A DNA stretch of 64,000 bases, taken from positions 1-64,000 of the forward strand of contig NZ_JAOTBE010000007.1 of NCBI RefSeq assembly GCF_026162645.1. Direction: 5' to 3'. The notes under the pieces were generated by a model. That model was not told the origin of the DNA and ran no database searches. It saw only the letters and a list, made by a program, of their open reading frames with translations. How positions within the stretch are numbered: the first letter of the stretch is position 1; each line of letters starts with the position of its first letter. This DNA is from Paracoccus rhizosphaerae (GTDB taxonomy: Bacteria; Pseudomonadota; Alphaproteobacteria; Rhodobacterales; Rhodobacteraceae). The translations under genes and the position numbers were made by a program. Shown here one piece after another: positions 1 to 64,000 of this stretch.

Positions 1-60
1 CCAATGCGCCATGGCACGCGCCAGCTCTATGGTAAGCGCGCGCGCCATGGCGCCGGCCAT
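1..60 (-). CDS. possible 5' end of an unidentified gene, cut by the window edge
   Basis: An open frame on the minus strand begins with ATG at 60 and runs out of the window. It reads MAGAMARALTIELARAMAHW and has an AGG-type ribosome site 5-8 bases upstream. Twenty residues are too few to name a family. It would lie in the chromosome flanking the integrated element. It may equally be chance. Confidence 0.25.
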   Translation of the reverse strand, partial: MAGAMARALTIELARAMAHW

Positions 61-765
61 CGTCACCTGGCCTGATTTTACGCCGCCGCGTGGCCGGGTT
101 TTGCACCGCCGTTGACATCAGCTCTGAGCCGTTAGTGTCGTCTTGCGCCAGAACTTTTACTCGGCAAGCTATGTCCGCTCCCAGCGCCCGGCTGCCCTAC
201 CATGCCGCGAGTGCTCGCGACCGCTTCTGCGCGAAGAAGCCGATCGCAGCGCACGGGCTGGACGCAAAGCAGGGTGATCGCTGCACCGCGCGCGGATGAC
301 CGCTTTCCCAAGATTTCTGCAGCCGCCATGCCGCACCGCCATCCGTCAGCTTTCCGCCCTTCGCGTCTCTGCTGGTATCGCATCGTCTCCCGTCCCAGAC
401 AGCGGTCGGTAGATCCTCTGGATGCGTAGGCGTTAGGCCACAGTCATCTTCGCCGGGAAGTGGCCACTTTCGCTGTCGATCAATGTCGTGCTGAACGGAT
501 GCGGTTCGATCGCAGGTCCTTCAGCCGCAGAACGGCTTCAGATCCAACACCGAAAAGGCCTTGAAGATTGTTTCACGACTTCAGGGTTTTGAAGGCTATT
601 CACCGTTTCGGCGCAGTCATCAGCTTCGGAGAAATATGGCAGTTGGAGACCAAAGTGAGGCCTCCATGCGTCGCGGCTGGTGAACAGCTTCACTCACCTA
701 ACCCTCGAAACCAACGAGAAAATCCAACCTGCGTCGGATGTGGAGACTGGTTTGTCTAAGGCAAG
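61..765. other. chromosomal flank without a recognisable gene
   Basis: This 700-bp stretch has only short, mutually overlapping frames whose products resemble no family I know. It lies outside the left attachment repeat, so it is chromosome beyond the 3' end of the tRNA-Ser target, or debris of older insertions at the same tRNA. I see no RNA gene, strong terminator or intact insertion sequence. Confidence 0.5.
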
Positions 766-779
766 TGGCGGAGCGAGAG
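766..779 (+). repeat. attL core, partial copy of tRNA-Ser 3' end
   Basis: TGGCGGAGCGAGAG matches the 3' terminal 14 bp of the tRNA-Ser gene at 24725-24738 (CCA end, discriminator base and acceptor strand, read on the minus strand). Identity stops on both sides. It sits 143 bp before the integrase start, as expected for the distal att site left by tRNA integration. Confidence 0.8.
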
Positions 780-867
780 TCCGCCGTTCTACAATCCGCG
801 GTGTTCCGCGCCCTTCCCTACAATCTAGCAAGTGCAGGCATTTAGCGGCTTCCCTTATCCGTCATTG

Positions 868-920
868 TCCGGCATATTCCGTCCCAAGCTCAGCGATATT
901 GGGGGAAGAAAGGGGGGAAG
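868..920 (+). repeat. putative integrase arm-type site, left arm
   Basis: Contains GGCATATTCC, then 18 bases later TTGGGGGAAGAAAGGGGGGA, that is two GGGGGAA-like repeats. A related sequence with the same internal spacing (28 bp from the first motif to the G-run) occurs at 24616-24669 in the same orientation. The last repeat overlaps the ribosome-binding region of the integrase, so integrase binding here could also repress its own synthesis. Confidence 0.6.
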
Positions 921-922
921 CT

Positions 923-2119
923 ATGGCTAGTCACCTGACCCGCCGACCTGAAAAGGCATTGACCGCCCAAACCGTGAAAGCCGCCACCGCGCCGGGCAAG
1001 TATTTTGACGGGCATGGTCTTTACCTGCGCGTCGACGCGAACGGGTCGCGCTTCTGGATCCAGCGTATCACAATTCGCGGCAAGAGGTGCGAACTGGGTC
1101 TAGGGGCGCCTTCGCTGGTGTCCCTGGCCGAGGCGCGCGCCAAGGCGCTGGAAAACCGCAAGCTAGCCCGCGCAGGAGGCGATCCATTACAAGCGAAGCG
1201 TGAAGCGCAAGCGGTCCTGACCTTCGAGGAAGCCGCTCGCAAGGTCCATTCGCTCCACAAGCCGACTTGGAAGAACGAAAAACACGCGGCGCAATTTCTG
1301 GCGACGTTAGAAACTTACACCTTCCCCAAGATGGGCCGCCTAAAGGTCCAGGACGTGACCACCGCCGATGTTCTGGGCGTTCTCATGCCCATCTGGACTA
1401 CCATTCCCGAGACCGCGCGCCGGGTGCGGCAGCGTATTGGGACCGTGATGAAATGGGCGATTGCTCAAGGCTGGCGCCAGGACAACCCCGCGGAGAACAT
1501 CAGCAAGGCGCTTCCCAAGATCTCGAAAGCGCCGGAACACCGTAAGGCGCTTCCCTATGCCGAGGTAGCGGGCTGTATCGAGGCAGTGAAGGCATCGGGT
1601 GCCGGCCTTTCCACTAAGCTAGCGCTCGAATTTTTGGTGCTGACCGCCGCGCGCTCAGGCGAGGTGCGGGAAGCGCGCTGGTCGGAAATCAACTTAGCCG
1701 GGCAGGTTTGGGAAATCCCTTCTGAGCGCATGAAGATGAAGCGCTCGCACCGCGTTCCCCTGTCGCCGCGGGCCGTTGCCATTTTGGCGCAGGCCAAGGC
1801 GCTGGACGATGGGTCTGGGCTGGTGTTCCCTGGCACGAAAACCGGGCGCCCCTTGTCCGATATGACTCTTTCCAAGCTGATCAAGGAACTGAGCTTTGCT
1901 GCAGATGTTCATGGCTTCCGCACGTCCTTCCGCACGTGGGCACAGGAACGCACGTCCTATCCGCGCGAGGTTGCTGAGGCGGCGCTAGCACATCTGACTG
2001 GCGATTCGGTCGAACGCGCCTATGCCCGCAGTGATGTCTTCGAGAAGCGCCGCAGGATGATGGATGCCTGGGCGAGCTACTTGCGCAAAACGGAGGCGAA
2101 GGAACGAACCAATGGCTGA
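923..2119 (+). CDS. int: tyrosine recombinase (P4-type integrase)
   Basis: A 398-residue site-specific recombinase expected to catalyse integration at and excision from the tRNA-Ser 3' end. The N-terminus (about residues 10-95) is the DUF4102 arm-binding domain typical of P4-family integrases. A core-binding domain follows, then the catalytic domain. Visible active-site residues are Arg in TAARSGEVREARW (near 240), His/Arg in HGFRTSFRTWA (near 330) and Tyr in ERAYARSD (near 366). ATG 923 is chosen because a G-rich AGGGGGGAAG ribosome site precedes it and the family N-terminus fits; the frame is open further upstream without support. It sits beside the left att copy, the end away from the tRNA. 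Its stop overlaps the next gene by 8 bp. Confidence 0.95.
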   Translation: MASHLTRRPEKALTAQTVKAATAPGKYFDGHGLYLRVDANGSRFWIQRITIRGKRCELGLGAPSLVSLAEARAKALENRKLARAGGDPLQAKREAQAVLTFEEAARKVHSLHKPTWKNEKHAAQFLATLETYTFPKMGRLKVQDVTTADVLGVLMPIWTTIPETARRVRQRIGTVMKWAIAQGWRQDNPAENISKALPKISKAPEHRKALPYAEVAGCIEAVKASGAGLSTKLALEFLVLTAARSGEVREARWSEINLAGQVWEIPSERMKMKRSHRVPLSPRAVAILAQAKALDDGSGLVFPGTKTGRPLSDMTLSKLIKELSFAADVHGFRTSFRTWAQERTSYPREVAEAALAHLTGDSVERAYARSDVFEKRRRMMDAWASYLRKTEAKERTNG

Positions 2120-2810
2120 AACTAGTGACCCGATGCGTGATGTGATGGCTAACTGGAGCGCACGCATAGTCGCTCAAAAAGCGGCCTTCAGTGAGATTAG
2201 ATTCGGCGAAGACGGATACTTTCAGCGAGCCGTCAAAGCCGTCACTCCCATGCTTGAGTCGGCATTGTGGGCGAAGCCAAGTGGAGATCAGATCGGTCGT
2301 GCATTTCTAGAGGTGCTACCGACGCTGTTACGTTCTGAAGAAACCCAGCGCACAAACGAGAGCTTCGAACAGCTGATCACGAAGTCAGAGACCGATTTTC
2401 GCAGCTTTCAAGAGCTGGAATATCACGCTCTGAACCCAATCAACTTGCGCCAGTATCCGGCGCTAGCGGATTGGCAACGGAAGGTGTTTTTAGGAGCAGC
2501 TAAACCACCAGCTAGACGGGGGCAGCACCCTAACGTCAATTTCTCGCGTGACTCCGCGATCTGCACCGCCATCAAACGGCTGAAATCTCTCGGCTTCAAG
2601 GCTTACAGGAACAAAGCGTCACCAAACATCAGCGCCTGTGATGTAGTGGCCGAAGCTCTTGGGAAATGTGGCCAAAGCCTTTCCTACGATGGCGTAGCAA
2701 GAATCTGGGAGAATCAAGACACGGTGAAAGCCGGTGCGGGAGGCAAGGATCTTGCGGAGGGCCTTGCTGAGCAGTTGCTGGCGTTCCTGTCCGAAACGAA
2801 ACGGACTTAA
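2112..2810 (+). CDS. hypothetical protein co-transcribed with the integrase
   Basis: A 232-residue soluble protein of unknown function. Its ATG lies inside the last codons of the integrase (overlap ATGGCTGA), implying translational coupling. Composition is mixed, with no transmembrane segment and no catalytic signature I recognise. The C-terminal half (CTAIKRLKSLGFKAYRN onward) looks helical and basic. By position it could be an excision or regulatory partner of the integrase, or cargo; neither can be shown from sequence. Confidence 0.8.
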   Translation: MAETSDPMRDVMANWSARIVAQKAAFSEIRFGEDGYFQRAVKAVTPMLESALWAKPSGDQIGRAFLEVLPTLLRSEETQRTNESFEQLITKSETDFRSFQELEYHALNPINLRQYPALADWQRKVFLGAAKPPARRGQHPNVNFSRDSAICTAIKRLKSLGFKAYRNKASPNISACDVVAEALGKCGQSLSYDGVARIWENQDTVKAGAGGKDLAEGLAEQLLAFLSETKRT

Positions 2811-2847
2811 TTAGTCGGACGACCTGCCGACACGGATGTTGGCATAC

Positions 2848-2869
2848 CTGCATGTACCTAATCATGCAG
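2848..2869 (+). promoter_or_regulatory. perfect inverted repeat upstream of alpA
   Basis: CTGCATG and CATGCAG are 7-bp perfect inverted arms separated by 8 bp, ending 12 bp before the preferred alpA start. The position suits a dimeric repressor operator or an mRNA hairpin. An alternative ATG (2852) for alpA lies inside it, which argues for the downstream start. Confidence 0.45.
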
Positions 2870-2881
2870 AGGAAAGCCGAC

Positions 2882-3091
2882 ATGGCAGAAATTATGAAGA
2901 GGCTGGTCGCGGAAAAGCACCTCCGCCGCCGGGCGGTTCAGGATGTCACCGGCCTGAGCCGCAGCACGATCTACGACCTGATGAGCAAGGGCTTGTTCCC
3001 GCGCCCCGTGAAGCTCACCGGCAAAGCCGTTGGGTGGCCGGAGACTGCCATTGCCGACTGGTTGAACAGCCGCCCCAGCAACTCGGAATAA
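2882..3091 (+). CDS. alpA: AlpA-family DNA-binding regulator
   Basis: A 69-residue MerR-like helix-turn-helix protein of the AlpA family, known in P4-like islands and satellites as an activator of excision and other element genes. The recognition region reads VTGLSRSTIYDLMSKGLFP, followed by KAVGWPETAIADWLNSR, the usual AlpA pattern. ATG 2882 is chosen because an AGAGGA site precedes it by 9 bases; in-frame ATGs at 2852 and 2867 lie in or beside an inverted repeat. A terminator follows directly, so it may form its own unit. Confidence 0.9.
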   Translation: MAEIMKRLVAEKHLRRRAVQDVTGLSRSTIYDLMSKGLFPRPVKLTGKAVGWPETAIADWLNSRPSNSE

Positions 3092-3092
3092 G

Positions 3093-3130
3093 AAAACCGC
3101 CACCCGGTTTAGGGCGGCGGTGCGGTTTTT
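3093..3130 (+). terminator. Rho-independent terminator after alpA
   Basis: AAAACCG and CGGTTTT pair, with a further CACC/GGTG stem inside, followed by a T-run (CGGTTTTTT). It begins immediately after the alpA stop codon. Confidence 0.7.
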
Positions 3131-3194
3131 TCATGGTTTGATCACTCTGAGATGTACCGCCCAGCTGCCTTGGCCGCAAGTCTAGAGGCACAAT

Positions 3195-3413
3195 ATGGAC
3201 GAAGCGCCGAAGTACGCAAACATGAAAGCAGCCGGCCTGCAATCGGATGGGGGGGAAGATGCGACCCATCTGGGCGAAGACCAGCAAGCGACCGCACTAG
3301 TACAAGTCAGCCGTGGGACGGGCTCCCACCACGCCCCGCAGCCCAACCCCTGGAAGCACATCGCCGGTCTCGCTGGCAATTTGCTCATGCGGGCAAGCGG
3401 GTACCGCAAATGA
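3195..3413 (+). CDS. small hypothetical protein coupled to the helicase gene
   Basis: A 72-residue frame (MDEAPKYANMKAAG...) whose stop overlaps the helicase start as ATGA, the arrangement of translationally coupled genes. An AGAGG-like site lies about 8 bases before the ATG. The product resembles nothing I know, and the region is also open in an overlapping frame. It may be a leader ORF or chance. Confidence 0.4.
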   Translation: MDEAPKYANMKAAGLQSDGGEDATHLGEDQQATALVQVSRGTGSHHAPQPNPWKHIAGLAGNLLMRASGYRK

Positions 3414-4804
3414 CCGTCGTAACCCTCACCCCGCCCAACGCGGTTTTTCAGAATGTCGAGGCAGAGCAGCAAGTGCTTGGCTCGCTCATCATGGCCGACA
3501 AGTTGGTCCCGATTGTAATGCAGCACGGTGGCGTCAGCCTGTTCGCCACTAAGGTTCACGCCAAAATATATCAGGCTATCGAGGTACGCCATCAGGCGGG
3601 CGAGCTGGTCAGCCCGATCACCCTCAAGGCCGCTTTCGAAGGCCTTGAGGATCTAGAGCCGGTTGGCGGCCCCGCTTATCTCGCGCGACTGGCCGGCAGC
3701 GCGATCTATATCACCGTCCCGGCACTGACCAGCATGGCCAACATGCTGGCCGAATATGCCCGCAAGCGCGCAATCCATTCGGCGGCATCTGAGACGCTAG
3801 CCGAATTGGCGCGCGGCGACATGCCCGCAAGCGACATCGCGAACCGGCTTGAGGGGGCGCTGGTCGCCCATTCCTTTACCGTCGCCACCGACCAGCCCAC
3901 GTCCATGCTGGCAGCCGTCAATGAGGCTGTCACATTGGCCAACCAAGCGTATCGCGGTGAGACGAGCGCCGCTGTCAGCTTCGGCATCCCGCCGCTCGAC
4001 GCCATCATTCCCGGCCTCCAGCCCGGCGAACTGACGCTTCTGGGCGGGCGTCCTGCCATGGGTAAATCTGCTGTCGCCCTGACCATGGCCCTGAACGCGG
4101 CCCGCGCGGGGCGTGGCGTGGCGATAGCATCGCTGGAAATGACGCCCGCCGCCATGGCTCACCGCGCCCTGTCCGAGGCAACCGCCAACGCGGGCCGCGC
4201 GGTCCCCTATCAGGCCATGCGGCGCGGCGATATGAGCGAGGAGGAGATGCGTGCAGTGGTCGAGGTCGCGCAGGACGTGGCGCAGCTGCCCATTACCTTC
4301 CTGTCGCGGTCCTACAGCGACGTGGACGCGCTGGTCGGCGGTGTGCGCCAGATCACCCGCGCCACCGACAACCTGCGCCTCCTGATCGTAGACTATGCGC
4401 AGCTTCTTCGCGCCAAGGGGCGCGACCGCTACCAGCAGGTCACGGCCATCAGTCTCGCACTCAAGGGTATGGCGATGTCACTCAACATCCCGGTCCTAGC
4501 CCTATCCCAGCTCTCCCGCGGCATCGAGAGCCGCGAGGACAAGCGCCCGGTCCTGTCGGATCTGCGCGAGTCCGGTCAACTTGAGCAGGACGCTGACAAC
4601 GTGCTGTTCTGCTTCCGGCCGGAATACTACTTGCAACAGGAGCAACCGGATTCCTCCGACCTGGATGACCTGGCCGACTGGGAACTCGCCATGAACAAGG
4701 CGCGCGGCCGTCTCGAAATCATCGTCGCAAAGCAGCGCATGGGCAGCACCGGCACCGCGCGCTGCATGTGTGCTTTGTCCACCAACAGCGTCTGGGGGGA
4801 GTGA
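3410..4804 (+). CDS. DnaB-family replicative helicase of the element
   Basis: A 464-residue DnaB-like helicase. The N-terminal primase-interacting domain (AEQQVLGSLIMADKLVPI...) spans about residues 15-115. The RecA-like domain has Walker A GGRPAMGKSA near 210, Walker B LLIVDYAQLL near 325, and the conserved EDKRPVLSDLRESG and EQDAD blocks. It is distinct from the chromosomal DnaB at 51967-53451, which has GGLNNSD and GRPSMGKTS where this one differs. The preceding small frame overlaps by 4 bp and the replication initiator overlaps its stop, so helicase and initiator form one module. It probably loads at the element's own origin after excision. Confidence 0.93.
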   Translation: MTVVTLTPPNAVFQNVEAEQQVLGSLIMADKLVPIVMQHGGVSLFATKVHAKIYQAIEVRHQAGELVSPITLKAAFEGLEDLEPVGGPAYLARLAGSAIYITVPALTSMANMLAEYARKRAIHSAASETLAELARGDMPASDIANRLEGALVAHSFTVATDQPTSMLAAVNEAVTLANQAYRGETSAAVSFGIPPLDAIIPGLQPGELTLLGGRPAMGKSAVALTMALNAARAGRGVAIASLEMTPAAMAHRALSEATANAGRAVPYQAMRRGDMSEEEMRAVVEVAQDVAQLPITFLSRSYSDVDALVGGVRQITRATDNLRLLIVDYAQLLRAKGRDRYQQVTAISLALKGMAMSLNIPVLALSQLSRGIESREDKRPVLSDLRESGQLEQDADNVLFCFRPEYYLQQEQPDSSDLDDLADWELAMNKARGRLEIIVAKQRMGSTGTARCMCALSTNSVWGE

Positions 4805-5595
4805 TGGGTTATAAGCAGGTCGACATAGTCCTAGCCAGCGCGATTACCGATCCGACTGAGTTCAACGTGCTGATTGCGCTGGCTTCCCACGCAGATCGAT
4901 TCTGGTCCTGCTACCCGTCAATCGCGCGCATCTGCCAGCTGTCGCGCTTTAAGGAGAGAGCTGTCCAGAATGCGATCAAACGCCTCCAAGCACGCGGCGC
5001 GCTGGTCGTCAGGACCGGTGGGGGGCGCGGCGGGGCGAGCTACTACACCATCATTCCGAGCGCCTTGAACCCCGCAGGAGATGCACCCTTCAAGGAGGGA
5101 AAACCTCGCAGCAAAAACACCCTTCGTGACAACAAAAGTCCGCAGCAAATGCACGAAACACCGCATTTGCTGCGCCAAAACCCCGCAGCAGATGCACCCG
5201 AATATATCAATGAACCAGTCAAGAATAAGTCATCATCAGCAGATGACGATGCGATGCGTACGCGACGAGAGAAAATCCTGACCATCATCGGATGCGACCC
5301 GAGCGGCGTCACCAAGGAGCTACGCTTCACCGGCACGACCGCTGACATGGCCGAGGTCAGACACTGGAACGAAATGGGCCTGTCCGAAGCCGAGCAGGAC
5401 AGCATCATCCGCGACATGCTCGCTAGGGCCCGGATTAAAGACCCCGAGTTCATCCCGTCCAGCTGGCGATATTTCACAACCGGCATGGCAGCCCTAGTTC
5501 GCGCTAAAGCCACCCCGCACGACAAGACCACTCTATCACCCAATACCACCCGCGAGCAGCGCGCAGCGCGCCGCCGTGTCATCCTGGGAGGCTGA
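4804..5595 (+). CDS. winged-helix replication initiator-like protein
   Basis: A 263-residue protein whose first 90 residues form a winged helix-turn-helix resembling phage replication proteins (NVLIALASHADRFW, then PSIARICQLSRF...KRLQARGALVVRTGGG). A low-complexity linker (about 90-135) is encoded by repeated DNA, and a helical C-terminus follows with PEFIPSSWRYFTTGMAAL near 215-235. The ATG overlaps the helicase stop (TGATG). Placement after a DnaB helicase and iteron-like repeats inside the gene match the lambda O / phage initiator plan, in which the initiator binds an origin within its own coding sequence. The role is inferred. Confidence 0.8.
   Translation: MGYKQVDIVLASAITDPTEFNVLIALASHADRFWSCYPSIARICQLSRFKERAVQNAIKRLQARGALVVRTGGGRGGASYYTIIPSALNPAGDAPFKEGKPRSKNTLRDNKSPQQMHETPHLLRQNPAADAPEYINEPVKNKSSSADDDAMRTRREKILTIIGCDPSGVTKELRFTGTTADMAEVRHWNEMGLSEAEQDSIIRDMLARARIKDPEFIPSSWRYFTTGMAALVRAKATPHDKTTLSPNTTREQRAARRRVILGG
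5068..5202 (+). repeat. iteron-like repeats inside the initiator gene, candidate replication origin
   Basis: Four direct copies of a motif near AACCCCGCAGCAGATGCAC lie at 5068-5088, 5102-5122, 5136-5154 and 5179-5199. A partial inverted copy (GCATTTGCTGCG) lies at 5163-5174. The CGCAG cores start at 5073, 5107, 5141 and 5184, so the first three are exactly 34 bp apart. AT-richer DNA starting AATATATCAATG follows. Clustered iterons inside an initiator gene with adjacent AT-rich DNA resemble lambdoid ori. Confidence 0.6.
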
Positions 5596-5637
5596 CCTGT
5601 CCGTTGACCCGATCTGACCGAAGCCGAGGCACTCAAC

Positions 5638-6111
5638 TTGAACAAGTTCAAAGCCCGAGGCGCTATGCAGCCGCAGATCGCGCAGCATCTGAGCGTCTTA
5701 TTTGCCACCATCAAGCGGATCCTGATCGAGATGATAAGGTACGGCATGAGCCGGCAATGCATTGCTGCCAAGGTTGAGACTGGCAATATCCTAGTACGCC
5801 TCGTCGCCCTCGGCGCGAATTATTTCGAGAGCAGCTCAGACAAGATCCGATGGAGGCATGTCGCCGCCATGAACCACTATCGTGTCCGCCTATGCGCAGT
5901 TTCGGATGCCGCCCTCCCCCCTCGACGCTGCAAGTGCCCTATGGCGATCGCCACACTTTTACAGGTCGCGACTTGCGTTTGGACGAATGGCGGCAGCTTT
6001 GAGCATGGGACCGGCAAGGCCCGGCTAAGCGGCTGGTCTACCGATGGGTTATCCGCGATGACCAATACGGGCGGTCGGGGCGCTGGACGGCGCAAGGGGG
6101 GTGCTGCGTGA
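5638..6111 (+). CDS. uncertain hypothetical ORF
   Basis: A 157-codon frame beginning at TTG (NKFKARGAMQPQIAQHL...), overlapping the start of the next gene by 4 bp. The first 35 residues look like a small helix-turn-helix (QIAQHLSVLFATIKRILIEM); the rest is Cys/Arg-rich and unlike a folded domain. A 36-codon ORF in another frame (5892-6002) has equally plausible protein character, so the stretch may hold one short gene plus shadow or a decayed gene. Confidence 0.3.
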   Translation: MNKFKARGAMQPQIAQHLSVLFATIKRILIEMIRYGMSRQCIAAKVETGNILVRLVALGANYFESSSDKIRWRHVAAMNHYRVRLCAVSDAALPPRRCKCPMAIATLLQVATCVWTNGGSFEHGTGKARLSGWSTDGLSAMTNTGGRGAGRRKGGAA

Positions 6112-6599
6112 CCGGGGCTGAACTGGCGGCCATCCGTAAGGCCGCAGGTTTGTCGCAGACCGAACTGGCTGGGCGCGTTGGCATAGGCCGCCATGCCGTC
6201 AGCTATTGGGAATGCAAACGAGAAGTGGAACGCGGCGCTTGGGCCGTAGAACGTATGGCCCAGGTGCTGGCCCTGCCGGATGCGCCCGTGATCGTTCCAC
6301 TCAGGATCTCCTTCGTAGAGCGGCAACAGCATGGAACAGCGGATCAAGATGCCGCAGTGCTCGCAATGCTGCAGGCGGTTGAAGACCAAGTGAAGGCCAT
6401 CAGGGCCAACCGGCGGGTACGATGCGGAGCCAAGACGCGCAAAGGCGCAGCTTGCCGGATGAGATCAGAGCCAGGAAAACGGCGCTGCAAATTTCACGGC
6501 GGCAAATCTACGGGAGCAAAGACTGCTGAAGGTAAGGCTCGGATTGCAGAGGCTCAGTGCAGGCGCTGGGCAAGATGGCGCTGGGAACGAAGGCAATAA
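6108..6599 (+). CDS. XRE-family regulator with C-terminal Cys/His (HGG) motif
   Basis: A 163-residue protein starting at GTG, preceded by an AGGGGG site. Residues 1-55 are a classic XRE helix-turn-helix (AAIRKAAGLSQTELAGRVGI, then HAVSYWE). The C-terminal 55 residues carry CGAKTRKGAACRMRSEPG, then RRCKFHGGKSTG, a cysteine- and histidine-rich module seen in small alphaproteobacterial phage and island proteins and likely to bind zinc. It probably regulates the element, perhaps its replication genes. The fusion of the two modules is unusual but clearly one frame. Confidence 0.8.
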   Translation: MTGAELAAIRKAAGLSQTELAGRVGIGRHAVSYWECKREVERGAWAVERMAQVLALPDAPVIVPLRISFVERQQHGTADQDAAVLAMLQAVEDQVKAIRANRRVRCGAKTRKGAACRMRSEPGKRRCKFHGGKSTGAKTAEGKARIAEAQCRRWARWRWERRQ

Positions 6600-6867
6600 C
6601 CGGCGACGACTGCCGGTGAAGCTCGCGCCGAAGCTCACAGCTATTGACCTAAGCGCTGCGGCAGTATCGTCTTTCATGGCGAATCGCTTCAACCGGCAAG
6701 TTCTGGCAAGCTTTAGCATCTGGAATGGTATCCCGCCTATTCAGGCCCCATCAGGCGCTCACTATTTCGTGCAATTAGGCTGCCGGGTAGGACCGTGATT
6801 AGACCGTTAACACTCCGGCTATTTGAAGCCCCTTTCATGGGGTATTACAGTATGGAAGTGTCAGACA

Positions 6868-7337
6868 AACAGGGCACCGTCACCCGCGCGGAGACGCCGC
6901 GTTGCGGGAAAGGCTGCTGTTCGGACCAGATGGCGCGACCTTCTCGCCGACGCAAACTCGCATGGAAGGGCGCCTATACTGCAAGAGGTCCTGAAGCACG
7001 GCGATGGGTCATGTCCGGTGGGCCGTGTACCAGCAGGAAGAACAAGGCCGCGGTCATCGAACAACTTCGCGTCGTGCTCCGCCAGCCTGAGATTGACGTA
7101 AGGACGTTGAAGGCGGCACGTGCCGCCTCTGACGACATCACCGAATCTGATGCCCGAGCCGCACAGTAGCTCGACCCTCTGCGAAATGAACTCTTCCCGG
7201 CCAAGCAGTCGCGCATCTTGGCGCTGTTCGTCGAGCGGGTTGAATCAAGCACTAGCGGGCTAATCCTTCGCCTGCGCATCGAAGGACTGGCGACACTGGC
7301 GCACGAAGTCACTGCCGATGTCGGAGCCACCGAATGA
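6868..7337 (+). pseudogene. remnant of a large serine recombinase (C-terminal part)
   Basis: Pieces in different frames match the C-terminus of large serine recombinases. Near 6920 FGPDGATFSPTQTRM (zinc-ribbon region) is open in one frame. VLKHGDGSCPVGRVPAG (from about 6990) lies in a second. AAVIEQLRVVLRQPEIDV, then LDPLRNELFPAKQSRI and LFVERV, lie in a third with an in-frame TAG at 7167-7169. At least two frameshifts and one stop have accumulated and the catalytic N-terminus is missing. It marks an older integration by a different recombinase. Confidence 0.7.
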
Positions 7338-7660
7338 GTTGGATCACGCAGGTCCCAGACACGGCAAGCATTCCTATCCCGCTCTGCATCGTGAGGCGAC
7401 GCGAGTGGAAGGAGATGCTCGTGCCACTAAACAGATTGTCCCGCGGTTGAGCATCTGCAACGATCCTCAAGGCACATGCTCAGTCCCTCCGCTGGAAGCA
7501 ACTCCTGCCACTTATAGATTTTCGACTGGTTTAGAACTTGCGCGAAGGGAGAGGGTTTTGGCTGCCTACCTCGCGCACATCTCCGCCCAACTTTTTTTGG
7601 GCTCCTTACCTCGTGGAGGGCGTGCTCTAGGGGCGGCACGAGAACGGAGTTCCTGAAGGC
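7334..7660 (+). pseudogene. remnant of the gene normally downstream of the serine recombinase
   Basis: ATG 7334 overlaps the recombinase stop as ATGA. The frame starts MSWITQVPDTASIPIPLCIV, then RRREWKEML, and stops after about 37 codons. Later fragments in other frames (KAHAQSLRWKQLL near 7460-7500; RERVLAAYLAHISAQLFLG near 7550-7610) recall the short DNA-binding protein often encoded behind such recombinases. The match is by pattern and gene order only. Confidence 0.5.
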
Positions 7661-7795
7661 CGCCCTGCAAGCCGATCTTGCAGCGGAACGGGACGCGGAA
7701 TGAGCGTTATCTTTGGCATCCGTCTCAGCACTCTAGCGTCTGTCCATCACCTCACATCTTGGCTAAAGTGGCTCCAACTTGGGAAGGAACTCGCC

Positions 7796-7999
7796 ATGCA
7801 GAGCATGTCGGCGCGCGATGCAAAAAACGCCTTCGGGCGGCTGATTGACATGGCGAGGGCAGAGCCTGTTGCCATTGAAAAGTATGGCCGGTCTGTTGTC
7901 GTGGTGCTTGCAGTTGAAGAGTTCGAGCGGCTGACGGCCAAAGCGAAGAAGCAGATGGTTTCTGCGGCATCGGGCAAGTGCCCGGGGCAAGGCGACTGA
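7796..7999 (+). CDS. Phd/YefM-type antitoxin, no partner toxin seen
   Basis: A 67-residue protein with the Phd fold signature: MSARDAKNAFGRLIDMAR, then EPVAIEKYGRSVVVVLAVEEFERL. Such proteins bind operator DNA with their N-terminus and neutralise a toxin with the C-terminus. GGAAGGAA precedes ATG 7796 at good spacing. No Doc- or RelE-like toxin gene is adjacent; hsdM follows 46 bp downstream. It may act as a regulator of the restriction operon or as a leftover antitoxin. Confidence 0.85.
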   Translation: MQSMSARDAKNAFGRLIDMARAEPVAIEKYGRSVVVVLAVEEFERLTAKAKKQMVSAASGKCPGQGD

Positions 8000-8045
8000 T
8001 CCAACAGGAAAACAGACCGGACAAACCGGCAGGAGACTGAACAAC

Positions 8046-10052
8046 ATGCCTAGCCACTCGGACTTGGCGAACTTGATCTGGCAGATCGCGGACGTCCTGC
8101 GCGGGCCCTATCGTCCGCCACAGTATGAGCGCGTCATGCTGCCGCTTGTCGTTCTGCGCCGCTTCGATTGCGTGCTCGCCAACACCAAGGACCAGGTTCT
8201 GGCAGAGTATGCGCGGCGCAAGGGCGGGAAGCTGGAGGACGATGCTCTCGACCGGATTCTGAACAAGGCATCCGGACACCGCTTCCACAATCGTTCGCCA
8301 ATGACGTTCCAGACGATGATTGGCGACACCCCAAACCTCGCGGGGCACCTTCAATCTTACATCAGCGGCTTCTCGGCGAACGTTCGCAGGATCTTCGAGT
8401 ACTTCGAATTCACCAACGAAATCGAGAAGATGAACGAGGCGAACATCCTCTACCTCGTGCTGAAGGAGTTCCTGAAGGTAGACCTTCATCCTGACCGGGG
8501 CGTCGGGAACGAAAAGATGGGGCTCATTTTTGAGAACCTGATCCGACGCTTCAACGAACTGGCAAACGAGACCGCCGGCGATCACTTCACGCCGCGAGAG
8601 GTGATCCACCTCATGGTTGATCTCCTGTTCATGGAAGCCGACGACGTGCTCAGCAAGCCAGGCACCGTGATGCGCATGCTCGACCCGGCGTGCGGCACGG
8701 GGGGCATGCTCGCCGAGGCCCAGCGCTACATGCGCGATCACCACAAGGAGGCGAAGCTCTACGTCTACGGCCAGGACTACAACAAGCGCGCCTTCGCGAC
8801 GGCCGCATCCGACATGCTCATGAAGCAGGTCGACCACAACGGCGGCGGTGAGAACGTGCAGTACGGCGACAGCTTCACCGACGACAAGTTCGAGGGGCAG
8901 ACCTTCGACTACTTCATCGCCAACCCGCCCTTCGGCGTGGACTGGAAGAAGCAGCAAAAGGAAATCGTCCGGCGGCACGAGAAGGCCCCGCAGGACAGCC
9001 CGTGGAGCGCAGGCCTACCGCGCGTGAACGACGGCTCCTTGCTGTTCCTGCAGCACATGATCTCGAAGTTCGAGGACGTCGATCCGAAGTCGCAGAAATA
9101 TGGCTCGCGGGCGGCAATCGTGTTCTCAGGCTCACCTCTGTTCAACGGGGGCGCAGGCGGTGGCGAAAGCAACATCCGCAAGTGGATCATCGAGCGCGAC
9201 ATGCTCGAGGCCATCGTCGCCCTTCCTGAGCAGATGTTCTACAACACCGGGATTGGCACCTACATCTGGATCGTTACAAACAACAAGCCTGACCACCGCA
9301 AGGGCACAATCCAGCTGGTCGACGCGCGCGACATCTGGATGCCCATGGGCCGCAGCCAGGGAGACAAGCGCCGCAAGATCGGCGCGGGCAAGGCCCCCGA
9401 AGGGGATGATCGCCCGGACGAACCTGATCAGATTGCCGAGATCGTGCGCCTCTACGGCGGGTATGCCCAGAGCGCCAAGTCCAAGATCTTCGACAATGCC
9501 GACTTCGGCTTTACCCGCGTCACCGTCGATCGTCCGCTGCGGCTGAGCTACCGGATGACGGTCGAGGACAAAGCCCGGTTCCTCGACGCGGCACCGCACC
9601 TGCTCGACGACATCCAGGCGATCGACCAGGCGCTGGGACGCGAGCTGGAATTAGATTGGAACGAGGTCTGGAGCAGTATCGAGGAGCTGTTGAAAAAGCG
9701 AGGGTCCCGCTGGCGCGCGCCAGAGGTCAAGCTGTTCCGCAACGTGTTCACCAAGAAGGAAGCGGATGCCGAGAAGGTCAAGCAGGGCGAGGGATTCGAG
9801 GCCGACCCCGACCTGCGCGACTTCGAGAACGTGCCCCTGAAAGAGGATATCCACGCCTACTTCGCGCGCGAAGTTCTGCCGCATGTTCCGGATGCCTGGA
9901 TGGACCGAAGCAAACACAGGGTTGGCTACGAGATTAACTTCAACCGCCACTTCTATCAGTTCACGCCGCCCCGCAGGCTGGCCGACATCGACGCAGACCT
10001 GAAGAGGGCAGAGGACGAAATCTTGCGGCTTTTGCGCGAGGTAACGGAATGA
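8046..10052 (+). CDS. hsdM: type I restriction-modification methyltransferase subunit
   Basis: The 668-residue modification subunit methylates adenine at the site chosen by HsdS, using S-adenosylmethionine. The N-terminal helical HsdM domain spans about residues 5-140. SAM-binding motif I DPACGTGGM lies near 212 and catalytic motif IV NPPF near 296. The C-terminal extension (about 480-668) is long, as in the larger HsdM subfamily. It begins the operon hsdM-hsdS-ptuA-ptuB-hsdR and overlaps hsdS by 4 bp. Confidence 0.95.
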   Translation: MPSHSDLANLIWQIADVLRGPYRPPQYERVMLPLVVLRRFDCVLANTKDQVLAEYARRKGGKLEDDALDRILNKASGHRFHNRSPMTFQTMIGDTPNLAGHLQSYISGFSANVRRIFEYFEFTNEIEKMNEANILYLVLKEFLKVDLHPDRGVGNEKMGLIFENLIRRFNELANETAGDHFTPREVIHLMVDLLFMEADDVLSKPGTVMRMLDPACGTGGMLAEAQRYMRDHHKEAKLYVYGQDYNKRAFATAASDMLMKQVDHNGGGENVQYGDSFTDDKFEGQTFDYFIANPPFGVDWKKQQKEIVRRHEKAPQDSPWSAGLPRVNDGSLLFLQHMISKFEDVDPKSQKYGSRAAIVFSGSPLFNGGAGGGESNIRKWIIERDMLEAIVALPEQMFYNTGIGTYIWIVTNNKPDHRKGTIQLVDARDIWMPMGRSQGDKRRKIGAGKAPEGDDRPDEPDQIAEIVRLYGGYAQSAKSKIFDNADFGFTRVTVDRPLRLSYRMTVEDKARFLDAAPHLLDDIQAIDQALGRELELDWNEVWSSIEELLKKRGSRWRAPEVKLFRNVFTKKEADAEKVKQGEGFEADPDLRDFENVPLKEDIHAYFAREVLPHVPDAWMDRSKHRVGYEINFNRHFYQFTPPRRLADIDADLKRAEDEILRLLREVTE

Positions 10053-11281
10053 CCGCTTTTACTCATAAGCAGCTCAGATTCTTGTTTTCGATTTCGAGCG
10101 GCGCCACACCAGAGAGTGGGAACTCTGCATTCTGGGACGGCGACATCAATTGGGCAACGCCCGAAGATGTTAGTGGCAGCTCGAAGACCCTCTCATCAAC
10201 GAAACGAAAGATAACAGAAGAAGGCTTCGCAAGCTGCAGCGCAAAGATGGCACCTTCCGGCACGATTGTGCTCACCAAACGCGCACCGATCGGGCAGATG
10301 GTGATTTCAAATGTGGAACTTTGCTGCAATCAGGGCTGCTTCCTTTTGGAGCCAAAAAATAATGCCGATAATGACTTCTTTTATTATTGGTTGAGCGTTC
10401 AAATCGGATATCTGCAAGTATTGGGGCGGGGATCCACATTTATGGAACTCAGTTCTGATGAGATAAAGGCGATTCAAGCGCCCTGCATACCTGTCACTCA
10501 ACAGAAGCAGATCTCAAGCTTTCTCAATCGCGAGACCGCCGAGGTCGACGCCCTGATCTCTGCCAAGCAGAAGCTGCTCGACCTAATGACCGAGAAGCGG
10601 TGCGCCATTGTGACCGAGGCCGTCATGTGTGGCCTCGACCCTTCCGCGCCCCTGCGCCCCTCAGGCATCAACTGGCTTGGCGATATCCCTGCGCAATGGG
10701 AGGTGGAGCGCTCCCGCTGGCTGTTCACCGAACGTGACCAGCGATCCCAGACCGGCGAAGAGGAAATGCTGACGGTCTCGCACCTGACCGGCGTCACCCC
10801 CCGGTCCGAGAAGGACGTGAACATGTTCGAGGCCGAAAGCACGGCTGGCTACAAGCTGTGCTTCGCCGGGGACCTCGCCATCAACACCCTCTGGGCGTGG
10901 ATGGGCGCCATGGGCACCGCCCGCGTCGCTGGCATCGTCAGCCCCGCCTACAACGTCTACACCCCGGGTCCGCGCCTGCTGCCCGATTACGTCGATGCTC
11001 TGGTCCGCATCCCCGTCTTCGCGCAGGAAGTGACCCGCTACTCCAAGGGCGTCTGGTCCTCCCGCCTGCGGCTCTACCCCGAGGGCTTCTTCGAGACCTG
11101 GTGGCCCGTGCCGCCGCTCGATGAACAGCAACAGATCGTTGAGCACATCTCAGCAGAAACAGCCAAGATCGACCGCCTCCGAACCGCAATCGAGAACTCC
11201 ATAGCCCTGCTGAAAGAGCGCCGCGCAGCCTTGATCGCAGCGGCCGTGACGGGCCAGCTCGAGATTCCGGAGGCGGCATGA
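10049..11281 (+). CDS. hsdS: type I restriction-modification specificity subunit
   Basis: The 410-residue subunit determines which bipartite DNA site is methylated or restricted. Two target-recognition domains are visible: one ending at [20 protein letters not shown] (about residue 165) and one starting at [19 protein letters not shown] (about 208) and ending at [10 protein letters not shown]. Each is followed by a conserved coiled-coil spacer. The DNA of the first recognition domain (about 10080-10500) is clearly AT-richer than that of the second (10680-11120), suggesting exchange of one half. The start overlaps hsdM and the stop overlaps ptuA, both as ATGA. Confidence 0.94.
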
Positions 11282-12624
11282 AGATCGCGAGGCTGTCGCT
11301 CGCCAATGTTCGAGCATTCAAAGAGGCGGAGTTCACCTTCAATCCTGGCTTCAACCTGATTATCGGTATCAACGGCGCCGGTAAAAGCACAGTACTCGAT
11401 GCCATCAGATACTGTGGCTCCCACCTGCTTTCAAATCTTGAGAAAAAGATGCCTCTTAGGGCGTTTGGCTTTGGTATCAATGATATTCACGGCAGCGCGC
11501 CTTTCGCCGAGGCCGCGTTGTATTTGCATCACAATGGCAATGCGGATGCGTTTGTCCGCCTGCGCGAATGGCGGGAGCAGGTCGCTGCCGAGGCCACAGA
11601 GAACGTGGAACGTTTGCGTCGTGAGATCCTCGAAACAGAGCGCCCAAGGGATCGACTGCGTACCCAGTTGCGCGAGTTACAGGAAACCATCTCGCCGGCG
11701 GAACCCGTCTTCTTTCACCCCTCAAAGCATGACCTAATGGCTCGGGCGATCAGTAAAGGAAGCATGCCGTTAATGATCCACTACTCAACCGCACGATCGA
11801 TCATGAACGAGCAGGCAGGACGAACGCAGGCAATTGGAGACTGGCGTGCTGCCTATGTGAACGCACTTCAGTCGAACGCCCTTAGCATCCGCCAGTTCGC
11901 CGTCTGGGTGCGCGCACTAAGTGCAATGGCTTCTGAACTCCCCGCCTCGGGGCATCTTTTAGATAGGATAAACTCTGCGCTTGAGCTTTTTCTGCCTGGC
12001 TATTCAAACTTGCGACCAACAGCTGAAAACACTTCACGTGTTGAGATCGACAACAACGGAACGACTCTTGATGTACGCCAGTTGTCGGACGGCCAGCGCA
12101 GCGTGTTGGTGCTCGTTCTGGATATCGCGAAACGTCTCGCGCAGGCTAACCCTCAGCTAAATGACCCGTTGACCAACGCTGAAGCCGTGATCCTCATCGA
12201 CGAGATCGACCTTCACCTTCATCCGCAATGGCAGCGGAAAATCGTGGGCAATCTCGAAAAAACGTTCCCGAATTGCCAATTCATTGCCACTAGCCATTCA
12301 CCGCAGATCATTGGGGAAGTACAGCCGGATAAGATTACTCTCTTAAAACGGGTTGATGGACATATTTCCCTTGAGCCGTGTGGTCAATCCTATGGCCTAG
12401 ATACAAACTATGTGCTCGAACAGGTCATGGAAACACCTTCACGGTCGAAACCCGTAAAAGCTGCGATCGATGAAGTGGAGAGTGCGCTGGAAATTGGAGA
12501 CTTAGATCTGGCGCGGGAAAAGTTGTCAATTTTGCGTAAGATTCAACATGGAGATGACCCGACTACGGTTGGGTTTGAGGCCGAAATAAACAATCTAGAA
12601 GCGCTGACAGATGAGGCAGATTAG
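11278..12624 (+). CDS. ptuA: Septu-like ATPase (PtuA family, AAA_15/SMC-like)
   Basis: A 448-residue ABC/SMC-type ATPase. Walker [10 protein letters not shown] lies near residue 34, an ABC signature-like RQLSDGQRS near 270, Walker [18 protein letters not shown] near 303-318 and a TSHSPQI switch near 338. A coiled region ([19 protein letters not shown]) is inserted near 120. Paired directly with an HNH nuclease it matches Septu (PtuA-PtuB), an anti-phage system in which the ATPase controls the nuclease. It overlaps hsdS by 4 bp and ptuB by 14 bp. It could instead be another Rlo-type restriction-linked ATPase, but the partner supports Septu. Confidence 0.82.
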
Positions 12625-13297
12625 CAAGAGCGCACCGCCACCCGAGCTTACGGAGTGGATCGCCGCCAACAGAAATGGCCCCAATTGCAACTATGACTCA
12701 ATTGGAGGGGATTTGCGGCAGATCATCAGGCAAGCGCTTGTATCCGAGCAGGGTGGACTCTGCGCGTACACTGGTTGCAAGATTGATGTCGATACTTGCC
12801 ACATCGAGCATTTGAAGCCGCAAAAGCATTGCAGTGCCCTAGAAGACGTAGCCTACTCAAATCTTGCTGCGGCCGTACCGAAGCCTAATACAGGAATAAA
12901 GTTCCCGTATGGAGCACATTTGAAGGACAATTGGCCTTCGCCGGACGAGTCCACCTTATTTGTTTCACCACTTTCAATTGGTTGTTCGGCCAGATTCTCA
13001 TTTAGCTTCAGCGGTAAAATCTCGGCAAGCAATGTAACGGATAGTGCCGCAGACGAGACCATTAAGCGTTTGGGTTTGAATCACAATACTCTTATCAAGT
13101 TTCGGCACGCTGCTATCAAAGGGACGATTAAACTGCGGGGCCGTGATTTAGATGTAAAAACGGCACGGCGACGACTTGAAGACTTGCAACAGAAAGAGAG
13201 GACATCGAACGAGTTAGAGGCATTCTCCGTTGCGCTTATCGACGCGCTGAAGAAGCATATCGCCCGGCTTAAAAAAATCAGAGAAAAGAAAAAGTAA
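12611..13297 (+). CDS. ptuB: Septu-like HNH nuclease (PtuB / TIGR02646-like)
   Basis: A 228-residue HNH endonuclease. The opening [25 protein letters not shown] near 54-62, HIEHLKPQ near 64-71 and NLAAAVP near 85 reproduce the PtuB/TIGR02646 layout (Cys pair, HxxH, Asn). The middle [13 protein letters not shown] also fits the family. The very basic C-terminus ([15 protein letters not shown]) suits nucleic-acid binding. The ptuA-ptuB DNA is less GC-rich than hsdM and hsdR. The stop overlaps the hsdR start (TAATG), so the pair is translated as part of the restriction operon. Confidence 0.8.
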
Positions 13298-16200
13298 TGG
13301 ACGATGCTCGGCATTCAGAAGGAGCCTTCGAGACCGTCATCGAAGCCACATTGCTGGCAAATGGCGCGCTAAGGGAACCTGCATCGGGGTACGACCGTGA
13401 TCGTGCCATCTTTCCTGAGAGCGTTCTCTCCTTCATCCGCAACACACAGCCGAAGGAATGGAAGGCGCTGGAGGCACTCCATGGGGAAAAGACCGGCGCC
13501 CAAGTTCTTGCCGATCTGACCAAGTGGATGGACCGGGAGGGCTCTTTGGCCACCTTGCGTCACGGCTTCAAGTGCTATGGCAAGACTCTGCGCGTTGCAT
13601 TTTTCAAGGCTGCGCACGGGCTGAACCCGGAGTTGGAGGCCCGCTACGCCGCTAACCGCGTCGGGCTCACGCGGCAACTGCACTTCTCGAGGAGCTCCGA
13701 AAGGTCCCTGGACGTCGTACTGAGCGTCAATGGCATTCCAGTTGTGTCGGTCGAGCTCAAGAACCCGATGACTGGACAGACCGTCGAGCACGCCCTGCAC
13801 CAGTACCGGCATGATCGCGACCCGCGCGAGCCCATCTTTGAGTTTAAGCGGCGTATGCTGGTCCACTTTGCCGCCGACACGGACACAGTGTTCATGTCCA
13901 CCCGGCTTGCCGGTGCGGCCACCCACTTCCTGCCCTTCAACAAAGGCAACAACGGCGGCGCCGGCAATGGGCCCGATCCCGAGGGACGAAGCTACCGCAC
14001 AGCGTATCTGTGGGAGGAGGTGCTGCAGCGAGACAGCCTGCTCGACCTCCTCGCGCGCTTTATCCATCTCCAAGTCGAAGATAGGCGCGACGACCAAGGA
14101 CGAAGGGTCAGGAAGGAAACGATGATCTTTCCGCGCTACCACCAGCTTGAAGCGGTCCGGTCGTTGATCGATCAAACGCTAAAAGATGGGGTTGGCAACA
14201 ACTATCTGATCGAGCACTCGGCTGGCAGCGGAAAGAGCAACACCATCGGCTGGCTGACGCACAGGCTTGCATCGCTGCATGATCATGCCAACTCGCGTGT
14301 TTTCGACAGTGTTATCGTCATCACTGACCGCGTGATCCTAGACAAGCAGCTTCAGGACACGATCTACCAGCTCGAACATAAGCACGGCGTTGTCCAGAAG
14401 ATCGACGAGGACTCGCGTCAGCTGGCGGAAGCACTCGAAAGTGCCGTGCCGATCATCATCACCACCCTTCAGAAGTTTCCATTCGTCTCGCGTCAGTTGG
14501 CCAAGATTGCCGAAGAACGAGGAGAGGCCGACGGAGGTGTGCTAAGGATGCGCCGCTGTGCGGTGATCATCGATGAGGCGCACAGCTCGCAGGGCGGCGA
14601 GACGGCAACTGACCTCAAGGAAGTTCTTGGCGGGCAAACCCTTCGCGAAGAGGCTGCTCGAGCAATGGTCGCCAATAACGAGGACGACATGGACGAATTA
14701 TATCGGTCCATGGCTAAACGCGGAAGGCAAGCAAACCTGAGTTTCTTCGCGTTCACGGCCACGCCGAAACACAAGACGCTCAAGGTGTTCGGGCGCGACG
14801 GCAAGCCCGCCCATCGCTACACAATGCGCCAAGCGATAGAGGAAGGCTTCATACTCGACGTGCTGAAGCACTACACGACCTACGCCACCTATTTCCGGCT
14901 GCTCAAGGCGAGCGAGGACGATCCGAACGTCGAGCGGAAGAAGGCGGCACGCGCTCTGGCGCGGTTCCTCAAGCTGCATCCTCACAACATCGCTCAGAAA
15001 ACTGAGGTGATGATCGAGCATTTCCACGCTGCGACGCGGCATAAGATCGGTGGCCGAGCCAAGGGAATGGTGGTGACAGGTTCGCGCCTCGAAGCTGTTC
15101 GCTACAAACAGATTTTCGATCGCTACGTGAAGGAGAAAGGCTATGCTATCAAATCGCTGGTCGCCTTCTCAGGCGTAGTCACGGATGACAAGCTTAAGGA
15201 TGTCACCTACACTGAGGAGGGCATGAACCTCGGCGTGCGTGAGAAGGAACTGCCGGAGGTCTTCGCCACGCAGGAATATCAGGTGCTCCTCGTTGCCGAG
15301 AAGTACCAGACCGGCTTCGATCAACCCTTGCTGCACACCATGTATGTCGATCGGCGGCTCGCCGGCATCCAAGCGGTGCAGACGCTGTCTCGCCTGAACC
15401 GTATCCACCCGTTAAAGGAGGACACGTTCGTCCTCGATTTCGTCAACGATCGCGATGAAATTCGCGAGGCGTTCAAGAGATACTACGAAGGCGCGGAGGT
15501 CGGCGAAGACGTCGACCCTGCTCGAATGTATGAGATCAAGAGCGAGCTCGACGCGGAAGGTGTATACGGCGTCGCCGACCTTGAGCGTTTTAGTGCGGTA
15601 TACTTCAAGCCTCGCCAGCGCCAGAGCCCGAACGATCATCAGTTGATGAATGCTGCGATCGATCCTTGCGTCGCGCGTTTCAAAGAGCTTCTGGAGGAGA
15701 AGCCCGACGAGGCCGAGCTGTGGCGCGGCAAGCTGATGGCCTTCTGCGGCCTCTATGGTTTTGTCAGCCAGATCATTCCCTATCAAGACACGGATCTCGA
15801 ACGCCTGTATGTTTTCCTTCGGCATCTCGCGTCCAAGCTTCCGAAGTTCAGCGTCGGCCCATCCTACCAGTTTGATGACGAAGTACGGCTAGAGTATTAC
15901 CGGTTACAGAAAATCAGCGAAGGCTCGATCAACCTTAGCGACGGTCAGGCTAATAGGCTTGATGGCCCGTCCGAAGTCGGTACCGGCGTGCTGCACGAAG
16001 AAGCGGTCTCGTTGTCGCGGCTGATCGATGTCGTCAACGACCGGTTCGGCACTGACTTCAATCAGGCGGATCAGCTCTTCTTCGACCAAATCATAGAAGC
16101 AGCGACCCTCGATGCAGCCTTGAGGCAAGCGGCGGCCGTCAATCCTGGCGACAAGTTCGAACTCGTGTTTAAGAACCTGCTTGAGGCACTGTTTGTTGAA

Positions 16201-16365
16201 CGCATGGATCAGAACGAGGAGATCTTCGCGCGGTTCATGAACGACAAATCGTTCCAGAAGGTCGTTACGGGCTGGCTGTCTTCGGAGGCTTATCGCAAGC
16301 TCAACAGCTCGGAAAAAGCTCAAAACATCAGGAAACTTGACGCCTCCCTGCGCATCCCTACGTGA
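13297..16365 (+). CDS. hsdR: type I restriction endonuclease subunit
   Basis: The 1022-residue motor and nuclease subunit cleaves unmodified DNA after ATP-driven translocation. The N-terminal PD-(D/E)xK nuclease shows DVVLSVNGIPVVSVELKNP near 140-155. The helicase core shows Walker A HSAGSGKSN near 307, DEAH-type IIDEAHSS near 424, FTATPKHKT near 487 and motif VI-like QTLSRLNR near 695. The C-terminal helical region contacts the methyltransferase core. ATG overlaps the ptuB stop by one base. Length and motifs indicate a full, functional gene. Confidence 0.95.
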   Translation: MDDARHSEGAFETVIEATLLANGALREPASGYDRDRAIFPESVLSFIRNTQPKEWKALEALHGEKTGAQVLADLTKWMDREGSLATLRHGFKCYGKTLRVAFFKAAHGLNPELEARYAANRVGLTRQLHFSRSSERSLDVVLSVNGIPVVSVELKNPMTGQTVEHALHQYRHDRDPREPIFEFKRRMLVHFAADTDTVFMSTRLAGAATHFLPFNKGNNGGAGNGPDPEGRSYRTAYLWEEVLQRDSLLDLLARFIHLQVEDRRDDQGRRVRKETMIFPRYHQLEAVRSLIDQTLKDGVGNNYLIEHSAGSGKSNTIGWLTHRLASLHDHANSRVFDSVIVITDRVILDKQLQDTIYQLEHKHGVVQKIDEDSRQLAEALESAVPIIITTLQKFPFVSRQLAKIAEERGEADGGVLRMRRCAVIIDEAHSSQGGETATDLKEVLGGQTLREEAARAMVANNEDDMDELYRSMAKRGRQANLSFFAFTATPKHKTLKVFGRDGKPAHRYTMRQAIEEGFILDVLKHYTTYATYFRLLKASEDDPNVERKKAARALARFLKLHPHNIAQKTEVMIEHFHAATRHKIGGRAKGMVVTGSRLEAVRYKQIFDRYVKEKGYAIKSLVAFSGVVTDDKLKDVTYTEEGMNLGVREKELPEVFATQEYQVLLVAEKYQTGFDQPLLHTMYVDRRLAGIQAVQTLSRLNRIHPLKEDTFVLDFVNDRDEIREAFKRYYEGAEVGEDVDPARMYEIKSELDAEGVYGVADLERFSAVYFKPRQRQSPNDHQLMNAAIDPCVARFKELLEEKPDEAELWRGKLMAFCGLYGFVSQIIPYQDTDLERLYVFLRHLASKLPKFSVGPSYQFDDEVRLEYYRLQKISEGSINLSDGQANRLDGPSEVGTGVLHEEAVSLSRLIDVVNDRFGTDFNQADQLFFDQIIEAATLDAALRQAAAVNPGDKFELVFKNLLEALFVERMDQNEEIFARFMNDKSFQKVVTGWLSSEAYRKLNSSEKAQNIRKLDASLRIPT

Positions 16366-16380
16366 AAGACGTTACTTAAG

Positions 16381-17295
16381 TTGAAGCCTCGTTCGATCAA
16401 CATCTTCCTTCTTGATGGCGACCCAAATGGCATTCGGGTGGCACAAATCTCAATGTCGACGATCCAAGCAATTGCCTTCCGGCGAAACCAACTTAAACGT
16501 GTCTGCAATGCGTTCCCCGAAATCGAGCGGCCCGGCGTGTATGTGCTGATCGGCGGAGACGAGAACGAGCCTGACCGCCAGCTCGCTTATATCGGCGAGT
16601 CGGAGGGTGTGGGTGCGAGGCTGTCCTATCATAACTCGAACGAGACGGGTCGCGACGCCAAAAGCTTCTGGACTGACACAGTGGTCCTTATCAGCAAGGA
16701 TGAGAACCTCACGAAGAGCCATGCGCGCTACGTCGAAGCCTGCCTGATCAGGGGTGTGGGAAGCAATCCGCGTTGGACGATCCCTAACCTGAAGCGGCCA
16801 TCCGAGGATGCCGGAAAGCTTCCCCTGCCGGACCGCGCTGCTATGGACGAGTTCGTTGATCAGACAAAGACGCTGGTGGGCGCTCTTGGGTGGGACCTCT
16901 TTCGCGAGATGCGCGGACGCCCTGCAGAGGCGGCAGAGCCTCCGCAGTCTGTTCCCCCAATAGCTAACTCGGATGAACTTCGATTTTTCTTTCGTGGCGA
17001 GGGATTCTCCGCTGAGATGAAGCTGGGCGCATCAGGCGATTTCGTGGTCTTGGCGGGGTCAAGGGCTAGGGTGAGGACAACGACTACCATTCCGCGCGGC
17101 ACGATCGCGATGCGCCGCACCCTGCTGGATACTGCGGTGCTGCGCGAAGACGGCGACTTCCTGCTGTTCACGAGCGACTATAGCTTCACGTCGGCATCTG
17201 CTGCCGCCGCAACAGTAGTTGGCGCGAGCGCAAACGGGCGCATTCTGTGGAAATTACCGGACGGACGTACCTATGCCAATTGGGAGGCGAACTAG
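16381..17295 (+). CDS. GIY-YIG nuclease with DUF4357 domain
   Basis: A 304-residue protein starting at TTG. The N-terminus (RSINIFLLDGDPNGIRVAQI) precedes a GIY-YIG nuclease domain: GVYVLIGG near 57 and LAYIGESEGVGARL near 72-85, with a conserved Glu later. The C-terminal 60 residues form DUF4357 (DYSFTSASAAAATVVG, then SANGRILWKLPDG). Proteins of this design often accompany type I restriction loci; their substrate is unknown to me. The TTG start is accepted because the conserved N-terminus begins there. It lies 15 bp behind hsdR in the same direction. Confidence 0.85.
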   Translation: MKPRSINIFLLDGDPNGIRVAQISMSTIQAIAFRRNQLKRVCNAFPEIERPGVYVLIGGDENEPDRQLAYIGESEGVGARLSYHNSNETGRDAKSFWTDTVVLISKDENLTKSHARYVEACLIRGVGSNPRWTIPNLKRPSEDAGKLPLPDRAAMDEFVDQTKTLVGALGWDLFREMRGRPAEAAEPPQSVPPIANSDELRFFFRGEGFSAEMKLGASGDFVVLAGSRARVRTTTTIPRGTIAMRRTLLDTAVLREDGDFLLFTSDYSFTSASAAAATVVGASANGRILWKLPDGRTYANWEAN

Positions 17296-17538
17296 GACAA
17301 CGGAAGGAATAAGAACGCGACATCCGCCGACCCGCCGGGAGAGTAGTCACAGAATGACCGATGCCGCCAACGACATTCACCTTAGCTCTGCGCAGCTGCA
17401 GGGCGCAGGCGCAGCGACGGTTAGAGCTTATATGCTAAGGATCCGGAATCGAAGCCTCCCACGATAAGCATAGCATACAATGACGAGAACGAACAGTTTC
17501 ACGGTGAAATTGATCGCCGCAGCATTGGAGTGGGAGTG
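17296..17538 (+). promoter_or_regulatory. intergenic region before mcrB with a palindrome
   Basis: This gap holds a perfect palindrome, TTTCAC-G-GTGAAA, at 17497-17509, 29 bp before the preferred mcrB start: a candidate operator. A 37-codon ORF (17354-17467, MTDAANDIHLSS...) is possible but has no supporting evidence. The gap separates the hsd operon from mcrBC, so mcrBC probably has its own promoter here. Confidence 0.4.
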
Positions 17539-19740
17539 ATGCCAGCAGACTCAGGAACAAGGCCTGCTTGGTTTGTCGGCGCCGCCTACAACCGAACCGA
17601 GGACCAGACGCCCCGGTTTCTTGCCGAGGGCATCTGGGAGAACGGCTACGATGACGGGTCATATGGCGACCTGGTGCGCGCCATGCGGCCGGGGGACAGG
17701 ATCGCGATCAAGTCCTCCTACACCCGCAAGCACGGCCTGCCCTTCGATAACCGCGGTTCCACCGTCTCGGTGATGGCCATCAAGGCGATCGGAACGATTA
17801 CCTCGAACCTCGACGACGGCAAGCATGTGCGGGTCGACTGGACGCCGGCCGAGTCGCCCCGCGAATGGTACTTCTACACCAATCGCGCGACGGTCTGGCG
17901 GGTCGCGCCGGGGGGCTGGATGGAGGACGGGCTGTTGGCCTTCGCTTTCGACGCCCGGCCCCAGGACATCGACCGCTTCCGGAACGAGCCCTTCTGGCGC
18001 GAGCGGTTCGGCGACATCGACGTCGAGCGTCGGTTCTGCTGGACGGGGTTCTACCGCGCGGTCGCGGCGAAGCTGCTCGATTACCGGGCAGACCGGCGTC
18101 CGCTGATCGAGGGCATCCATGCCATCGCAAAAAACACGGCAGGTCTCAGCTATCTGCAGGACCGCTATCCCGAAGGCGGAACCGGGCCACTGCGCGACAT
18201 CTGCCCCTTCACGGCGATGGGCACGTTCAACCGCTCGATGACAGACGCCAACCGGCGCCTGATTGCAGGAGCGCTGGCGAAGCTGATCGGCGTGGAGGAA
18301 GAGCCGCCCGCTTCCTTCGAGGGCATTCCTATCCTGAACAACCAGCGGTCCTGGTTCTTCCGTTACGGCGACAAACGCGGCGAAGGCGACATCGATCGGC
18401 TATGGGATGTGTTCGCGGCGGCCGCGGCCCTCGTGGAGACCGATCAGCCGGAGCTTCGTGCGGCGTTCATCGAGGCCTACGACGCTGCAGTGCAGGTCTG
18501 GGGGGCCTCGTGGAACCTCTCGACGGGTCTTTACTGGTCGCACCCCTGGGAGTTCCCGACCCTGGACAGCAACTCGCGCACCTTCCTCACGGATCGGCTC
18601 CAGCTGAAAATCCCGGTTATGGGGCCGCAGAAGCCCTGCAGCGGCGCGACCTACCTCAAGCTCGTAGACGAGCTGAATGCGCGCTTCGGCGAGGAAAGCT
18701 ATCCCGTGCACAGCTTTCCCGAGCTTTCGCTGGCCTCTTGGCACCACAAGTCGCCCGAGGATATGCAGCATGCGCCCGACGAGGGGGCGCCGGCTGTGAC
18801 CGGGGATGAGGACGAGGCCGCCGTTGAGCCCGTCCAGTTACCCGCGCCTGTGGAGCCCTATGACGTCGATGACATCCAGCGGGACGGGTGCTTTCTGGAG
18901 CGCGCCGAGATCGAGCGTCTTCTGGAACGTCTGCGCATGCGCAAGAACCTGATCCTGCAGGGGCCGCCGGGGACGGGCAAGACCTGGATCGCAAAGCGCC
19001 TAGCGTTCGCACTGATGGGCGAGCGCGACGAGGCGCGCGTCCGGGCCGTCCAGTTCCACCCGAACCTGTCCTACGAGGATTTCGTGCGCGGATGGCGTCC
19101 CGGCGGCGATGGCAAGCTGACCCTCGCCGACGGCGTCTTCATGGAGGCGATCCACGCAGCGCTTAGCCGGCCTGAGGCCCGCTTCGTCGTGATCATCGAG
19201 GAGATCAACCGCGGGAACCCCGCACAGATCTTCGGGGAGCTGCTGACCCTGCTGGAGGCAGGCAAGCGCACGCCGCGCGAGGCGCTCGAACTCTGCTATC
19301 CCGACGGCGACGGCGTGCGCCGCCCGGTGCATGTGCCGGAGAACCTGTTCGTCATAGGCACCATGAACATTGCCGACCGCTCGCTGGCGCTCGTCGACTT
19401 CGCCTTTCGCAGGCGCTTCGCCTTCATCGGGCTCGAGCCGCGTCTCGGGCCGGCCTGGCGGCGCTGGGTGACCGAGAAGGGGGGTGTCGAGCCAGCCCTC
19501 GCGGACGACATCGAAAAGCGCATCCTCGCGCTGAACGCCCGGATCGCCGAGAGCTTCGGCCGACAGTTCGAGATCGGGCACAGCTACGTCACGCCGACCG
19601 CGAAGCTTGAACCGGGGACGACGCGGGAGTGGTTCCGCCAGGTGGCCGAAACGGAAATCGGCCCGCTGCTCGAAGAATACTGGTTCGATGCCCCGAAATT
19701 GGCGCGCGAGGCCGTCGAGAAGCTGCTGCAGGGATGGTGA
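17539..19740 (+). CDS. mcrB: McrB-type AAA+ GTPase with EVE-like N-terminal domain
   Basis: The 733-residue motor of a modification-dependent restriction system. The first ~115 residues (PAWFVGAAYNR, GDRIAIKSSYTRKHG, VRVDWTP) look like an EVE/PUA-like pocket for reading modified bases, in place of the E. coli McrB reader. The AAA+ domain has Walker A GPPGTGKT near 475, Walker B VVIIEEINRGN near 550 and GTMNIADRSLALVDFAFRRR near 608, the McrB nucleotide-specificity and arginine-finger region (NIAD where E. coli has NTAD). ATG 17539 is preferred, with GGAG upstream; GTG codons at 17530 and 17536 are alternatives. It overlaps mcrC by 7 bp. Confidence 0.9.
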   Translation: MPADSGTRPAWFVGAAYNRTEDQTPRFLAEGIWENGYDDGSYGDLVRAMRPGDRIAIKSSYTRKHGLPFDNRGSTVSVMAIKAIGTITSNLDDGKHVRVDWTPAESPREWYFYTNRATVWRVAPGGWMEDGLLAFAFDARPQDIDRFRNEPFWRERFGDIDVERRFCWTGFYRAVAAKLLDYRADRRPLIEGIHAIAKNTAGLSYLQDRYPEGGTGPLRDICPFTAMGTFNRSMTDANRRLIAGALAKLIGVEEEPPASFEGIPILNNQRSWFFRYGDKRGEGDIDRLWDVFAAAAALVETDQPELRAAFIEAYDAAVQVWGASWNLSTGLYWSHPWEFPTLDSNSRTFLTDRLQLKIPVMGPQKPCSGATYLKLVDELNARFGEESYPVHSFPELSLASWHHKSPEDMQHAPDEGAPAVTGDEDEAAVEPVQLPAPVEPYDVDDIQRDGCFLERAEIERLLERLRMRKNLILQGPPGTGKTWIAKRLAFALMGERDEARVRAVQFHPNLSYEDFVRGWRPGGDGKLTLADGVFMEAIHAALSRPEARFVVIIEEINRGNPAQIFGELLTLLEAGKRTPREALELCYPDGDGVRRPVHVPENLFVIGTMNIADRSLALVDFAFRRRFAFIGLEPRLGPAWRRWVTEKGGVEPALADDIEKRILALNARIAESFGRQFEIGHSYVTPTAKLEPGTTREWFRQVAETEIGPLLEEYWFDAPKLAREAVEKLLQGW

Positions 19741-20855
19741 GCGCCGCGGCAGATCTGTTGCAGGGGGCTGCCGGGGCCACGGGCTTCATCGGGCGCATCC
19801 CCGTGCGCAACATCTGGCTGCTGATGCTCTACGCGTCGGATCTGCTGCAAACGTCGGAGCGCGCGCTGGTCGACGCGGAACGCAACCCCGACGAGATCGC
19901 CGACCTCGTCGCGCGGCTGCTGACACAGGCTGTGGAGGAGCGACAACGCCGGCAGCTGAGCCTCGGCTATAGGCCACGCAGCGCGGACCTCTCGCGCGTG
20001 CGGGGCCGGATCGACGTCCTGCGCACCGAGCGCCGTCAGCTGCTCGCGCGCGGCACGGTGGCCTGTCGCTACGTCGAACTTAGCGCCGACACGCCACGCA
20101 ACCGCTTCGTTCGCGGTGCGCTGGAAACGGTGGCGCGACTGGTGTCGCACCCAGAGCTGCGCCATCGCTGCCGTCGCCTCGCTGCGGACATGCAGGCGCT
20201 GGGTGTCTCGCGTGCGATGCCGTCGCGGAGCGAACTCAGTGCCGACCGCATCGGGCGACACGACGCGGCGGATCGCGAGATGCTGGCGGCGGCGAAGCTG
20301 GCGATGGACCTCGTCCTACCCACCGAGCAGGCGGGCTCAAGACCCCTGCCGATGCCGGATCGGGAGGAGCAATGGGCGCGACGGCTGTTCGAGCGGGCGG
20401 TGGGCGGCTTCTACCGCGCGATGCTGCCGCCTTCGCGCTGGGAGGTGCGCACGGGCCGTCCGCTCGACTGGCCGCTCGACTGGTGCACCGGCGGCGCGCG
20501 GGACATCTTGCCGGGCATGCGGACCGACGTCGTGCTGGACGATCTGGTCGCGGGCCGGCGCATCGTGATCGACACCAAGTTCACCGGGATCGTCACGGCC
20601 GGCTGGCGGCGCGAAACCACGCTGCGCAGCGCCTACCTCTATCAGATCTACGCCTACCTCCGGTCGCAGACCGGGCGTGGCGACTCGCTGGCCGACAGCG
20701 CCGAGGGCCTGCTGCTGCACCCCGCCATCGGCGAAACGGTCGACGAGGCGATCAAAGTACATGGCCACGGCATCCGTTTCGCCACTGTGGATCTCGCCGC
20801 CGACAGCGCCGCGATCCGTGCGCAGCTTCTTGACAGGTCATTGAAAAGCTCGTGA
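19734..20855 (+). CDS. mcrC: McrC nuclease subunit
   Basis: A 373-residue partner of McrB that cleaves DNA beside modified sites. It has the McrC start (GRIPVRNIWLLMLYAS), a central RVRGRID and LSADTPRNRFV region, and a C-terminal PD-(D/E)xK nuclease visible as MRTDVVLDD near 262-270 and RIVIDTKF near 275-282. ATG lies 7 bp inside mcrB, so the two are translationally coupled. GC content is high and similar to mcrB, above the ptuAB genes. Confidence 0.92.
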   Translation: MVSAAADLLQGAAGATGFIGRIPVRNIWLLMLYASDLLQTSERALVDAERNPDEIADLVARLLTQAVEERQRRQLSLGYRPRSADLSRVRGRIDVLRTERRQLLARGTVACRYVELSADTPRNRFVRGALETVARLVSHPELRHRCRRLAADMQALGVSRAMPSRSELSADRIGRHDAADREMLAAAKLAMDLVLPTEQAGSRPLPMPDREEQWARRLFERAVGGFYRAMLPPSRWEVRTGRPLDWPLDWCTGGARDILPGMRTDVVLDDLVAGRRIVIDTKFTGIVTAGWRRETTLRSAYLYQIYAYLRSQTGRGDSLADSAEGLLLHPAIGETVDEAIKVHGHGIRFATVDLAADSAAIRAQLLDRSLKSS

Positions 20856-21021
20856 GGAGAGGCACTCGCAGGACGGGGCGCAGCAAGAAGCGCCGGAAAG
20901 TCCGGCAGCTGAGCCATCGGACAAGCTCCATAGATGCTATAACCTGCTTAACGGAGCCGGAGCTTGGCGCGCATTGGCTGATGAACTCGTCCAACATTCG
21001 TCCGCAGAGCCGTCGACAGCG

Positions 21022-21029
21022 CAAGACCG
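21022..21029 (+). repeat. IS66 target-site duplication, left copy
   Basis: CAAGACCG abuts the left inverted repeat and is repeated exactly at 23494-23501. Eight base pairs is the length known for IS66-family insertion. Confidence 0.9.
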
Positions 21030-21058
21030 GTAAGCGTTAGCTGGACAGCACCTACTGT

Positions 21059-22615
21059 TCAGCTTGACGTCTTGAAGTTCCAAGGCAGCAGATCGTCGAG
21101 CCGGCTTTGCGGATGACCGTTGGCAATGGCCTGCAGGGTTGCCTTGAGGTAGGCGAATGGCTCGATGCCGTTGATCTTGCAGGTCTCGATCAGCGAAGCG
21201 ATGCGACCCCAGGCGATGCCGCCTTCGTCGTGGCCTGCGAAGAGTGCATTCTTGCGATTGAGGGCAATAGGACGGATCAGATTTTCGACCCGATTGGAGT
21301 CGATCTCGACGCGACCGTCGGCCAGGAAGGTCTGCAACCCGTCCCAATGGTTGTGGATATAGGCGAGCTTCTCGCCGAGCCGGGATTTGACGGAGATCCT
21401 GCGGCGCTGAGCTTGCAGCCACTCTCCGAAGGCGGCGACCAGCGGCGCGGTGCGGGTCTGGCGGGCTGACAGGCGCTGACCGGCTGAGATGCCGCAGATA
21501 TCGGCTTCAACGGCATAGAGTTCAGCAATGCGGCGCAAGCCCTCGGCGGCGATCTCTGATCCGTCTCTGTCAAAGACTTCCTTCAGTTTGCGTCGTGCGT
21601 GAGCCCAGCAATGCGCCACATGAACAGGGGCACCGCCCTTGCGCGAGGACCGCGTCAGCCGGTTGTAGCCGGGATACCCATCGATCTGCAGAATGCCATC
21701 GAAGCCTGACAGGAAGGTCTCGGCATTCTCTCCCGCGCGACCGGAGGCGTAGAAGTAGACCACGCCGGGCGGGTCATCGCCGCCCCAAGGCCGATCATCT
21801 CGGGCGAGAGCCCAGAGATATCCTGTCTTTGTCGTGCCGCGCCCCGGATCCAGAACCGGCGCGGCGGTTTCGTCCATGAACAACTTGCCGGACCGCTTCA
21901 GATGGTCCGCCAGTCTGTCCACCACCGGCTTCAAATGGAACGCGGCCTTGCCGACCCAATCGGCAAGCACGATACGATGCAGCTCAAGGCCGGCCCGCGC
22001 CAGGATCTGGCTTTGGCGATACAAGGGCAGATGGTCCGCATATTTGCTCACCAGCACATGGGCGAGGGTCGCCTCCGTGGGCAAGCCACCCATGATCAGG
22101 TGGGAGGGCGCCGGTGCCTGGGTCACCCCATCGGTGCAGGTCCGGCAGGCATACTTGGGGCGCACGGTGACGATGACACGCAGTTGCGCCGGGACAATGT
22201 CCAGTCGCTCTGTGCGGTCTTCGCCGATCTTGTGCATGACACCGCAGCCACAGGGGCAGTTCAGGCTGTCGGGCTCGATGACCTCCTCAATGCGAGGAAG
22301 TGTGATGGGAAGGTTGCCGATGGTGCGCTTGGGAGCGGGTCTGGTTGCTCCGTCACCTGCTTTGGCCGCGCGCTTTTCCTTTTCCGCCTCAACCTCGGCC
22401 AGGGCGATGGACAGATCCTCAAACGCCAGTTGCCGCTCGTCCTCGGACAGCTTTTCCGACCGCTTGCCATGCAGGGCATGGTTCAATTCGGCAATCAGAT
22501 GCTCTTGCCGCCGGGTGATGTCCTTGAGCGCAGCCACCTCTTCCATCAGCGCCTGAACCGCCGCACGCTGCGCGGCAGGGATGGCGGAAAGATCGAGGAC
22601 AGGGGCGGCTTGCAT
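21059..22615 (-). CDS. tnpC: IS66-family transposase TnpC
   Basis: The 518-residue DDE transposase. It has an N-terminal leucine-rich helical region (EEVAALKDITRRQEHLIAEL), a zinc-finger-like CPCGCG block near 120, then the catalytic residues in KLFMDETAAPVLDPG (Asp near 250), QIDGYPGYN (Asp near 320) and NRVENLIRPIALNRKN (Glu near 450), plus the C-terminal IS66 tail (CKINGIEPFAYLKATL). It is intact and is the last gene of the IS66 operon. Confidence 0.95.
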   Translation of the reverse strand: MQAAPVLDLSAIPAAQRAAVQALMEEVAALKDITRRQEHLIAELNHALHGKRSEKLSEDERQLAFEDLSIALAEVEAEKEKRAAKAGDGATRPAPKRTIGNLPITLPRIEEVIEPDSLNCPCGCGVMHKIGEDRTERLDIVPAQLRVIVTVRPKYACRTCTDGVTQAPAPSHLIMGGLPTEATLAHVLVSKYADHLPLYRQSQILARAGLELHRIVLADWVGKAAFHLKPVVDRLADHLKRSGKLFMDETAAPVLDPGRGTTKTGYLWALARDDRPWGGDDPPGVVYFYASGRAGENAETFLSGFDGILQIDGYPGYNRLTRSSRKGGAPVHVAHCWAHARRKLKEVFDRDGSEIAAEGLRRIAELYAVEADICGISAGQRLSARQTRTAPLVAAFGEWLQAQRRRISVKSRLGEKLAYIHNHWDGLQTFLADGRVEIDSNRVENLIRPIALNRKNALFAGHDEGGIAWGRIASLIETCKINGIEPFAYLKATLQAIANGHPQSRLDDLLPWNFKTSS

Positions 22616-22669
22616 GGGCCAAAGCTATCATAAAAGCCCAGCAAAAACACGTATAAACAGCCGGTTGAT

Positions 22670-23023
22670 TTACTCTGCAGTAGCCGGTGGACGTATTTCC
22701 AGCGACTTGACCTTGCGCCAGTCAAGCCCGGAAAACAGCGCCTCGAACTGGGCATGGTTCAGCGCCATCACCCCGTCCTTGACGGCGGGCCAGGTGAAGG
22801 TTGAAGACTCCAGCCGCTTGTAAGCCATCACAAGACCGCTGCCATCCCAATAGAGCAGCTTCAGTCGATCCGTCCGACGCGGACGGAACACAAACACCGT
22901 GCCAGTGAACGGATCCTTGCGCAGCACCGACGACACCATCGCGCTCAGACCATCATGGCCCTTCCTGAAGTCGATGGGCTTTGTTGCCACCAGGATGCGC
23001 ACCCGGTTGGATGGGAAGATCAT
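22670..23023 (-). CDS. tnpB: IS66 accessory protein TnpB
   Basis: A 117-residue IS66 Orf2 protein, required for transposition but of unclear biochemical role. It begins MIFPSNRVRILVATKPIDFR, then KGHDGLSAMV, and contains VFRPRRTDRLKLLYWDGSG, the family hallmark. It overlaps tnpA by 4 bp and is separated from tnpC by 54 bp. Confidence 0.95.
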   Translation of the reverse strand: MIFPSNRVRILVATKPIDFRKGHDGLSAMVSSVLRKDPFTGTVFVFRPRRTDRLKLLYWDGSGLVMAYKRLESSTFTWPAVKDGVMALNHAQFEALFSGLDWRKVKSLEIRPPATAE

Positions 23024-23430
23024 GGGCTGGCCACCAGGGCGCGCATGACCGACGCAATCCGCTCGGCAGAGGCCCCCACTTCCAGACGGATCACCACTCC
23101 GCCCGTGACAATCTCCGGCCGGACCGTGGCACCACCATCGGCACGCGGCGCAGGCTCGGCAGGACCCACCATCAAGGCGGCGAACTCTACCGGGTCTTCC
23201 GGAGCTGGCAGCACCAGCCGCCCTGTCCGTGCCAGTGTCCGCCAGGAGGAAACATGGTTCGCAGGAATGCCGTGCCGCCGCGCCACTTCATTCACGGTGA
23301 CCCCCGGCATCAGCGTCTCCGCCACAACGCGTGCCTTCACCTCATCCGGCCACTTCCGATTCCGACGGCTGCGGCCGTCAGCCGGGAGAAACTCCAATGC
23401 AGGCTCCATGGAGAAACTCCACTCCAACAA
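23020..23430 (-). CDS. tnpA: IS66 accessory protein TnpA
   Basis: A 136-residue IS66 Orf1 protein with a helix-turn-helix of the IS3/IS66 TnpA type (WPDEVKARVVAETLMPGVTV, then NEVARRHGIPANHVSSWR). It probably binds the element ends. It is the first gene of the tnpA-tnpB-tnpC operon, and its start lies 64 bp inside the right end. Confidence 0.93.
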   Translation of the reverse strand: MLEWSFSMEPALEFLPADGRSRRNRKWPDEVKARVVAETLMPGVTVNEVARRHGIPANHVSSWRTLARTGRLVLPAPEDPVEFAALMVGPAEPAPRADGGATVRPEIVTGGVVIRLEVGASAERIASVMRALVASP

Positions 23431-23493
23431 TCATCCCAGTCCAATGAACCGATCAGGATGCAAGTCGGAAGGTGGGGAGCAGAATACGCTTAC

Positions 23494-23501
23494 CAAGACC
23501 G
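23494..23501 (+). repeat. IS66 target-site duplication, right copy
   Basis: CAAGACCG directly follows the right inverted repeat (ACGCTTAC) and is identical to 21022-21029. Confidence 0.9.
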
Positions 23502-23618
23502 CGACCATCCGGCTTTTGTCCTGTCAGCCATGGCAGAAAAGGCAACTGCCTGTGCAATGGCGTGGATCGACCAAGCGGAAGCGTAAGTAGCTGCCAGATC
23601 TAACCGCCCGTCTGCCGC

Positions 23619-23650
23619 AAAGCCCCCGCCTAGCCGGGGCTTTGTTGTTT
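23619..23650 (+). terminator. Rho-independent terminator
   Basis: AAAGCCCC and GGGGCTTT form an 8-bp stem around a 9-base loop, followed by TGTTGTTT. It would end transcripts coming from the mcrBC side and separates them from the convergent membrane-protein gene. Confidence 0.65.
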
Positions 23651-23713
23651 GAGCAGCCAAGGAAGGCTCACAACGATGCGCGCCATCATGTTATCGCAGC
23701 ACAGGAGCTCGCA

Positions 23714-24553
23714 CTACGCTACTGCAGGTCTTGAACCGAGTAGCTCAGCAGATACCTTTCCCATTCTTATCCCGTCACCTGTACGATCATCCGGGGCAGT
23801 CGCCACGGAGAAGACAGCGATCGTTCCCGCCGTGCCCGGAGCGGAAACCAGTACTTCGATCTCGATATGACCCGGGTTTTCTGAAAAGGCCCGCTGGTGG
23901 TCAAATATCAAATGCGCCCGATTTCGAAGAAGAAAAAATGCACCTGCATGCGTCGCCCGTCCTAGCCAAAACCGTTTGGCTTCTCCTGGACTTAAATCCA
24001 CCACGAGCTCTTCGTCACCTCTGGGCGTCGCTGAAAGCGGAATGGCATCCATGAGTGGTGAGGCAACGCCGTCCACAGAAAAGCGCACGACCTTTGCGCT
24101 CACGCCAAGCAACGGGAGGGCCCCGTCATTCTGACAGATGAAAGAGACAGCAGTGGGAACCCAATTTGTTACCGCTGAATAAAGCGTCGCCCCCAAAGTT
24201 TCCACAGTGGAGCCTTGCCGTAAGCTTCCGACCGGCTCGTCGGGGAGACGGACCGAAATTTTTGGCTGTAGCGTGAGATGAAGACGGCGACGTTCTTCGT
24301 CTGAGGCGCGATACACGGCATATGGGTGCCAAGCTAGGTCCCTCCCCGCGGATATTACCAGCACTGCCACAAAAGAAAAAAGGCCGCACAAAGCGGGGAA
24401 GATTGTCTTGGCCTGTCCAGGCCAGTCCACCAACAGCATAAGAAAGCCGATGATTAGCGTTACTCCACCTGCCCAGGAGAAACTATGCGCAAGCCAGGAT
24501 TTAGCCTCGCTGCGAAGGGGGCTCAGCCAAAACTGTCTAAAGCTCAAGGTCAT
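23714..24553 (-). CDS. two-helix membrane protein of unknown function
   Basis: A 279-residue protein at the tRNA end of the island. Two transmembrane helices lie near residues 27-44 (WAGGVTLIIGFLMLLVDW) and 51-69 (IFPALCGLFSFVAVLVISA). About 200 residues follow with beta-strand character and no family signature I recognise (VTNWVPTAVSFICQNDGALP and similar). It is the only intact cargo gene on the minus strand apart from IS66. Two helices plus a soluble domain is a layout shared by many defence effectors, but the role here is unknown. Confidence 0.75.
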   Translation of the reverse strand: MTLSFRQFWLSPLRSEAKSWLAHSFSWAGGVTLIIGFLMLLVDWPGQAKTIFPALCGLFSFVAVLVISAGRDLAWHPYAVYRASDEERRRLHLTLQPKISVRLPDEPVGSLRQGSTVETLGATLYSAVTNWVPTAVSFICQNDGALPLLGVSAKVVRFSVDGVASPLMDAIPLSATPRGDEELVVDLSPGEAKRFWLGRATHAGAFFLLRNRAHLIFDHQRAFSENPGHIEIEVLVSAPGTAGTIAVFSVATAPDDRTGDGIRMGKVSAELLGSRPAVA

Positions 24554-24615
24554 TCTAAGAAGCCGTTAAGACGTGGCGCTTCACCCTCTGCCAGCTCCGC
24601 TGCCCTGCCATCATG

Positions 24616-24669
24616 TTCCAGCATATTCCCCCCCGTTCCAGTTCTTATTGGGGGAAAGGAAGGGGGAAC
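24616..24669 (+). repeat. putative integrase arm-type site, right arm
   Basis: AGCATATTCC is followed 18 bases later by TTGGGGGAAAGGAAGGGGGA, mirroring the layout at 868-920 with the same 28-bp internal spacing and orientation. In the excised circle the two sites would flank the attP core within about 150 bp, as P and P' arms do. Confidence 0.6.
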
Positions 24670-24724
24670 AAAATCCCCTCCGCGTCGATAAACCTAAAGA
24701 TTTCAATTAGTCACTGTGGTGGTC

Positions 24725-24738
24725 TGGCGGAGCGAGAG
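24725..24738 (+). repeat. attR core within tRNA-Ser 3' end
   Basis: TGGCGGAGCGAGAG, the plus-strand reading of the tRNA 3' end, is identical to 766-779. The intact tRNA lies on the chromosomal side of this copy. Confidence 0.8.
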
Positions 24739-24814
24739 GGATTCGAACCCTCGAGACGGTTTCCCGCCTACACACTTTCCAGGCGTGCGCCTTCGACCAC
24801 TCGGCCACCGCTCC
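24725..24814 (-). tRNA. tRNA-Ser(GGA), integration target
   Basis: A 90-nt class II tRNA on the minus strand. The acceptor GGAGCGG pairs with TCGCTCC before G-CCA, with the CCA encoded. The anticodon loop CTGGAAAG contains GGA. The variable arm is long, as in serine tRNAs, and the T-loop region is GGGTTCGAATCCC. Its last 14 bp form the right att copy, so the gene stays functional with the island present. Confidence 0.97.
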
Positions 24815-24859
24815 GTACGGCGGGTCTAGCGTGGTGCGCCGCGCGGTGCAAGTCGGATG

Positions 24860-25432
24860 TCAAAGCTTGGAAACACGCTTTTGCAGTTCGGCAAGCTGGC
24901 GTCGGATCTCGGCCATGTCGCGCTTGTCGTCCGGCGATGGCGTACCGGCCTCCGCGGTGATATCTTCGGGCTCGTGGCTCGAAGCGCCTCCGCGCCACCC
25001 ACCCATCATCGCCTTGAGGAACATCTGCTGCTGACGCTGCAGTGCCTCGAAGCCGGGCATGGTCGCCATCGGGTTCGGGATCGCCGACATGTTCTCCATC
25101 AGCTTCGACTGCCCCTCGCGCAGCATCTCGAAGCTGGCGGCCAGGAACTGCGGGACCACGGACTGCGCGTTCCCGGCATAGCTGCGGACCAGGTCCGTCA
25201 GCACGTCGAGCGGAAGGACATTTTCGCCCCGGCTTTCGTGTTCGGCAATGATTTGCAGAAGATATTGCCGCGTCAGGTCGTCACCGGACTTGAGATCGAC
25301 GATCTTCACCTCTCGCCCCTCGCGGATGAACGCGGCGATGTCCTCAAGCGTGACGTAGTCGCTGGTTTCGGTGTTGTAGAGACGGCGGCTGGCGTAACGC
25401 TTGATCAGCAGCGGCGCAGTCGATGCAGCCAT
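24860..25432 (-). CDS. phaR: polyhydroxyalkanoate synthesis repressor PhaR
   Basis: A 190-residue repressor that senses PHB granules. It binds DNA when free and PHB when granules form, releasing phaP and other targets. The conserved N-terminal PhaR domain reads [20 protein letters not shown], then [31 protein letters not shown] and [16 protein letters not shown]. The C-terminal part ([20 protein letters not shown]) is the PHB-binding region. ATG 25432 gives the family start; upstream ATGs lack support. It lies downstream of phaP on the same strand. Confidence 0.95.
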
Positions 25433-25553
25433 TACAAGGTCCTTGCGATGCATTTGGACCATGATGGATGCTGCGGTGGCGAAAGGCAAAGGAAAACCGT
25501 CCGACCCCACATGCGAAAGGGGCAGCCACACCAGGAGCCGCCTGGAGGCGAAG

Positions 25554-25691
25554 ATGCGATGCCTCAGGGCATTCGGCGAGCGCATCGCCGCAAGAGATCC
25601 TGACCGCCAAACCGCCGAGATCCATATCTGCGTCGCTCTCATGAACCGCTTCTCAGCCCTCGGCACCGCCGAGATCGTTCGCGTGGCCTGA
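25554..25691 (+). CDS. small ORF between phaR and phaP, antisense to the operon
   Basis: A 45-codon ORF preceded by a strong GGAGG site six bases before ATG 25554. It reads MRCLRAFGERIAARDPDRQT and ends NRFSALGTAEIVRVA, a plausible compact helical protein rather than a shadow, since no gene opposes it here. The frame is open further upstream to 25401. No family is recognised and it may be non-coding. Confidence 0.4.
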   Translation: MRCLRAFGERIAARDPDRQTAEIHICVALMNRFSALGTAEIVRVA

Positions 25692-25796
25692 CATCAGCGG
25701 GCAAGGGGACCTCATGTCTTAGGTGTGAGTTCTGCAACAACGCCCCTGCGCGCGGAAAGCTTCGAATGAACGAGGTGTTCGAATGATGATAAAGAA

Positions 25797-25820
25797 CAGC
25801 CGCCGATCGCTCGGCGGCTG
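25797..25820 (-). terminator. terminator after phaP
   Basis: CAGCCGCCGA and TCGGCGGCTG form a perfect 10-bp stem with a TCGC/GCGA loop, followed on the minus strand by TTCTTTA. It lies about 60 bp behind the phaP stop and separates phaP from phaR. Confidence 0.7.
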
Positions 25821-25878
25821 CACCAACTACTGCAAGAGGCTGGGCCAGGCCGCCCCTTCGGAAAGGATCGCGATCAGA

Positions 25879-26334
25879 TCACTTCGCCGCGGCGGTCGCG
25901 GCGGCCTTCTTGACCGTAGCGACGTTGTCGGCAGCGGCCTTCTCGGCAATGCTCTGACCTTCCGAGGTCATGTCCTTGCCGGCCTTCAGCATCAGGTCGA
26001 CGGTGTCCATCTGGACCTTCTTGGCGACTTCGGCGTAGGACGCCATGTGCTCGGCCGCCATTTCCGCCGAAGCCGAGGCGAAATCGCTCATGGCTTTGGC
26101 ATAATCTGCGGGTTCTTCCTTGATGGCGGCCAGCTCGCCCATGCGGGCGATCGAGTCCTTGGCCCACTGGGCCGAGATCTCGGTCGAACGCTCGGCGGCG
26201 GTCAGCGCCACGCGGGTCAGGCGCTCGCCCAGCATGGTCTGCGACTTCATCGCGTCCTTCATCGAGCTGGTGTCGATCGGGAAGTTCGCCATCATGTCCT
26301 GCATGGTCTTGGCGAAATCGGGGGTCTTTGCCAT
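25879..26334 (-). CDS. phaP: phasin, PHB granule surface protein
   Basis: A 151-residue amphipathic helical protein that coats PHB granules and controls their size. It has the Phasin_2-type pattern: MAKTPDFAKTMQDMMANFPI at the start, long Ala/Glu/Met-rich helices (FASASAEMAAEHMASYAEVA) and an Ala/Lys-rich tail. ATG 26334 has a GGAG site. Two CTGCN3GCAG elements lie 80-119 bp upstream, consistent with PhaR control. Confidence 0.92.
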   Translation of the reverse strand: MAKTPDFAKTMQDMMANFPIDTSSMKDAMKSQTMLGERLTRVALTAAERSTEISAQWAKDSIARMGELAAIKEEPADYAKAMSDFASASAEMAAEHMASYAEVAKKVQMDTVDLMLKAGKDMTSEGQSIAEKAAADNVATVKKAAATAAAK

Positions 26335-26413
26335 GTCATTCACTCCTAGAGGTGCAGCGGTCCGCAGGTTGATGAAACGTCGCCGCTTTATTTCGGTGCA
26401 CCCAATATGAATG

Positions 26414-26453
26414 CTGCACCGCAGCATTTCAAGGATTTTCTTCTGCGGTGCAG
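26414..26453 (-). promoter_or_regulatory. tandem PhaR-type operators before phaP
   Basis: CTGC-ACC-GCAG (26414-26424) and CTGC-GGT-GCAG (26443-26453) are two perfect copies of CTGCN3GCAG, 29 bp apart, in the phaC-phaP intergenic region. To my knowledge this motif is reported for PhaR of Rhodobacter and Paracoccus. Similar perfect copies were not seen before phaR, phaC or phaZ. Confidence 0.7.
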
Positions 26454-26505
26454 AAATTTCGCTGCCCTGACAGCGCGTTCAGCATAAGCCATTGACCGGG
26501 CAGGA

Positions 26506-28572
26506 TCACGCTGCCCGGTCGTGGACATAGCGGCCGGGCGCAGGCTCCAGCCCCTCGTCCGGGTCGCGCGCATCGACCATCGGCCCAGCGCGTTCCGCCA
26601 GCCATTCACCCCAATGCGGCCACCAGCTGCCCTCGGAGAACGCGGCATGGTCGCGCCAAGCTTCGGCGCCGCCGGCGAACCCGTGATCGCTGAGGTAGTG
26701 ACCGTATTTCTTCTTTGAAGGCGGGTTCACGATGCCGGCGATATGACCCGACTGCGACAGGATGAACGTCTTGTCGCGCGACCCCATCTGCGCCACGCCG
26801 CGCCAGCAGTCCTTCCAGGGCGCGATGTGGTCCGATTCGCACGCTACGGCGCAGAGCGGCACGGTGACGTCGGACAGCCGCAGCCTGTGGCCCAGCAGCT
26901 CGAAGCCGTCGCCGGCGAAGTCGTTCCGCTGGCACAGACCGCGCAAATACTGCATCGCCATGCGGCCGGGCAGGTTCGTGCTGTCGCCGTTCCAGAACAG
27001 CAGATCGAAGGCGGGCGGCGTCTCGCCCATCATGTAGCTGCGGATGGCCGGTCCCCAGACCAGGTCGTTGGCGCGCAGGAAGCTCATCGTGCGGGCCATC
27101 AGCTGCGCGCGCATCAGGCCGTGGCGCTGCACCTCTTCGGCGATGCCGGCGACGAAATCTTCCTGCAGGAAGCTGGTGAACTCGCCCTGCTCGGAAAAGT
27201 CGGTCAGCGTGGTGAACAGCGTCGCGGCGTTCACGCGGTCGTCGCCGCGTTGGCTCAGCATCGCCAGCGTCAGCGCCAACGTCGTGCCGGCGATGCAATA
27301 GCCGACGGCGTTCAGCTGCCGCTGCCCGGTCAGGTCGCGGACGCGGTCCATGGCCTCCAGATAGGCGCCGACGTAATGCTCCATCCCGGTGTCGGCGAAG
27401 TCCGAGGTCGGGTTGCGCCAGCTGACCACGAATAGCGTATGCCCCTGCCCCACCAGCCAACGGATCAGGCTGTTCTGCGGCTTGAGGTCAAGGATGTAGA
27501 ACTTGTTGATCCAGGGCGGAAAGATGATCAGAGGCAGGGCATGCACCTTGTCGGTCGCGGGCGCATACTGGATCAGCTCGAACAGCTCGTTGCGGTGAAT
27601 GACAGAGCCTGGGGCCGTGCCGATGTTCTCTCCGACGGTGAAGGCGCTGCGGTCGGCCAGCGTCACGACCATTTCGCCGCCGTTCTGCTCGACGTCGCGG
27701 ACAAGGTTCTCCAGCCCGCGGACAAGGCTTTCGCCTTCGGTCTCGATGGCCTTCTCCAGCGCGTCGGGATTGGTCGCCAGGAAGTTCGTGGGCGCCATCA
27801 TGTCGACGATCTGGTTGGTCAGCCAGGTGACGCGGCGGCGGGCGACGTCGTCCGGCAGTTCCAGCCCCTGCGCCGCCTCGCGCAGCGCGCGGGCGTTGGT
27901 CAGGTACTGCTTCTTGATCAGGTTGAAATAGGGGTGGCTCTGCCACAGCGGGTTTGCAAAGCGCTTGTCGGCGGGGCTGTCGTCTTCGGGCGCGGTCAGC
28001 TGGCCCTGCGCCAGCGCCTGCTGGGCGCGGGCATAGTTGGCCAGCGTCTCGCCCCAGAAGCTGACCTGGGTCTCGATCATCCGGGCCGGCTGTTCGGTCA
28101 GCGACTTCACGAAGCCCGCGGCCGCCGTCAGGTAAAGATCCGGTCCCGGTCCCTCGACCCCCGGATTGGGCAGGTTGCGTTCGGCAAAAGCGGCCATCAG
28201 ACGGTGACCCAGGGTCTCGATCCGGTCGATGTTCTGGGCCAGTTTCTTCGCGGTCGGCGCATGGCCTGCCTGGACAAGCCGCGACAGCGCATCGGCCGTC
28301 TTGTCCTGCTGACCGGACGCCGCCTCGTCCGGCTGCGGCACGGTGGCAGCGGGCTTGATAGCAGCGGGCTCTTGGGCGGCAGGCGCGGGGTCAGCCGCCT
28401 GCGGGGGCGTACTTGCCTGGGCCGCCTTGGTGCGACGGCGGGGCTTCTGTGCGGCCGGATCGGGCAGCGATCCGGCGTCCGCGCCCCCGTCGGCCGCGGT
28501 CTTGTCGCACTGCGCCTTGGTCGTGCGCGATCTGCGGACAGTTTTACCCGCCCCGTCCGGCTGCCTTGCCAT
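26506..28572 (-). CDS. phaC: class I polyhydroxyalkanoate synthase
   Basis: A 688-residue enzyme that polymerises hydroxyacyl-CoA into PHB on granules. The nucleophile Cys lies in GYCIAGTT (lipase-box variant), the catalytic Asp in CESDHIAPWKD and the His in QSGHIAGIVNPPSKKKYGHY. The N-terminal 110 residues are an Ala/Pro-rich, probably disordered extension with a basic patch (PRRRTKAAQ), making it longer than most class I enzymes. It is divergent from phaZ and upstream of phaP. Confidence 0.95.
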   Translation of the reverse strand: MARQPDGAGKTVRRSRTTKAQCDKTAADGGADAGSLPDPAAQKPRRRTKAAQASTPPQAADPAPAAQEPAAIKPAATVPQPDEAASGQQDKTADALSRLVQAGHAPTAKKLAQNIDRIETLGHRLMAAFAERNLPNPGVEGPGPDLYLTAAAGFVKSLTEQPARMIETQVSFWGETLANYARAQQALAQGQLTAPEDDSPADKRFANPLWQSHPYFNLIKKQYLTNARALREAAQGLELPDDVARRRVTWLTNQIVDMMAPTNFLATNPDALEKAIETEGESLVRGLENLVRDVEQNGGEMVVTLADRSAFTVGENIGTAPGSVIHRNELFELIQYAPATDKVHALPLIIFPPWINKFYILDLKPQNSLIRWLVGQGHTLFVVSWRNPTSDFADTGMEHYVGAYLEAMDRVRDLTGQRQLNAVGYCIAGTTLALTLAMLSQRGDDRVNAATLFTTLTDFSEQGEFTSFLQEDFVAGIAEEVQRHGLMRAQLMARTMSFLRANDLVWGPAIRSYMMGETPPAFDLLFWNGDSTNLPGRMAMQYLRGLCQRNDFAGDGFELLGHRLRLSDVTVPLCAVACESDHIAPWKDCWRGVAQMGSRDKTFILSQSGHIAGIVNPPSKKKYGHYLSDHGFAGGAEAWRDHAAFSEGSWWPHWGEWLAERAGPMVDARDPDEGLEPAPGRYVHDRAA

Positions 28573-28706
28573 GACCTGGATTCCCCCCTATTGATGACTT
28601 GATGATATGCGCAGGGCAGGCAAGGCGTAAACCCGGCTTTTGTTACGTTCCGACCCTGACGATCCCCTGCGTGATTTAGATGCCGCCGTGCAGCAAGGGG
28701 TGCAAC

Positions 28707-30053
28707 ATGCCGTCAAAAGGACTCAAGGGCGTCTTGTCCTATGACGCGATGGAGACGATCCGGAACACCAACGAATGGCTGGGCGCGACGGCGCGGGCCA
28801 TGGGGTCGTATCCCGCCTTTGCGCTGGTCCCGAACCCCACCTTCCGGATGCTCAGCGCCTGGGGCCGCGTCACCGAACGCAGCTTCGCCCGCATGGTGAT
28901 CAAGCCCGACTGGGAAATCCCGCCAATCGCCGGCGCCGAAGGCCAGGACCACGTCGTTTATGTGGAGCCTGTGGTGAAGCGCGCCTTTGGCGACCTGATC
29001 CACTTCCGCGTCGCCCGCCGGGACCCGATGCCGCGCAAGGTGCTGCTGGTCGCGCCGATGTCCGGGCACTATGCGACGCTGATGCGGTCGACCGTCACCT
29101 CGCTGCTGTCGGATTGCGAGGTCTATGTCACCGACTGGCACAACGCCCGTGACATTCCCGTCAGCGAGGGCAAATTCGACGTCGAGGATTACACAAAATA
29201 TCTCGTCGATTTCATCCGCCATCTGGGCCCTGACGTGAACGTGATCGCCGTCTGCCAGCCCGCGCCACTGGCCCTGGCCGCGACCGCCATGCTGGCCGAG
29301 GACGACCCGGCGGCGCAGCCCCGCACCCTGACGCTGATCGGCGGCCCGGTGGACCCCGACGCCGCCGCGACCGAGGTCACCGACTTCGGAAACCGCATCA
29401 CCATGGGAGAGCTGGAGCATTTCGTGATCCAGTCCGTGGGCTTCAAGTATCGCGGCGCCGGCCGTATGGTCTATCCGGGACTGGCGCAGCTGGGCAGCTT
29501 CATCGGCATGAACGCCGAAAGCCACACCCGCGCCTTCATCAACCAGATCTTTGCCGAGGCGCGGGGCACGGCGTCTGACGGCGACAAGCATAACCGCTTC
29601 TATGACGAATATCTTGCCGTGATGGACATGACGGCGGAATTCTATCTCTCCACGGTCGAGCGGATCTTCAAGAACCTCGAGATTGCGCAGAACCGCTTCA
29701 CGGTGGACGGCCGCGCCATCGACATCGGCAAGATCACCGACGTCGCGGTGATGACGGTCGAGGGGGCGAATGACGACATCTCGGCCCCCGGTCAGTGCGT
29801 GGCGGCGCTGGATCTCTGCGCCGGCGTTCCCGACGACAAGAAGGTGCAGCACCTGGAACCGGGCGCGGGACACTATGGCATTTTTGCCGGCAAATCCTGG
29901 CGCCTGAACATCCGTCCGCTGGTGCTGGACTTCATCGACGACAACGCCGCGCTGCCCGGCGAGGCCCGGCCCCCGCGTCGGCGGATGCAGGGCGGATCTA
30001 CGGCCGACTGCGGCAAGAACGACCCGGTGGACAGCGACAAGATCGCCGTCTGA
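28707..30053 (+). CDS. phaZ: intracellular PHB depolymerase
   Basis: A 448-residue enzyme that mobilises stored PHB. It matches the intracellular PhaZ family: YDAMETIRNTNEWLGATARA at the N-terminus, nucleophile Cys in AVCQPAPLALAATA, and His in EPGAGHYGIFAGKSWR. The start is uncertain: ATG 28707 with AAGG upstream is chosen, 28680 is also in frame, and 28749 would give a start closer to the usual family length. It is transcribed divergently from phaC across about 130 bp, probably under common PHB control. Confidence 0.92.
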   Translation: MPSKGLKGVLSYDAMETIRNTNEWLGATARAMGSYPAFALVPNPTFRMLSAWGRVTERSFARMVIKPDWEIPPIAGAEGQDHVVYVEPVVKRAFGDLIHFRVARRDPMPRKVLLVAPMSGHYATLMRSTVTSLLSDCEVYVTDWHNARDIPVSEGKFDVEDYTKYLVDFIRHLGPDVNVIAVCQPAPLALAATAMLAEDDPAAQPRTLTLIGGPVDPDAAATEVTDFGNRITMGELEHFVIQSVGFKYRGAGRMVYPGLAQLGSFIGMNAESHTRAFINQIFAEARGTASDGDKHNRFYDEYLAVMDMTAEFYLSTVERIFKNLEIAQNRFTVDGRAIDIGKITDVAVMTVEGANDDISAPGQCVAALDLCAGVPDDKKVQHLEPGAGHYGIFAGKSWRLNIRPLVLDFIDDNAALPGEARPPRRRMQGGSTADCGKNDPVDSDKIAV

Positions 30054-30127
30054 GGCGCAAGGAACCGGCTCAGAAGGGCGGTCGTTAAGGTCCCGAACGC
30101 CGCCTGTCGCGGCAGGAAAGGACCACC

Positions 30128-30598
30128 ATGACCGACCACGCCGATACGTTCTGGGACCGCCTCGACGACATCAATTCGGGAATGCTCGGGCTGACCGAGG
30201 ATCCGCGCCTGGTGCCGATGTCGCACTATGTCGACCGGGAAAACCGGACGCTGTGGTTCATCACCGCCAAGGGCACCGATCTGGCGCGCAGCCTGACCGG
30301 ATCGAAGCCCGCCATCCACGTCGTCAGCGACCGCGGCGAAGGGCTCTATGCCCGCATCCACGGACGGCTGGCCCTGTCCACCGACCGCGCCAAGCTGGAC
30401 GAGATCTGGAACGCCGTCGCCTCCAGCTGGTTTGAGGATGGCGAGGACGATCCCGACGTCCAGCTGCTGCGCATGGACCTGTCAGAGGCCGAGGTCTGGG
30501 CCACCGGCGGCAACATCCGCTTCCTGTTCGAGATCGCCAAGTCGAAGGTCACCGGCGCCAAGCCCGACATGGGCGACCATTATTCGCTGACCTTCTGA
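30128..30598 (+). CDS. pyridoxamine 5'-phosphate oxidase-like (general stress) protein
   Basis: A 156-residue split-barrel protein of the stress protein 26 type, likely binding a flavin or related cofactor. The conserved SHYVDRENRTLWFITAKGTD is followed by ARIHGRLALSTDRAKLDEIW and a terminal GDHYSLTF. An AGGAAAGGACC site precedes ATG 30128. The 3' end overlaps the convergent hydrolase gene by 19 bp. Its substrate is unknown. Confidence 0.85.
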   Translation: MTDHADTFWDRLDDINSGMLGLTEDPRLVPMSHYVDRENRTLWFITAKGTDLARSLTGSKPAIHVVSDRGEGLYARIHGRLALSTDRAKLDEIWNAVASSWFEDGEDDPDVQLLRMDLSEAEVWATGGNIRFLFEIAKSKVTGAKPDMGDHYSLTF

Positions 30599-31329
30599 AT
30601 CAGCGCCTCGACGCTGTCGGGGATCAGGCGCAGGCAGTCGGGCGTCGAGAACCTGTGATCGGCGCCCTTCACCAGCGTCAGCCGGATGTCGGGCCCGGTC
30701 ACGTGATGCAGCAGGTCCTGAGACCACGACACCGGCACATCCTCGTCCGCCGTTCCCTGCAGCATCCGCACCGGGAACGGCAGATGCAGCGGCTGGTCCA
30801 GCACCAGATGCCGCCGCCCATCCTCAATCAGGCGTCGGGTGATCACCAGCGCCTCTCCGTATTCGCTGGGGACCGGCACCTGACCATCACGCATCAGTGC
30901 CGCCCTGTGATCAACGGAAAACCCCGCCCAGAAGCCACGCTCGGTGAAGTCCGGCGCGGCTGCGATTGTCACCAGACCCGCCACCCGCTGCGGCATCGAC
31001 CGCGCGATCAGCAGGCTGATCCACCCGCCCATCGATGACCCCACAAGCACCTGCGGCCCCTCGGTCAGCGCCTCGATGGCGCTGATCGCGTCCTCGCTCC
31101 AATCGCCAATGCAGCCGTCTTCGAACCGCCCGCCGCTTTCGCCGTGGCCGGAATAGTCGAACCGCAGGAAGGCCCTGCCCCGCGCCCGCGCCCAATCCTG
31201 CAGGTGGACTGCCTTTGTCCCTTGCATGTCAGAACGGAACCCGCCCAGGAAGACCACGCCGGGCCCCTGCCCTTCGGTCCGCTGATAGGCCAGCCGCCGC
31301 CCTTGCGGCGTGTCGAGCATGTCGGTCAT
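30580..31329 (-). CDS. alpha/beta hydrolase
   Basis: A 249-residue serine hydrolase. The nucleophile elbow GSSMGGW lies near 103-109, with the oxyanion region VVFLGGFRSDMQGTK near 25, Asp in TADEDVPVSW and His in KGADHRFS. GHGESGG near 65 is typical of small acyl or carboxyl esterases. ATG 31329 has a GGAG site seven bases upstream. The natural substrate cannot be told from sequence. It converges on and overlaps the stress-protein gene. Confidence 0.9.
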   Translation of the reverse strand: MTDMLDTPQGRRLAYQRTEGQGPGVVFLGGFRSDMQGTKAVHLQDWARARGRAFLRFDYSGHGESGGRFEDGCIGDWSEDAISAIEALTEGPQVLVGSSMGGWISLLIARSMPQRVAGLVTIAAAPDFTERGFWAGFSVDHRAALMRDGQVPVPSEYGEALVITRRLIEDGRRHLVLDQPLHLPFPVRMLQGTADEDVPVSWSQDLLHHVTGPDIRLTLVKGADHRFSTPDCLRLIPDSVEALIQKVSE

Positions 31330-31453
31330 CTTCGGCTCCTGCAACTTCGCGTCGCGCTTATCTTGACAGTTTTGCCGCCGGGGTCCATGCCTGCGGGCCG
31401 ACATAACCCGCAGCCGGGCGTTCCGTGGGCGCCAAACCGACGAGGAGGACAGC

Positions 31454-33400
31454 ATGTCCCAGATCTCACTCAGCTTTCCCGATGGCAATTCGCGCGATTA
31501 TCCCGCCGGCGTGACGGCGGCCGAGGTCGCCGAGAGCATCGCGCCCAGCCTGGCCAAGCGCGCCATCTCGGCCAGCCTTGACGGCCGGCACATCGACCTG
31601 CAATGGCCCATCGACAGCAGCGGCGCCATCGCCATCCACACCCTGAAGGACGAGGCGCCGGCGCTGGAGCTGATCCGCCACGACTTCGCCCACGTCATGG
31701 CCCGCGCCGTGCAAGAAATTTGGCCGGACGTAAAGGTCACCATCGGCCCGGTGCGGGACTATGGCTGGTTCTACGATTTCGACCGCGCCGAGCCTTTCAC
31801 CCCCGAGGATCTGGGTGCCATCGAGGCGAAGATGAAGGAGATCATCAACGCTCGCAATCCCGTCCGCACCGAGGTTTGGGACCGCGAGCGCGCCGTCAGC
31901 TATTACAAGGACCGCGGCGAGCCCTTCAAGGTCGAGTTGATCGACCGCATCCCCGAGGGCGAGGATCTGCGGATGTACTGGCACGGCGATTGGCAGGATC
32001 TCTGCCGCGGCCCGCACCTGCAGAACACCGGCCAGTTGCCCGCCGACGCCTTCAAGCTGACCCATATCGCCGGCGCCTACTGGCTGGGCGACGCGTCCCG
32101 CCCGATGCTGCAGCGCATCTATGGCGTGGCCTTCCGCAACCGCGACGACCTGAAGGCCCACCTGCACATGCTGGAGGAGGCCGCCAAGCGCGACCACCGC
32201 AAGCTGGGCCGGGAAATGGACCTGTTCCACATGCAGGAAGAGGCGCCAGGCCAGATATTCTGGCACCCGAACGGCTGGAACATCTATGTTACGCTGCAGG
32301 ACTACATGCGCCGCAAGCAGCGCGCCGACGGCTATGTCGAGGTGAACACCCCCCAGGTCGTCAGCCGCAAACTGTGGGAGGAGTCCGGCCACTGGGACAA
32401 TTACCAGGAGAACATGTTCATCGTCGAAGTCGACGAGGAGCACGCCAAGACCAAGACCATCAACGCGCTGAAGCCGATGAACTGCCCCTGCCATGTGCAG
32501 GTCTTCAACCACGGCCTGAAATCCTATCGCGACCTGCCCCTGCGCATGGCCGAGTTCGGGTCCTGCAACCGGTATGAGCCCTCAGGTGCGCTGCACGGCA
32601 TCATGCGGGTTCGCGGCTTCACGCAGGACGACGCGCATATCTTCTGCACCGAGGACCAGATCGAGGCCGAGACCAAAAAGTTCATCGACTTCCTGGCGGG
32701 CATCTATGCCGACCTCGGCTTCGAAGGCTGGCGCATCAAGCTGTCGACGCGCCCTGAAAAGCGCATCGGGTCCGAGGAAAGCTGGGACCGGGCCGAGGCC
32801 GCTCTTGGCAACGCCTGCAAGGCCGCCGGGCATGATTTCACGATCTTTCCGGGCGAAGGCGCCTTCTATGGCCCCAAGCTGGAATTCGTACTGACCGACG
32901 CGATCGGCCGTGACTGGCAATGCGGCACGCTGCAGGTGGATCCGAACCTGCCCGAGCGCCTGGACGCGGAATACGTGGGTGCCGATGGTCACAAGCACCG
33001 GCCCATCATGCTGCACCGCGCCGTCCTGGGCAGCTTCGAGCGTTTCATCGGCATCCTGATCGAGAACAGCGCCGGCAAGCTGCCCTTCTGGCTGGCGCCG
33101 CGTCAAGTTGTCGTCGCCTCGATCGTGTCGGATGCGGACGGCTATGTCGCCCAGGTCGTCGAGGAACTGCGCCGCGCCGGCATCCGCGCCGAGGCCGACA
33201 CCCGGAACGAGAAGATCAACTACAAGGTCCGCGAACATTCCGTGGCCAAGGTCCCGGCGATCCTGGCAATCGGCATGAAGGAGGTCGAGGAGCGGACTGT
33301 CTCGATGCGCCGGCTGGACAGCCAGGGCAGCCGCACGATGACCCTGGCCGAAGCGGTCGCCATGCTGAAAGCCGAGGCGACGCCGCCGGACCTTCGCTGA
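31454..33400 (+). CDS. thrS: threonyl-tRNA synthetase
   Basis: The full-length 648-residue class II synthetase charges tRNA-Thr and edits mischarged serine. The N-terminal TGS domain spans residues 1-60. The editing domain contains [10 protein letters not shown] near 76. The catalytic core has [10 protein letters not shown] (zinc-ligand Cys), [27 protein letters not shown] and [15 protein letters not shown], and the anticodon-binding domain is C-terminal. GAGGA precedes ATG 31454. Confidence 0.98.
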
Positions 33401-33424
33401 AATCTGCCGATGTCACCAAAGCTT

Positions 33425-33448
33425 CGCGCGCGACCCTGGCCGCGCGCG
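33425..33448 (+). terminator. hairpin downstream of thrS
   Basis: CGCGCGCG is repeated as its own complement across an 8-base loop, 25 bp after the thrS stop. A T-rich stretch (TTGCGTTTTAACG) follows at a distance. It could be a weak terminator. The remaining ~150 bp up to csp form a long 5' leader of the kind common for cold-shock mRNAs. Confidence 0.35.
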
Positions 33449-33604
33449 AACTTCCTGCTTGCGTTTTAACGCGATTCGGGCATCCTCGCTTTTGCGTGAG
33501 CGAAGACTTTCTACCGCCTCCCTCTTGGGCAGCCGGAAGACCGAAAGCGGGCTGCACGGCCTGGCGCAATCCTGCGTCGGGATGACTTGAAGGAGAAAAC
33601 GGTT

Positions 33605-33811
33605 ATGGCGACCGGAACGGTAAAGTGGTTCAACGCCACCAAGGGTTATGGCTTCATCGCGCCCGACGATGGCGGCAAGGATGTGTTCGTGCACATCTCG
33701 GCCGTGGAACGTGCGGGCCTGACGGGGCTGCAGGACAACCAGAAGATCGGCTACGAGCTGCAGTCGGGCCGCGACGGCCGCGCCTCGGCCAGCGATCTGC
33801 GCCTGCTCTGA
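33605..33811 (+). CDS. cold-shock domain protein
   Basis: A 68-residue single cold-shock domain that binds single-stranded RNA/DNA. RNP1 KGYGFIA and RNP2 VFVHISA are intact, after [20 protein letters not shown] lies 10 bases before ATG 33605. A strong terminator follows. A long leader and its own terminator suggest a monocistronic, post-transcriptionally regulated gene. Confidence 0.97.
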
Positions 33812-33831
33812 TCCATCAGAAGCTGACTTGG

Positions 33832-33860
33832 ACGGCCCGCCTGTCGCGGGCCGTTTTTTA
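33832..33860 (+). terminator. Rho-independent terminator of the cold-shock gene
   Basis: ACGGCCCGC and GCGGGCCGT form a 9-bp stem with a 5-base loop, followed by six T residues. Confidence 0.9.
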
Positions 33861-33937
33861 TTCGGCGACCGTCAGGGGTGGCCCTGCGCCGTCCCACCCT
33901 GCTAGGACTGGGCCAACGGCAACCGCAGGAGGTGCTC

Positions 33938-34561
33938 ATGACCCGTCTCGACATCTTCGCCGATCCCGTCTGCCCGTGGTGCCTGATCGGCAAGGTCGAA
34001 CTTGACCGCGCGCTGGAATCCCGCCCCGACCACCCCTTCGCGATCACCTGGCACCCGTTCCGGCTGAACCCGCAGATGCCGCCCAAGGGCATGGACCGCG
34101 TCACCTATCTTCGCGCCAAGCTGGGCGACGACGCCGAAGCCGCGGGCCAGGCGGTGGCACAGCGCGCCGCAAGCCTGGGCCTGACGCTGAACCCGTCGCC
34201 GCGCGAACCCGACACCACAGACGCGCATCGCCTGATGCATTGGGCCGGTCTTGAAGGCGCGCAGGGCCGCGTCATGTCGGGTCTGCTGCGCGCGCATTGG
34301 CAAGAAGCGCAGGACATCGGCACCACCGACGTGCTGACCGCCATCGCTACGGCCGCCGGGATGGACGGCGCGGTGGTGGCGCGGCTTCTGGACAGCGACG
34401 CCGACCGAGAGGAGGTCGCCAGCCGCGAAGCCCATGCCCGCCAGCGAGGCATCAACTCGGTCCCGACCTTCGTCGTGGCCGACACCCATGCCGTCAGCGG
34501 GGCGCAACCTGCCGCGCTGTGGCAGCAGGTCATCGACGAGATCATGGCTGCAGCACGCTGA
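33938..34561 (+). CDS. DsbA-family oxidoreductase (FrnE-like)
   Basis: A 207-residue thioredoxin-fold protein. The active site CPWC lies near 12 (FADPVCPWCLIGKVEL). The helical insertion and cis-Pro loop (GINSVPTFVVAD near 180) match the FrnE/polyketide-associated DsbA subgroup. There is no signal peptide, so it is cytoplasmic. A strong GCAGGAGG site precedes ATG 33938. Its natural substrate is unknown. Confidence 0.9.
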   Translation: MTRLDIFADPVCPWCLIGKVELDRALESRPDHPFAITWHPFRLNPQMPPKGMDRVTYLRAKLGDDAEAAGQAVAQRAASLGLTLNPSPREPDTTDAHRLMHWAGLEGAQGRVMSGLLRAHWQEAQDIGTTDVLTAIATAAGMDGAVVARLLDSDADREEVASREAHARQRGINSVPTFVVADTHAVSGAQPAALWQQVIDEIMAAAR

Positions 34562-34665
34562 GGCGGCGCTCGATGACATGATAGGCCCATGTCGGAGGGC
34601 CTCCGCACTTGCAGACTGTGCAAAGTTATCCTATGTGGCGGACTTGGAACCGACAGGTGACCCCC

Positions 34666-35886
34666 ATGACCGATCTTGCCTTTGCCGGGGTGACGCCGCA
34701 GCGTCGCCTTCCGCTGCCCGAATTCATCGCGATGCTGGCCTTCCTGTTCGCCACCATCGCCTTCTCGATGGACGCCATGCTTCCGGCGCTGCCCGAGATC
34801 GCCGAGAGCCTGACACCCGACAACGTGAACCGCGCCCAGCTGATCCTGACGGGCTTCATGGCGGGGATGGGGCTCGGCACGCTGTTCGCGGGCCCGATCT
34901 CGGACGCTTTGGGGCGCAAGCGGACGATCACCATGGGCTTCGCGATCTATGTCGCCGGGGCGATCTGGGCGGTCTATGCGGATTCGCTCGAATCGCTGCT
35001 GCTGGCGCGTTTCGTGCAGGGGCTGGGGGCGGCGGCTCCGCGCATCGTGGGGCTTGCGCTGGTTCGCGACCTCTACGAGGGGCGTGAGATGGCGCGGATC
35101 ACCAGCTTCGTCATGATGATCTTCATCATGATCCCGGCCATTGCGCCGACGATCGGGGCGGGCATCATCGCCGTCGCGGGCTGGCACGGGGTTTTCCTGG
35201 CCTTCGTCGGCTTCGCGCTGATCGGGGGGCTGTGGCTGAACATCCGCCAGGCCGAGACGCTTCCGCCAGAGCTTCGCCGCCCGCTGCAGTTCACCCCGCT
35301 TCTGGCCGCGGCGAAGGAGGTCCTGTCGGACCGGCAAGTCATGATGACGACGCTGGTCCTGACCCTGGGATTCGGACAGATGTTCGGGCTGCTCTCCTCG
35401 GCGCAGCAGCTGTTCGGCGAGACCTATGGCAAGGGCGAGAGCTTCCATTTGTGGTTCGCCGCCATGGCGCTGCTGTCGGGCAGCGGGACGGTCCTGAACG
35501 CGACCTTCGTGATCCGCTTTGGGATGCGGCGCATCGCCAAGTGGGCCTACGTCATGCAGACGATCGTGTCGGCGACGGTGCTGACGCTGCTGCTGAGCGG
35601 CGTGCTGCCACCAGCCCTGCAGTTCCCGGTCTTCTTCTTCTGGGCGGTCAGCGTGTTCTTCATGGCCGGCGTGACCTTCGGCAACCTGAACGCGCTTGCG
35701 CTGCAGCGGATGGGGCACATCGCGGGCATGGCCGCGTCGATCATCGCGGCGATCTCGACCCTCTGCGCGGTGATGATCGCGGCGCCGGTGGGCCTGATGT
35801 ATGACGGCACGGCCATTCCGGCCATGACCGCCACGCTCATCTGTTCGGGCCTGGCCTGGTTCCTGATGCGCCACCTGAGGGACTGA
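34666..35886 (+). CDS. MFS drug-resistance transporter, Bcr/CflA family
   Basis: A 406-residue, 12-helix inner-membrane exporter. The family signature near 15-40 (AFLFATIAFSMDAMLPALPE) and the loop 2-3 motif GPISDALGRKRT, then RFVQGLGAAAPRIVGLALVR, mark the Bcr/CflA drug:proton antiporters. ATG 34666 is chosen for its fit to the family start; the frame opens 19 codons earlier. A second member of the family lies at 53945-55135. Confidence 0.92.
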   Translation: MTDLAFAGVTPQRRLPLPEFIAMLAFLFATIAFSMDAMLPALPEIAESLTPDNVNRAQLILTGFMAGMGLGTLFAGPISDALGRKRTITMGFAIYVAGAIWAVYADSLESLLLARFVQGLGAAAPRIVGLALVRDLYEGREMARITSFVMMIFIMIPAIAPTIGAGIIAVAGWHGVFLAFVGFALIGGLWLNIRQAETLPPELRRPLQFTPLLAAAKEVLSDRQVMMTTLVLTLGFGQMFGLLSSAQQLFGETYGKGESFHLWFAAMALLSGSGTVLNATFVIRFGMRRIAKWAYVMQTIVSATVLTLLLSGVLPPALQFPVFFFWAVSVFFMAGVTFGNLNALALQRMGHIAGMAASIIAAISTLCAVMIAAPVGLMYDGTAIPAMTATLICSGLAWFLMRHLRD

Positions 35887-35892
35887 AACCGC

Positions 35893-35920
35893 TTGACGCG
35901 GGGCGCAGGCCCTTTATAAG
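35893..35920 (+). promoter_or_regulatory. sigma70-type promoter of rpsD
   Basis: TTGACG (35893-35898) and TATAAG (35915-35920) are separated by 16 bp, close to consensus, with the start of rpsD about 110 bp downstream. Confidence 0.65.
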
Positions 35921-36031
35921 CGCGCACTTCATTGGTGTTGGTGGTCCCCGCAAGGGGAAGCCTGTCGGGCCTCGATCCTGTGTCGCGGCCAAAGGACAAC
36001 GCCCTTCGACAACGCAAGAAGGAGATCAGCC

Positions 36032-36652
36032 GTGAGCAAGCGCACGTCTGCCAAGTACAAGATCGACCGCCGCATGGGCGAAAACATCTGGGGCCGCGCC
36101 AAGTCCCCGGTCAACCGCCGCGAATACGGCCCTGGCCAGCACGGCCAGCGCCGCAAGAACAAGCTGTCGGACTTCGGCACCCAGCTGCGCGCCAAGCAGA
36201 AGCTGAAGGGCTATTACGGCGACCTGACCGAGAAGCAGTTCCGCCGCATCTATGCCGAGGCCGAGCGCGTCAAGGGCGACACCGGCGAGAACCTGGTTGG
36301 CCTGCTGGAGCGCCGCCTGGACGCCGTCGTCTATCGCGCCAAGTTCGTCCCGACCATCTGGGCCGCCCGCCAGTTCGTGAACCACGGCCATATCGAGGTG
36401 AACGGCCAGCGCGTGAACATCCCGTCCTACCGCGTGAAGGAAGGCGACGTCATCTCGATCCGCGAGCGTTCGCGCCAGCTGGTCATCGTTCTGGAAGCCG
36501 TCGGCCTGACCGAGCGTGACGTTCCCGACTATCTGGACGTCGACCACAACAAGATGACGGCGACCTTCGTGCGCACCCCGGCCCTGGGCGACATCCCCTA
36601 TGCCGTGCAGATGGAACCGAACCTGGTCGTCGAATTCTACGCGAAGAACTGA
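36032..36652 (+). CDS. rpsD: 30S ribosomal protein S4
   Basis: A 206-residue 16S rRNA-binding assembly protein. It has the N-terminal S4 region ([20 protein letters not shown] pattern, ending [10 protein letters not shown]) and the S4 RNA-binding domain with [15 protein letters not shown], then [20 protein letters not shown]. The start is GTG 36032 with AAGGAG eight bases upstream. It is transcribed alone, with its own promoter and terminator. Confidence 0.98.
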
Positions 36653-36677
36653 TCTTCGCCACAGTGCTTGCCTTCGG

Positions 36678-36706
36678 GGGCCGCATCAGTCGATGCGGCC
36701 CTTTTG
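36678..36706 (+). terminator. Rho-independent terminator of rpsD
   Basis: GGCCGCATC and GATGCGGCC form a 9-bp stem with a 4-base loop (AGTC), followed by CTTTTG. Confidence 0.85.
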
Positions 36707-36758
36707 CGTCCCGCGGCCGCCGGGGGCGCTTCGCCCCCCGGACCCCCAGAGGATATTT
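36704..36758 (+). repeat. interspersed hairpin repeat, copy A
   Basis: It starts with TTGCGTCCCGCGG, followed by a GC-rich hairpin (CGGGGGCG/CGCCCCCCG), GACCCCC and AGGATATTT. The same 13-mer and hairpin type recur inverted at 53822-53865 and 62613-62656. Elements of this look are common between Rhodobacterales genes. Confidence 0.65.
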
Positions 36759-36841
36759 GACGACCAAAGCAGGCTGTCGAGCGTTTCCGGTTTTCTTGCG
36801 CCGGGCGCCGGACTACATGGGGCGCAGACAAGGATGAACCG

Positions 36842-37930
36842 ATGACCCAGATACCCGTGCAGCCCGGCATCATGGACATCGCGCTCTATGTCAGCGGCGA
36901 GAGTGCGCTGGCGGGGCGCGAGGATGTGCTGAAGCTTTCCTCGAACGAGAACCCGTTGGGGTGCAGCCCTGCGGCGATCGACGCTTTCAAGGAGGCCTCG
37001 GCCCAGCTGCACCGCTATCCTGCGACGGACCACCGGGCGCTGAGGGTGGCGATCGGAGAGGTTCACGGGCTTGATCCCGACCGCATCATCTGCGGGGTGG
37101 GGTCGGACGAGGTCCTGCAATTCGTCGTTCAGGCTTATGCCGGACCGGGCGACGAGGTGATCACCACGGAACACGGGTTCTCGATGTACCCGATCCTGGC
37201 GCGGATGGTCGGGGCCACGCCCGTGACCGTGGCCGAGGCCGAGCGCCGGATCGATGTGGACGCGATCCTGGCGGCGGTGGGTGAGCGCACGCGCGTCGTC
37301 TTCCTGGCCAATCCCGCCAATCCGACCGGGACGATGATGACCGAGGCCGAGCTGCAGCGCCTGGTCGATGACCTTCCGCCGCGGGTCATCCTGGTCCATG
37401 ACGGCGCTTATACCGAGTTTGCGGCAGGTTTCGACGGCGGGGCGTCGATCGTCGACCGGCATCCGAACGTGATCATGACGCGGACGTTTTCCAAGATCCA
37501 CGGGTTGGGCGGGTTGCGGATCGGCTGGGGCTATGCCAGCCGCGAGATGATCGAGGTGCTGAACCGCATCCGCCAGCCCTTCAACCTGTCGAACGCCCAG
37601 ATGGCCGCCGCCGAGGCGGCGATCCGCGATACTCACTTCACGGCGCGCTGCGCCGACCTGAATGCGCGGATGCGCGACCGGATGAGAAACTCGCTGATCC
37701 AGATGGGCATCGCCTGCGACGAGAGCTTTGCGAACTTCGTTCTGGCCCGCTTCGACAGCGCCGACACCGCCGCGGCGGCCGACGCGGCGCTGCGCGAGGA
37801 CGGCATTCTGGTGCGTCGAGTGGGCGGCTATGGCCTGCCGGCCGCCCTCAGGATCACCGTGGGGGACGAGGACGGCGTCAACCGCGTGCTAGACAGCCTG
37901 GGCCGCTTCATGGCAAGGCGCCGGGCATGA
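36842..37930 (+). CDS. hisC: histidinol-phosphate aminotransferase
   Basis: A 362-residue fold-type I PLP enzyme. The family start KLSSNENPLGCSP, NPANPTGTMM and the PLP-lysine motif TRTFSKIHGLGGLRIGWGYA (Lys near 219) are present. It converts imidazole-acetol phosphate to histidinol phosphate. Being coupled (ATGA) to a prephenate/arogenate dehydrogenase, it probably also transaminates aromatic acids in tyrosine and phenylalanine synthesis. Confidence 0.95.
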   Translation: MTQIPVQPGIMDIALYVSGESALAGREDVLKLSSNENPLGCSPAAIDAFKEASAQLHRYPATDHRALRVAIGEVHGLDPDRIICGVGSDEVLQFVVQAYAGPGDEVITTEHGFSMYPILARMVGATPVTVAEAERRIDVDAILAAVGERTRVVFLANPANPTGTMMTEAELQRLVDDLPPRVILVHDGAYTEFAAGFDGGASIVDRHPNVIMTRTFSKIHGLGGLRIGWGYASREMIEVLNRIRQPFNLSNAQMAAAEAAIRDTHFTARCADLNARMRDRMRNSLIQMGIACDESFANFVLARFDSADTAAAADAALREDGILVRRVGGYGLPAALRITVGDEDGVNRVLDSLGRFMARRRA

Positions 37931-38847
37931 GCGTGATCTATGACCGCGTGGCGCTGATCGGGCTCGGCCTGATCGCCGGATCAATGGCGCTGGCGATCCG
38001 CGAAGGCGGGCTGGCGCGCGAGGTCACCGGCTTTGCCCGCAGCCAGGCCACACGCGACGTCGCGTGCGAGATCGACCTCTGCACCGTCTGCGACACTGCG
38101 GCCGAGGCGGTGGCAGGCGCGGACCTGGTCGTACTGGCCGTTCCGGTCGGCGCGATGGGCGACGTTATGGCCGAGATCGCGCCGCATCTTGCGCCGGGGG
38201 CGACGGTGACCGATGTCGGGTCGGTCAAGCAATCGGTGATTGACGCGGTCGCCCCGCATCTGCCGGCGGGCGTGCATTTCGTGCCCGGCCACCCGCTGGC
38301 CGGCACCGAACATTCTGGGCCGCGCGCCGGCTTTGCGTCGCTGTTCCGCAACCGCTGGTGGCTGCTGACCCCCCTGCCCGACAGCGATGCTGACGCCATT
38401 GCGCGGCTGGACCGGCTGATCACCGCGTTGGGCGCCAAGACCGACCGGATGGAGGCGCCGCATCACGACCTGGTCCTGGCGGTGACAAGCCACGCGCCGC
38501 ACCTGATCGCCTATACCATGGTCGGCGTGGCCGATCACCTGCGGCGGGTGTCGGGCGAGGAGGTGATCCAGTATTCCGCCGCGGGCTTTCGCGACTTCAC
38601 CCGGATCGCCGCCAGCGATCCGACGATGTGGCGCGATGTCTTCCTGCACAACAAGGAGGCCACGCTGGACATCCTGGGCCGCTTCACCGAGGAGCTGTTC
38701 GTCCTGCAACGCGCCATTCGGATGGGCGACGGGCAGCAGCTGCACGACTACTTCACCCGCACGCGCGCCATCCGCCGCGGCATCATCGAAGCCGGCCAGG
38801 ACACCGAGGCGCCGGACTTCGGCCGCCCCGGCGCCCGCGCCACCTGA
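37927..38847 (+). CDS. tyrC: prephenate/arogenate dehydrogenase
   Basis: A 306-residue NAD(P)-dependent dehydrogenase of tyrosine synthesis. The dinucleotide-binding site LIGLGLIAGSMALAIRE lies near 9-25, with HPLAGTEHSGP (catalytic His region) near 122 and SHAPHLIAY near 190. The C-terminal helical dimer domain is complete. Whether it prefers prephenate or arogenate cannot be decided here. The start overlaps hisC by 4 bp. Confidence 0.93.
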   Translation: MSVIYDRVALIGLGLIAGSMALAIREGGLAREVTGFARSQATRDVACEIDLCTVCDTAAEAVAGADLVVLAVPVGAMGDVMAEIAPHLAPGATVTDVGSVKQSVIDAVAPHLPAGVHFVPGHPLAGTEHSGPRAGFASLFRNRWWLLTPLPDSDADAIARLDRLITALGAKTDRMEAPHHDLVLAVTSHAPHLIAYTMVGVADHLRRVSGEEVIQYSAAGFRDFTRIAASDPTMWRDVFLHNKEATLDILGRFTEELFVLQRAIRMGDGQQLHDYFTRTRAIRRGIIEAGQDTEAPDFGRPGARAT

Positions 38848-38917
38848 ACTGCCCGCACGGTCCCCTTCCGTCTGGCGGGCCGCTGGCCTACCTTTCACCT
38901 GAAAGGAAGGACGGACG

Positions 38918-39475
38918 ATGGACAGGATCGATTGGGTTTTCGGCTATGGCTCCCTAATCTGGAATCCCGGTTTCACGCCGGTCGAGACGGTCGCCGCGCG
39001 GCTTGGCGGCTTTGCCCGCAGCTTTTGCCTGCGGTCGATCCAGCACCGGGGGACCGAAGCGCTGCCGGGCCTCGTCCTGGGGCTCGACTCGCAGGAGGGG
39101 GCGACCTGCCAGGGCCTGGCGCTGCGCATCGCGCCCCAGGATCACGACACGGTCCTGGACGAACTGCGCCGTCGCGAGCTGGTCACGGATGCCTACCGCG
39201 AGGCCATCCTGCCGCTTGACTTGGAAGACGGGCGGCAGGTCCGGGCGCTGGCCTATGTGATGCGGCGCGATCACTGGCAGTATGCCGGCGGCCTGCCGCA
39301 TGACGAGCAAGCCCGCATCATCGCGATCGCGCAAGGCGGCAGGGGGCCGAATTCGGAATACCTCTTCAACACCGCCTCGCACCTGGCCAGCATCGGGATG
39401 GCGGACGACCACCTTGAGGCGCTGTCGGCCAAGGTTCGGGCGCTGCAGGAAGGCAACGGCAAGGCGCAGCGGTAA
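38918..39475 (+). CDS. ChaC-like gamma-glutamylcyclotransferase
   Basis: A 185-residue protein of the ChaC family, which degrades glutathione or gamma-glutamyl peptides. The substrate loop VFGYGSLIWNPGF is at the N-terminus and catalytic Glu lies in LRRRELVTDAYREA. GGPNSEY-type residues appear as GGRGPNSEYLFNT. AAGGAAGGA precedes ATG 38918. Complete. Confidence 0.92.
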   Translation: MDRIDWVFGYGSLIWNPGFTPVETVAARLGGFARSFCLRSIQHRGTEALPGLVLGLDSQEGATCQGLALRIAPQDHDTVLDELRRRELVTDAYREAILPLDLEDGRQVRALAYVMRRDHWQYAGGLPHDEQARIIAIAQGGRGPNSEYLFNTASHLASIGMADDHLEALSAKVRALQEGNGKAQR

Positions 39476-39554
39476 CGCATTTGTGTCGCGATGCTTGGCA
39501 AGCGCGGGGCCGGTCCCTACAGTCGCGGAAGGAACGGCGGCAACGGGGTATCAC

Positions 39555-40871
39555 GTGAGCGATCAGACCAATGGCGATCCGCAGGCCCCGTCGCGGCTGA
39601 CCTTGACGAACCGCCGCCTGGCGGCGACCCGCGACCAGGCGCTGATCGGCAGCGGCATGCCGCCGCGCTTCTCTCAACCGGTTCGCCAGATCCTGCTGAT
39701 GCTGAGCGTTCTGGGGTTGGTGCTGGCCGGCGGCTGGTTCGCCTATGGGCGCATCCTGCCGATCTTCATGGCCAACCGCTGGCTGAACGGCCTGATCCTG
39801 GCGGTCTTCGCCATTGGCGTTCTGGCCTGCTTCTGGCAGGTCGCGCAGCTGGTGCGATCGGTCAGCTGGATCGAGCGTTTCGCCGCCCATCGCCGCGATG
39901 CCCAGCCCGGCATGCCCGAGGACCAGGCCCCGCGCCTTCTGGCGCCGCTGGCGGCGCTTCTGGGCACGCGCGGCCCCCTGGGCGGCGCGATCTCGGCCAG
40001 TTCGGGAAGATCAATTCTTGATTCCGTAGCCACGCGCATCGACGAGATCCGCGACATCACGCGGTATTTGGCGAACCTGCTGATCTTTCTTGGACTCCTG
40101 GGGACGTTCTATGGCCTTGCAACGACCGTTCCGGCAGTGGTCGACACGATCCGCGCATTGGCGCCGCAGGATGGCCAGACGGGGCTGGAGGTCTTCGACC
40201 AGCTGATGACCGGCCTCGAGGCGCAGCTGGGCGGCATGGCGACCGCGTTCTCGTCCTCGCTTCTGGGTCTGGCGGGATCGCTTGTGGTCGGCCTTCTGGA
40301 ACTGTTCGTGACCCACGGGCAGAACCGCTTCTACCGTGAACTGGAAGAATGGATGTCGGGCTTCACGCGGCTCAGCATCGGCGCCGGCGACGGCGAGGGG
40401 GTGGATCAGGCGGCGTTGGCGGGCTTCCTGGAGCAGATGGCAGGCCAGATGGACCGGCTGCAAAGCTATCACGCCGAACGCGACGCGATGCGCGAGGAGG
40501 CCGCGCTGATGGCCGACGAACGCGTGGTCGTGATGGCCCAGGCGGTCGAGGCGCTGGTGGACCGCAGCGGGACGGATGACGGCAGCAACCAGCTGACCGC
40601 CGCGCTGACCCGACTGGCCGACGGCCAGGACCGCCTTCTGGACGAGGCGCGCCTTGCGCGGGAAACGGCCGCGCCGGTCGATCTGTCGCGTCTGGAGCAT
40701 GCGCTGAAGGTCCTGGCGGCCGATCTGAATGATGGCCGTGACGAGATGGTGGCCGAGCTGCGGTCCGACATCCTGGTCCTGACCCGGGCTGTCCGCGCGG
40801 CGCGTTTCGGCGACCCGTTCCGCGACGACCTACTGCGCCGCGAACCCCTGCCCCATCACGGCGAGGGCTAG
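39555..40871 (+). CDS. MotA/TolQ/ExbB-like membrane protein
   Basis: A 438-residue protein with transmembrane helices near residues 37-56 and 66-88 and further helices near 175-200 and 220-260. The conserved MotA/TolQ/ExbB block reads ITRYLANLLIFLGLLGTFYG, then GGMATAFSSSLLGLAGSLVV. The C-terminal third is a helical cytoplasmic tail. GTG 39555 is the first supported start. It lies 3 bp from the MotB-like gene, so the two form a stator-like ion-driven complex. Cargo or role is unknown. Confidence 0.88.
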   Translation: MSDQTNGDPQAPSRLTLTNRRLAATRDQALIGSGMPPRFSQPVRQILLMLSVLGLVLAGGWFAYGRILPIFMANRWLNGLILAVFAIGVLACFWQVAQLVRSVSWIERFAAHRRDAQPGMPEDQAPRLLAPLAALLGTRGPLGGAISASSGRSILDSVATRIDEIRDITRYLANLLIFLGLLGTFYGLATTVPAVVDTIRALAPQDGQTGLEVFDQLMTGLEAQLGGMATAFSSSLLGLAGSLVVGLLELFVTHGQNRFYRELEEWMSGFTRLSIGAGDGEGVDQAALAGFLEQMAGQMDRLQSYHAERDAMREEAALMADERVVVMAQAVEALVDRSGTDDGSNQLTAALTRLADGQDRLLDEARLARETAAPVDLSRLEHALKVLAADLNDGRDEMVAELRSDILVLTRAVRAARFGDPFRDDLLRREPLPHHGEG

Positions 40872-40874
40872 CGG

Positions 40875-42584
40875 ATGCGGCTGGCGCGGGGCGCATCGGG
40901 GCAGCGGTTCTCCTCGACCATCTGGCCGGGCTTCGTGGATGCGATGACCGCGCTGCTGATGGTGCTGATGTTCGTGCTGACCATCTTCATGGTCGTGCAG
41001 TCGGTGCTGCGCGAACAGATCAGCACCCAGGACAGCACCATCACCGAGCAGGTGCGCCAGATCTCTCGGCAGCAGCAGCAACTTGACACGCTCGGCCAGC
41101 AGGTCGGCGCGCTGAGCGAGGCCTTGACCGCATCCGAGGAACGCGAGGCCGACCTGTCCCGCAACCTTGAGGCCGAGATGGCCCGCGCCGCCGAGGCCGA
41201 GGCCGAGGCCCGCGACAGGGCCGCCCAGATCACCCGCCTGACCACGCAGCTGGACCGGGGGCAGGAGGAGCTTCAGGCCGCGCAAAGCCGCCTCACCGAT
41301 TTCGAGGCCGAGGTCGCTGCGCTGCTGGCCGCCCGCGCCGCCAGCGAGGAGCGGGTCGCCACGCTGCAGACGGAGCTGACCGATGCGACCGAGCGTGCAT
41401 CTGCGGCCGAGTTGGCCGTGGCCGCCGCCAGGTCCGAGACCGACGCGCAGGCCGAAGCAGCGCGCCTGGCCGCCGCGCGGCGCGACGCGCTCGAGGCGCT
41501 GACGGCCGAGTTGCGCGCCCAGGTGAGCCAGGGCGAGGCGCAGCTGGCCGAGGCCCAGACCGCACTCTCGGAAAGCCAAGCCCGCGTCGAGCGCGCCGAC
41601 GCCGCCCTGACCGAAGCCGAGGAGACGCGGCTGGCCGAGGCCGAGGCCGCCCGCCTGCTGCGAGAGCGGCTGGAGACGGCCGATGCCGAACTGACCGCCA
41701 TGACCCTGGCGCTGGAGGAGCGCCGCCGCGAGGCCGAGGAGACGCTGACGCTTCTGGCCGCCGCCAATGCTGCCCGCGAGGAGGCCGAGGCACAGGCGCA
41801 GGACAGCTTGTCGGATGCCGAACGCCAGGCTGCGCTGCTGATCGCCGCCCGGCAGGAGCTGGCCGAGCAGGAGGGCCTGGCCGAGGACAGCCAGCGCCGC
41901 GTCGCCCTGCTGAACGAACAGGTGGCGCAGCTGACGGCGCAGCTGGGCTCGCTGCAAGCGCTGCTGGATGCCGCAGGCGATGACCAGGAAGAGGCCGAGC
42001 TGCGGGTGGCGGAACTGGGGCAGCAGCTGAACGCCGCCCTGGTCCGCACCGCCGAGGAGACCCGCCGCCGCCTCGCGCTCGAGGAGGAAGCGCGCCTGGC
42101 GGCCGAGGCCGAGGCGCAGGACCTTGCCCGTTATCGCTCGGAGTTCTTCGGCCGGCTGTCGCAGATCCTGTCCGGGCGCGAAGGTGTGCAGGTCGTGGGC
42201 GACCGCTTCGTCTTCCAGTCCGAGGTGCTGTTCGCCCCCGGCGAGGCCACGCTTTCCGCCGAAGGTCGTCAGCAGGTCGCGAACCTTGCCGAACTGCTGC
42301 AGGACATCGCCGACGAGATCCCGCCAGAGATCGACTGGATCATCCGCGTCGACGGTCATACCGACAGCCTGCCGCTGTCGGGGCTGGGCCGGTATCGCGA
42401 CAACTGGGAACTGAGCCAGGCCCGCGCGCTGGCCGTGGTCCGTTACCTGACCGACGACCTGGGCTTTCCGGCAAGCCGCCTGGCGCCCACCGGCTTTGCC
42501 GACACGCGGCCGGTGGCCGGGGGCGACACCCCGGAAAGCCGCGCCCTGAACCGCAGGATCGAACTGAAGCTGACCGAGCGCTGA
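40875..42584 (+). CDS. MotB-like OmpA-domain protein with very long coiled coil
   Basis: A 569-residue protein. One transmembrane helix near 20-42 carries the MotB-type Asp (FVDAMTALLMVLMFVLTIF). About 350 residues of Ala/Glu/Arg-rich coiled coil follow (LEAEMARAAEAEAEARDRAA and similar). A C-terminal OmpA peptidoglycan-binding domain ends the protein (FVFQSEVLFAPG, VDGHTDSLPLSG, NWELSQARALAVVRYL). Together with the preceding MotA-like gene it should span the envelope, anchored to peptidoglycan. The coiled coil is far longer than in flagellar MotB. Confidence 0.9.
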   Translation: MRLARGASGQRFSSTIWPGFVDAMTALLMVLMFVLTIFMVVQSVLREQISTQDSTITEQVRQISRQQQQLDTLGQQVGALSEALTASEEREADLSRNLEAEMARAAEAEAEARDRAAQITRLTTQLDRGQEELQAAQSRLTDFEAEVAALLAARAASEERVATLQTELTDATERASAAELAVAAARSETDAQAEAARLAAARRDALEALTAELRAQVSQGEAQLAEAQTALSESQARVERADAALTEAEETRLAEAEAARLLRERLETADAELTAMTLALEERRREAEETLTLLAAANAAREEAEAQAQDSLSDAERQAALLIAARQELAEQEGLAEDSQRRVALLNEQVAQLTAQLGSLQALLDAAGDDQEEAELRVAELGQQLNAALVRTAEETRRRLALEEEARLAAEAEAQDLARYRSEFFGRLSQILSGREGVQVVGDRFVFQSEVLFAPGEATLSAEGRQQVANLAELLQDIADEIPPEIDWIIRVDGHTDSLPLSGLGRYRDNWELSQARALAVVRYLTDDLGFPASRLAPTGFADTRPVAGGDTPESRALNRRIELKLTER

Positions 42585-42599
42585 CGGCCCCGTCAGCGC
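42578..42599 (+). terminator. hairpin at the end of the stator-like operon
   Basis: GCGCTGACG and CGTCAGCGC form a 9-bp stem around GCCC, overlapping the stop codon of the OmpA-domain gene. No T-run follows. It lies between convergent genes. Confidence 0.4.
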
Positions 42600-42632
42600 C
42601 GTATTCCGCTACGGTAACCCCGCCCGAGCGCG

Positions 42633-42971
42633 CTAATGGCCGACTGTCTTCGAGAATACGTTGATGATCACGACGCCCGCCACGATCAGCGCCAGACCCA
42701 GCACCGCCGGCCCGTCAAGCCGCTGGCCGAAGGCGACCCAGCCGATCAGGGCGACCAGCGCCACGCCGAACGCGCTCCAGATCGCGTAGGCGACGCCCAG
42801 GGGCAGCACCTTCAAGGTGATGGACAGCAGATAGAAGCTGGCCAGATAGCAGACCGCCATGGCGACTGTGGGCCACAGTCGGGTGAACTGCTCGGACCGC
42901 TGCAGCATCGACGTGCCCAGAACTTCCAGGCTGATCGCCAGCAGCAGCGGGACATAAGGGGACTGGATCAC
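42633..42971 (-). CDS. small multidrug resistance (SMR) transporter
   Basis: A 112-residue four-helix proton-coupled exporter. The essential Glu of helix 1 lies in LLLAISLEVLGTS. WPTVAMAVCYLASFYLLSI and GVAYAIWSAFGVALVALIGW are the family's helix 2-3 hallmarks. EmrE-type drug export is likely, though guanidinium export by related proteins cannot be excluded. Its start overlaps the stop of the BrkB gene by 4 bp. Confidence 0.93.
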   Translation of the reverse strand: MIQSPYVPLLLAISLEVLGTSMLQRSEQFTRLWPTVAMAVCYLASFYLLSITLKVLPLGVAYAIWSAFGVALVALIGWVAFGQRLDGPAVLGLALIVAGVVIINVFSKTVGH

Positions 42972-44011
42972 GAATGGGCCTCGGTCGATGCACGGGGGAC
43001 GTCCAATCCTGCCATGCGCTTCAGGTGAAGCTCAATCTCAGAATTGATCTCGGCGCCGATCAGCAGGATCGTGGCGTTCAGCCACAGCCAGATCATCAGC
43101 GCAACGACCGCCCCAAGCGAGCCGTAGGTCTCGTTGTAGTTGCCGAAGTTCGCGGCATACCAGGAAAACAGCATCGAGGTGATCACCAGCGCCACCGCGG
43201 CGAAAATCGCGCCCGGAGAGATCCAGCGCCAGCGCGACTTGGGCGCCGCCGGACCATAACGATAGACCGCGGCCAGCGCCAGCACCAGGACGCCGAACAT
43301 GATCGGCCAGCGGATGACGGTGACCAGCATTTCCCCACCCCAGCTCATCGGCAGCAGGCGCAGCATGGCGGGGATGACGGCAATGACCGCCAGCATCAGC
43401 GCGATCAGTGCCAGCCCCGACAGGGTGAACAGCATCGCCACCAGGTTCAGGCGCACGAAGCTGCGCGTCTCTCGCTGGAAAAAGGCGACGTTCAGCGCCG
43501 ACAGCAGCGCCTTCATGCCACCATTTGCGGACCAGAACGCCACCATCAGCGCGACGATCCCGGCTAGCGACAGTGCCCCGTTCGAGGCCGAGGCGATCGA
43601 GACGACCTGCCCGCGGATGATGTCAAGCGAACTCTCGGGCAGGAGATTTCTCAGCAACTCGAGGTCGGTCTGGATGGTCGCGGGATCTGCATAGAGCCCA
43701 TAGAGCGACACGAAGGCGGTGATCGCCGGGAACAGCGACAGCAGGCCGAAGAACGTGACCCCGCCCGCGACCGAGGTGACCCTGTCAGCACCGATCTGCG
43801 TCAGCACCGACTGTGCGACCTTCATCACGTCCCTGCGGCGCATGTCGCGCAGGCCGGGCATCCGGCCGCGGCGGTTCAGGACTCGCGCCTGCGGACGCGG
43901 CGGGGCGGTTGCTTCCTCGGGGGCAGGCAGGCCGAAGCGCCGCCGGGTACTGTCATCCAGCGGGTCGAACAGCGCCGACAGGACACCGGGCTTGGGCTTG
44001 CGGTCCGCCAT
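42968..44011 (-). CDS. YihY/BrkB-family membrane protein
   Basis: A 347-residue inner-membrane protein with about six helices (for example VTFFGLLSLFPAITAFVSLY and AAVALVITSMLFSWYAANF). The family blocks NYNETYGSLGAVVALMIWLW and ATILLIGAEINSEIE are present. The function of the family is unsettled. The first ~70 residues are a charged cytoplasmic extension. It is cotranscribed with the SMR gene and probably with the hypothetical gene upstream. Confidence 0.93.
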   Translation of the reverse strand: MADRKPKPGVLSALFDPLDDSTRRRFGLPAPEEATAPPRPQARVLNRRGRMPGLRDMRRRDVMKVAQSVLTQIGADRVTSVAGGVTFFGLLSLFPAITAFVSLYGLYADPATIQTDLELLRNLLPESSLDIIRGQVVSIASASNGALSLAGIVALMVAFWSANGGMKALLSALNVAFFQRETRSFVRLNLVAMLFTLSGLALIALMLAVIAVIPAMLRLLPMSWGGEMLVTVIRWPIMFGVLVLALAAVYRYGPAAPKSRWRWISPGAIFAAVALVITSMLFSWYAANFGNYNETYGSLGAVVALMIWLWLNATILLIGAEINSEIELHLKRMAGLDVPRASTEAHS

Positions 44012-44021
44012 CGTTCCTCCC

Positions 44022-44687
44022 CTACAGGCGATGCATGCGATCTGGATCCTCGGGCTTGGGTGCGGGGCGGCGGTCTTCGGGCGCGACGGGGCGCGGGCCG
44101 GGGCTGCCGTTCAGGATCGCCTTCAACTGGTCGGCCGCGACCACGAAATCGCCAAGGATCGAATTCGCCTGCCGCGACACGCCCCGGAACGACTCAAACG
44201 CATCCGAGATCGACCGGGCGACGCCGTTCAGGCTGTCGGTCAGCTCCGTCGCGGTCCGCGTCAGGTCTTGGGCGAGGTTTCCGCGGGGGTGCCGCGTCTC
44301 GGCCGCCCCGGCCCGCAGGCGCGCGGATTCCCGGTCGTCCTCAAGCGCCTGCGCCCTGACCCGGCGGCGGACCTCGTCGCGCTCGGCCTCGGTCATCTCG
44401 GCGAAGCGCGGGGCGTGGACGGGCCCGTGGATGCGAGGGGCCGGATGCCTAGGGCCGATCAGCTTGCGCGCCGTCATGGTGGCCGCTGCCGTCAGCCCCG
44501 CGACGCCAAGCGCCATACCGCCCCAGACGATGACCTTCGTGGCGGTCGACGCCTCTCTCGGCAGGTTGCGGCGGCGGGCAGTGGGGTCATCCGTCAGATG
44601 CCCGTCCGGGACCGGGCGTGGCCCGAAGCGCGTCTGGCTGGTGCGATCGGCCTCGGCCGGCGGGGAATGGGGGTCCTGGGGGCGCAT
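44022..44687 (-). CDS. hypothetical single-pass membrane protein
   Basis: A 221-residue protein with one transmembrane helix near 54-76 (VIVWGGMALGVAGLTAAATM), a polar N-terminus rich in Pro and Arg, and a helical C-terminal half (TATELTDSLNGVARSISDAF). ATG 44687 has GAGGA eight bases upstream. The same frame stays open across the opposite strand of purB, which is a shadow. Ten bases separate it from the BrkB gene. Function unknown. Confidence 0.8.
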   Translation of the reverse strand: MRPQDPHSPPAEADRTSQTRFGPRPVPDGHLTDDPTARRRNLPREASTATKVIVWGGMALGVAGLTAAATMTARKLIGPRHPAPRIHGPVHAPRFAEMTEAERDEVRRRVRAQALEDDRESARLRAGAAETRHPRGNLAQDLTRTATELTDSLNGVARSISDAFESFRGVSRQANSILGDFVVAADQLKAILNGSPGPRPVAPEDRRPAPKPEDPDRMHRL

Positions 44688-44831
44688 GACGGTCCTCGGC
44701 TGGCGGGTTGGTCCTGCAGGATCAACCCCTTGGCACATGGGATCGTTCCGCGCAGCCCCGGCAGGCGTCATGAAAACTTGCCCCCGCGGCAGGTCCCGGC
44801 TATGCCCCCGCCAACCGCAAAGGAGCCCAGC

Positions 44832-46145
<1,314 letters not shown>

Positions 46146-46220
46146 AAGGCGGCCCCCGTCAACCTTGCGTTAGGGTTGTCGTGGCATGGTGCCCCCTGAC
46201 TGAACAGGACAGAGGGCGCC

Positions 46221-47231
46221 ATGTCGAACCAGATCGGGCTCAGCCAGCGGCAGAAGGCCGCCGTCATCGTGCGGCTTCTGCTGGACGATGACGAGGTGTC
46301 GGGCCTCGACCGGCTGACCGCTGACGACCAGACGCTGCTGGCGCAGGAAATGGTTGGGATGCAGCTGGTCGACCGCCACACCCGCGACGCCGTCATCACG
46401 GAGTTCTGCGACAGCCTCGAATCCGTCGGCGTCACCTTTCCGGGGGGTCTGGACGGGACGCTGGCAATGCTGGGCACGCGGCTGTCGGACGACAGCAGCG
46501 ACCGCCTGCAGCGCGCCGCAGCCATCGCGGGCAAATCCGACCCCTGGGTACGCCTCTGCAAGCTGCCCAAGGATTCGCTGATCGCGCTCGCCACATCCGA
46601 ATCGATCGAGCTTGTGGCGCTGATGCTGTCGAAGCTTCCGGTCGAGGCGGCGTCCGCCACCTTCATGGGCCTGTCCCGTGACCGCGCCCGTGCCGTCGCC
46701 CAGGCGATGTCGATGACCTCGGGCGTGACGCCCGAGGCGCTGCGCCGCGTGGGCCTGGTCCTGCTGCAGGCGGCCGAGGCACTGCCCAAGCCCGCGATCC
46801 CGACCCCCGCCACCGACCGCATGGGGGCGATCCTGAATTTCGCCACCGCCGATCTGCGGGACGAGGTGCTGGGCGCCCTGGACGAACGCGACGTGGACTT
46901 CGCTGACGGCGTCCGTCGGGCAATCTTCATCTTCGCGCATATCCCCGACCGGATCGAGCCGCGCGACGTCCCCCGGATCGTGCGCGAACTGGACCAGCCG
47001 GTCCTCGTCCGCGCGCTGTCGGGAACTGCCGAAGCCGACGTCGCCGCCGCCGACTTCATCCTGTCGAACCTGTCGCAACGCATGGCAGACGGCCTTCGCG
47101 AGGAACGCGAGGCGCTTGGCAGGCTGCGCCCCAAGGACGTCGACGAGGCGATGACAGAGGTCGTCAGCGCCATCCGCCGGCTGGAGGAGACGAGCCAGCT
47201 GACCTTGCGCCTGCCGCAGGACGACGAATAG
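46221..47231 (+). CDS. FliG-like protein outside a flagellar cluster
   Basis: The 336-residue protein has FliG length. The N-terminus (LSQRQKAAVIVRLLLDDDE) and especially the C-terminal domain (AAADFILSNLSQRMADGLRE, EREALGRLRPKDVDEAMTEV) follow the FliG rotor pattern. No flagellar genes are nearby. It may be a paralogue reused elsewhere or a leftover of lost motility. The MotA/MotB-like pair 3.6 kb upstream is a speculative partner. The middle region is divergent. Confidence 0.75.
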   Translation: MSNQIGLSQRQKAAVIVRLLLDDDEVSGLDRLTADDQTLLAQEMVGMQLVDRHTRDAVITEFCDSLESVGVTFPGGLDGTLAMLGTRLSDDSSDRLQRAAAIAGKSDPWVRLCKLPKDSLIALATSESIELVALMLSKLPVEAASATFMGLSRDRARAVAQAMSMTSGVTPEALRRVGLVLLQAAEALPKPAIPTPATDRMGAILNFATADLRDEVLGALDERDVDFADGVRRAIFIFAHIPDRIEPRDVPRIVRELDQPVLVRALSGTAEADVAAADFILSNLSQRMADGLREEREALGRLRPKDVDEAMTEVVSAIRRLEETSQLTLRLPQDDE

Positions 47232-47284
47232 GTCGCTTGCCCCTGCACGCCCGCGCAGGATAGACCCGCCGGCGGAGGCCCCCG

Positions 47285-47428
47285 ATGACGAACCAGATCG
47301 CGATCGCCCTGTTCCTGCTGATCTGCGCGGTCTTCGCCGCCGACCAGATCTGGTTTGGCGGAACGCTGCCGCTGACGGCGGCGCGGGGGCTGGACGACTT
47401 CATCGAATACCTGGCCTTCTGGCGCTGA
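47285..47428 (+). CDS. small membrane protein upstream of gap
   Basis: A 47-residue ORF with one hydrophobic helix (IAIALFLLICAVFAADQIWF) and a short amphipathic tail ending in YLAFWR. GGAGG lies eight bases before ATG 47285. It sits just before gap. I believe similar tiny ORFs occur at this position in other Rhodobacterales, but I cannot check. Function unknown. Confidence 0.65.
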   Translation: MTNQIAIALFLLICAVFAADQIWFGGTLPLTAARGLDDFIEYLAFWR

Positions 47429-47520
47429 AGCCGTTAGCGGCCATCATCCAGACGGCGTTTGCATCGCCCCGGAGGGCAGGCTAGAGGATGGCAACCGTCA
47501 CCTGCACACGAGGGATACCC

Positions 47521-48522
<1,002 letters not shown>

Positions 48523-48540
48523 CCCCCCCACAAGGCATCG

Positions 48541-48570
48541 AAGCGGCGGGCGTCCTCCCGCCGCTTTTTT
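48541..48570 (+). terminator. Rho-independent terminator of gap
   Basis: AAGCGGCGGG and CCCGCCGCTT form a 10-bp stem with a 6-base loop, continuing into a run of T. Confidence 0.9.
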
Positions 48571-48690
48571 CATGCGCGGCCGGGTGCGGCCGGTCCCGCC
48601 CGCCGTCAGGCGGGCAGCCCCCGCGATGCAAAAACCGGTCCAGAATGCTCCGCTCTGCCGCAGCGCATCCCGCCCCGGGGGCTGCTGCTC

Positions 48691-49433
48691 TCACTCGGCA
48701 TAGATCATGCGGACGCTCATCCCGCCATCGATGACAAAGCGCTGTCCCGTGACAAACCCGGCCTCGTCTGATGCAAGCCACGCCACCAGCCCTGCCACGT
48801 CCTCAGGCCGCCCAACCCGTCCCACGGGATGCTGATTTCGATCAGCATCGGAGTGCTCGACATCCTGCCGCTTCGACCGCTTCTCCCAGGGGCGGTTTCG
48901 ATCCATCCCGGCAGGATCGTGTTGACCCTGATCTCGGGGCCAAGGCTGACCGCCAAGGCATGCGTCAACGCCACCAGCGCCCCCTTGGCTGCGGCATAGG
49001 CCTCGGTTTCAGGCTCGGACTGAAGGGCCCTGGTGGATGCCATCGTCACGATGCTGCCCCCTCCCGCCCGCAGCAGCGGGACCGCCGCGCGGATGCACAG
49101 GAACGCGCCCGTCACGTGGCTGTCCTGCCAACGGCGCCATCCCTCCAGAGACAGCTCCTCGATGGGGCCACTGACCGGATCGGCGACTCCGGCGTTGGAC
49201 ACCAACAGATCCAGTGGTGAATCCCCTAGCCAATCACGCACCGAGGCAAACGCCGCCGAGACATCGTTCTCGTTCCCCACGTCCACATGCAGGGCAAGTA
49301 TGTCGTCGTCCACTTCGCCCAGCGCCTCGTCGTCCAGATCGAAGACTGCGACGCGCCACCCGTCCGCCCTCAGGCGCATGGCCGTCGCCTTGCCAATGCC
49401 CTGCGCACCGCCGGTCACGATTGCCGTCTTCAT
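48691..49433 (-). pseudogene. short-chain dehydrogenase/reductase with a frameshift
   Basis: The first 180 or so codons give a normal SDR: TGGAQGIGKATAMRL cofactor site, LLVSNAGVADPVSG, and the [11 protein letters not shown] catalytic Tyr-Lys. After GWIETAP the frame is lost and the rest ([20 protein letters not shown], then [14 protein letters not shown]) continues in another frame. The total span of 743 bp is one short of a multiple of three. The break lies at a G4 run at 48889-48892 (C4 on the coding strand). It is either a recent single-base deletion or a sequencing error. Substrate unknown. Confidence 0.85.
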
Positions 49434-49496
49434 CTTCAGCCGCCTTTCGATCGTTTTGTTCGCACGGACAACCGACAGCGATGACGAGCGTTCCAG

Positions 49497-49808
49497 CTAG
49501 CGTTTCAAGGACAGCCTGCGGGAATTGGCGCGCGTCCGCCGGCCGTAGGGGCGCAGGCCCGCCGACAGCAACCGCTCGGTGCTGTGACCCCGCATCCCGG
49601 CCTGCGCCATCGCGAACAGCGACTCGGACACGGCTGCCTGTTTTTCCGCCACCATGCGGAACGGCTCTCCGGGGGCCTGGGCCATCAGGCCCATCATCCC
49701 CGCCATGCGCAGGCCGATGACCATGTTGGCCTCGATCGCCATGCGCGCGAACTGCGTGGCCAGGCGCATCTGCGCTGCGGGAAGAAACATCGGCATCATC
49801 GGCTTCAT
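49497..49808 (-). CDS. small Met/Ala-rich hypothetical protein
   Basis: A 103-residue protein, MKPMMPMFLPAAQMRLATQF at the start, with two helical stretches rich in Met and Ala (NMVIGLRMAGMMGLMAQAPG) and a basic tail (LRPYGRRTRANSRRL). GGAGGG precedes ATG 49808. The frame also extends upstream over the pyrC start without support. Phasin-like composition is suggestive only. Function unknown. Confidence 0.65.
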   Translation of the reverse strand: MKPMMPMFLPAAQMRLATQFARMAIEANMVIGLRMAGMMGLMAQAPGEPFRMVAEKQAAVSESLFAMAQAGMRGHSTERLLSAGLRPYGRRTRANSRRLSLKR

Positions 49809-49962
49809 CTCAGCGTCCCTCCTCGGTGCCGCCTGTCTGCGGCCCGGCCGTGTCAGCTTGCTTGCTGCGGCGCAGCGATACAACGGCGGCTTTCGATCAT
49901 GGTTCCCGAAACTTTGACGGCGCCGCTTGGCAAGGCGGCCTGCCGTGGATAGAGGCATGGCC

Positions 49963-51006
49963 ATGACACAGACGCTGACCCTTCGCCGTCCGGACGACTG
50001 GCACCTGCACCTGCGCGACGGCGCGATGCTGGCTGCCGTGGCGCCGCATTCCGCGCAATTCGGCCGCGCGATCATCATGCCCAATCTGGTGCCGCCGGTC
50101 ACGACCGGCGCCCAGGCCGCCGCCTATCGCGACCGCATCCGCGCAGCCCTGCCCGCTGGCGCCGCGCTCGACCCGCAGATGACGCTTTACCTGACCGACA
50201 CGACGGACGCCGCCGACGTGGTGCAGGCCTTCCGCGACGGGATCATCCGCGCAGTCAAGCTCTATCCGGCGGGGGCCACGACCAACAGCGCCTCGGGCGT
50301 GACCGATTTCCCCCGCGTCCAGCCGGTGCTGGAGGCGATGGCCGAGGCTGGCGTGACCCTCTGCGTCCACGGAGAGGTGACCGATCCCACAGTCGACATC
50401 TTCGACCGGGAAGCTGTCTTCATCGACCGTGTGCTGGACCCGCTGCGCCGCCGCACGCCGGGCCTGCGCGTGGTGATGGAGCATATCACCACCAGCGACG
50501 GCGTCGCCTATGCCCGCGCCGGCGGGGACGACCTGGCCGCCACCATCACGACGCATCACCTGGTCATCAACCGCAACGCGATCCTGGCTGGCGGCATCAG
50601 GCCGCACTATTACTGCCTGCCGGTCGCCAAGCGCGAATCCCACCGCCTGGCCCTGCGCGAGGCCGCGAGTTCGGGCGATGCGCGGTTCTTCCTGGGCACC
50701 GACAGCGCGCCGCATCCGGATGCGGCCAAGCTGCAGCCCTGCGGCTGCGCCGGTTGCTTCACTGCCCCGAACACCATGTCGATCCTGGCCCAAGTGTTCG
50801 AAGACGAAGGCGCCCTGGACCGGCTGGAAGGGTTCACCGCGCTGCACGGTGCGGCCTTCTATCGCCTGCCAGCGAACGAGGATCGCATCACCCTGACCCG
50901 CCGCGACGCGCCGGCCGCATATCCCGCGCAGATCGCAGCCGGGTCCGAGGTCGTGACAGTCTTCGACCCCGGCTTCCCGCTCTATTGGCACCTGGAGGAC
51001 AAATGA
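49963..51006 (+). CDS. pyrC: dihydroorotase (class II)
   Basis: The 347-residue zinc amidohydrolase of pyrimidine synthesis. Metal ligands lie in [10 protein letters not shown], the carboxylated Lys in [14 protein letters not shown], His in HGEVTD and MEHITT, and Asp in [12 protein letters not shown] 49963 is preferred because AGAGG lies eight bases upstream; ATG 49957 has almost no spacing. The stop overlaps pyrE as ATGA. Confidence 0.96.
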
Positions 51007-51674
51007 ACCTGACCTTCCCCGCACGCGAGGAGATCGCCCGCCTGACCGCCCGGATGCTGCTGGAGATCAAGGCCGTCGATTTCAACGCGGCGCAGCCCTT
51101 CACCTATGCTTCCGGCCTCAAGGGGCCGACCTATGTCGACTGCCGCCGCATCATCAGCTTTCCACGCGTCCGCACCACGCTGATGGACTTCATGGCCGCG
51201 ACCGTCATGCGCGACGCGGGCTTCGAGGCCTTCGACAACGTGGCGGGCGGCGAGACGGCAGGCATCCCCTTCGGCGCGCTGGTGGCCGAGCGCTTGGGCC
51301 TGCCGATGACCTATGTGCGGAAAAAGCCCAAGGGCTATGGCCGCAACGCCCGTATCGAGGGCGTGATGACCGAGGGCCAGCGGGTGCTGCTGGTCGAGGA
51401 TCTGACCACCGACGGCGGCAGCAAGCTGTCCTTCGTGGACGCGATCCGCGAAACAGGCGCCACCTGCGCCCATACCGCGGTGATCTTCTACTATGGCATC
51501 TTTCCCGAGACGACGCAGCGGCTGGCCGATCACGGCGTGACGCTGCACCACCTCTGCACCTGGTGGGATGTCCTGGCCGAGGCCCGCGCCCAAGCCGCCT
51601 TCGACGACACCACCCTGGCCGAGGTCGAGGCCTTCCTGACCGACCCCCGCGCCTGGCAGGCCGCCAATCCCTGA
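51003..51674 (+). CDS. pyrE: orotate phosphoribosyltransferase
   Basis: The 223-residue enzyme joins orotate to PRPP after the dihydroorotase and dihydroorotate dehydrogenase steps. The PRPP loop [14 protein letters not shown] lies near 128-141, [15 protein letters not shown] near 40 and [17 protein letters not shown] near 102. It is translationally coupled to pyrC. Complete and of normal length. Confidence 0.97.
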
Positions 51675-51859
51675 CGCCTGCTTTCGGCACGGCGGACAGG
51701 GACAGGACGTCAGGGCTGATCCTCCCCGGTTGCGGGAGAAGTGCAGGCGTCGCAGATGTAGGGCCGGGTTTTCGTACAGCTTTATGGGACAGGCTCAAGG
51801 ATTACCGGGCGCCAAGACCAAAGCCGTGAGTCTTCGGTCGGTCAGCCTGCAGCGGCATC

Positions 51860-51879
51860 TTATCCACAGGCTGTCCACA
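51860..51879 (+). promoter_or_regulatory. tandem DnaA boxes upstream of dnaB
   Basis: TTATCCACA (51860-51868, perfect consensus) and CTGTCCACA (51871-51879, one step away) are spaced 11 bp, one helical turn, on the same strand, about 90 bp before the dnaB start. Confidence 0.6.
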
Positions 51880-51966
51880 GCTTGATGCACCGAAATCTGG
51901 GGGCGGGCAATTTTCACGCCTGCCCCTTTCCTTTATGCTGACAACTTGCAGCGAAAGGACAGAACC

Positions 51967-53451
51967 ATGAGCGGATTGCGCGTGATCACCCCCGGCCAGA
52001 CGGACGGCGAGGACAAGCCCGCCATCCCCTTCTCGCTCGAGGCGGAACAGCAGTTGCTGGGCGCGCTTCTGACCAACAACGACGTGTTCGACCGGGTCAG
52101 CCAGATCATCAAGTCGGATCACTTCTATCACCCGGTCCACGCCCGCATCTTCGACATCTGCGCCGAGCGTATCCGCAAGAACGCGCTGGCCAGCCCGGTC
52201 ACCATCAAGGCCTTCCTGGAACATGACGAAGGGCTGAAGGAGCTGGGCGGCCCGGCCTATCTGGCCCGCATGGCGGCGGCCGCGATCAGCGCCTATGCCG
52301 CGCGCGACTATGCGCAGATGATTCGGGAATTTGCGCTGCGGCGCGAGCTGATGCAGCTGGGTCAGGACATCTCCTCGCGAGCGGCCACGGTCGAGGTCGG
52401 CGACGATGCCGAGGAACAGATCAAGGCCGCAGAACAGACGCTGTATAAGCTGGGCGAGGCCGGCGTGGCCGAGCGTGGCTTCCAGAGCTTCCTCAAGGCG
52501 GTCACCGGAGCCGTGCAGGTCGCGAACGCCGCCTATCAGCGCGACGGCAAGCTGTCGGGCATCTCGACCGGGCTGATCGACCTTGATGCCAAGATGGGCG
52601 GGCTGAACAACTCGGACCTGATCATCCTGGCCGGCCGTCCCTCGATGGGGAAGACCTCACTGGCGACCAACATCGCCTTCAACATTGCCCGCGCGCACAA
52701 GCTGGGCGAGAAACCCGATGGCACGCAGGGCAGCGTCGAGGGCGGCGTCGTGGGCTTCTTCAGCCTCGAGATGTCGGCCGAACAGCTGGCCGCCCGGATC
52801 CTGTCCGAGGCCGCCGAGGTGCCGTCCGAGCGCATCCGCTCGGGCAACATGGACGAGGCCGAGTTCCGCCGCTTCGTCGAAGCCGCCCATGCGCTGCAGA
52901 ACTGCCCACTCTATATCGACGACACGCCGGCGTTGCCGATCAACCAGCTGGCGGCGCGAGCGCGGAAGCTCAAGCGGACGCACGGGCTCGACGTGCTGAT
53001 GGTGGACTATCTTCAGCTCCTGAAGGCCGCCACCGCCAAGGACAGCCGCGTGAACGAGGTCTCCGAGATCACCCAGGGTCTCAAGGCCGTCGCGAAAGAG
53101 CTGAACATACCGGTCATCGCGCTCTCGCAGCTTAGCCGCCAGGTCGAGAACCGAGAGGACAAGCGACCGCAGCTGTCGGACCTGCGCGAATCCGGCTCGA
53201 TCGAACAGGACGCCGACATCGTGATGTTCGTCTTCCGCGAGGAATACTACAAGGAACGCGAAAAGCCGTCCGACAGCGATCTGGATGCGATGGCCAAGTG
53301 GCAGCAGGTGATGGAGAGCGTCCACGGCAAGGCCGAGGTGATCCTGGGCAAGCAGCGCCACGGCCCCATCGGCACGGTCGAGCTGGCCTTCGAAGGCCAG
53401 TTCACCCGCTTCGGCAACCTCGCCCGCGACCGCCAGAGCCAGTGGGACTGA
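51967..53451 (+). CDS. dnaB: chromosomal replicative DNA helicase
   Basis: The 494-residue hexameric fork helicase. The N-terminal domain (AEQQLLGALLTNNDVFDRV) is followed by the RecA core with Walker A AGRPSMGKTSLA near 222 and Walker B VLMVDYLQLL near 345. SQLSRQVENREDKRPQLSDL and EQDADIVMFVFREEYY follow. Length and motifs are those of the housekeeping enzyme. It has its own upstream region with DnaA boxes. Confidence 0.97.
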   Translation: MSGLRVITPGQTDGEDKPAIPFSLEAEQQLLGALLTNNDVFDRVSQIIKSDHFYHPVHARIFDICAERIRKNALASPVTIKAFLEHDEGLKELGGPAYLARMAAAAISAYAARDYAQMIREFALRRELMQLGQDISSRAATVEVGDDAEEQIKAAEQTLYKLGEAGVAERGFQSFLKAVTGAVQVANAAYQRDGKLSGISTGLIDLDAKMGGLNNSDLIILAGRPSMGKTSLATNIAFNIARAHKLGEKPDGTQGSVEGGVVGFFSLEMSAEQLAARILSEAAEVPSERIRSGNMDEAEFRRFVEAAHALQNCPLYIDDTPALPINQLAARARKLKRTHGLDVLMVDYLQLLKAATAKDSRVNEVSEITQGLKAVAKELNIPVIALSQLSRQVENREDKRPQLSDLRESGSIEQDADIVMFVFREEYYKEREKPSDSDLDAMAKWQQVMESVHGKAEVILGKQRHGPIGTVELAFEGQFTRFGNLARDRQSQWD

Positions 53452-53455
53452 CCGG

Positions 53456-53782
53456 TTGAACCTGCCCGTCCCGCTGGTCACGATCGGCCTGCTTCTGGCG
53501 TCGAACGTCTTCATGACGGTCGCGTGGTATGGGCACCTGAAGTTCAAGGCGGCGCCGCTGATCACCGTGATCCTCGTCAGCTGGGGGATCGCCTTCTTCG
53601 AATATGTGCTGCAGGTGCCAGCCAACCGCATCGGCCACGGGCAATTCAGCGCCGCGCAGCTGAAGACCATTCAGGAGGTGATCAGCCTCTCGGTCTTCGC
53701 GATCTTCTCCTGGGTCTACCTGGGCGAAAAGATCGGCTGGCAGCACGGCGTCGGCTTCTCGCTGATCTGCCTCGGCGCCTAG
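53456..53782 (+). CDS. DUF486 small membrane protein, ending at an early TAG
   Basis: A 108-residue, four-helix inner-membrane protein of the DUF486 (DMT-related) family: LVTIGLLLASNVFMTVAWYG, FFEYVLQVPANRIGHGQFSA, LKTIQEVISLSVFAIFSWVY. The start is TTG 53456, four bases after the dnaB stop. TAG at 53780-53782 is followed in frame by FIFHDFG and TGA at 53804-53806, which looks like the natural end. The stop thus removes about eight residues, probably a TAC to TAG change. Function may survive. Confidence 0.85.
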   Translation: MNLPVPLVTIGLLLASNVFMTVAWYGHLKFKAAPLITVILVSWGIAFFEYVLQVPANRIGHGQFSAAQLKTIQEVISLSVFAIFSWVYLGEKIGWQHGVGFSLICLGA

Positions 53783-53821
53783 TTCATCTTCCACGACTTC
53801 GGCTGAAGCCCCTTACCGTTA

Positions 53822-53865
53822 GGGGGGGTGCGGGGGGCCGGCCCCCCGCCGCCGCGGGACGCAAA
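53822..53865 (-). repeat. interspersed hairpin repeat, copy B
   Basis: Read on the minus strand it begins TTTGCGTCCCGCGG and continues into a GGGGGGCC/GGCCCCCC hairpin, like the copies at 36704 and 62613. It lies between the DUF486 gene and the MFS gene and could act as a terminator. Confidence 0.65.
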
Positions 53866-53944
53866 CTGACGGTTTCGGACAGGGCGCTCTGGACGGCGGC
53901 ACCTGGCTCTGCATATCGTGCAATCCCGCGGGATCGAAAGGCCG

Positions 53945-55135
53945 ATGATGCGCACGCCCCCTCATCTTCTGACGCTGGTGGCCCTTTCGGGCGTGTCGGC
54001 GCTTTCCATGAACGTGTTCCTGCCGTCACTGCCCGGCATGGCGCGGGAATTCGGGGTAGACTACGCGGTCATGCAGCTATCGGTGTCGGCCTATATCGGC
54101 GCCAGTGCGGTCCTGCAGTTGCTCGGCGGCCCGCTCAGCGACCGCTTCGGTCGCCGTCCCGTGGTGCTGGCGGGGCTGGCAGGCTTCCTGCTGGCCACTG
54201 TCGGCACGCTTCTGGCCACGACCGCGGGCGTCTTCTTGGTCTTCCGGCTTCTGCAGGCGGTCATCACCGTCTGTATGCTGGTGCCCCGCGCCGTCGTCCG
54301 GGACCTCTATGACGGCGACCGGGCGGCGTCGATGCTGGGCTACGTCACGATGGGCATGGCGGTGGTGCCGATGATGGCCCCGGTCGCCGGCGGCGTTCTG
54401 GACGAGCTCTTCGGCTGGCAGGCGAACTTTGCCGTGATGGGCCTTCTGGGCGTCCTTGTCCTGGTCCTCGCCTTCCGCGACATGGGCGAGACCGTGCGCG
54501 GCGGTGGCCTGCCCCTCCGGCGCCAGATGGTGAACTATCCCATCCTCGCGCGCTCGCACCGGTTCTGGGGTTATTGCCTGGCGGCCACGCTGTCCTCTGG
54601 CGCCTTCTTCGCCTATCTCGGCGGTGCGCCATTCGTGGGCGAGCGTGTCTTCGGCCTGACGCCGGCGCAGGTCGGCTATTGGTTCGCCGCCCCCTCGATC
54701 GGCTATATCCTCGGCAATTTCCTGTCGGCGCGCTTCTCGGCGCAACTGGGCATGAACCGGATGATCCTCTTCGGCGCAATCATCTGCTTTCTTGCGCTGT
54801 CGCTGGCGCTGCTGGCGGATCTCTCGGGGCTGGTGCGCCCGATCGTCTTCTTCGGCGCCATTGCGACGATGGGCTTGGGCAACGGCATGGTCCTGCCCAA
54901 CGCCAATGCCGGCATGATGAGCGTGCGCCCCGAGCTTGCCGGCACCGCGTCGGGGCTGGGCGGCGCGCTGGCCGTGGCGGGCGGCGCGGCGCTGTCGGCG
55001 CTGGCCGGTGCGCTTCTTCAGCCGGGCAGTGGCGCGACGCCGCTTCTGGCCATCATGTGCGCCTCGGCGGCGGGCTCGCTTCTGGCAATTGCCTGGGTCT
55101 ATCGGCGCGAATCGCAGCTGATCACCGCACACTAG
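53945..55135 (+). CDS. MFS drug-resistance transporter, Bcr/CflA family
   Basis: A 396-residue, 12-helix exporter. LVALSGVSALSMNVFLPSLP and GGPLSDRFGRRPVVLAGLAG, then RLLQAVITVCMLVPRAVVRD, are the family blocks. ATG 53945 follows a GAAAGG site, with 53948 as an alternative. It is a divergent paralogue of 34666-35886. The substrate is not predictable. Confidence 0.92.
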   Translation: MMRTPPHLLTLVALSGVSALSMNVFLPSLPGMAREFGVDYAVMQLSVSAYIGASAVLQLLGGPLSDRFGRRPVVLAGLAGFLLATVGTLLATTAGVFLVFRLLQAVITVCMLVPRAVVRDLYDGDRAASMLGYVTMGMAVVPMMAPVAGGVLDELFGWQANFAVMGLLGVLVLVLAFRDMGETVRGGGLPLRRQMVNYPILARSHRFWGYCLAATLSSGAFFAYLGGAPFVGERVFGLTPAQVGYWFAAPSIGYILGNFLSARFSAQLGMNRMILFGAIICFLALSLALLADLSGLVRPIVFFGAIATMGLGNGMVLPNANAGMMSVRPELAGTASGLGGALAVAGGAALSALAGALLQPGSGATPLLAIMCASAAGSLLAIAWVYRRESQLITAH

Positions 55136-55152
55136 GTTCTTGCCGCCCCGCC

Positions 55153-55180
55153 TTTGCAACCGCTAAGCCTGATTTGCAAA
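55153..55180 (+). promoter_or_regulatory. paired TTTGCAA sites before the ScfR-type regulator
   Basis: TTTGCAA (55153) and TTTGCAAA (55173) start 20 bp apart, two helical turns, directly upstream of the regulator gene. RamB and PrpR-type regulators of this family are reported to bind TTTGCAAA-like sequences, so autoregulation is plausible. Confidence 0.5.
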
Positions 55181-55194
55181 GCGGAGGGGACGGG

Positions 55195-56592
55195 ATGGCC
55201 ACGCAGAAGATCTATGCCGGCAGCGCACTGCGCGAAACCCGCGCCCGTGCCGGCCTGACGCAGCGGCGCTTTGCCGAAACGCTCGGCGTGTCGCTGCCCT
55301 ACCTGTCGCAGATGGAAAACAACCACCGCCCGATCAGCGCCGGTGTGCTTCTGCGGCTGGCACAGGAATTCGGCATCGACCTGACCACGCTGGCCGCCGG
55401 CGACGCGGAACGCATGGTCATCGACATGCAAGAGGCACTGGCCGACCCGCTGTTCGACAGCGCACCGCCCCTTGCGGATCTGCGCCTTGCCGCGACCAAT
55501 GCGCCGGTTCTGGCGCGGGCCTTCCTGAACCTCTATCGCGCGCATCGCGAAGGTCAGGAACGGCTGGCGGCCCTCGATCAGGCCATCGGCGCCGCCGGGC
55601 AGAACAGCCTGACGACCCCGTGGGAGGAGGTCCGCGACTTCTTCCACTATTGCGACAACTACATCGATGCGGTCGACCGCGCGGCCGAGCGTTTCGCAGC
55701 CCCCGACGGCCGGCGCGGCGATCCCTGGCAGATGGCTGTTGCGGCGCTGGCGGCCAAGGGCATCCAGGTGCGGCTGACCGAACTGCCCGCCAATTCGGTT
55801 TATCGCCGCGACGGCGATCGCCTGCTGGTCAATGCCGCGGCCGAGGCGCCAACGCGCCTGTTCCAGCTGTTGCATCTCGTTGCGCTCGAGCGTCAGTCCG
55901 ACCTGCTGGACGCGACGCTGGACCTTGCGCGGTTTCGCAGCCAGACGGCGCGGGAAATCGCCCGGCTGGGGATGGCGAACTATTTTGCGGGCGCGGCCCT
56001 GATGCCCTATCGCGCCTTTCTGGCCGCCGCACACGAAGAGCGGCACGACCTGGAGCGGCTGTCGCATCTGTTCGGCGCCTCGCTGGAGCAGGTGGCCCAC
56101 CGCCTGTCGACGATGCAGCGTCCCGGCGCGAAAGGTGTGCCGTTCTTCTTCGTGCGCGTCGATCAGGCGGGCACCATCACCAAGCGGCACTCGGCCACGC
56201 GGCTGCAGTTTGCGCGGTTCGGCGGCGCCTGCCCACTGTGGAACGTCCACCAGGCATTCGAGCAGCCGGGCCGCTTCCTGCGACAGCTGGCCGAAACCCC
56301 TGACGGCGTGCGCTATCTGCTGCTGTCGCGCGACGTGTCCAAGCACGCCGGCGCCTTCAATGCGCCCGTCCGCCGCTTTGCCATTGGCTTGGGGGTCGAG
56401 GTCACGCAGGCCGAGGGCATGGTCTATGCCGACGGTCTGGACCTGACCAAGCCGAGGGCGTTCGAACCCATCGGCATCTCGTGCCGAATCTGTCCGCGCC
56501 GCGACTGCCACCAGCGGTCGGTGCCGCCGATCGACCGCGACCTGCGCATTCCGCAAGACCGGCACGGACCCCTGCCCTACGAGATCGCCTGA
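55195..56592 (+). CDS. ScfR/RamB-type short-chain fatty acid transcriptional regulator
   Basis: A 465-residue regulator. The N-terminal XRE helix-turn-helix (LRETRARAGLTQRRFAETLG, SLPYLSQMENNHRPIS) spans residues 10-65. A central IrrE/ImmA-like domain shows ARLGMANYFAGAALMPYRAF, then HEERHDLERLSHLFGASLEQ. The C-terminal DUF2083 region ends with cysteines in GISCRICPRRDCHQR. Such proteins sense acyl-CoA of propionate or acetate metabolism. GGAGG precedes ATG 55195. The mmsA operon in the same window could be a target. Confidence 0.9.
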   Translation: MATQKIYAGSALRETRARAGLTQRRFAETLGVSLPYLSQMENNHRPISAGVLLRLAQEFGIDLTTLAAGDAERMVIDMQEALADPLFDSAPPLADLRLAATNAPVLARAFLNLYRAHREGQERLAALDQAIGAAGQNSLTTPWEEVRDFFHYCDNYIDAVDRAAERFAAPDGRRGDPWQMAVAALAAKGIQVRLTELPANSVYRRDGDRLLVNAAAEAPTRLFQLLHLVALERQSDLLDATLDLARFRSQTAREIARLGMANYFAGAALMPYRAFLAAAHEERHDLERLSHLFGASLEQVAHRLSTMQRPGAKGVPFFFVRVDQAGTITKRHSATRLQFARFGGACPLWNVHQAFEQPGRFLRQLAETPDGVRYLLLSRDVSKHAGAFNAPVRRFAIGLGVEVTQAEGMVYADGLDLTKPRAFEPIGISCRICPRRDCHQRSVPPIDRDLRIPQDRHGPLPYEIA

Positions 56593-56593
56593 G

Positions 56594-56602
56594 TTATCCA
56601 CA
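56594..56602 (+). promoter_or_regulatory. isolated DnaA box
   Basis: TTATCCACA, a perfect consensus box, lies immediately after the regulator stop codon and 176 bp before the M23 peptidase gene. A single copy may be chance. Confidence 0.35.
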
Positions 56603-56777
56603 GGTTGGCCTTGCAACTTGGGCGGGAACCCGCCGACCGGGGCAAGGTTTCGCGCATCATGGCCGACGGTTTTCTTGGGCTGTTGCCATCAAGGCACAGC
56701 TGCTGTTTACCCGACCGCGAATGGAACCAATGCGCCAGCCACGACAAGGCGTGCCTTTCGGGGGACAGTGATCGACA

Positions 56778-58055
56778 ATGAAGGTGATGGATCGACTGAA
56801 CGCGTCGCTTGGGAAGTGGCTGCCAGAGCAACGGCTGTTCCTTCGGTCGGATGACACCACCCGCGTCCTGCACCTGCGCCCCCTGACCCAGCTTGCCGGG
56901 ATCAGCGGGATTACCCTCGCCTTCGGCTGGACGCTGTTTGCCAGCTCGGCCCTGATGATCGACGCCTTCGGCGCGGAAGGCACGCGGGCTCCCGCCGCGC
57001 AGGCCGGGCTGGAGCAGCGGCTGGACGAGCTTCAGGCCGAACGCGACGCCCGCGCCGCCGAGGCACTTGCCGCGCAGGCTCGCTTTGCCACGGCGCTGGA
57101 CCAGGTTTCCCAGATGCAGACGCAGCTCCTCGCCTCCGAGGAGAAGCGCCGCGAGATGGAAGCGGGTCTTGGTGCCGTACGCTCGACCCTGACGGCGGCG
57201 CTGGCGGAACGCGATGCGCATCAGGCCCAGGTCGCCGACGATGCAGGCCCAGACCGCAGCAAGGAAGTCACCGTCGCCCTGGACATCCTGGCCGAAGAGC
57301 TTCGCCAGACCGCCGACCAGCGCGCCCTGGCCCGGCAGGAAGCCGACGAGGCCCGGCTGGCCGCCCAGGAACTGACTGTCGAGCGCGACCAGATCCTGGC
57401 CCGCAACGACGAGATCCTGACCCAGCTGGAAGACGCGGTGACCATCTCGACCGAGCCGCTGGACGACGTCTTCCGCTCGGTCGGGATGAACCCCGACGAG
57501 GTTCTGGCGACCATCCGCGAAGGCTATTCCGGTCAAGGCGGTCCGTTGACGCCGCTGTCCTATTCGACGCGGGGCAACGCGGCGCTCAGCCAGAACGAGA
57601 CCAAGGCCCGGCAGATCATCGTGACGCTGGACCAGATGAACACCTATCGCATCGCCATCGAGAAGCTGCCGCTGGCGATGCCGGTCGAACAGGCGTTCCG
57701 CTATACTTCGGGCTTTGGTCGCCGTTGGGGCCGCATGCACGAGGGCGTGGACATGGCCGGCCCCGTCGGCACGCCGATCCACGCCACCGGCGACGGCGTG
57801 GTGACCTATGCCGGCCGCCAGGGTGCCTATGGGAACCTCATCAAGATCGAACACGAGCTGGGGACCGAGACGCGCTATGGCCACCTCAGCCGGATCGGCG
57901 TCAAAGTCGGTCAAAGGGTGTCGCAAGGCGAGCTGATCGGTGCTATGGGCAATACCGGACGCTCGACCGGGCCGCACCTGCATTACGAGGTGCGGATGAA
58001 CGGTCGGGCCGTGGACCCGATGAGCTTCATCAAGGCAGCAGAAAATGTTCAGTAA
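56778..58055 (+). CDS. M23-family peptidoglycan endopeptidase
   Basis: A 425-residue membrane-anchored hydrolase. One transmembrane helix lies near 42-62 (GISGITLAFGWTLFASSALM). About 140 residues of coiled coil follow, then the LytM/M23 domain with zinc ligands in MHEGVDMAGPVG and GPHLHYEVRMNG. Residue pattern suggests an active enzyme that trims peptidoglycan crosslinks. It overlaps the bactofilin gene by 11 bp, the usual M23-bactofilin cell-shape module. Confidence 0.93.
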   Translation: MKVMDRLNASLGKWLPEQRLFLRSDDTTRVLHLRPLTQLAGISGITLAFGWTLFASSALMIDAFGAEGTRAPAAQAGLEQRLDELQAERDARAAEALAAQARFATALDQVSQMQTQLLASEEKRREMEAGLGAVRSTLTAALAERDAHQAQVADDAGPDRSKEVTVALDILAEELRQTADQRALARQEADEARLAAQELTVERDQILARNDEILTQLEDAVTISTEPLDDVFRSVGMNPDEVLATIREGYSGQGGPLTPLSYSTRGNAALSQNETKARQIIVTLDQMNTYRIAIEKLPLAMPVEQAFRYTSGFGRRWGRMHEGVDMAGPVGTPIHATGDGVVTYAGRQGAYGNLIKIEHELGTETRYGHLSRIGVKVGQRVSQGELIGAMGNTGRSTGPHLHYEVRMNGRAVDPMSFIKAAENVQ

Positions 58056-58533
58056 GACCCGCGTGACCGAGAATCGCCCCGCCTCTCCGGCCCCCGCCGG
58101 CCCCGCACCCGAAGCCGCACCTGCCACTCCCGAACGCAATCCCGACGCCTCCGCCCCATCGACGCCGCGCCCGCGAACGGCGCCGTCGGTCATGTCGCCG
58201 GACCTGACGGTCGTCGGCAACATCAAGACGCAGGGCGACATCCAGGTCGAAGGCACCGTCGAGGGTGACATCCGCGCCCACCAGCTGACCATCGGCGAGA
58301 CGGCGACCATCAAGGGCGAGATCGTCGGCGACGACGTGATCGTCCATGGCCGCGTCGTCGGCCGCGTCCGCGGGCTGAAGGTCCGCCTGACCGCCACGGC
58401 CCGGGTCGAGGGCGACATCATCCACAAGACCATTGCCATTGAATCCGGCGCGCATTTCGAAGGCTCGGTCCAGCGGCAGGAAGACCCACTGAACAACGGC
58501 GGCACGAAGAAACTGGCCCCCCCGGCCGAGTGA
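58045..58533 (+). CDS. bactofilin
   Basis: A 162-residue polymer-forming cytoskeletal protein. The central beta-helix (DUF583) with repeated Gly/Val turns spans about 50-140 (LTVVGNIKTQGDIQVEGTVE, GDDVIVHGRVVGRVRGLKVR). A Pro/Ala-rich N-terminus and short polar tail are disordered. Overlap with the M23 gene implies the scaffold localises that peptidase. Confidence 0.95.
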   Translation: MFSKTRVTENRPASPAPAGPAPEAAPATPERNPDASAPSTPRPRTAPSVMSPDLTVVGNIKTQGDIQVEGTVEGDIRAHQLTIGETATIKGEIVGDDVIVHGRVVGRVRGLKVRLTATARVEGDIIHKTIAIESGAHFEGSVQRQEDPLNNGGTKKLAPPAE

Positions 58534-58975
58534 TCGGCCTCGGCGGTCGAGAAAGACCGCCCCCTTGATCATCGTCATGCTCTGCCTGATGTTGGCGCCG
58601 TCGCTCGATAAGCGGCGGCGTGTCCGCCTTGACCGAGACGTGAAAGGCGGACTCTGATTCTGGCCGTGCGAGAGGCGTCCCGCAGGAATACCTGTCCCAC
58701 GGACAATGGACTGCGGCGGGTCCAAAAGCCGAACGACGATGCGGGAGTCTTGGACGATGCCTTGGCCTGGGCCTGGGCCAGGATCAGTCAGCGGGCAATC
58801 ATCTCAGGATCGACGCGAGCCTCCAGCGCAGCCGCTGCGGTCTCGGGTTCATCTGACGAGCAGACCTGCGCACTCCTCCGGACCATCATAGGCGCGGATG
58901 AACGGGAACTGCTGTCCCGCCTGGGATCACAGAAGGTGCCGACAGCGGCCCGTGCAGTTCCGGCGCCACGCCCCC
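58534..58975. other. intergenic region without a supported gene
   Basis: About 440 bp between bactofilin and coaD. A 117-codon frame (58666-59019) exists but runs into the convergent coaD gene, is of low complexity and resembles nothing. I see no RNA gene or clear terminator. It may be decayed coding DNA. Confidence 0.45.
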
Positions 58976-59467
58976 CTAGCCATAGCGGCGCAGCAGCGCG
59001 TCGGCGACCGGGGGGCTGACGAATTTCGACACGTCACCGCCAAGCCGAGCGATCTCCTTGACCAGCTTCGAGGCGATTGCCTGCCGCCGGGCGTCCGCCA
59101 TCAGGAACACGGTCTCGATGCTGCTGTCCAGGGCGCGGTTCATTCCGACCATCTGGAACTCGTATTCGAAATCGGCGACGGCGCGCAGGCCGCGCACGAT
59201 CACCCTGGCGCCCACGTCGCGGGCACAGTCGATCAGCAGGTTCTCGAACGGATGGACCAGAATCTCGCCGCCGGTCTTCAGCGCGATGGCGTCGCATTCA
59301 GCCTGGACCATCGCCACCCGCTCCTCCAGCGGGAACAGCGGGCTCTTGTCGCGATTGATGGCGACCCCGATCACCAGCCGGTCGACCAGCGCCATGGCGC
59401 GCTGAATGATGTCGATATGACCCAGGGTGATCGGGTCGAACGTGCCGGGATAGAGGCCGATGCGCAT
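58976..59467 (-). CDS. coaD: phosphopantetheine adenylyltransferase
   Basis: The 163-residue enzyme makes dephospho-CoA from phosphopantetheine and ATP. YPGTFDPITLGHIDII holds the T/HxGH nucleotide motif near 10-18, and VIVRGLRAVADFEYEFQM lies near 88. The length is normal. It is transcribed toward the bactofilin gene. Confidence 0.97.
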   Translation of the reverse strand: MRIGLYPGTFDPITLGHIDIIQRAMALVDRLVIGVAINRDKSPLFPLEERVAMVQAECDAIALKTGGEILVHPFENLLIDCARDVGARVIVRGLRAVADFEYEFQMVGMNRALDSSIETVFLMADARRQAIASKLVKEIARLGGDVSKFVSPPVADALLRRYG

Positions 59468-59554
59468 AAGATCGCGTCCTGTGTCAGGGTCCGGGCCTCA
59501 GGCAAAACCGATTTGCCAACCGATTGCAAGGAAGCGATCGTGCGCGACCGGACG

Positions 59555-60016
59555 TCATGCGCCCATGATCATGCCGGTCAGGGCCTCCTTTTCGGCGGCA
59601 AGCTCTTTCAGGCGGCCGCTGACCGCGTCGCCGATCGAGATGACGCCCAGCATCCGCCCGCCTTCGTCCACCACCGGCATGTGGCGGAACCGGCCGTTGG
59701 TCATCCGTTCAAGGACGGTCAGCGCATCCTCGGCGACGGTGCAGGTCTGCACCTCGCGGGTCATGAACTCGCTGATAGGGCGCGACAGGACCCCGGGTCC
59801 GTGCTGCCCCAGCTGGCGCACGATGTCGCGTTCCGACAGGATGCCCATCGGCGTTTCGCCGTCCGTCGAGACCACGACCGCGCCAATACGCTTTTCGGCC
59901 AGCAGTTGCGCGGCCTCGGCCAGGGAGGCGTCGGGACCGATGGTCAGGATCGTGGCGGATTCGATCCACGGCTTGGCGGAATCCGACTTCATCGACAGCA
60001 ACTGTTTGACCAACAT
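59555..60016 (-). CDS. CBS-domain protein
   Basis: A 153-residue protein consisting of two CBS motifs (TILTIGPDASLAEAAQLLAE, IGAVVVSTDGETPMGILSER; CTVAEDALTVLERMTNGRFR, HMPVVDEGGRMLGVISIGDA). These bind adenine nucleotides and sense energy state. No catalytic domain is attached, so it acts as a separate regulator. ATG 60016 has AGGGG upstream. Confidence 0.92.
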   Translation of the reverse strand: MLVKQLLSMKSDSAKPWIESATILTIGPDASLAEAAQLLAEKRIGAVVVSTDGETPMGILSERDIVRQLGQHGPGVLSRPISEFMTREVQTCTVAEDALTVLERMTNGRFRHMPVVDEGGRMLGVISIGDAVSGRLKELAAEKEALTGMIMGA

Positions 60017-60089
60017 GGCGAGGTCCCCTTCCCTGACGGCTTCTGTGGCTTCATCTTTTGGCCCGAATCGCGATCCGTCAAGTGCCACC

Positions 60090-60989
60090 CTAGTCGGGGG
60101 TGGGCAGCTGCCCCTCCAGCCGGTGGATTTCGGCGCGCACGCCCTGCGCCAGAGCTTCGGCCAGCAGCGTCAATCGGCGGGACCCGCGGTCGTCGGCATG
60201 TCGGATCAACCAGAAGCTGCGCGTCAAGGAAATACTGTCGGTCAGCACCCGCGTCACGCCCGGTGCAAAGGGCAACGCGAAGTCGTGCACGATCCCGACG
60301 CCCGCACCTGCGCGCAGCGCCTGCATCTGCACCGCCACCGAGTTCGAGCTGATCTGCGCCGTCTCGACCCCGGTGGCGGAGAGATAGTCCAGTTCGCGAT
60401 CGAAGATCATGTCGGGGATATAGCTGATCATCCGGTGATCCTTCAGCGCCTGCAGGCTTGTCAGCGGCGGATGCTCGGCCAGATAGTCGCGGTGCGCGGC
60501 CAGGTGCAGCCGGTAATCCGCCAGCCGCTGCACCGTCAGCCGCCCCGCGTCCGGCGGCGACACGGCAATGGCCATGTCGGCCTCTCGCCGGGTCAGGTTG
60601 ACGACGCGCGGCAGGGCGACGATCTGCACCTCCAGCCCCGGATGCGCCTTGCACAGATCGCGCGCCACCTGCGGCAGCAGATAGTTGGCGCAGCCGTCCG
60701 GCGCCCCGATCCGCAACTGCCCGGTGATGCCGGCCTCGACGCGGACAGCCTCGGATGCGGCGGCGGCTGCCTGCTCGGCCGCCTCGGCGGGTGGGATCAG
60801 GCGCGCTCCTTCGGCGGTCAGCTGGTACCCCTGCGGCGTCTTCAGGAACAGGGCGGCCCCCACCGCCCCCTCAAGCCGCGCGATGCGCCGGCCGACGGTC
60901 GAGGCGTCCAGCCCCAGCCGCCGACCCGCGCCAGACAGGCTTTCCGTCCGCGCGACGGCCAGGAAGATGCGCAGGTCGTCCCAATCCAT
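60090..60989 (-). CDS. LysR-family transcriptional regulator
   Basis: A 299-residue regulator. The N-terminal winged helix is MDWDDLRIFLAVARTESLSG, then LGLDASTVGRRIARLE; the effector domain follows from about 90. It is divergent from mmsA with about 100 bp between, the usual arrangement for a LysR protein controlling its neighbour, so valine or methylmalonate semialdehyde metabolites are plausible effectors. ATG 60989 has an AAGGA site. Confidence 0.92.
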   Translation of the reverse strand: MDWDDLRIFLAVARTESLSGAGRRLGLDASTVGRRIARLEGAVGAALFLKTPQGYQLTAEGARLIPPAEAAEQAAAAASEAVRVEAGITGQLRIGAPDGCANYLLPQVARDLCKAHPGLEVQIVALPRVVNLTRREADMAIAVSPPDAGRLTVQRLADYRLHLAAHRDYLAEHPPLTSLQALKDHRMISYIPDMIFDRELDYLSATGVETAQISSNSVAVQMQALRAGAGVGIVHDFALPFAPGVTRVLTDSISLTRSFWLIRHADDRGSRRLTLLAEALAQGVRAEIHRLEGQLPTPD

Positions 60990-60999
60990 CCCGACATCC

Positions 61000-61026
61000 T
61001 TTGCGTTTTTGCAAAACCCTTTTGCC
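61000..61026. promoter_or_regulatory. candidate operator between LysR gene and mmsA
   Basis: TTTGC (61000), the palindrome TTTTGCAAAA (61007-61016) and TTTTGCC (61020) cluster in the divergent intergenic region. They resemble the TTTGCAA sites at 55153-55180. They could bind the LysR protein or the ScfR-type regulator. Confidence 0.45.
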
Positions 61027-61089
61027 ACCCTGCGTCTTTATCCGGCGATATCGCAAGGCTAACTTGCCGCTCAAACAGGAGGATGACGA

Positions 61090-62589
61090 ATGAAAGAGAT
61101 TCATCACTGGATCGACGGCAAGGAATACCAAGGCACGTCCGGCCGCTTCTCGGACGTGTTCAACCCCGCCACCGGCGAGGTTCAGGCGCGCCTGTCGCTG
61201 GCCACCAAGGCCGAGCTTGACCACGCGGTCGAACGCGCCGCCGAAGCTCAGGTCAAGTGGGGCCTGACCAACCCGCAGCGCCGCGCCCGCGTGATGATGG
61301 AGTTCGTGCGCCTCATCAACCGCGACATGGACAAGATGGCCGAGGTTCTGTCCAGCGAACACGGCAAGACCTTCCCCGACGCCAAGGGCGACATCCAGCG
61401 CGGGCTGGAGGTCATCGAGTTCTGCATCGGTGCGCCCCACTTGCTGAAGGGCGAATTCACCGACAGCGCCGGCCCCGGCATCGACATGTATTCGATGCGC
61501 CAGCCGCTCGGCGTCGTGGCGGGCATCACGCCCTTCAACTTCCCAGCGATGATCCCGCTGTGGAAGATGGGCCCGGCCCTGGCTGCAGGCAACGCGATGA
61601 TCCTGAAGCCGTCCGAGCGCGACCCGTCGGTGCCCCTGATGCTGGCGAAGCTGCTGCAAGAGGCGGGCCTGCCCGACGGCGTGCTGCAGGTCGTGAACGG
61701 CGACAAGGAAACCGTCGATGCGATCCTGGACAGCCAGATTATCCAGGCCGTGGGCTTCGTCGGCTCGACCCCCATCGCGCAGTACATCTATGAACGCGCC
61801 GCCCAGACCGGCAAGCGCGCGCAATGCTTCGGCGGCGCCAAGAACCATATGATCATCATGCCCGACGCCGACCTCGACCAGGCCGCCGACGCGCTGGTTG
61901 GTGCGGGCTATGGCGCGGCAGGCGAACGCTGCATGGCGATCTCGGTCGCGGTTCCCGTGGGCGACAAGACCGCCGATGCGCTGATCGAGCGCCTCGTGCC
62001 GCGGATCGAGAAGCTGAAGGTAGGCCCCTATACCGCCGGCAACGACGTGGACTATGGCCCGGTCGTCACCAAGGCCGCGAAGGAGAACATCCTGCGCCTG
62101 GTGCAGTCGGGCGTCGACCAAGGCGCAGAACTGGTCGTCGACGGCCGCGACTTCAACCTGCAGGGATACGAGAACGGCTTCTTCGTCGGCCCCCACCTCT
62201 TCGACCGTGTCACGCCCGACATGGACATCTACAAGCAAGAGATCTTCGGCCCCGTCCTGTCCACCGTCCGCGCCGGCAGCTATGAAGAGGCAATCAAGCT
62301 GGCCATGGACCACGAATACGGCAACGGCACGGCGATCTATACCCGCGACGGCGACACCGCCCGTGACTTTGCCAGCCGCATCAACATCGGCATGGTCGGC
62401 GTCAACGTGCCGATCCCGGTTCCACTCGCCTACCACACCTTCGGCGGCTGGAAGAAATCGGGCTTCGGCGACCTGAACCAGCACGGACCGGACGCGTTCC
62501 GCTTCTATACGCGCACCAAGACCGTGACCGCGCGCTGGCCCTCGGGCATCAAGGAAGGCGGAGAGTTCAACTTCAAGGCAATGGACTGA
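61090..62589 (+). CDS. mmsA: CoA-acylating methylmalonate-semialdehyde dehydrogenase
   Basis: The 499-residue NAD-dependent aldehyde dehydrogenase converts methylmalonate semialdehyde to propionyl-CoA in valine degradation. It starts [20 protein letters not shown], has [20 protein letters not shown] near 150 and the catalytic Cys in [12 protein letters not shown] near 282, with the MMSDH ending [21 protein letters not shown] precedes ATG 61090. Context with a LysR regulator and an acyl-CoA dehydrogenase supports valine catabolism. Confidence 0.96.
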
Positions 62590-62612
62590 TCCGTCGTCCG
62601 TGCGACACTGGC

Positions 62613-62656
62613 CCGGGGGTCCGGGGGGCTCTCCCCCCGGCATCCGCGGGACGCAA
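62613..62656 (-). repeat. interspersed hairpin repeat, copy C
   Basis: Read on the minus strand it begins GTTGCGTCCCGCGG and has a CCGGGGGG/CCCCCCGG hairpin and GGACCCCCG, as in the other two copies. It lies between mmsA and the ligase gene and probably terminates or attenuates transcription. Confidence 0.65.
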
Positions 62657-62689
62657 CAGCGCCCGTTCAGGTCTTTCCAAGGGACCGCC

Positions 62690-63820
62690 ATGAGCACAGA
62701 GCCTGACTTCACCCTGGGCATCGAGGAGGAATACCTCCTCGTCGATGCCGAGACCTGCGATCTTGCCACAGCGCCCAAGGCGCTGATGGATGCCTGCAAG
62801 GCCGATCTGGGCGACCAGGTCAGCCCCGAGTTCCTGCGCTGCCAGATCGAGATCGGCACGCCTGTCTCCGCCGACATCCGGCAGGCCCGCGACCACCTGC
62901 GCCACCTGCGCACCACCGTCGCCCGGCACGCGGCCGATCACGGGCTGGCGCCGATCTCGGCGTCCTGCCACCCCTTCGCCGACTGGCGCGACCAGGACCA
63001 TACCGACAAGGACCGCTACAACCAGTTGTCGCGCGACATGGGTGGCGTGGCGCGGCGTATGCTGATCTGCGGGATGCATGTCCATATCGGCATCCCCGAT
63101 CCCTCGCAGCGCATCGACCTGATGGGGCAGCTGAGCTATTTCCTGCCGCATCTGCTGGCGCTTTCGGCCTCCAGCCCCTTCTGGCTGGGGCAGGACACGG
63201 GGCTGGCCTCCTACCGCACGACGGTCTTCGGTGACATGCCCCGCACGGGCCTGCCGCCCGCCTTCGGAAGCTGGCCTGAATACGAACGCTCGATCACCGC
63301 CCTGACCGATCTGGGCATCATCGAGGACAGTTCGAAGATCTGGTGGGACCTACGCCCATCCTCCAAGTTCCCGACGCTGGAAACCCGGATCTGCGACGCC
63401 TGCCCCCGCGCCGACGACGCCGTGACCTTGGCCGCATTGATCCAGGCGACGCTGCGGATGCTCTGGCGCCTGTCGCGCCGGAACCAGCGCTGGCGGCAAT
63501 ACGACGCCTTCCTGATCGGCGAAAACCGCTGGCGCGCCGCCCGCTATGGCATGGCCGAGGGGCTGATCGACTTCGGTGCCGGCGCCGTCCTGCCCTTCGA
63601 CCGCATCGCCGAGGACTGGCTGGCGCTGATCGCCGAGGATGCCGACGCGCTGGACAGCCAGCCCGCCGTTGCCCGCCTGCGCGACATGGTGGCGCGCGGC
63701 ACCTCGGCAGATGCCCAACGCGCCGTGGCCGCCCGCGCCCGCGCCGCCGGCGCGACCGAGGACGAGGCCCTTCGCGCCGTGACCCGCCACCTGATCGAGG
63801 AGTTTCGCCAAGATCTTTGA
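62690..63820 (+). CDS. carboxylate-amine ligase, YbdK / GCS2 family
   Basis: A 376-residue glutamate-cysteine ligase-like protein. [13 protein letters not shown] near 8-20 and [11 protein letters not shown] near 126 are the GCS2 hallmarks, with ATP-site residues in [20 protein letters not shown]. coli YbdK shows weak glutamate-cysteine ligase activity; the real substrate is unknown. ATG 62690 follows an AAGGGAC site. Function relative to mmsA is unclear. Confidence 0.93.
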
Positions 63821-63901
63821 CGGTGCAGCTTGCAATACTGCTGCAACATCTGCCAATTAAACAACCGTTCAATTCACGCAAATCCGGGGAGGGGATGACG
63901 C

Positions 63902-64000
63902 ATGGATTTCGCACTGACCGAGGAACAGCAGGCCATCTTCGACATGGCCCGCGATTTCGGCCAAGCCCGCATCGCGCCCCATGCGCGAACGTGGGAAGCC
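63902..64000 (+). CDS. acyl-CoA dehydrogenase, N-terminal fragment
   Basis: The first 33 residues (MDFALTEEQQAIFDMARDFG, then QARIAPHARTW) match the N-terminal helical domain of FAD-dependent acyl-CoA dehydrogenases. The window ends here. GGGGAGGGG precedes ATG 63902. Near mmsA it is likely an isobutyryl-CoA dehydrogenase of valine breakdown; that is inference. Confidence 0.85.
   Translation, partial: MDFALTEEQQAIFDMARDFGQARIAPHARTWEA

Follow-up and report, generated by a model that had tools for sequence, protein, structure and literature searches.

A Septu PtuA-PtuB pair nested in a type I restriction-modification operon is a probable resident of one HsdR lineage

Why should a two-gene anti-phage system lie inside the operon of another defence? 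The window analyzed here, 64,000 nucleotides of Paracoccus rhizosphaerae (contig NZ_JAOTBE010000007.1, positions 1 to 64,000), carries a complete type I restriction-modification (RM) set, with hsdM, hsdS, and hsdR as intact open frames in a single operon, and an ATPase gene and an HNH nuclease gene are lodged between hsdS and hsdR. The features of the locus are as follows.

7700..7999, + strand: putative Phd/YefM-type antitoxin gene, directly 5′ of hsdM (PF02604, TIGR01552)
8046..10052, + strand: hsdM, type I DNA methyltransferase, 668 aa (N6_Mtase profile)
10049..11281, + strand: hsdS, specificity subunit, 410 aa (Methylase_S profile)
11278..12624, + strand: ptuA (PtuA1), ABC-type ATPase, 448 aa (PADLOC profile, alignment, predicted fold)
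12611..13297, + strand: ptuB (PtuB1), HNH nuclease, 228 aa (profiles, invariant residues, predicted fold)
13297..16365, + strand: hsdR, type I restriction subunit, 1022 aa (HSDR_N profile)

A preliminary description of this DNA placed the pair in a five-gene operon, overlapping hsdS, each other, and hsdR, and the coordinates agree. The order is hsdM-hsdS-ptuA-ptuB-hsdR, all on the + strand, with overlaps of 4 nt (hsdM/hsdS), 4 nt (hsdS/ptuA), 14 nt (ptuA/ptuB), and 1 nt (ptuB/hsdR). The ATG of ptuA lies within the 4-nt overlap with the hsdS stop, the ptuB/hsdR junction reads TAATG, and the overlaps suggest that the five genes are translationally coupled. A plasmid of Ketogulonicigenium vulgare repeats the identical five-gene order with identical 4-, 14-, and 1-nt overlaps around the pair, and the arrangement therefore exceeds what chance would give. 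The Phd/YefM gene, possibly a further member of the hsd operon, also has a counterpart at the same location on that plasmid, with ≈89% nucleotide identity to the window over 7801-7950.

By PADLOC profile and predicted fold, which agree with each other and bear out the Septu identity first proposed, the pair is PtuA1/PtuB1 of Septu type I. Both proteins match near full length, the ATPase to the PtuA1 model PDLC00271 (residues 1-445, 374.8 bits) and the HNH protein to the PtuB1 model PDLC00346 (residues 1-218, 209.5 bits); the latter also scores 59.6 bits against TIGR02646 (cut-off 52.15). The predicted fold of PtuA matches the PtuA structures 8eea and 9e90, and that of PtuB matches PtuB structures, with a TM of 0.67 to 8eea_G. 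The ATPase and HNH residues are kept: G35, K36, S270, G272, D308, E309, and H340 of PtuA are invariant in a 26-sequence alignment, and we take them to be those of the Walker A, signature, Walker B, and H-loop motifs, while H64, E66, H67, and N84 of PtuB are invariant in 28 sequences. The window PtuB differs in having Thr for the second Cys of the HNH CxxC. Septu type I is a free-standing two-gene operon; the window pair instead overlaps hsdS and hsdR, and we therefore label it an RM-embedded Septu module. The view of Septu as a stand-alone system does not always hold, as retron I-A, BREX, and RM contexts occur.

The retron type I-A systems (Ec78/Eco7 and Ec83/Eco4) have the PtuA-PtuB fold and pairing in common with the window pair, which differs in that its neighbors are hsdS and hsdR with no adjoining reverse transcriptase (RT), and in that its PtuA has 448 aa compared with ≈550 aa. 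The NCBIfam equivalog cut-offs are also missed (PtuA 242.7 of 500, PtuB 80.1 of 150), and on these two grounds, the missing RT and the cut-offs, we rejected a retron reading. Upstream of those loci whose pair is on the + strand, a crude search for RT motifs gave no candidate.

To what extent does the pair belong to its place? We surveyed loci chosen by HsdR alone, not by PtuAB, covering the phylum of the window and IMG/VR. Where HsdR is ≥66% identical, PtuAB occupies the hsdS-hsdR slot in 13 of 14 loci, the window among them, compared with 0 of the 61 loci with HsdR below 60% identity whose slots were fully seen, and the PtuA profile found no match in 76 loci of low HsdR identity. On an HsdR tree, from which L092 and L014 were left out as copies of L149 and L189, a single clade of 29 rows (support 100/100) includes 28 that have PtuAB; many of its rows were chosen by PtuB, and the HsdR-selected count is the 13/14 given above. 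In L194, of the same HsdR lineage, the pair is lost and Iet stands in its place. Plasmid records with an HsdR match number 751; only the four above 60% identity were typed, and all four are from K. vulgare and have the arrangement. IMG/VR held three PtuB relatives, too few for a PtuB-based census. The concern that the nesting might be unique to this strain is thus ruled out by K. vulgare and by the HsdR-selected count.

PtuAB also lies between the modification and restriction genes of type III operons (L020, L022) and of BREX-like operons, and the nested pairs fall on several branches of a PtuAB tree, on which 13 of 14 BREX-like rows cluster separately from the type I rows (L017 and L042, with broken pairs, L093, with no pair, and L006, at the same place as L096, were left out). 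The suspected link between the pair and RM accordingly goes beyond chance. Because of the contrast of 13/14 with 0/61, together with the type III and BREX nesting, we regard the pair as long established in one HsdR lineage, and PtuAB is very probably a resident cassette of that type I RM lineage in the hsdS-hsdR slot.

The preliminary description read the lower GC of the pair as a sign of later insertion. The GC of ptuA (0.523) and ptuB (0.489) is indeed below that of hsdM (0.607), hsdS (0.586), and hsdR (0.574). A late insertion of the whole pair is wrong, however: low GC is no proof of it because the K. vulgare ptuB is AT-rich too (GC 0.512) and the pair is found throughout the HsdR clade, and the K. 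vulgare GC and the HsdR tree together exclude a simple late insertion. The recent events are exchanges within the hsdS-hsdR slot and not the arrival of the pair. In a congener, HsdM, HsdS, and HsdR are 92-95% identical to those of the window, PtuA only 34% and PtuB 28%, with exchange borders at hsdS/ptuA and ptuB/hsdR. Between the window and K. vulgare, the Hsd backbone is 90% identical and PtuA residues 1-225 just 32%; nucleotide identity is low from 11281 to about 12450, and the first target-recognition part of hsdS (about 10049-10550) is exchanged as well, the remainder being conserved. On the HsdR tree, the PtuB type switches 10 times by parsimony (L024, outside the clade, counted), where types are single-linkage clusters at 45% that may merge distant types. 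Two exchangeable modules can be delimited.

11278..12380, + strand: module 1, the PtuA body (sliding identity to L009, L148, and L191; its end lies at residues about 345-390, 12313-12447, just past the H-loop, and 12380 is mid-range)
12381..13297, start approximate, + strand: module 2, the PtuA tail with PtuB (correlated identities, joint exchange)

All four combinations of body with tail plus PtuB are seen, in four loci (the window, L148, K. vulgare, and L191) chosen after the identities were seen, and the switch follows the H-loop; L148 comes from a metagenome contig of IMG/VR. Identities of PtuA 361-448 and PtuB correlate (Spearman 0.59), and the two are exchanged jointly in the four compared operons. 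PtuA 1-225 identity tracks that of HsdM (Spearman 0.54) and HsdR (0.43), and PtuB identity barely tracks HsdR (Spearman 0.14, Mantel p 0.10). Some dependence between the two modules remains, since PtuB identity is related to that of PtuA 1-225 as well (0.41) and the PtuA tail shows a weak correlation with HsdR (0.18, p 0.018). Against the HsdS recognition parts, PtuA and PtuB gave Spearman values of −0.03 to 0.05 (residues 1-150) and −0.06 to 0.03 (200-350). These correlations left out L024 and operons without any one of the five proteins.

Another reading is that hsdS-hsdR is simply a recombination hot spot for any defence cargo, and that PtuAB persists in it because the partners of homologous exchange already share the pair. 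The expectation that hsdM, hsdS, and hsdR are normally contiguous fails for 37 of the 61 fully seen slots with HsdR below 60% identity, where 294 nt or more separate hsdS from hsdR. In sister HsdR slots, Pfam recognizes TIR, Fic, YhcG, and HD proteins, local profiles mark GmrSD- and AlbA_2-like genes, and inspection by eye suggests DarTG-like genes. The exchange borders at the two ends of the pair and the Iet of L194 fit this explanation, and the authors of the RptR study consider the hsdS-hsdR site a potential hotspot (PMC12255303). Despite the 10 changes of PtuB type, however, PtuA-PtuB still occupies nearly every row of the clade, whether counted on the tree or by HsdR selection, and we consider a slot effect alone unlikely. 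Homologous exchange between operons equipped with PtuAB beforehand could nevertheless account for the retention itself. Placement within the census order hsdS-ptuA-ptuB-hsdR is variably tight: hsdS and ptuA overlap by 4 nt in 8 of 17 loci compared, and ptuB and hsdR by 1 or 4 nt in 10 of 15, other gaps reaching 990 nt, where use of the start codon closest to the upstream stop favors short overlaps.

The general kind of arrangement, a defence unit embedded in an RM or BREX operon, is known from PrrC, DarTG2, TgvAB, and the BREX dyads. The prrC gene lies exactly between hsdS and hsdR. Like the window pair, it is nested within the genes of a type I RM system, ecoprrI, and PrrC is released by the Stp of T4 (PMC12707154, PMC2610378). 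PrrC ties its own nuclease to ABC ATPase motifs (PMC2610378), with the anticodon-nuclease domain inside one protein, whereas the window nuclease is a separate HNH protein; the Pfam and NCBIfam hits of PtuA and PtuB include no PrrC/RloC anticodon-nuclease match. The RM complex silences PrrC, and for the window pair such silencing is a proposal by analogy. DarTG2 of the RRDM island sits as a two-gene unit between hsdS and hsdR (PMC12255303), and TgvAB of Vibrio cholerae VPI-2 within a type I hsd operon (PMC11411939), both with effectors unrelated to PtuAB. Lone TgvAB homologs are described as outnumbering the five-gene operon 17-fold (PMC11411939), unlike PtuAB, which the HsdR lineage of the window nearly always has. 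The OLD-ABC + HNH dyads of BREX, an ABC ATPase and an HNH protein within a modification-restriction operon, are proposed as a backup effector (PMC12839542); the BREX-like PtuAB loci of our census agree with them, the host operon there being BREX and not type I RM. No report of PtuAB between hsdS and hsdR is among the literature matches listed, and the bioRxiv paper on embedded defences by Payne et al. 2024 may include the arrangement.

We propose that PtuAB is most likely a second-line abortive effector co-expressed with restriction. By way of the overlapping genes, it would be translated from a message shared with HsdM, HsdS, and HsdR; phage DNA that escapes or blocks restriction would cause PtuA to activate PtuB, and PtuB would harm a host molecule, as with tRNA in Septu EcB88 and retron-Eco7, so that the infection is aborted. 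Taken whole, a resident Septu cassette on the HsdMSR message that fires when restriction is escaped or blocked and aborts infection seems to us evenly poised between right and wrong. Its least certain step, failure or inhibition of HsdMSR as a PrrC-like trigger, is put forward tentatively, at somewhat less than that. The PtuAB of retron-Eco7 is toxic unless RT and msDNA silence it and depletes tRNA-Tyr, and that of retron-Eco4 is toxic without a tRNA decrease (PMC11555353), and an RNA target may thus fail for the window pair.

It is possible, though a little short of an even prospect, that HsdMSR actively holds PtuAB off and that inhibition by a phage frees it, the pair consisting of two reassorting parts. 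The PtuA body would then be a sensor or coupler and the PtuA tail with PtuB an interchangeable nuclease, and target choice could change without loss of coupling. Replacement of the PtuA body on a 90% identical Hsd backbone argues against one fixed docking surface between PtuA and Hsd. If PtuAB is restriction-guarded in this way, the PrrC principle would have been invented a second time, with an unrelated nuclease. The case bears on the means, other than PrrC and PARIS, by which cells perceive that a phage has blocked restriction. The natural recombinants (the same Hsd with other PtuAB, and the four body-nuclease combinations) make guarding, target choice, and coupling directly testable.

Alternatively, PtuAB may sense a phage cue alone, the operon supplying a shared promoter and common travel with no contact with, or guarding by, HsdMSR. 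Stand-alone Septu cleaves tRNA-Tyr only upon infection and is described as needing no RM partner (PMC13096335), the embedded TgvAB protects without HsdR restriction activity (PMC11411939), and PtuA and PtuB have been replaced beside nearly unchanged HsdMSR, as if following phages and not Hsd. Yet a single HsdR lineage is nearly fixed for the pair, none of the 61 fully seen slots of its relatives has it, and the identity of the PtuA body tracks HsdM and HsdR; we see such independent layering as a real contender that falls somewhat below an even chance. At stake is whether defence embedded in defence reflects function or hitchhiking, in a single HsdR lineage that keeps one effector class in one slot while its alleles turn over.

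It is very improbable, in our estimation, that HsdM-HsdS provides DNA recognition while PtuAB serves as a second nuclease, alongside HsdR or as its substitute. The loci that suggest it are the cyanobacterial L018 (Planktothricoides) and L019 (Planktothrix), in which ptuA and ptuB follow hsdM and a short hsdS (286 and 301 aa), with no hsdR profile match in loci reaching ≈8 kb downstream. Those short hsdS genes may be decaying, however, and of the 18 type I census loci with an uncut downstream side, 16 continue into hsdR, L018 and L019 being the exceptions (in L028, hsdR is only a fragment). The identities of PtuA and PtuB are also unrelated to the HsdS recognition parts, and the best studied PtuAB act on tRNA (PMC11555353, PMC13096335). 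As for our main reading of a second-line effector coupled to restriction, the retention of ptuAB without hsdR in the operons of L018 and L019 speaks against it, as does the loss of the pair from a relative as close as L194. The L019 genome has no match to the window HsdR at 1e-30, and that of L018 has one, at 42%, outside the operon locus.

The ATPase and HNH nuclease genes of the window occupy the junction between hsdS and hsdR in a type I restriction-modification (RM) operon whose five genes run head to tail:

8046-10052, + strand, hsdM
10049-11281, + strand, hsdS
11278-12624, + strand, ptuA
12611-13297, + strand, ptuB
13297-16365, + strand, hsdR

Successive genes overlap by 4, 4, 14, and 1 nt, and the gene calls reproduce exactly the coordinates and overlaps of the preliminary description, which had also called the pair Septu-like. 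PADLOC bears out this assignment, matching the ATPase to PtuA1 (374.8 bits, residues 1-445) and the HNH protein to PtuB1 (209.5 bits, residues 1-218). Among NCBIfam models, TIGR02646 is matched above its cut-off and the retron equivalogs below theirs. Structure models built from alignments of the window proteins and their relatives (mean pLDDT of 95.9 for PtuB and 85.0 for PtuA) have predicted folds that match solved PtuB (8eea_G, TM 0.67) and PtuA (9e90, TM 0.72-0.74; 8eea_D, TM 0.69). Residues H64, E66, H67, and N84 of PtuB are invariant across 28 sequences, as are G35, K36, S270, G272, D308, E309, and H340 of PtuA across 26. In an alignment (A2) of PtuB from type I loci with BREX-type PtuB, the second Cys of the CxxC at residues 51-54 is Thr or Ser in the type I loci, whereas BREX-type PtuB keep it (CCYC); retron Ec78 PtuB has CAYC. 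Because of this replacement, metal binding may differ between the type I-locus proteins and their BREX-type and retron Ec78 counterparts. The nested PtuB of loci L190 and L193 retain the second Cys.

The nesting is not unique to this strain, a possibility that the preliminary description had raised. A conjugative plasmid of Ketogulonicigenium vulgare carries the identical five-gene order with identical overlaps around the pair, at 83.6% nucleotide identity across the aligning 80% of the operon. The census of PtuAB inside hsd operons that had been proposed was run by scanning genome contigs with a PtuB alignment and keeping the best 80 of 194 relatives; neighbors were typed by local profiles and, for type III and BREX neighbors of some loci, also by Pfam. 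Since these 80 loci are those nearest to the window, the proportions cannot be extended to Septu as a whole. The pair adjoins hsd genes in 19 of the 80; in each it is preceded by hsdS, followed by hsdR, or both, and it occupies no other slot. Both sides are visible in 14 (extra genes intervene in L024, L030, and L032), the hsdS side only in three (L018, L019, and L040, the last at a contig end), and the hsdR side only in two, both at contig starts (L035 and L045). These loci come from Alphaproteobacteria, Cyanobacteria, Chloroflexi (Oscillochloris, Chloroploca, and Anaerolineae), Verrucomicrobia, a Desulfobacterales bacterium, Polaromonas, and a Gemmatimonadetes bacterium. BREX-like operons hold PtuAB in 14/80, with pglZ downstream in 12 and a PglX-type gene upstream as the sole BREX sign in L054 and L090; a 24-bit PglZ match at L063 was left out of this count. 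Type III genes accompany the pair in 3/80, between mod and res in L020 and L022 and before mod in L039. No neighbor of type I, BREX-like, or type III sort was found in 44/80, several of them on short contigs. On a 91-row PtuA+PtuB tree, made by a quick method and with some long branches, at least five changes are required to explain the type I label (shuffled mean, 22.7), which indicates that nesting was gained, or lost, several times.

Two cyanobacterial loci (L018 5934-8717 and L019 5868-8717) consist of hsdM, a short hsdS (286 and 301 aa), ptuA, and ptuB. The operon lacks hsdR at both, and the window HsdR found no match at 1e-30 in the L019 genome. The Macromonas locus (L054 1-10431) holds, in a row, the PglX-type gene, OLD-like and UvrD-like genes that are Gabija-like by eye, ptuAB, and a GmrSD-like gene.

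Within the HsdR lineage of the window, the pair is a standing component. We searched the window HsdR in overlapping sets of 385 class, 321 order, 398 phylum, and 125 genus genomes (E limits 1e-50 to 1e-250) and in IMG/VR, and typed 90 loci, using a longer extract around the locus for 13. In raw counts, uncorrected for kinship in sets that include some near-copies, PtuAB is present in 13 of 14 loci with HsdR at least 66% identical (window counted) and, among 76 loci below 60%, in 0 of the 61 whose slot is visible up to hsdS, with 15 not fully seen. The lone exception above 66% is L194 (genome G771), where an Iet pair (IetA-IetS) occupies the slot; its near relative L193 (G855) has PtuAB together with genes resembling the Iet pair by eye. 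At L196 (G1080), ptuB alone is visible, at a contig edge. A PtuA profile search of all 76 lower-identity loci gave no matches, and in 59/61 the slot gap is below 1,843 nt, the smallest gap with PtuAB, so the pair could have been overlooked in at most two. On a 35-row HsdR tree, with rows selected some by PtuB and others by HsdR, a 29-row clade (support 100/100) has PtuB in 28 rows, L194 being the one without.

The occupant of this slot is nevertheless exchanged. In 150-nt blocks, the window and K. vulgare operons are mostly 0.73-0.93 identical but fall to about 0.5 over 10051-10500, where hsdS encodes its first recognition part, and to 0.50-0.66 from the ptuA start to about 12450. In the congener G653 (L190), HsdM (95%), HsdR (92%), and HsdS (92% in both recognition parts) are close to those of the window, whereas PtuA and PtuB are 34% and 28% identical pairwise, or about 21% and 18% when aligned jointly; nucleotide identity drops at the hsdS/ptuA border and recovers just past the ptuB/hsdR border. 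The L190 pair remains PtuA1/PtuB1, its PtuB fitting another model (PDLC00315); L191 PtuB fits a third (PDLC00322). Six PtuB clusters need 10 changes on the HsdR tree, with L024, outside the 29-row clade, included. Across 253 pairs from 23 complete operons, identities of HsdM and HsdR correlate at 0.90. For PtuB, the coefficient is 0.59 with PtuA 361-448 (Mantel p 0.002), 0.41 with PtuA 1-225 (p 0.002), and 0.14 with HsdR (p 0.10); for PtuA 1-225 it is 0.54 with HsdM and 0.43 with HsdR (p 0.004), and for PtuA 361-448 it is 0.18 with HsdR (p 0.018).

Among the window, L148, L009, and L191 (HsdR 85-90% identical), PtuA 1-225 is common to the window and L148 (68%) and to L009 and L191 (87%), with 29-32% across. 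The window and L009 are alike in PtuA 361-448 (76%) and PtuB (75%), as are L191 and L148 (71% and 68%), with 27-30% and 26-32%, respectively, across these groups. All four combinations thus occur, and the switch lies past the conserved H-loop stretch, at residue ~345 (L009 versus L191) or within 346-390 (window). Together, these alignments indicate that two modules reassort, the PtuA body and the PtuA tail with PtuB; on the simplest interpretation, each tail is matched to its own PtuB. Type I hsd operons are already known to harbor embedded effectors, among them PrrC, DarTG2, TgvAB, and, as told in PMC2610378, Campylobacter rlo genes; our literature search, which covered preprints on embedded defenses incompletely, found no description of a type I RM lineage that regularly carries PtuAB, nor of the two-module exchange.

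The lower GC of the pair had been taken as support for later insertion. The pair is AT-richer, but so is K. vulgare ptuB (GC 0.512), and late insertion does not stand: presence throughout the clade indicates that PtuAB arrived before these operons diverged. The low GC and GC3 of ptuA and ptuB would be consistent with repeated import of alleles.

By analogy, the most likely role of PtuAB is that of an abortive effector forming a second line of defense linked to the RM operon. This reading draws on published precedents: Septu EcB88, with both active sites required, cuts tRNA-Tyr on infection (PMC13096335); PtuAB of retron-Eco7 is toxic and depletes tRNA-Tyr, being restrained by RT and msDNA, and that of retron-Eco4 is toxic without tRNA loss (PMC11555353); PrrC, inside a type I RM operon, is freed when T4 Stp blocks restriction (PMC12707154, PMC2610378); and OLD-ABC and HNH dyads in BREX operons are proposed backup effectors (PMC12839542). 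On the PrrC model, restriction failure would trigger PtuAB. Retention in one HsdR lineage and a PtuA body that partly tracks Hsd fit such a trigger. Three observations do not: that body has been replaced while the backbone stayed 90% identical, two loci have no hsdR in their operon, and TgvAB functions without HsdR restriction activity (PMC11411939).

A Phd/YefM antitoxin gene (7700-7999), with no toxin gene noticed alongside, precedes hsdM, as in K. vulgare, and might regulate the operon. After hsdR lies a DUF4357 protein (16381-17295; PADLOC candidate PDC-S14), with a close homolog in Paracoccus sanguinis (L014 11761-12720) whose gene shares 4 nt with hsdR; on a viral contig (L163 4345-5301), a GIY-YIG and DUF4357 protein occupies the hsdS-hsdR slot itself. 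Farther downstream are a McrB-like/McrC-like pair (type IV restriction; 17530-19740 and 19629-20855) and then, at 21059-22615, a transposase-like frame assigned to IS66 by eye. Other slot occupants are TIR (PDC-S35), Fic, YhcG, HD, and Iet by profile and DarTG-like genes by eye (L151 5206-5967, L157 4777-5910, L161 4855-5943, L139 158-1474, and L194 1914-5523; also L113, L115, and L155). Where HsdR belongs to a sister group (about 53-58% identical), the slot repeatedly holds a protein of 195-218 aa that by eye looks alike from locus to locus (L123 4448-5035, L128, L129, L154 5341-5988, L156, L157, and L172). The two of these proteins that were searched (L123 and L154) have no Pfam match, and that of L123 matches only PD-T4-4 and PDC-M47B, weakly; the protein is a candidate unnamed effector.
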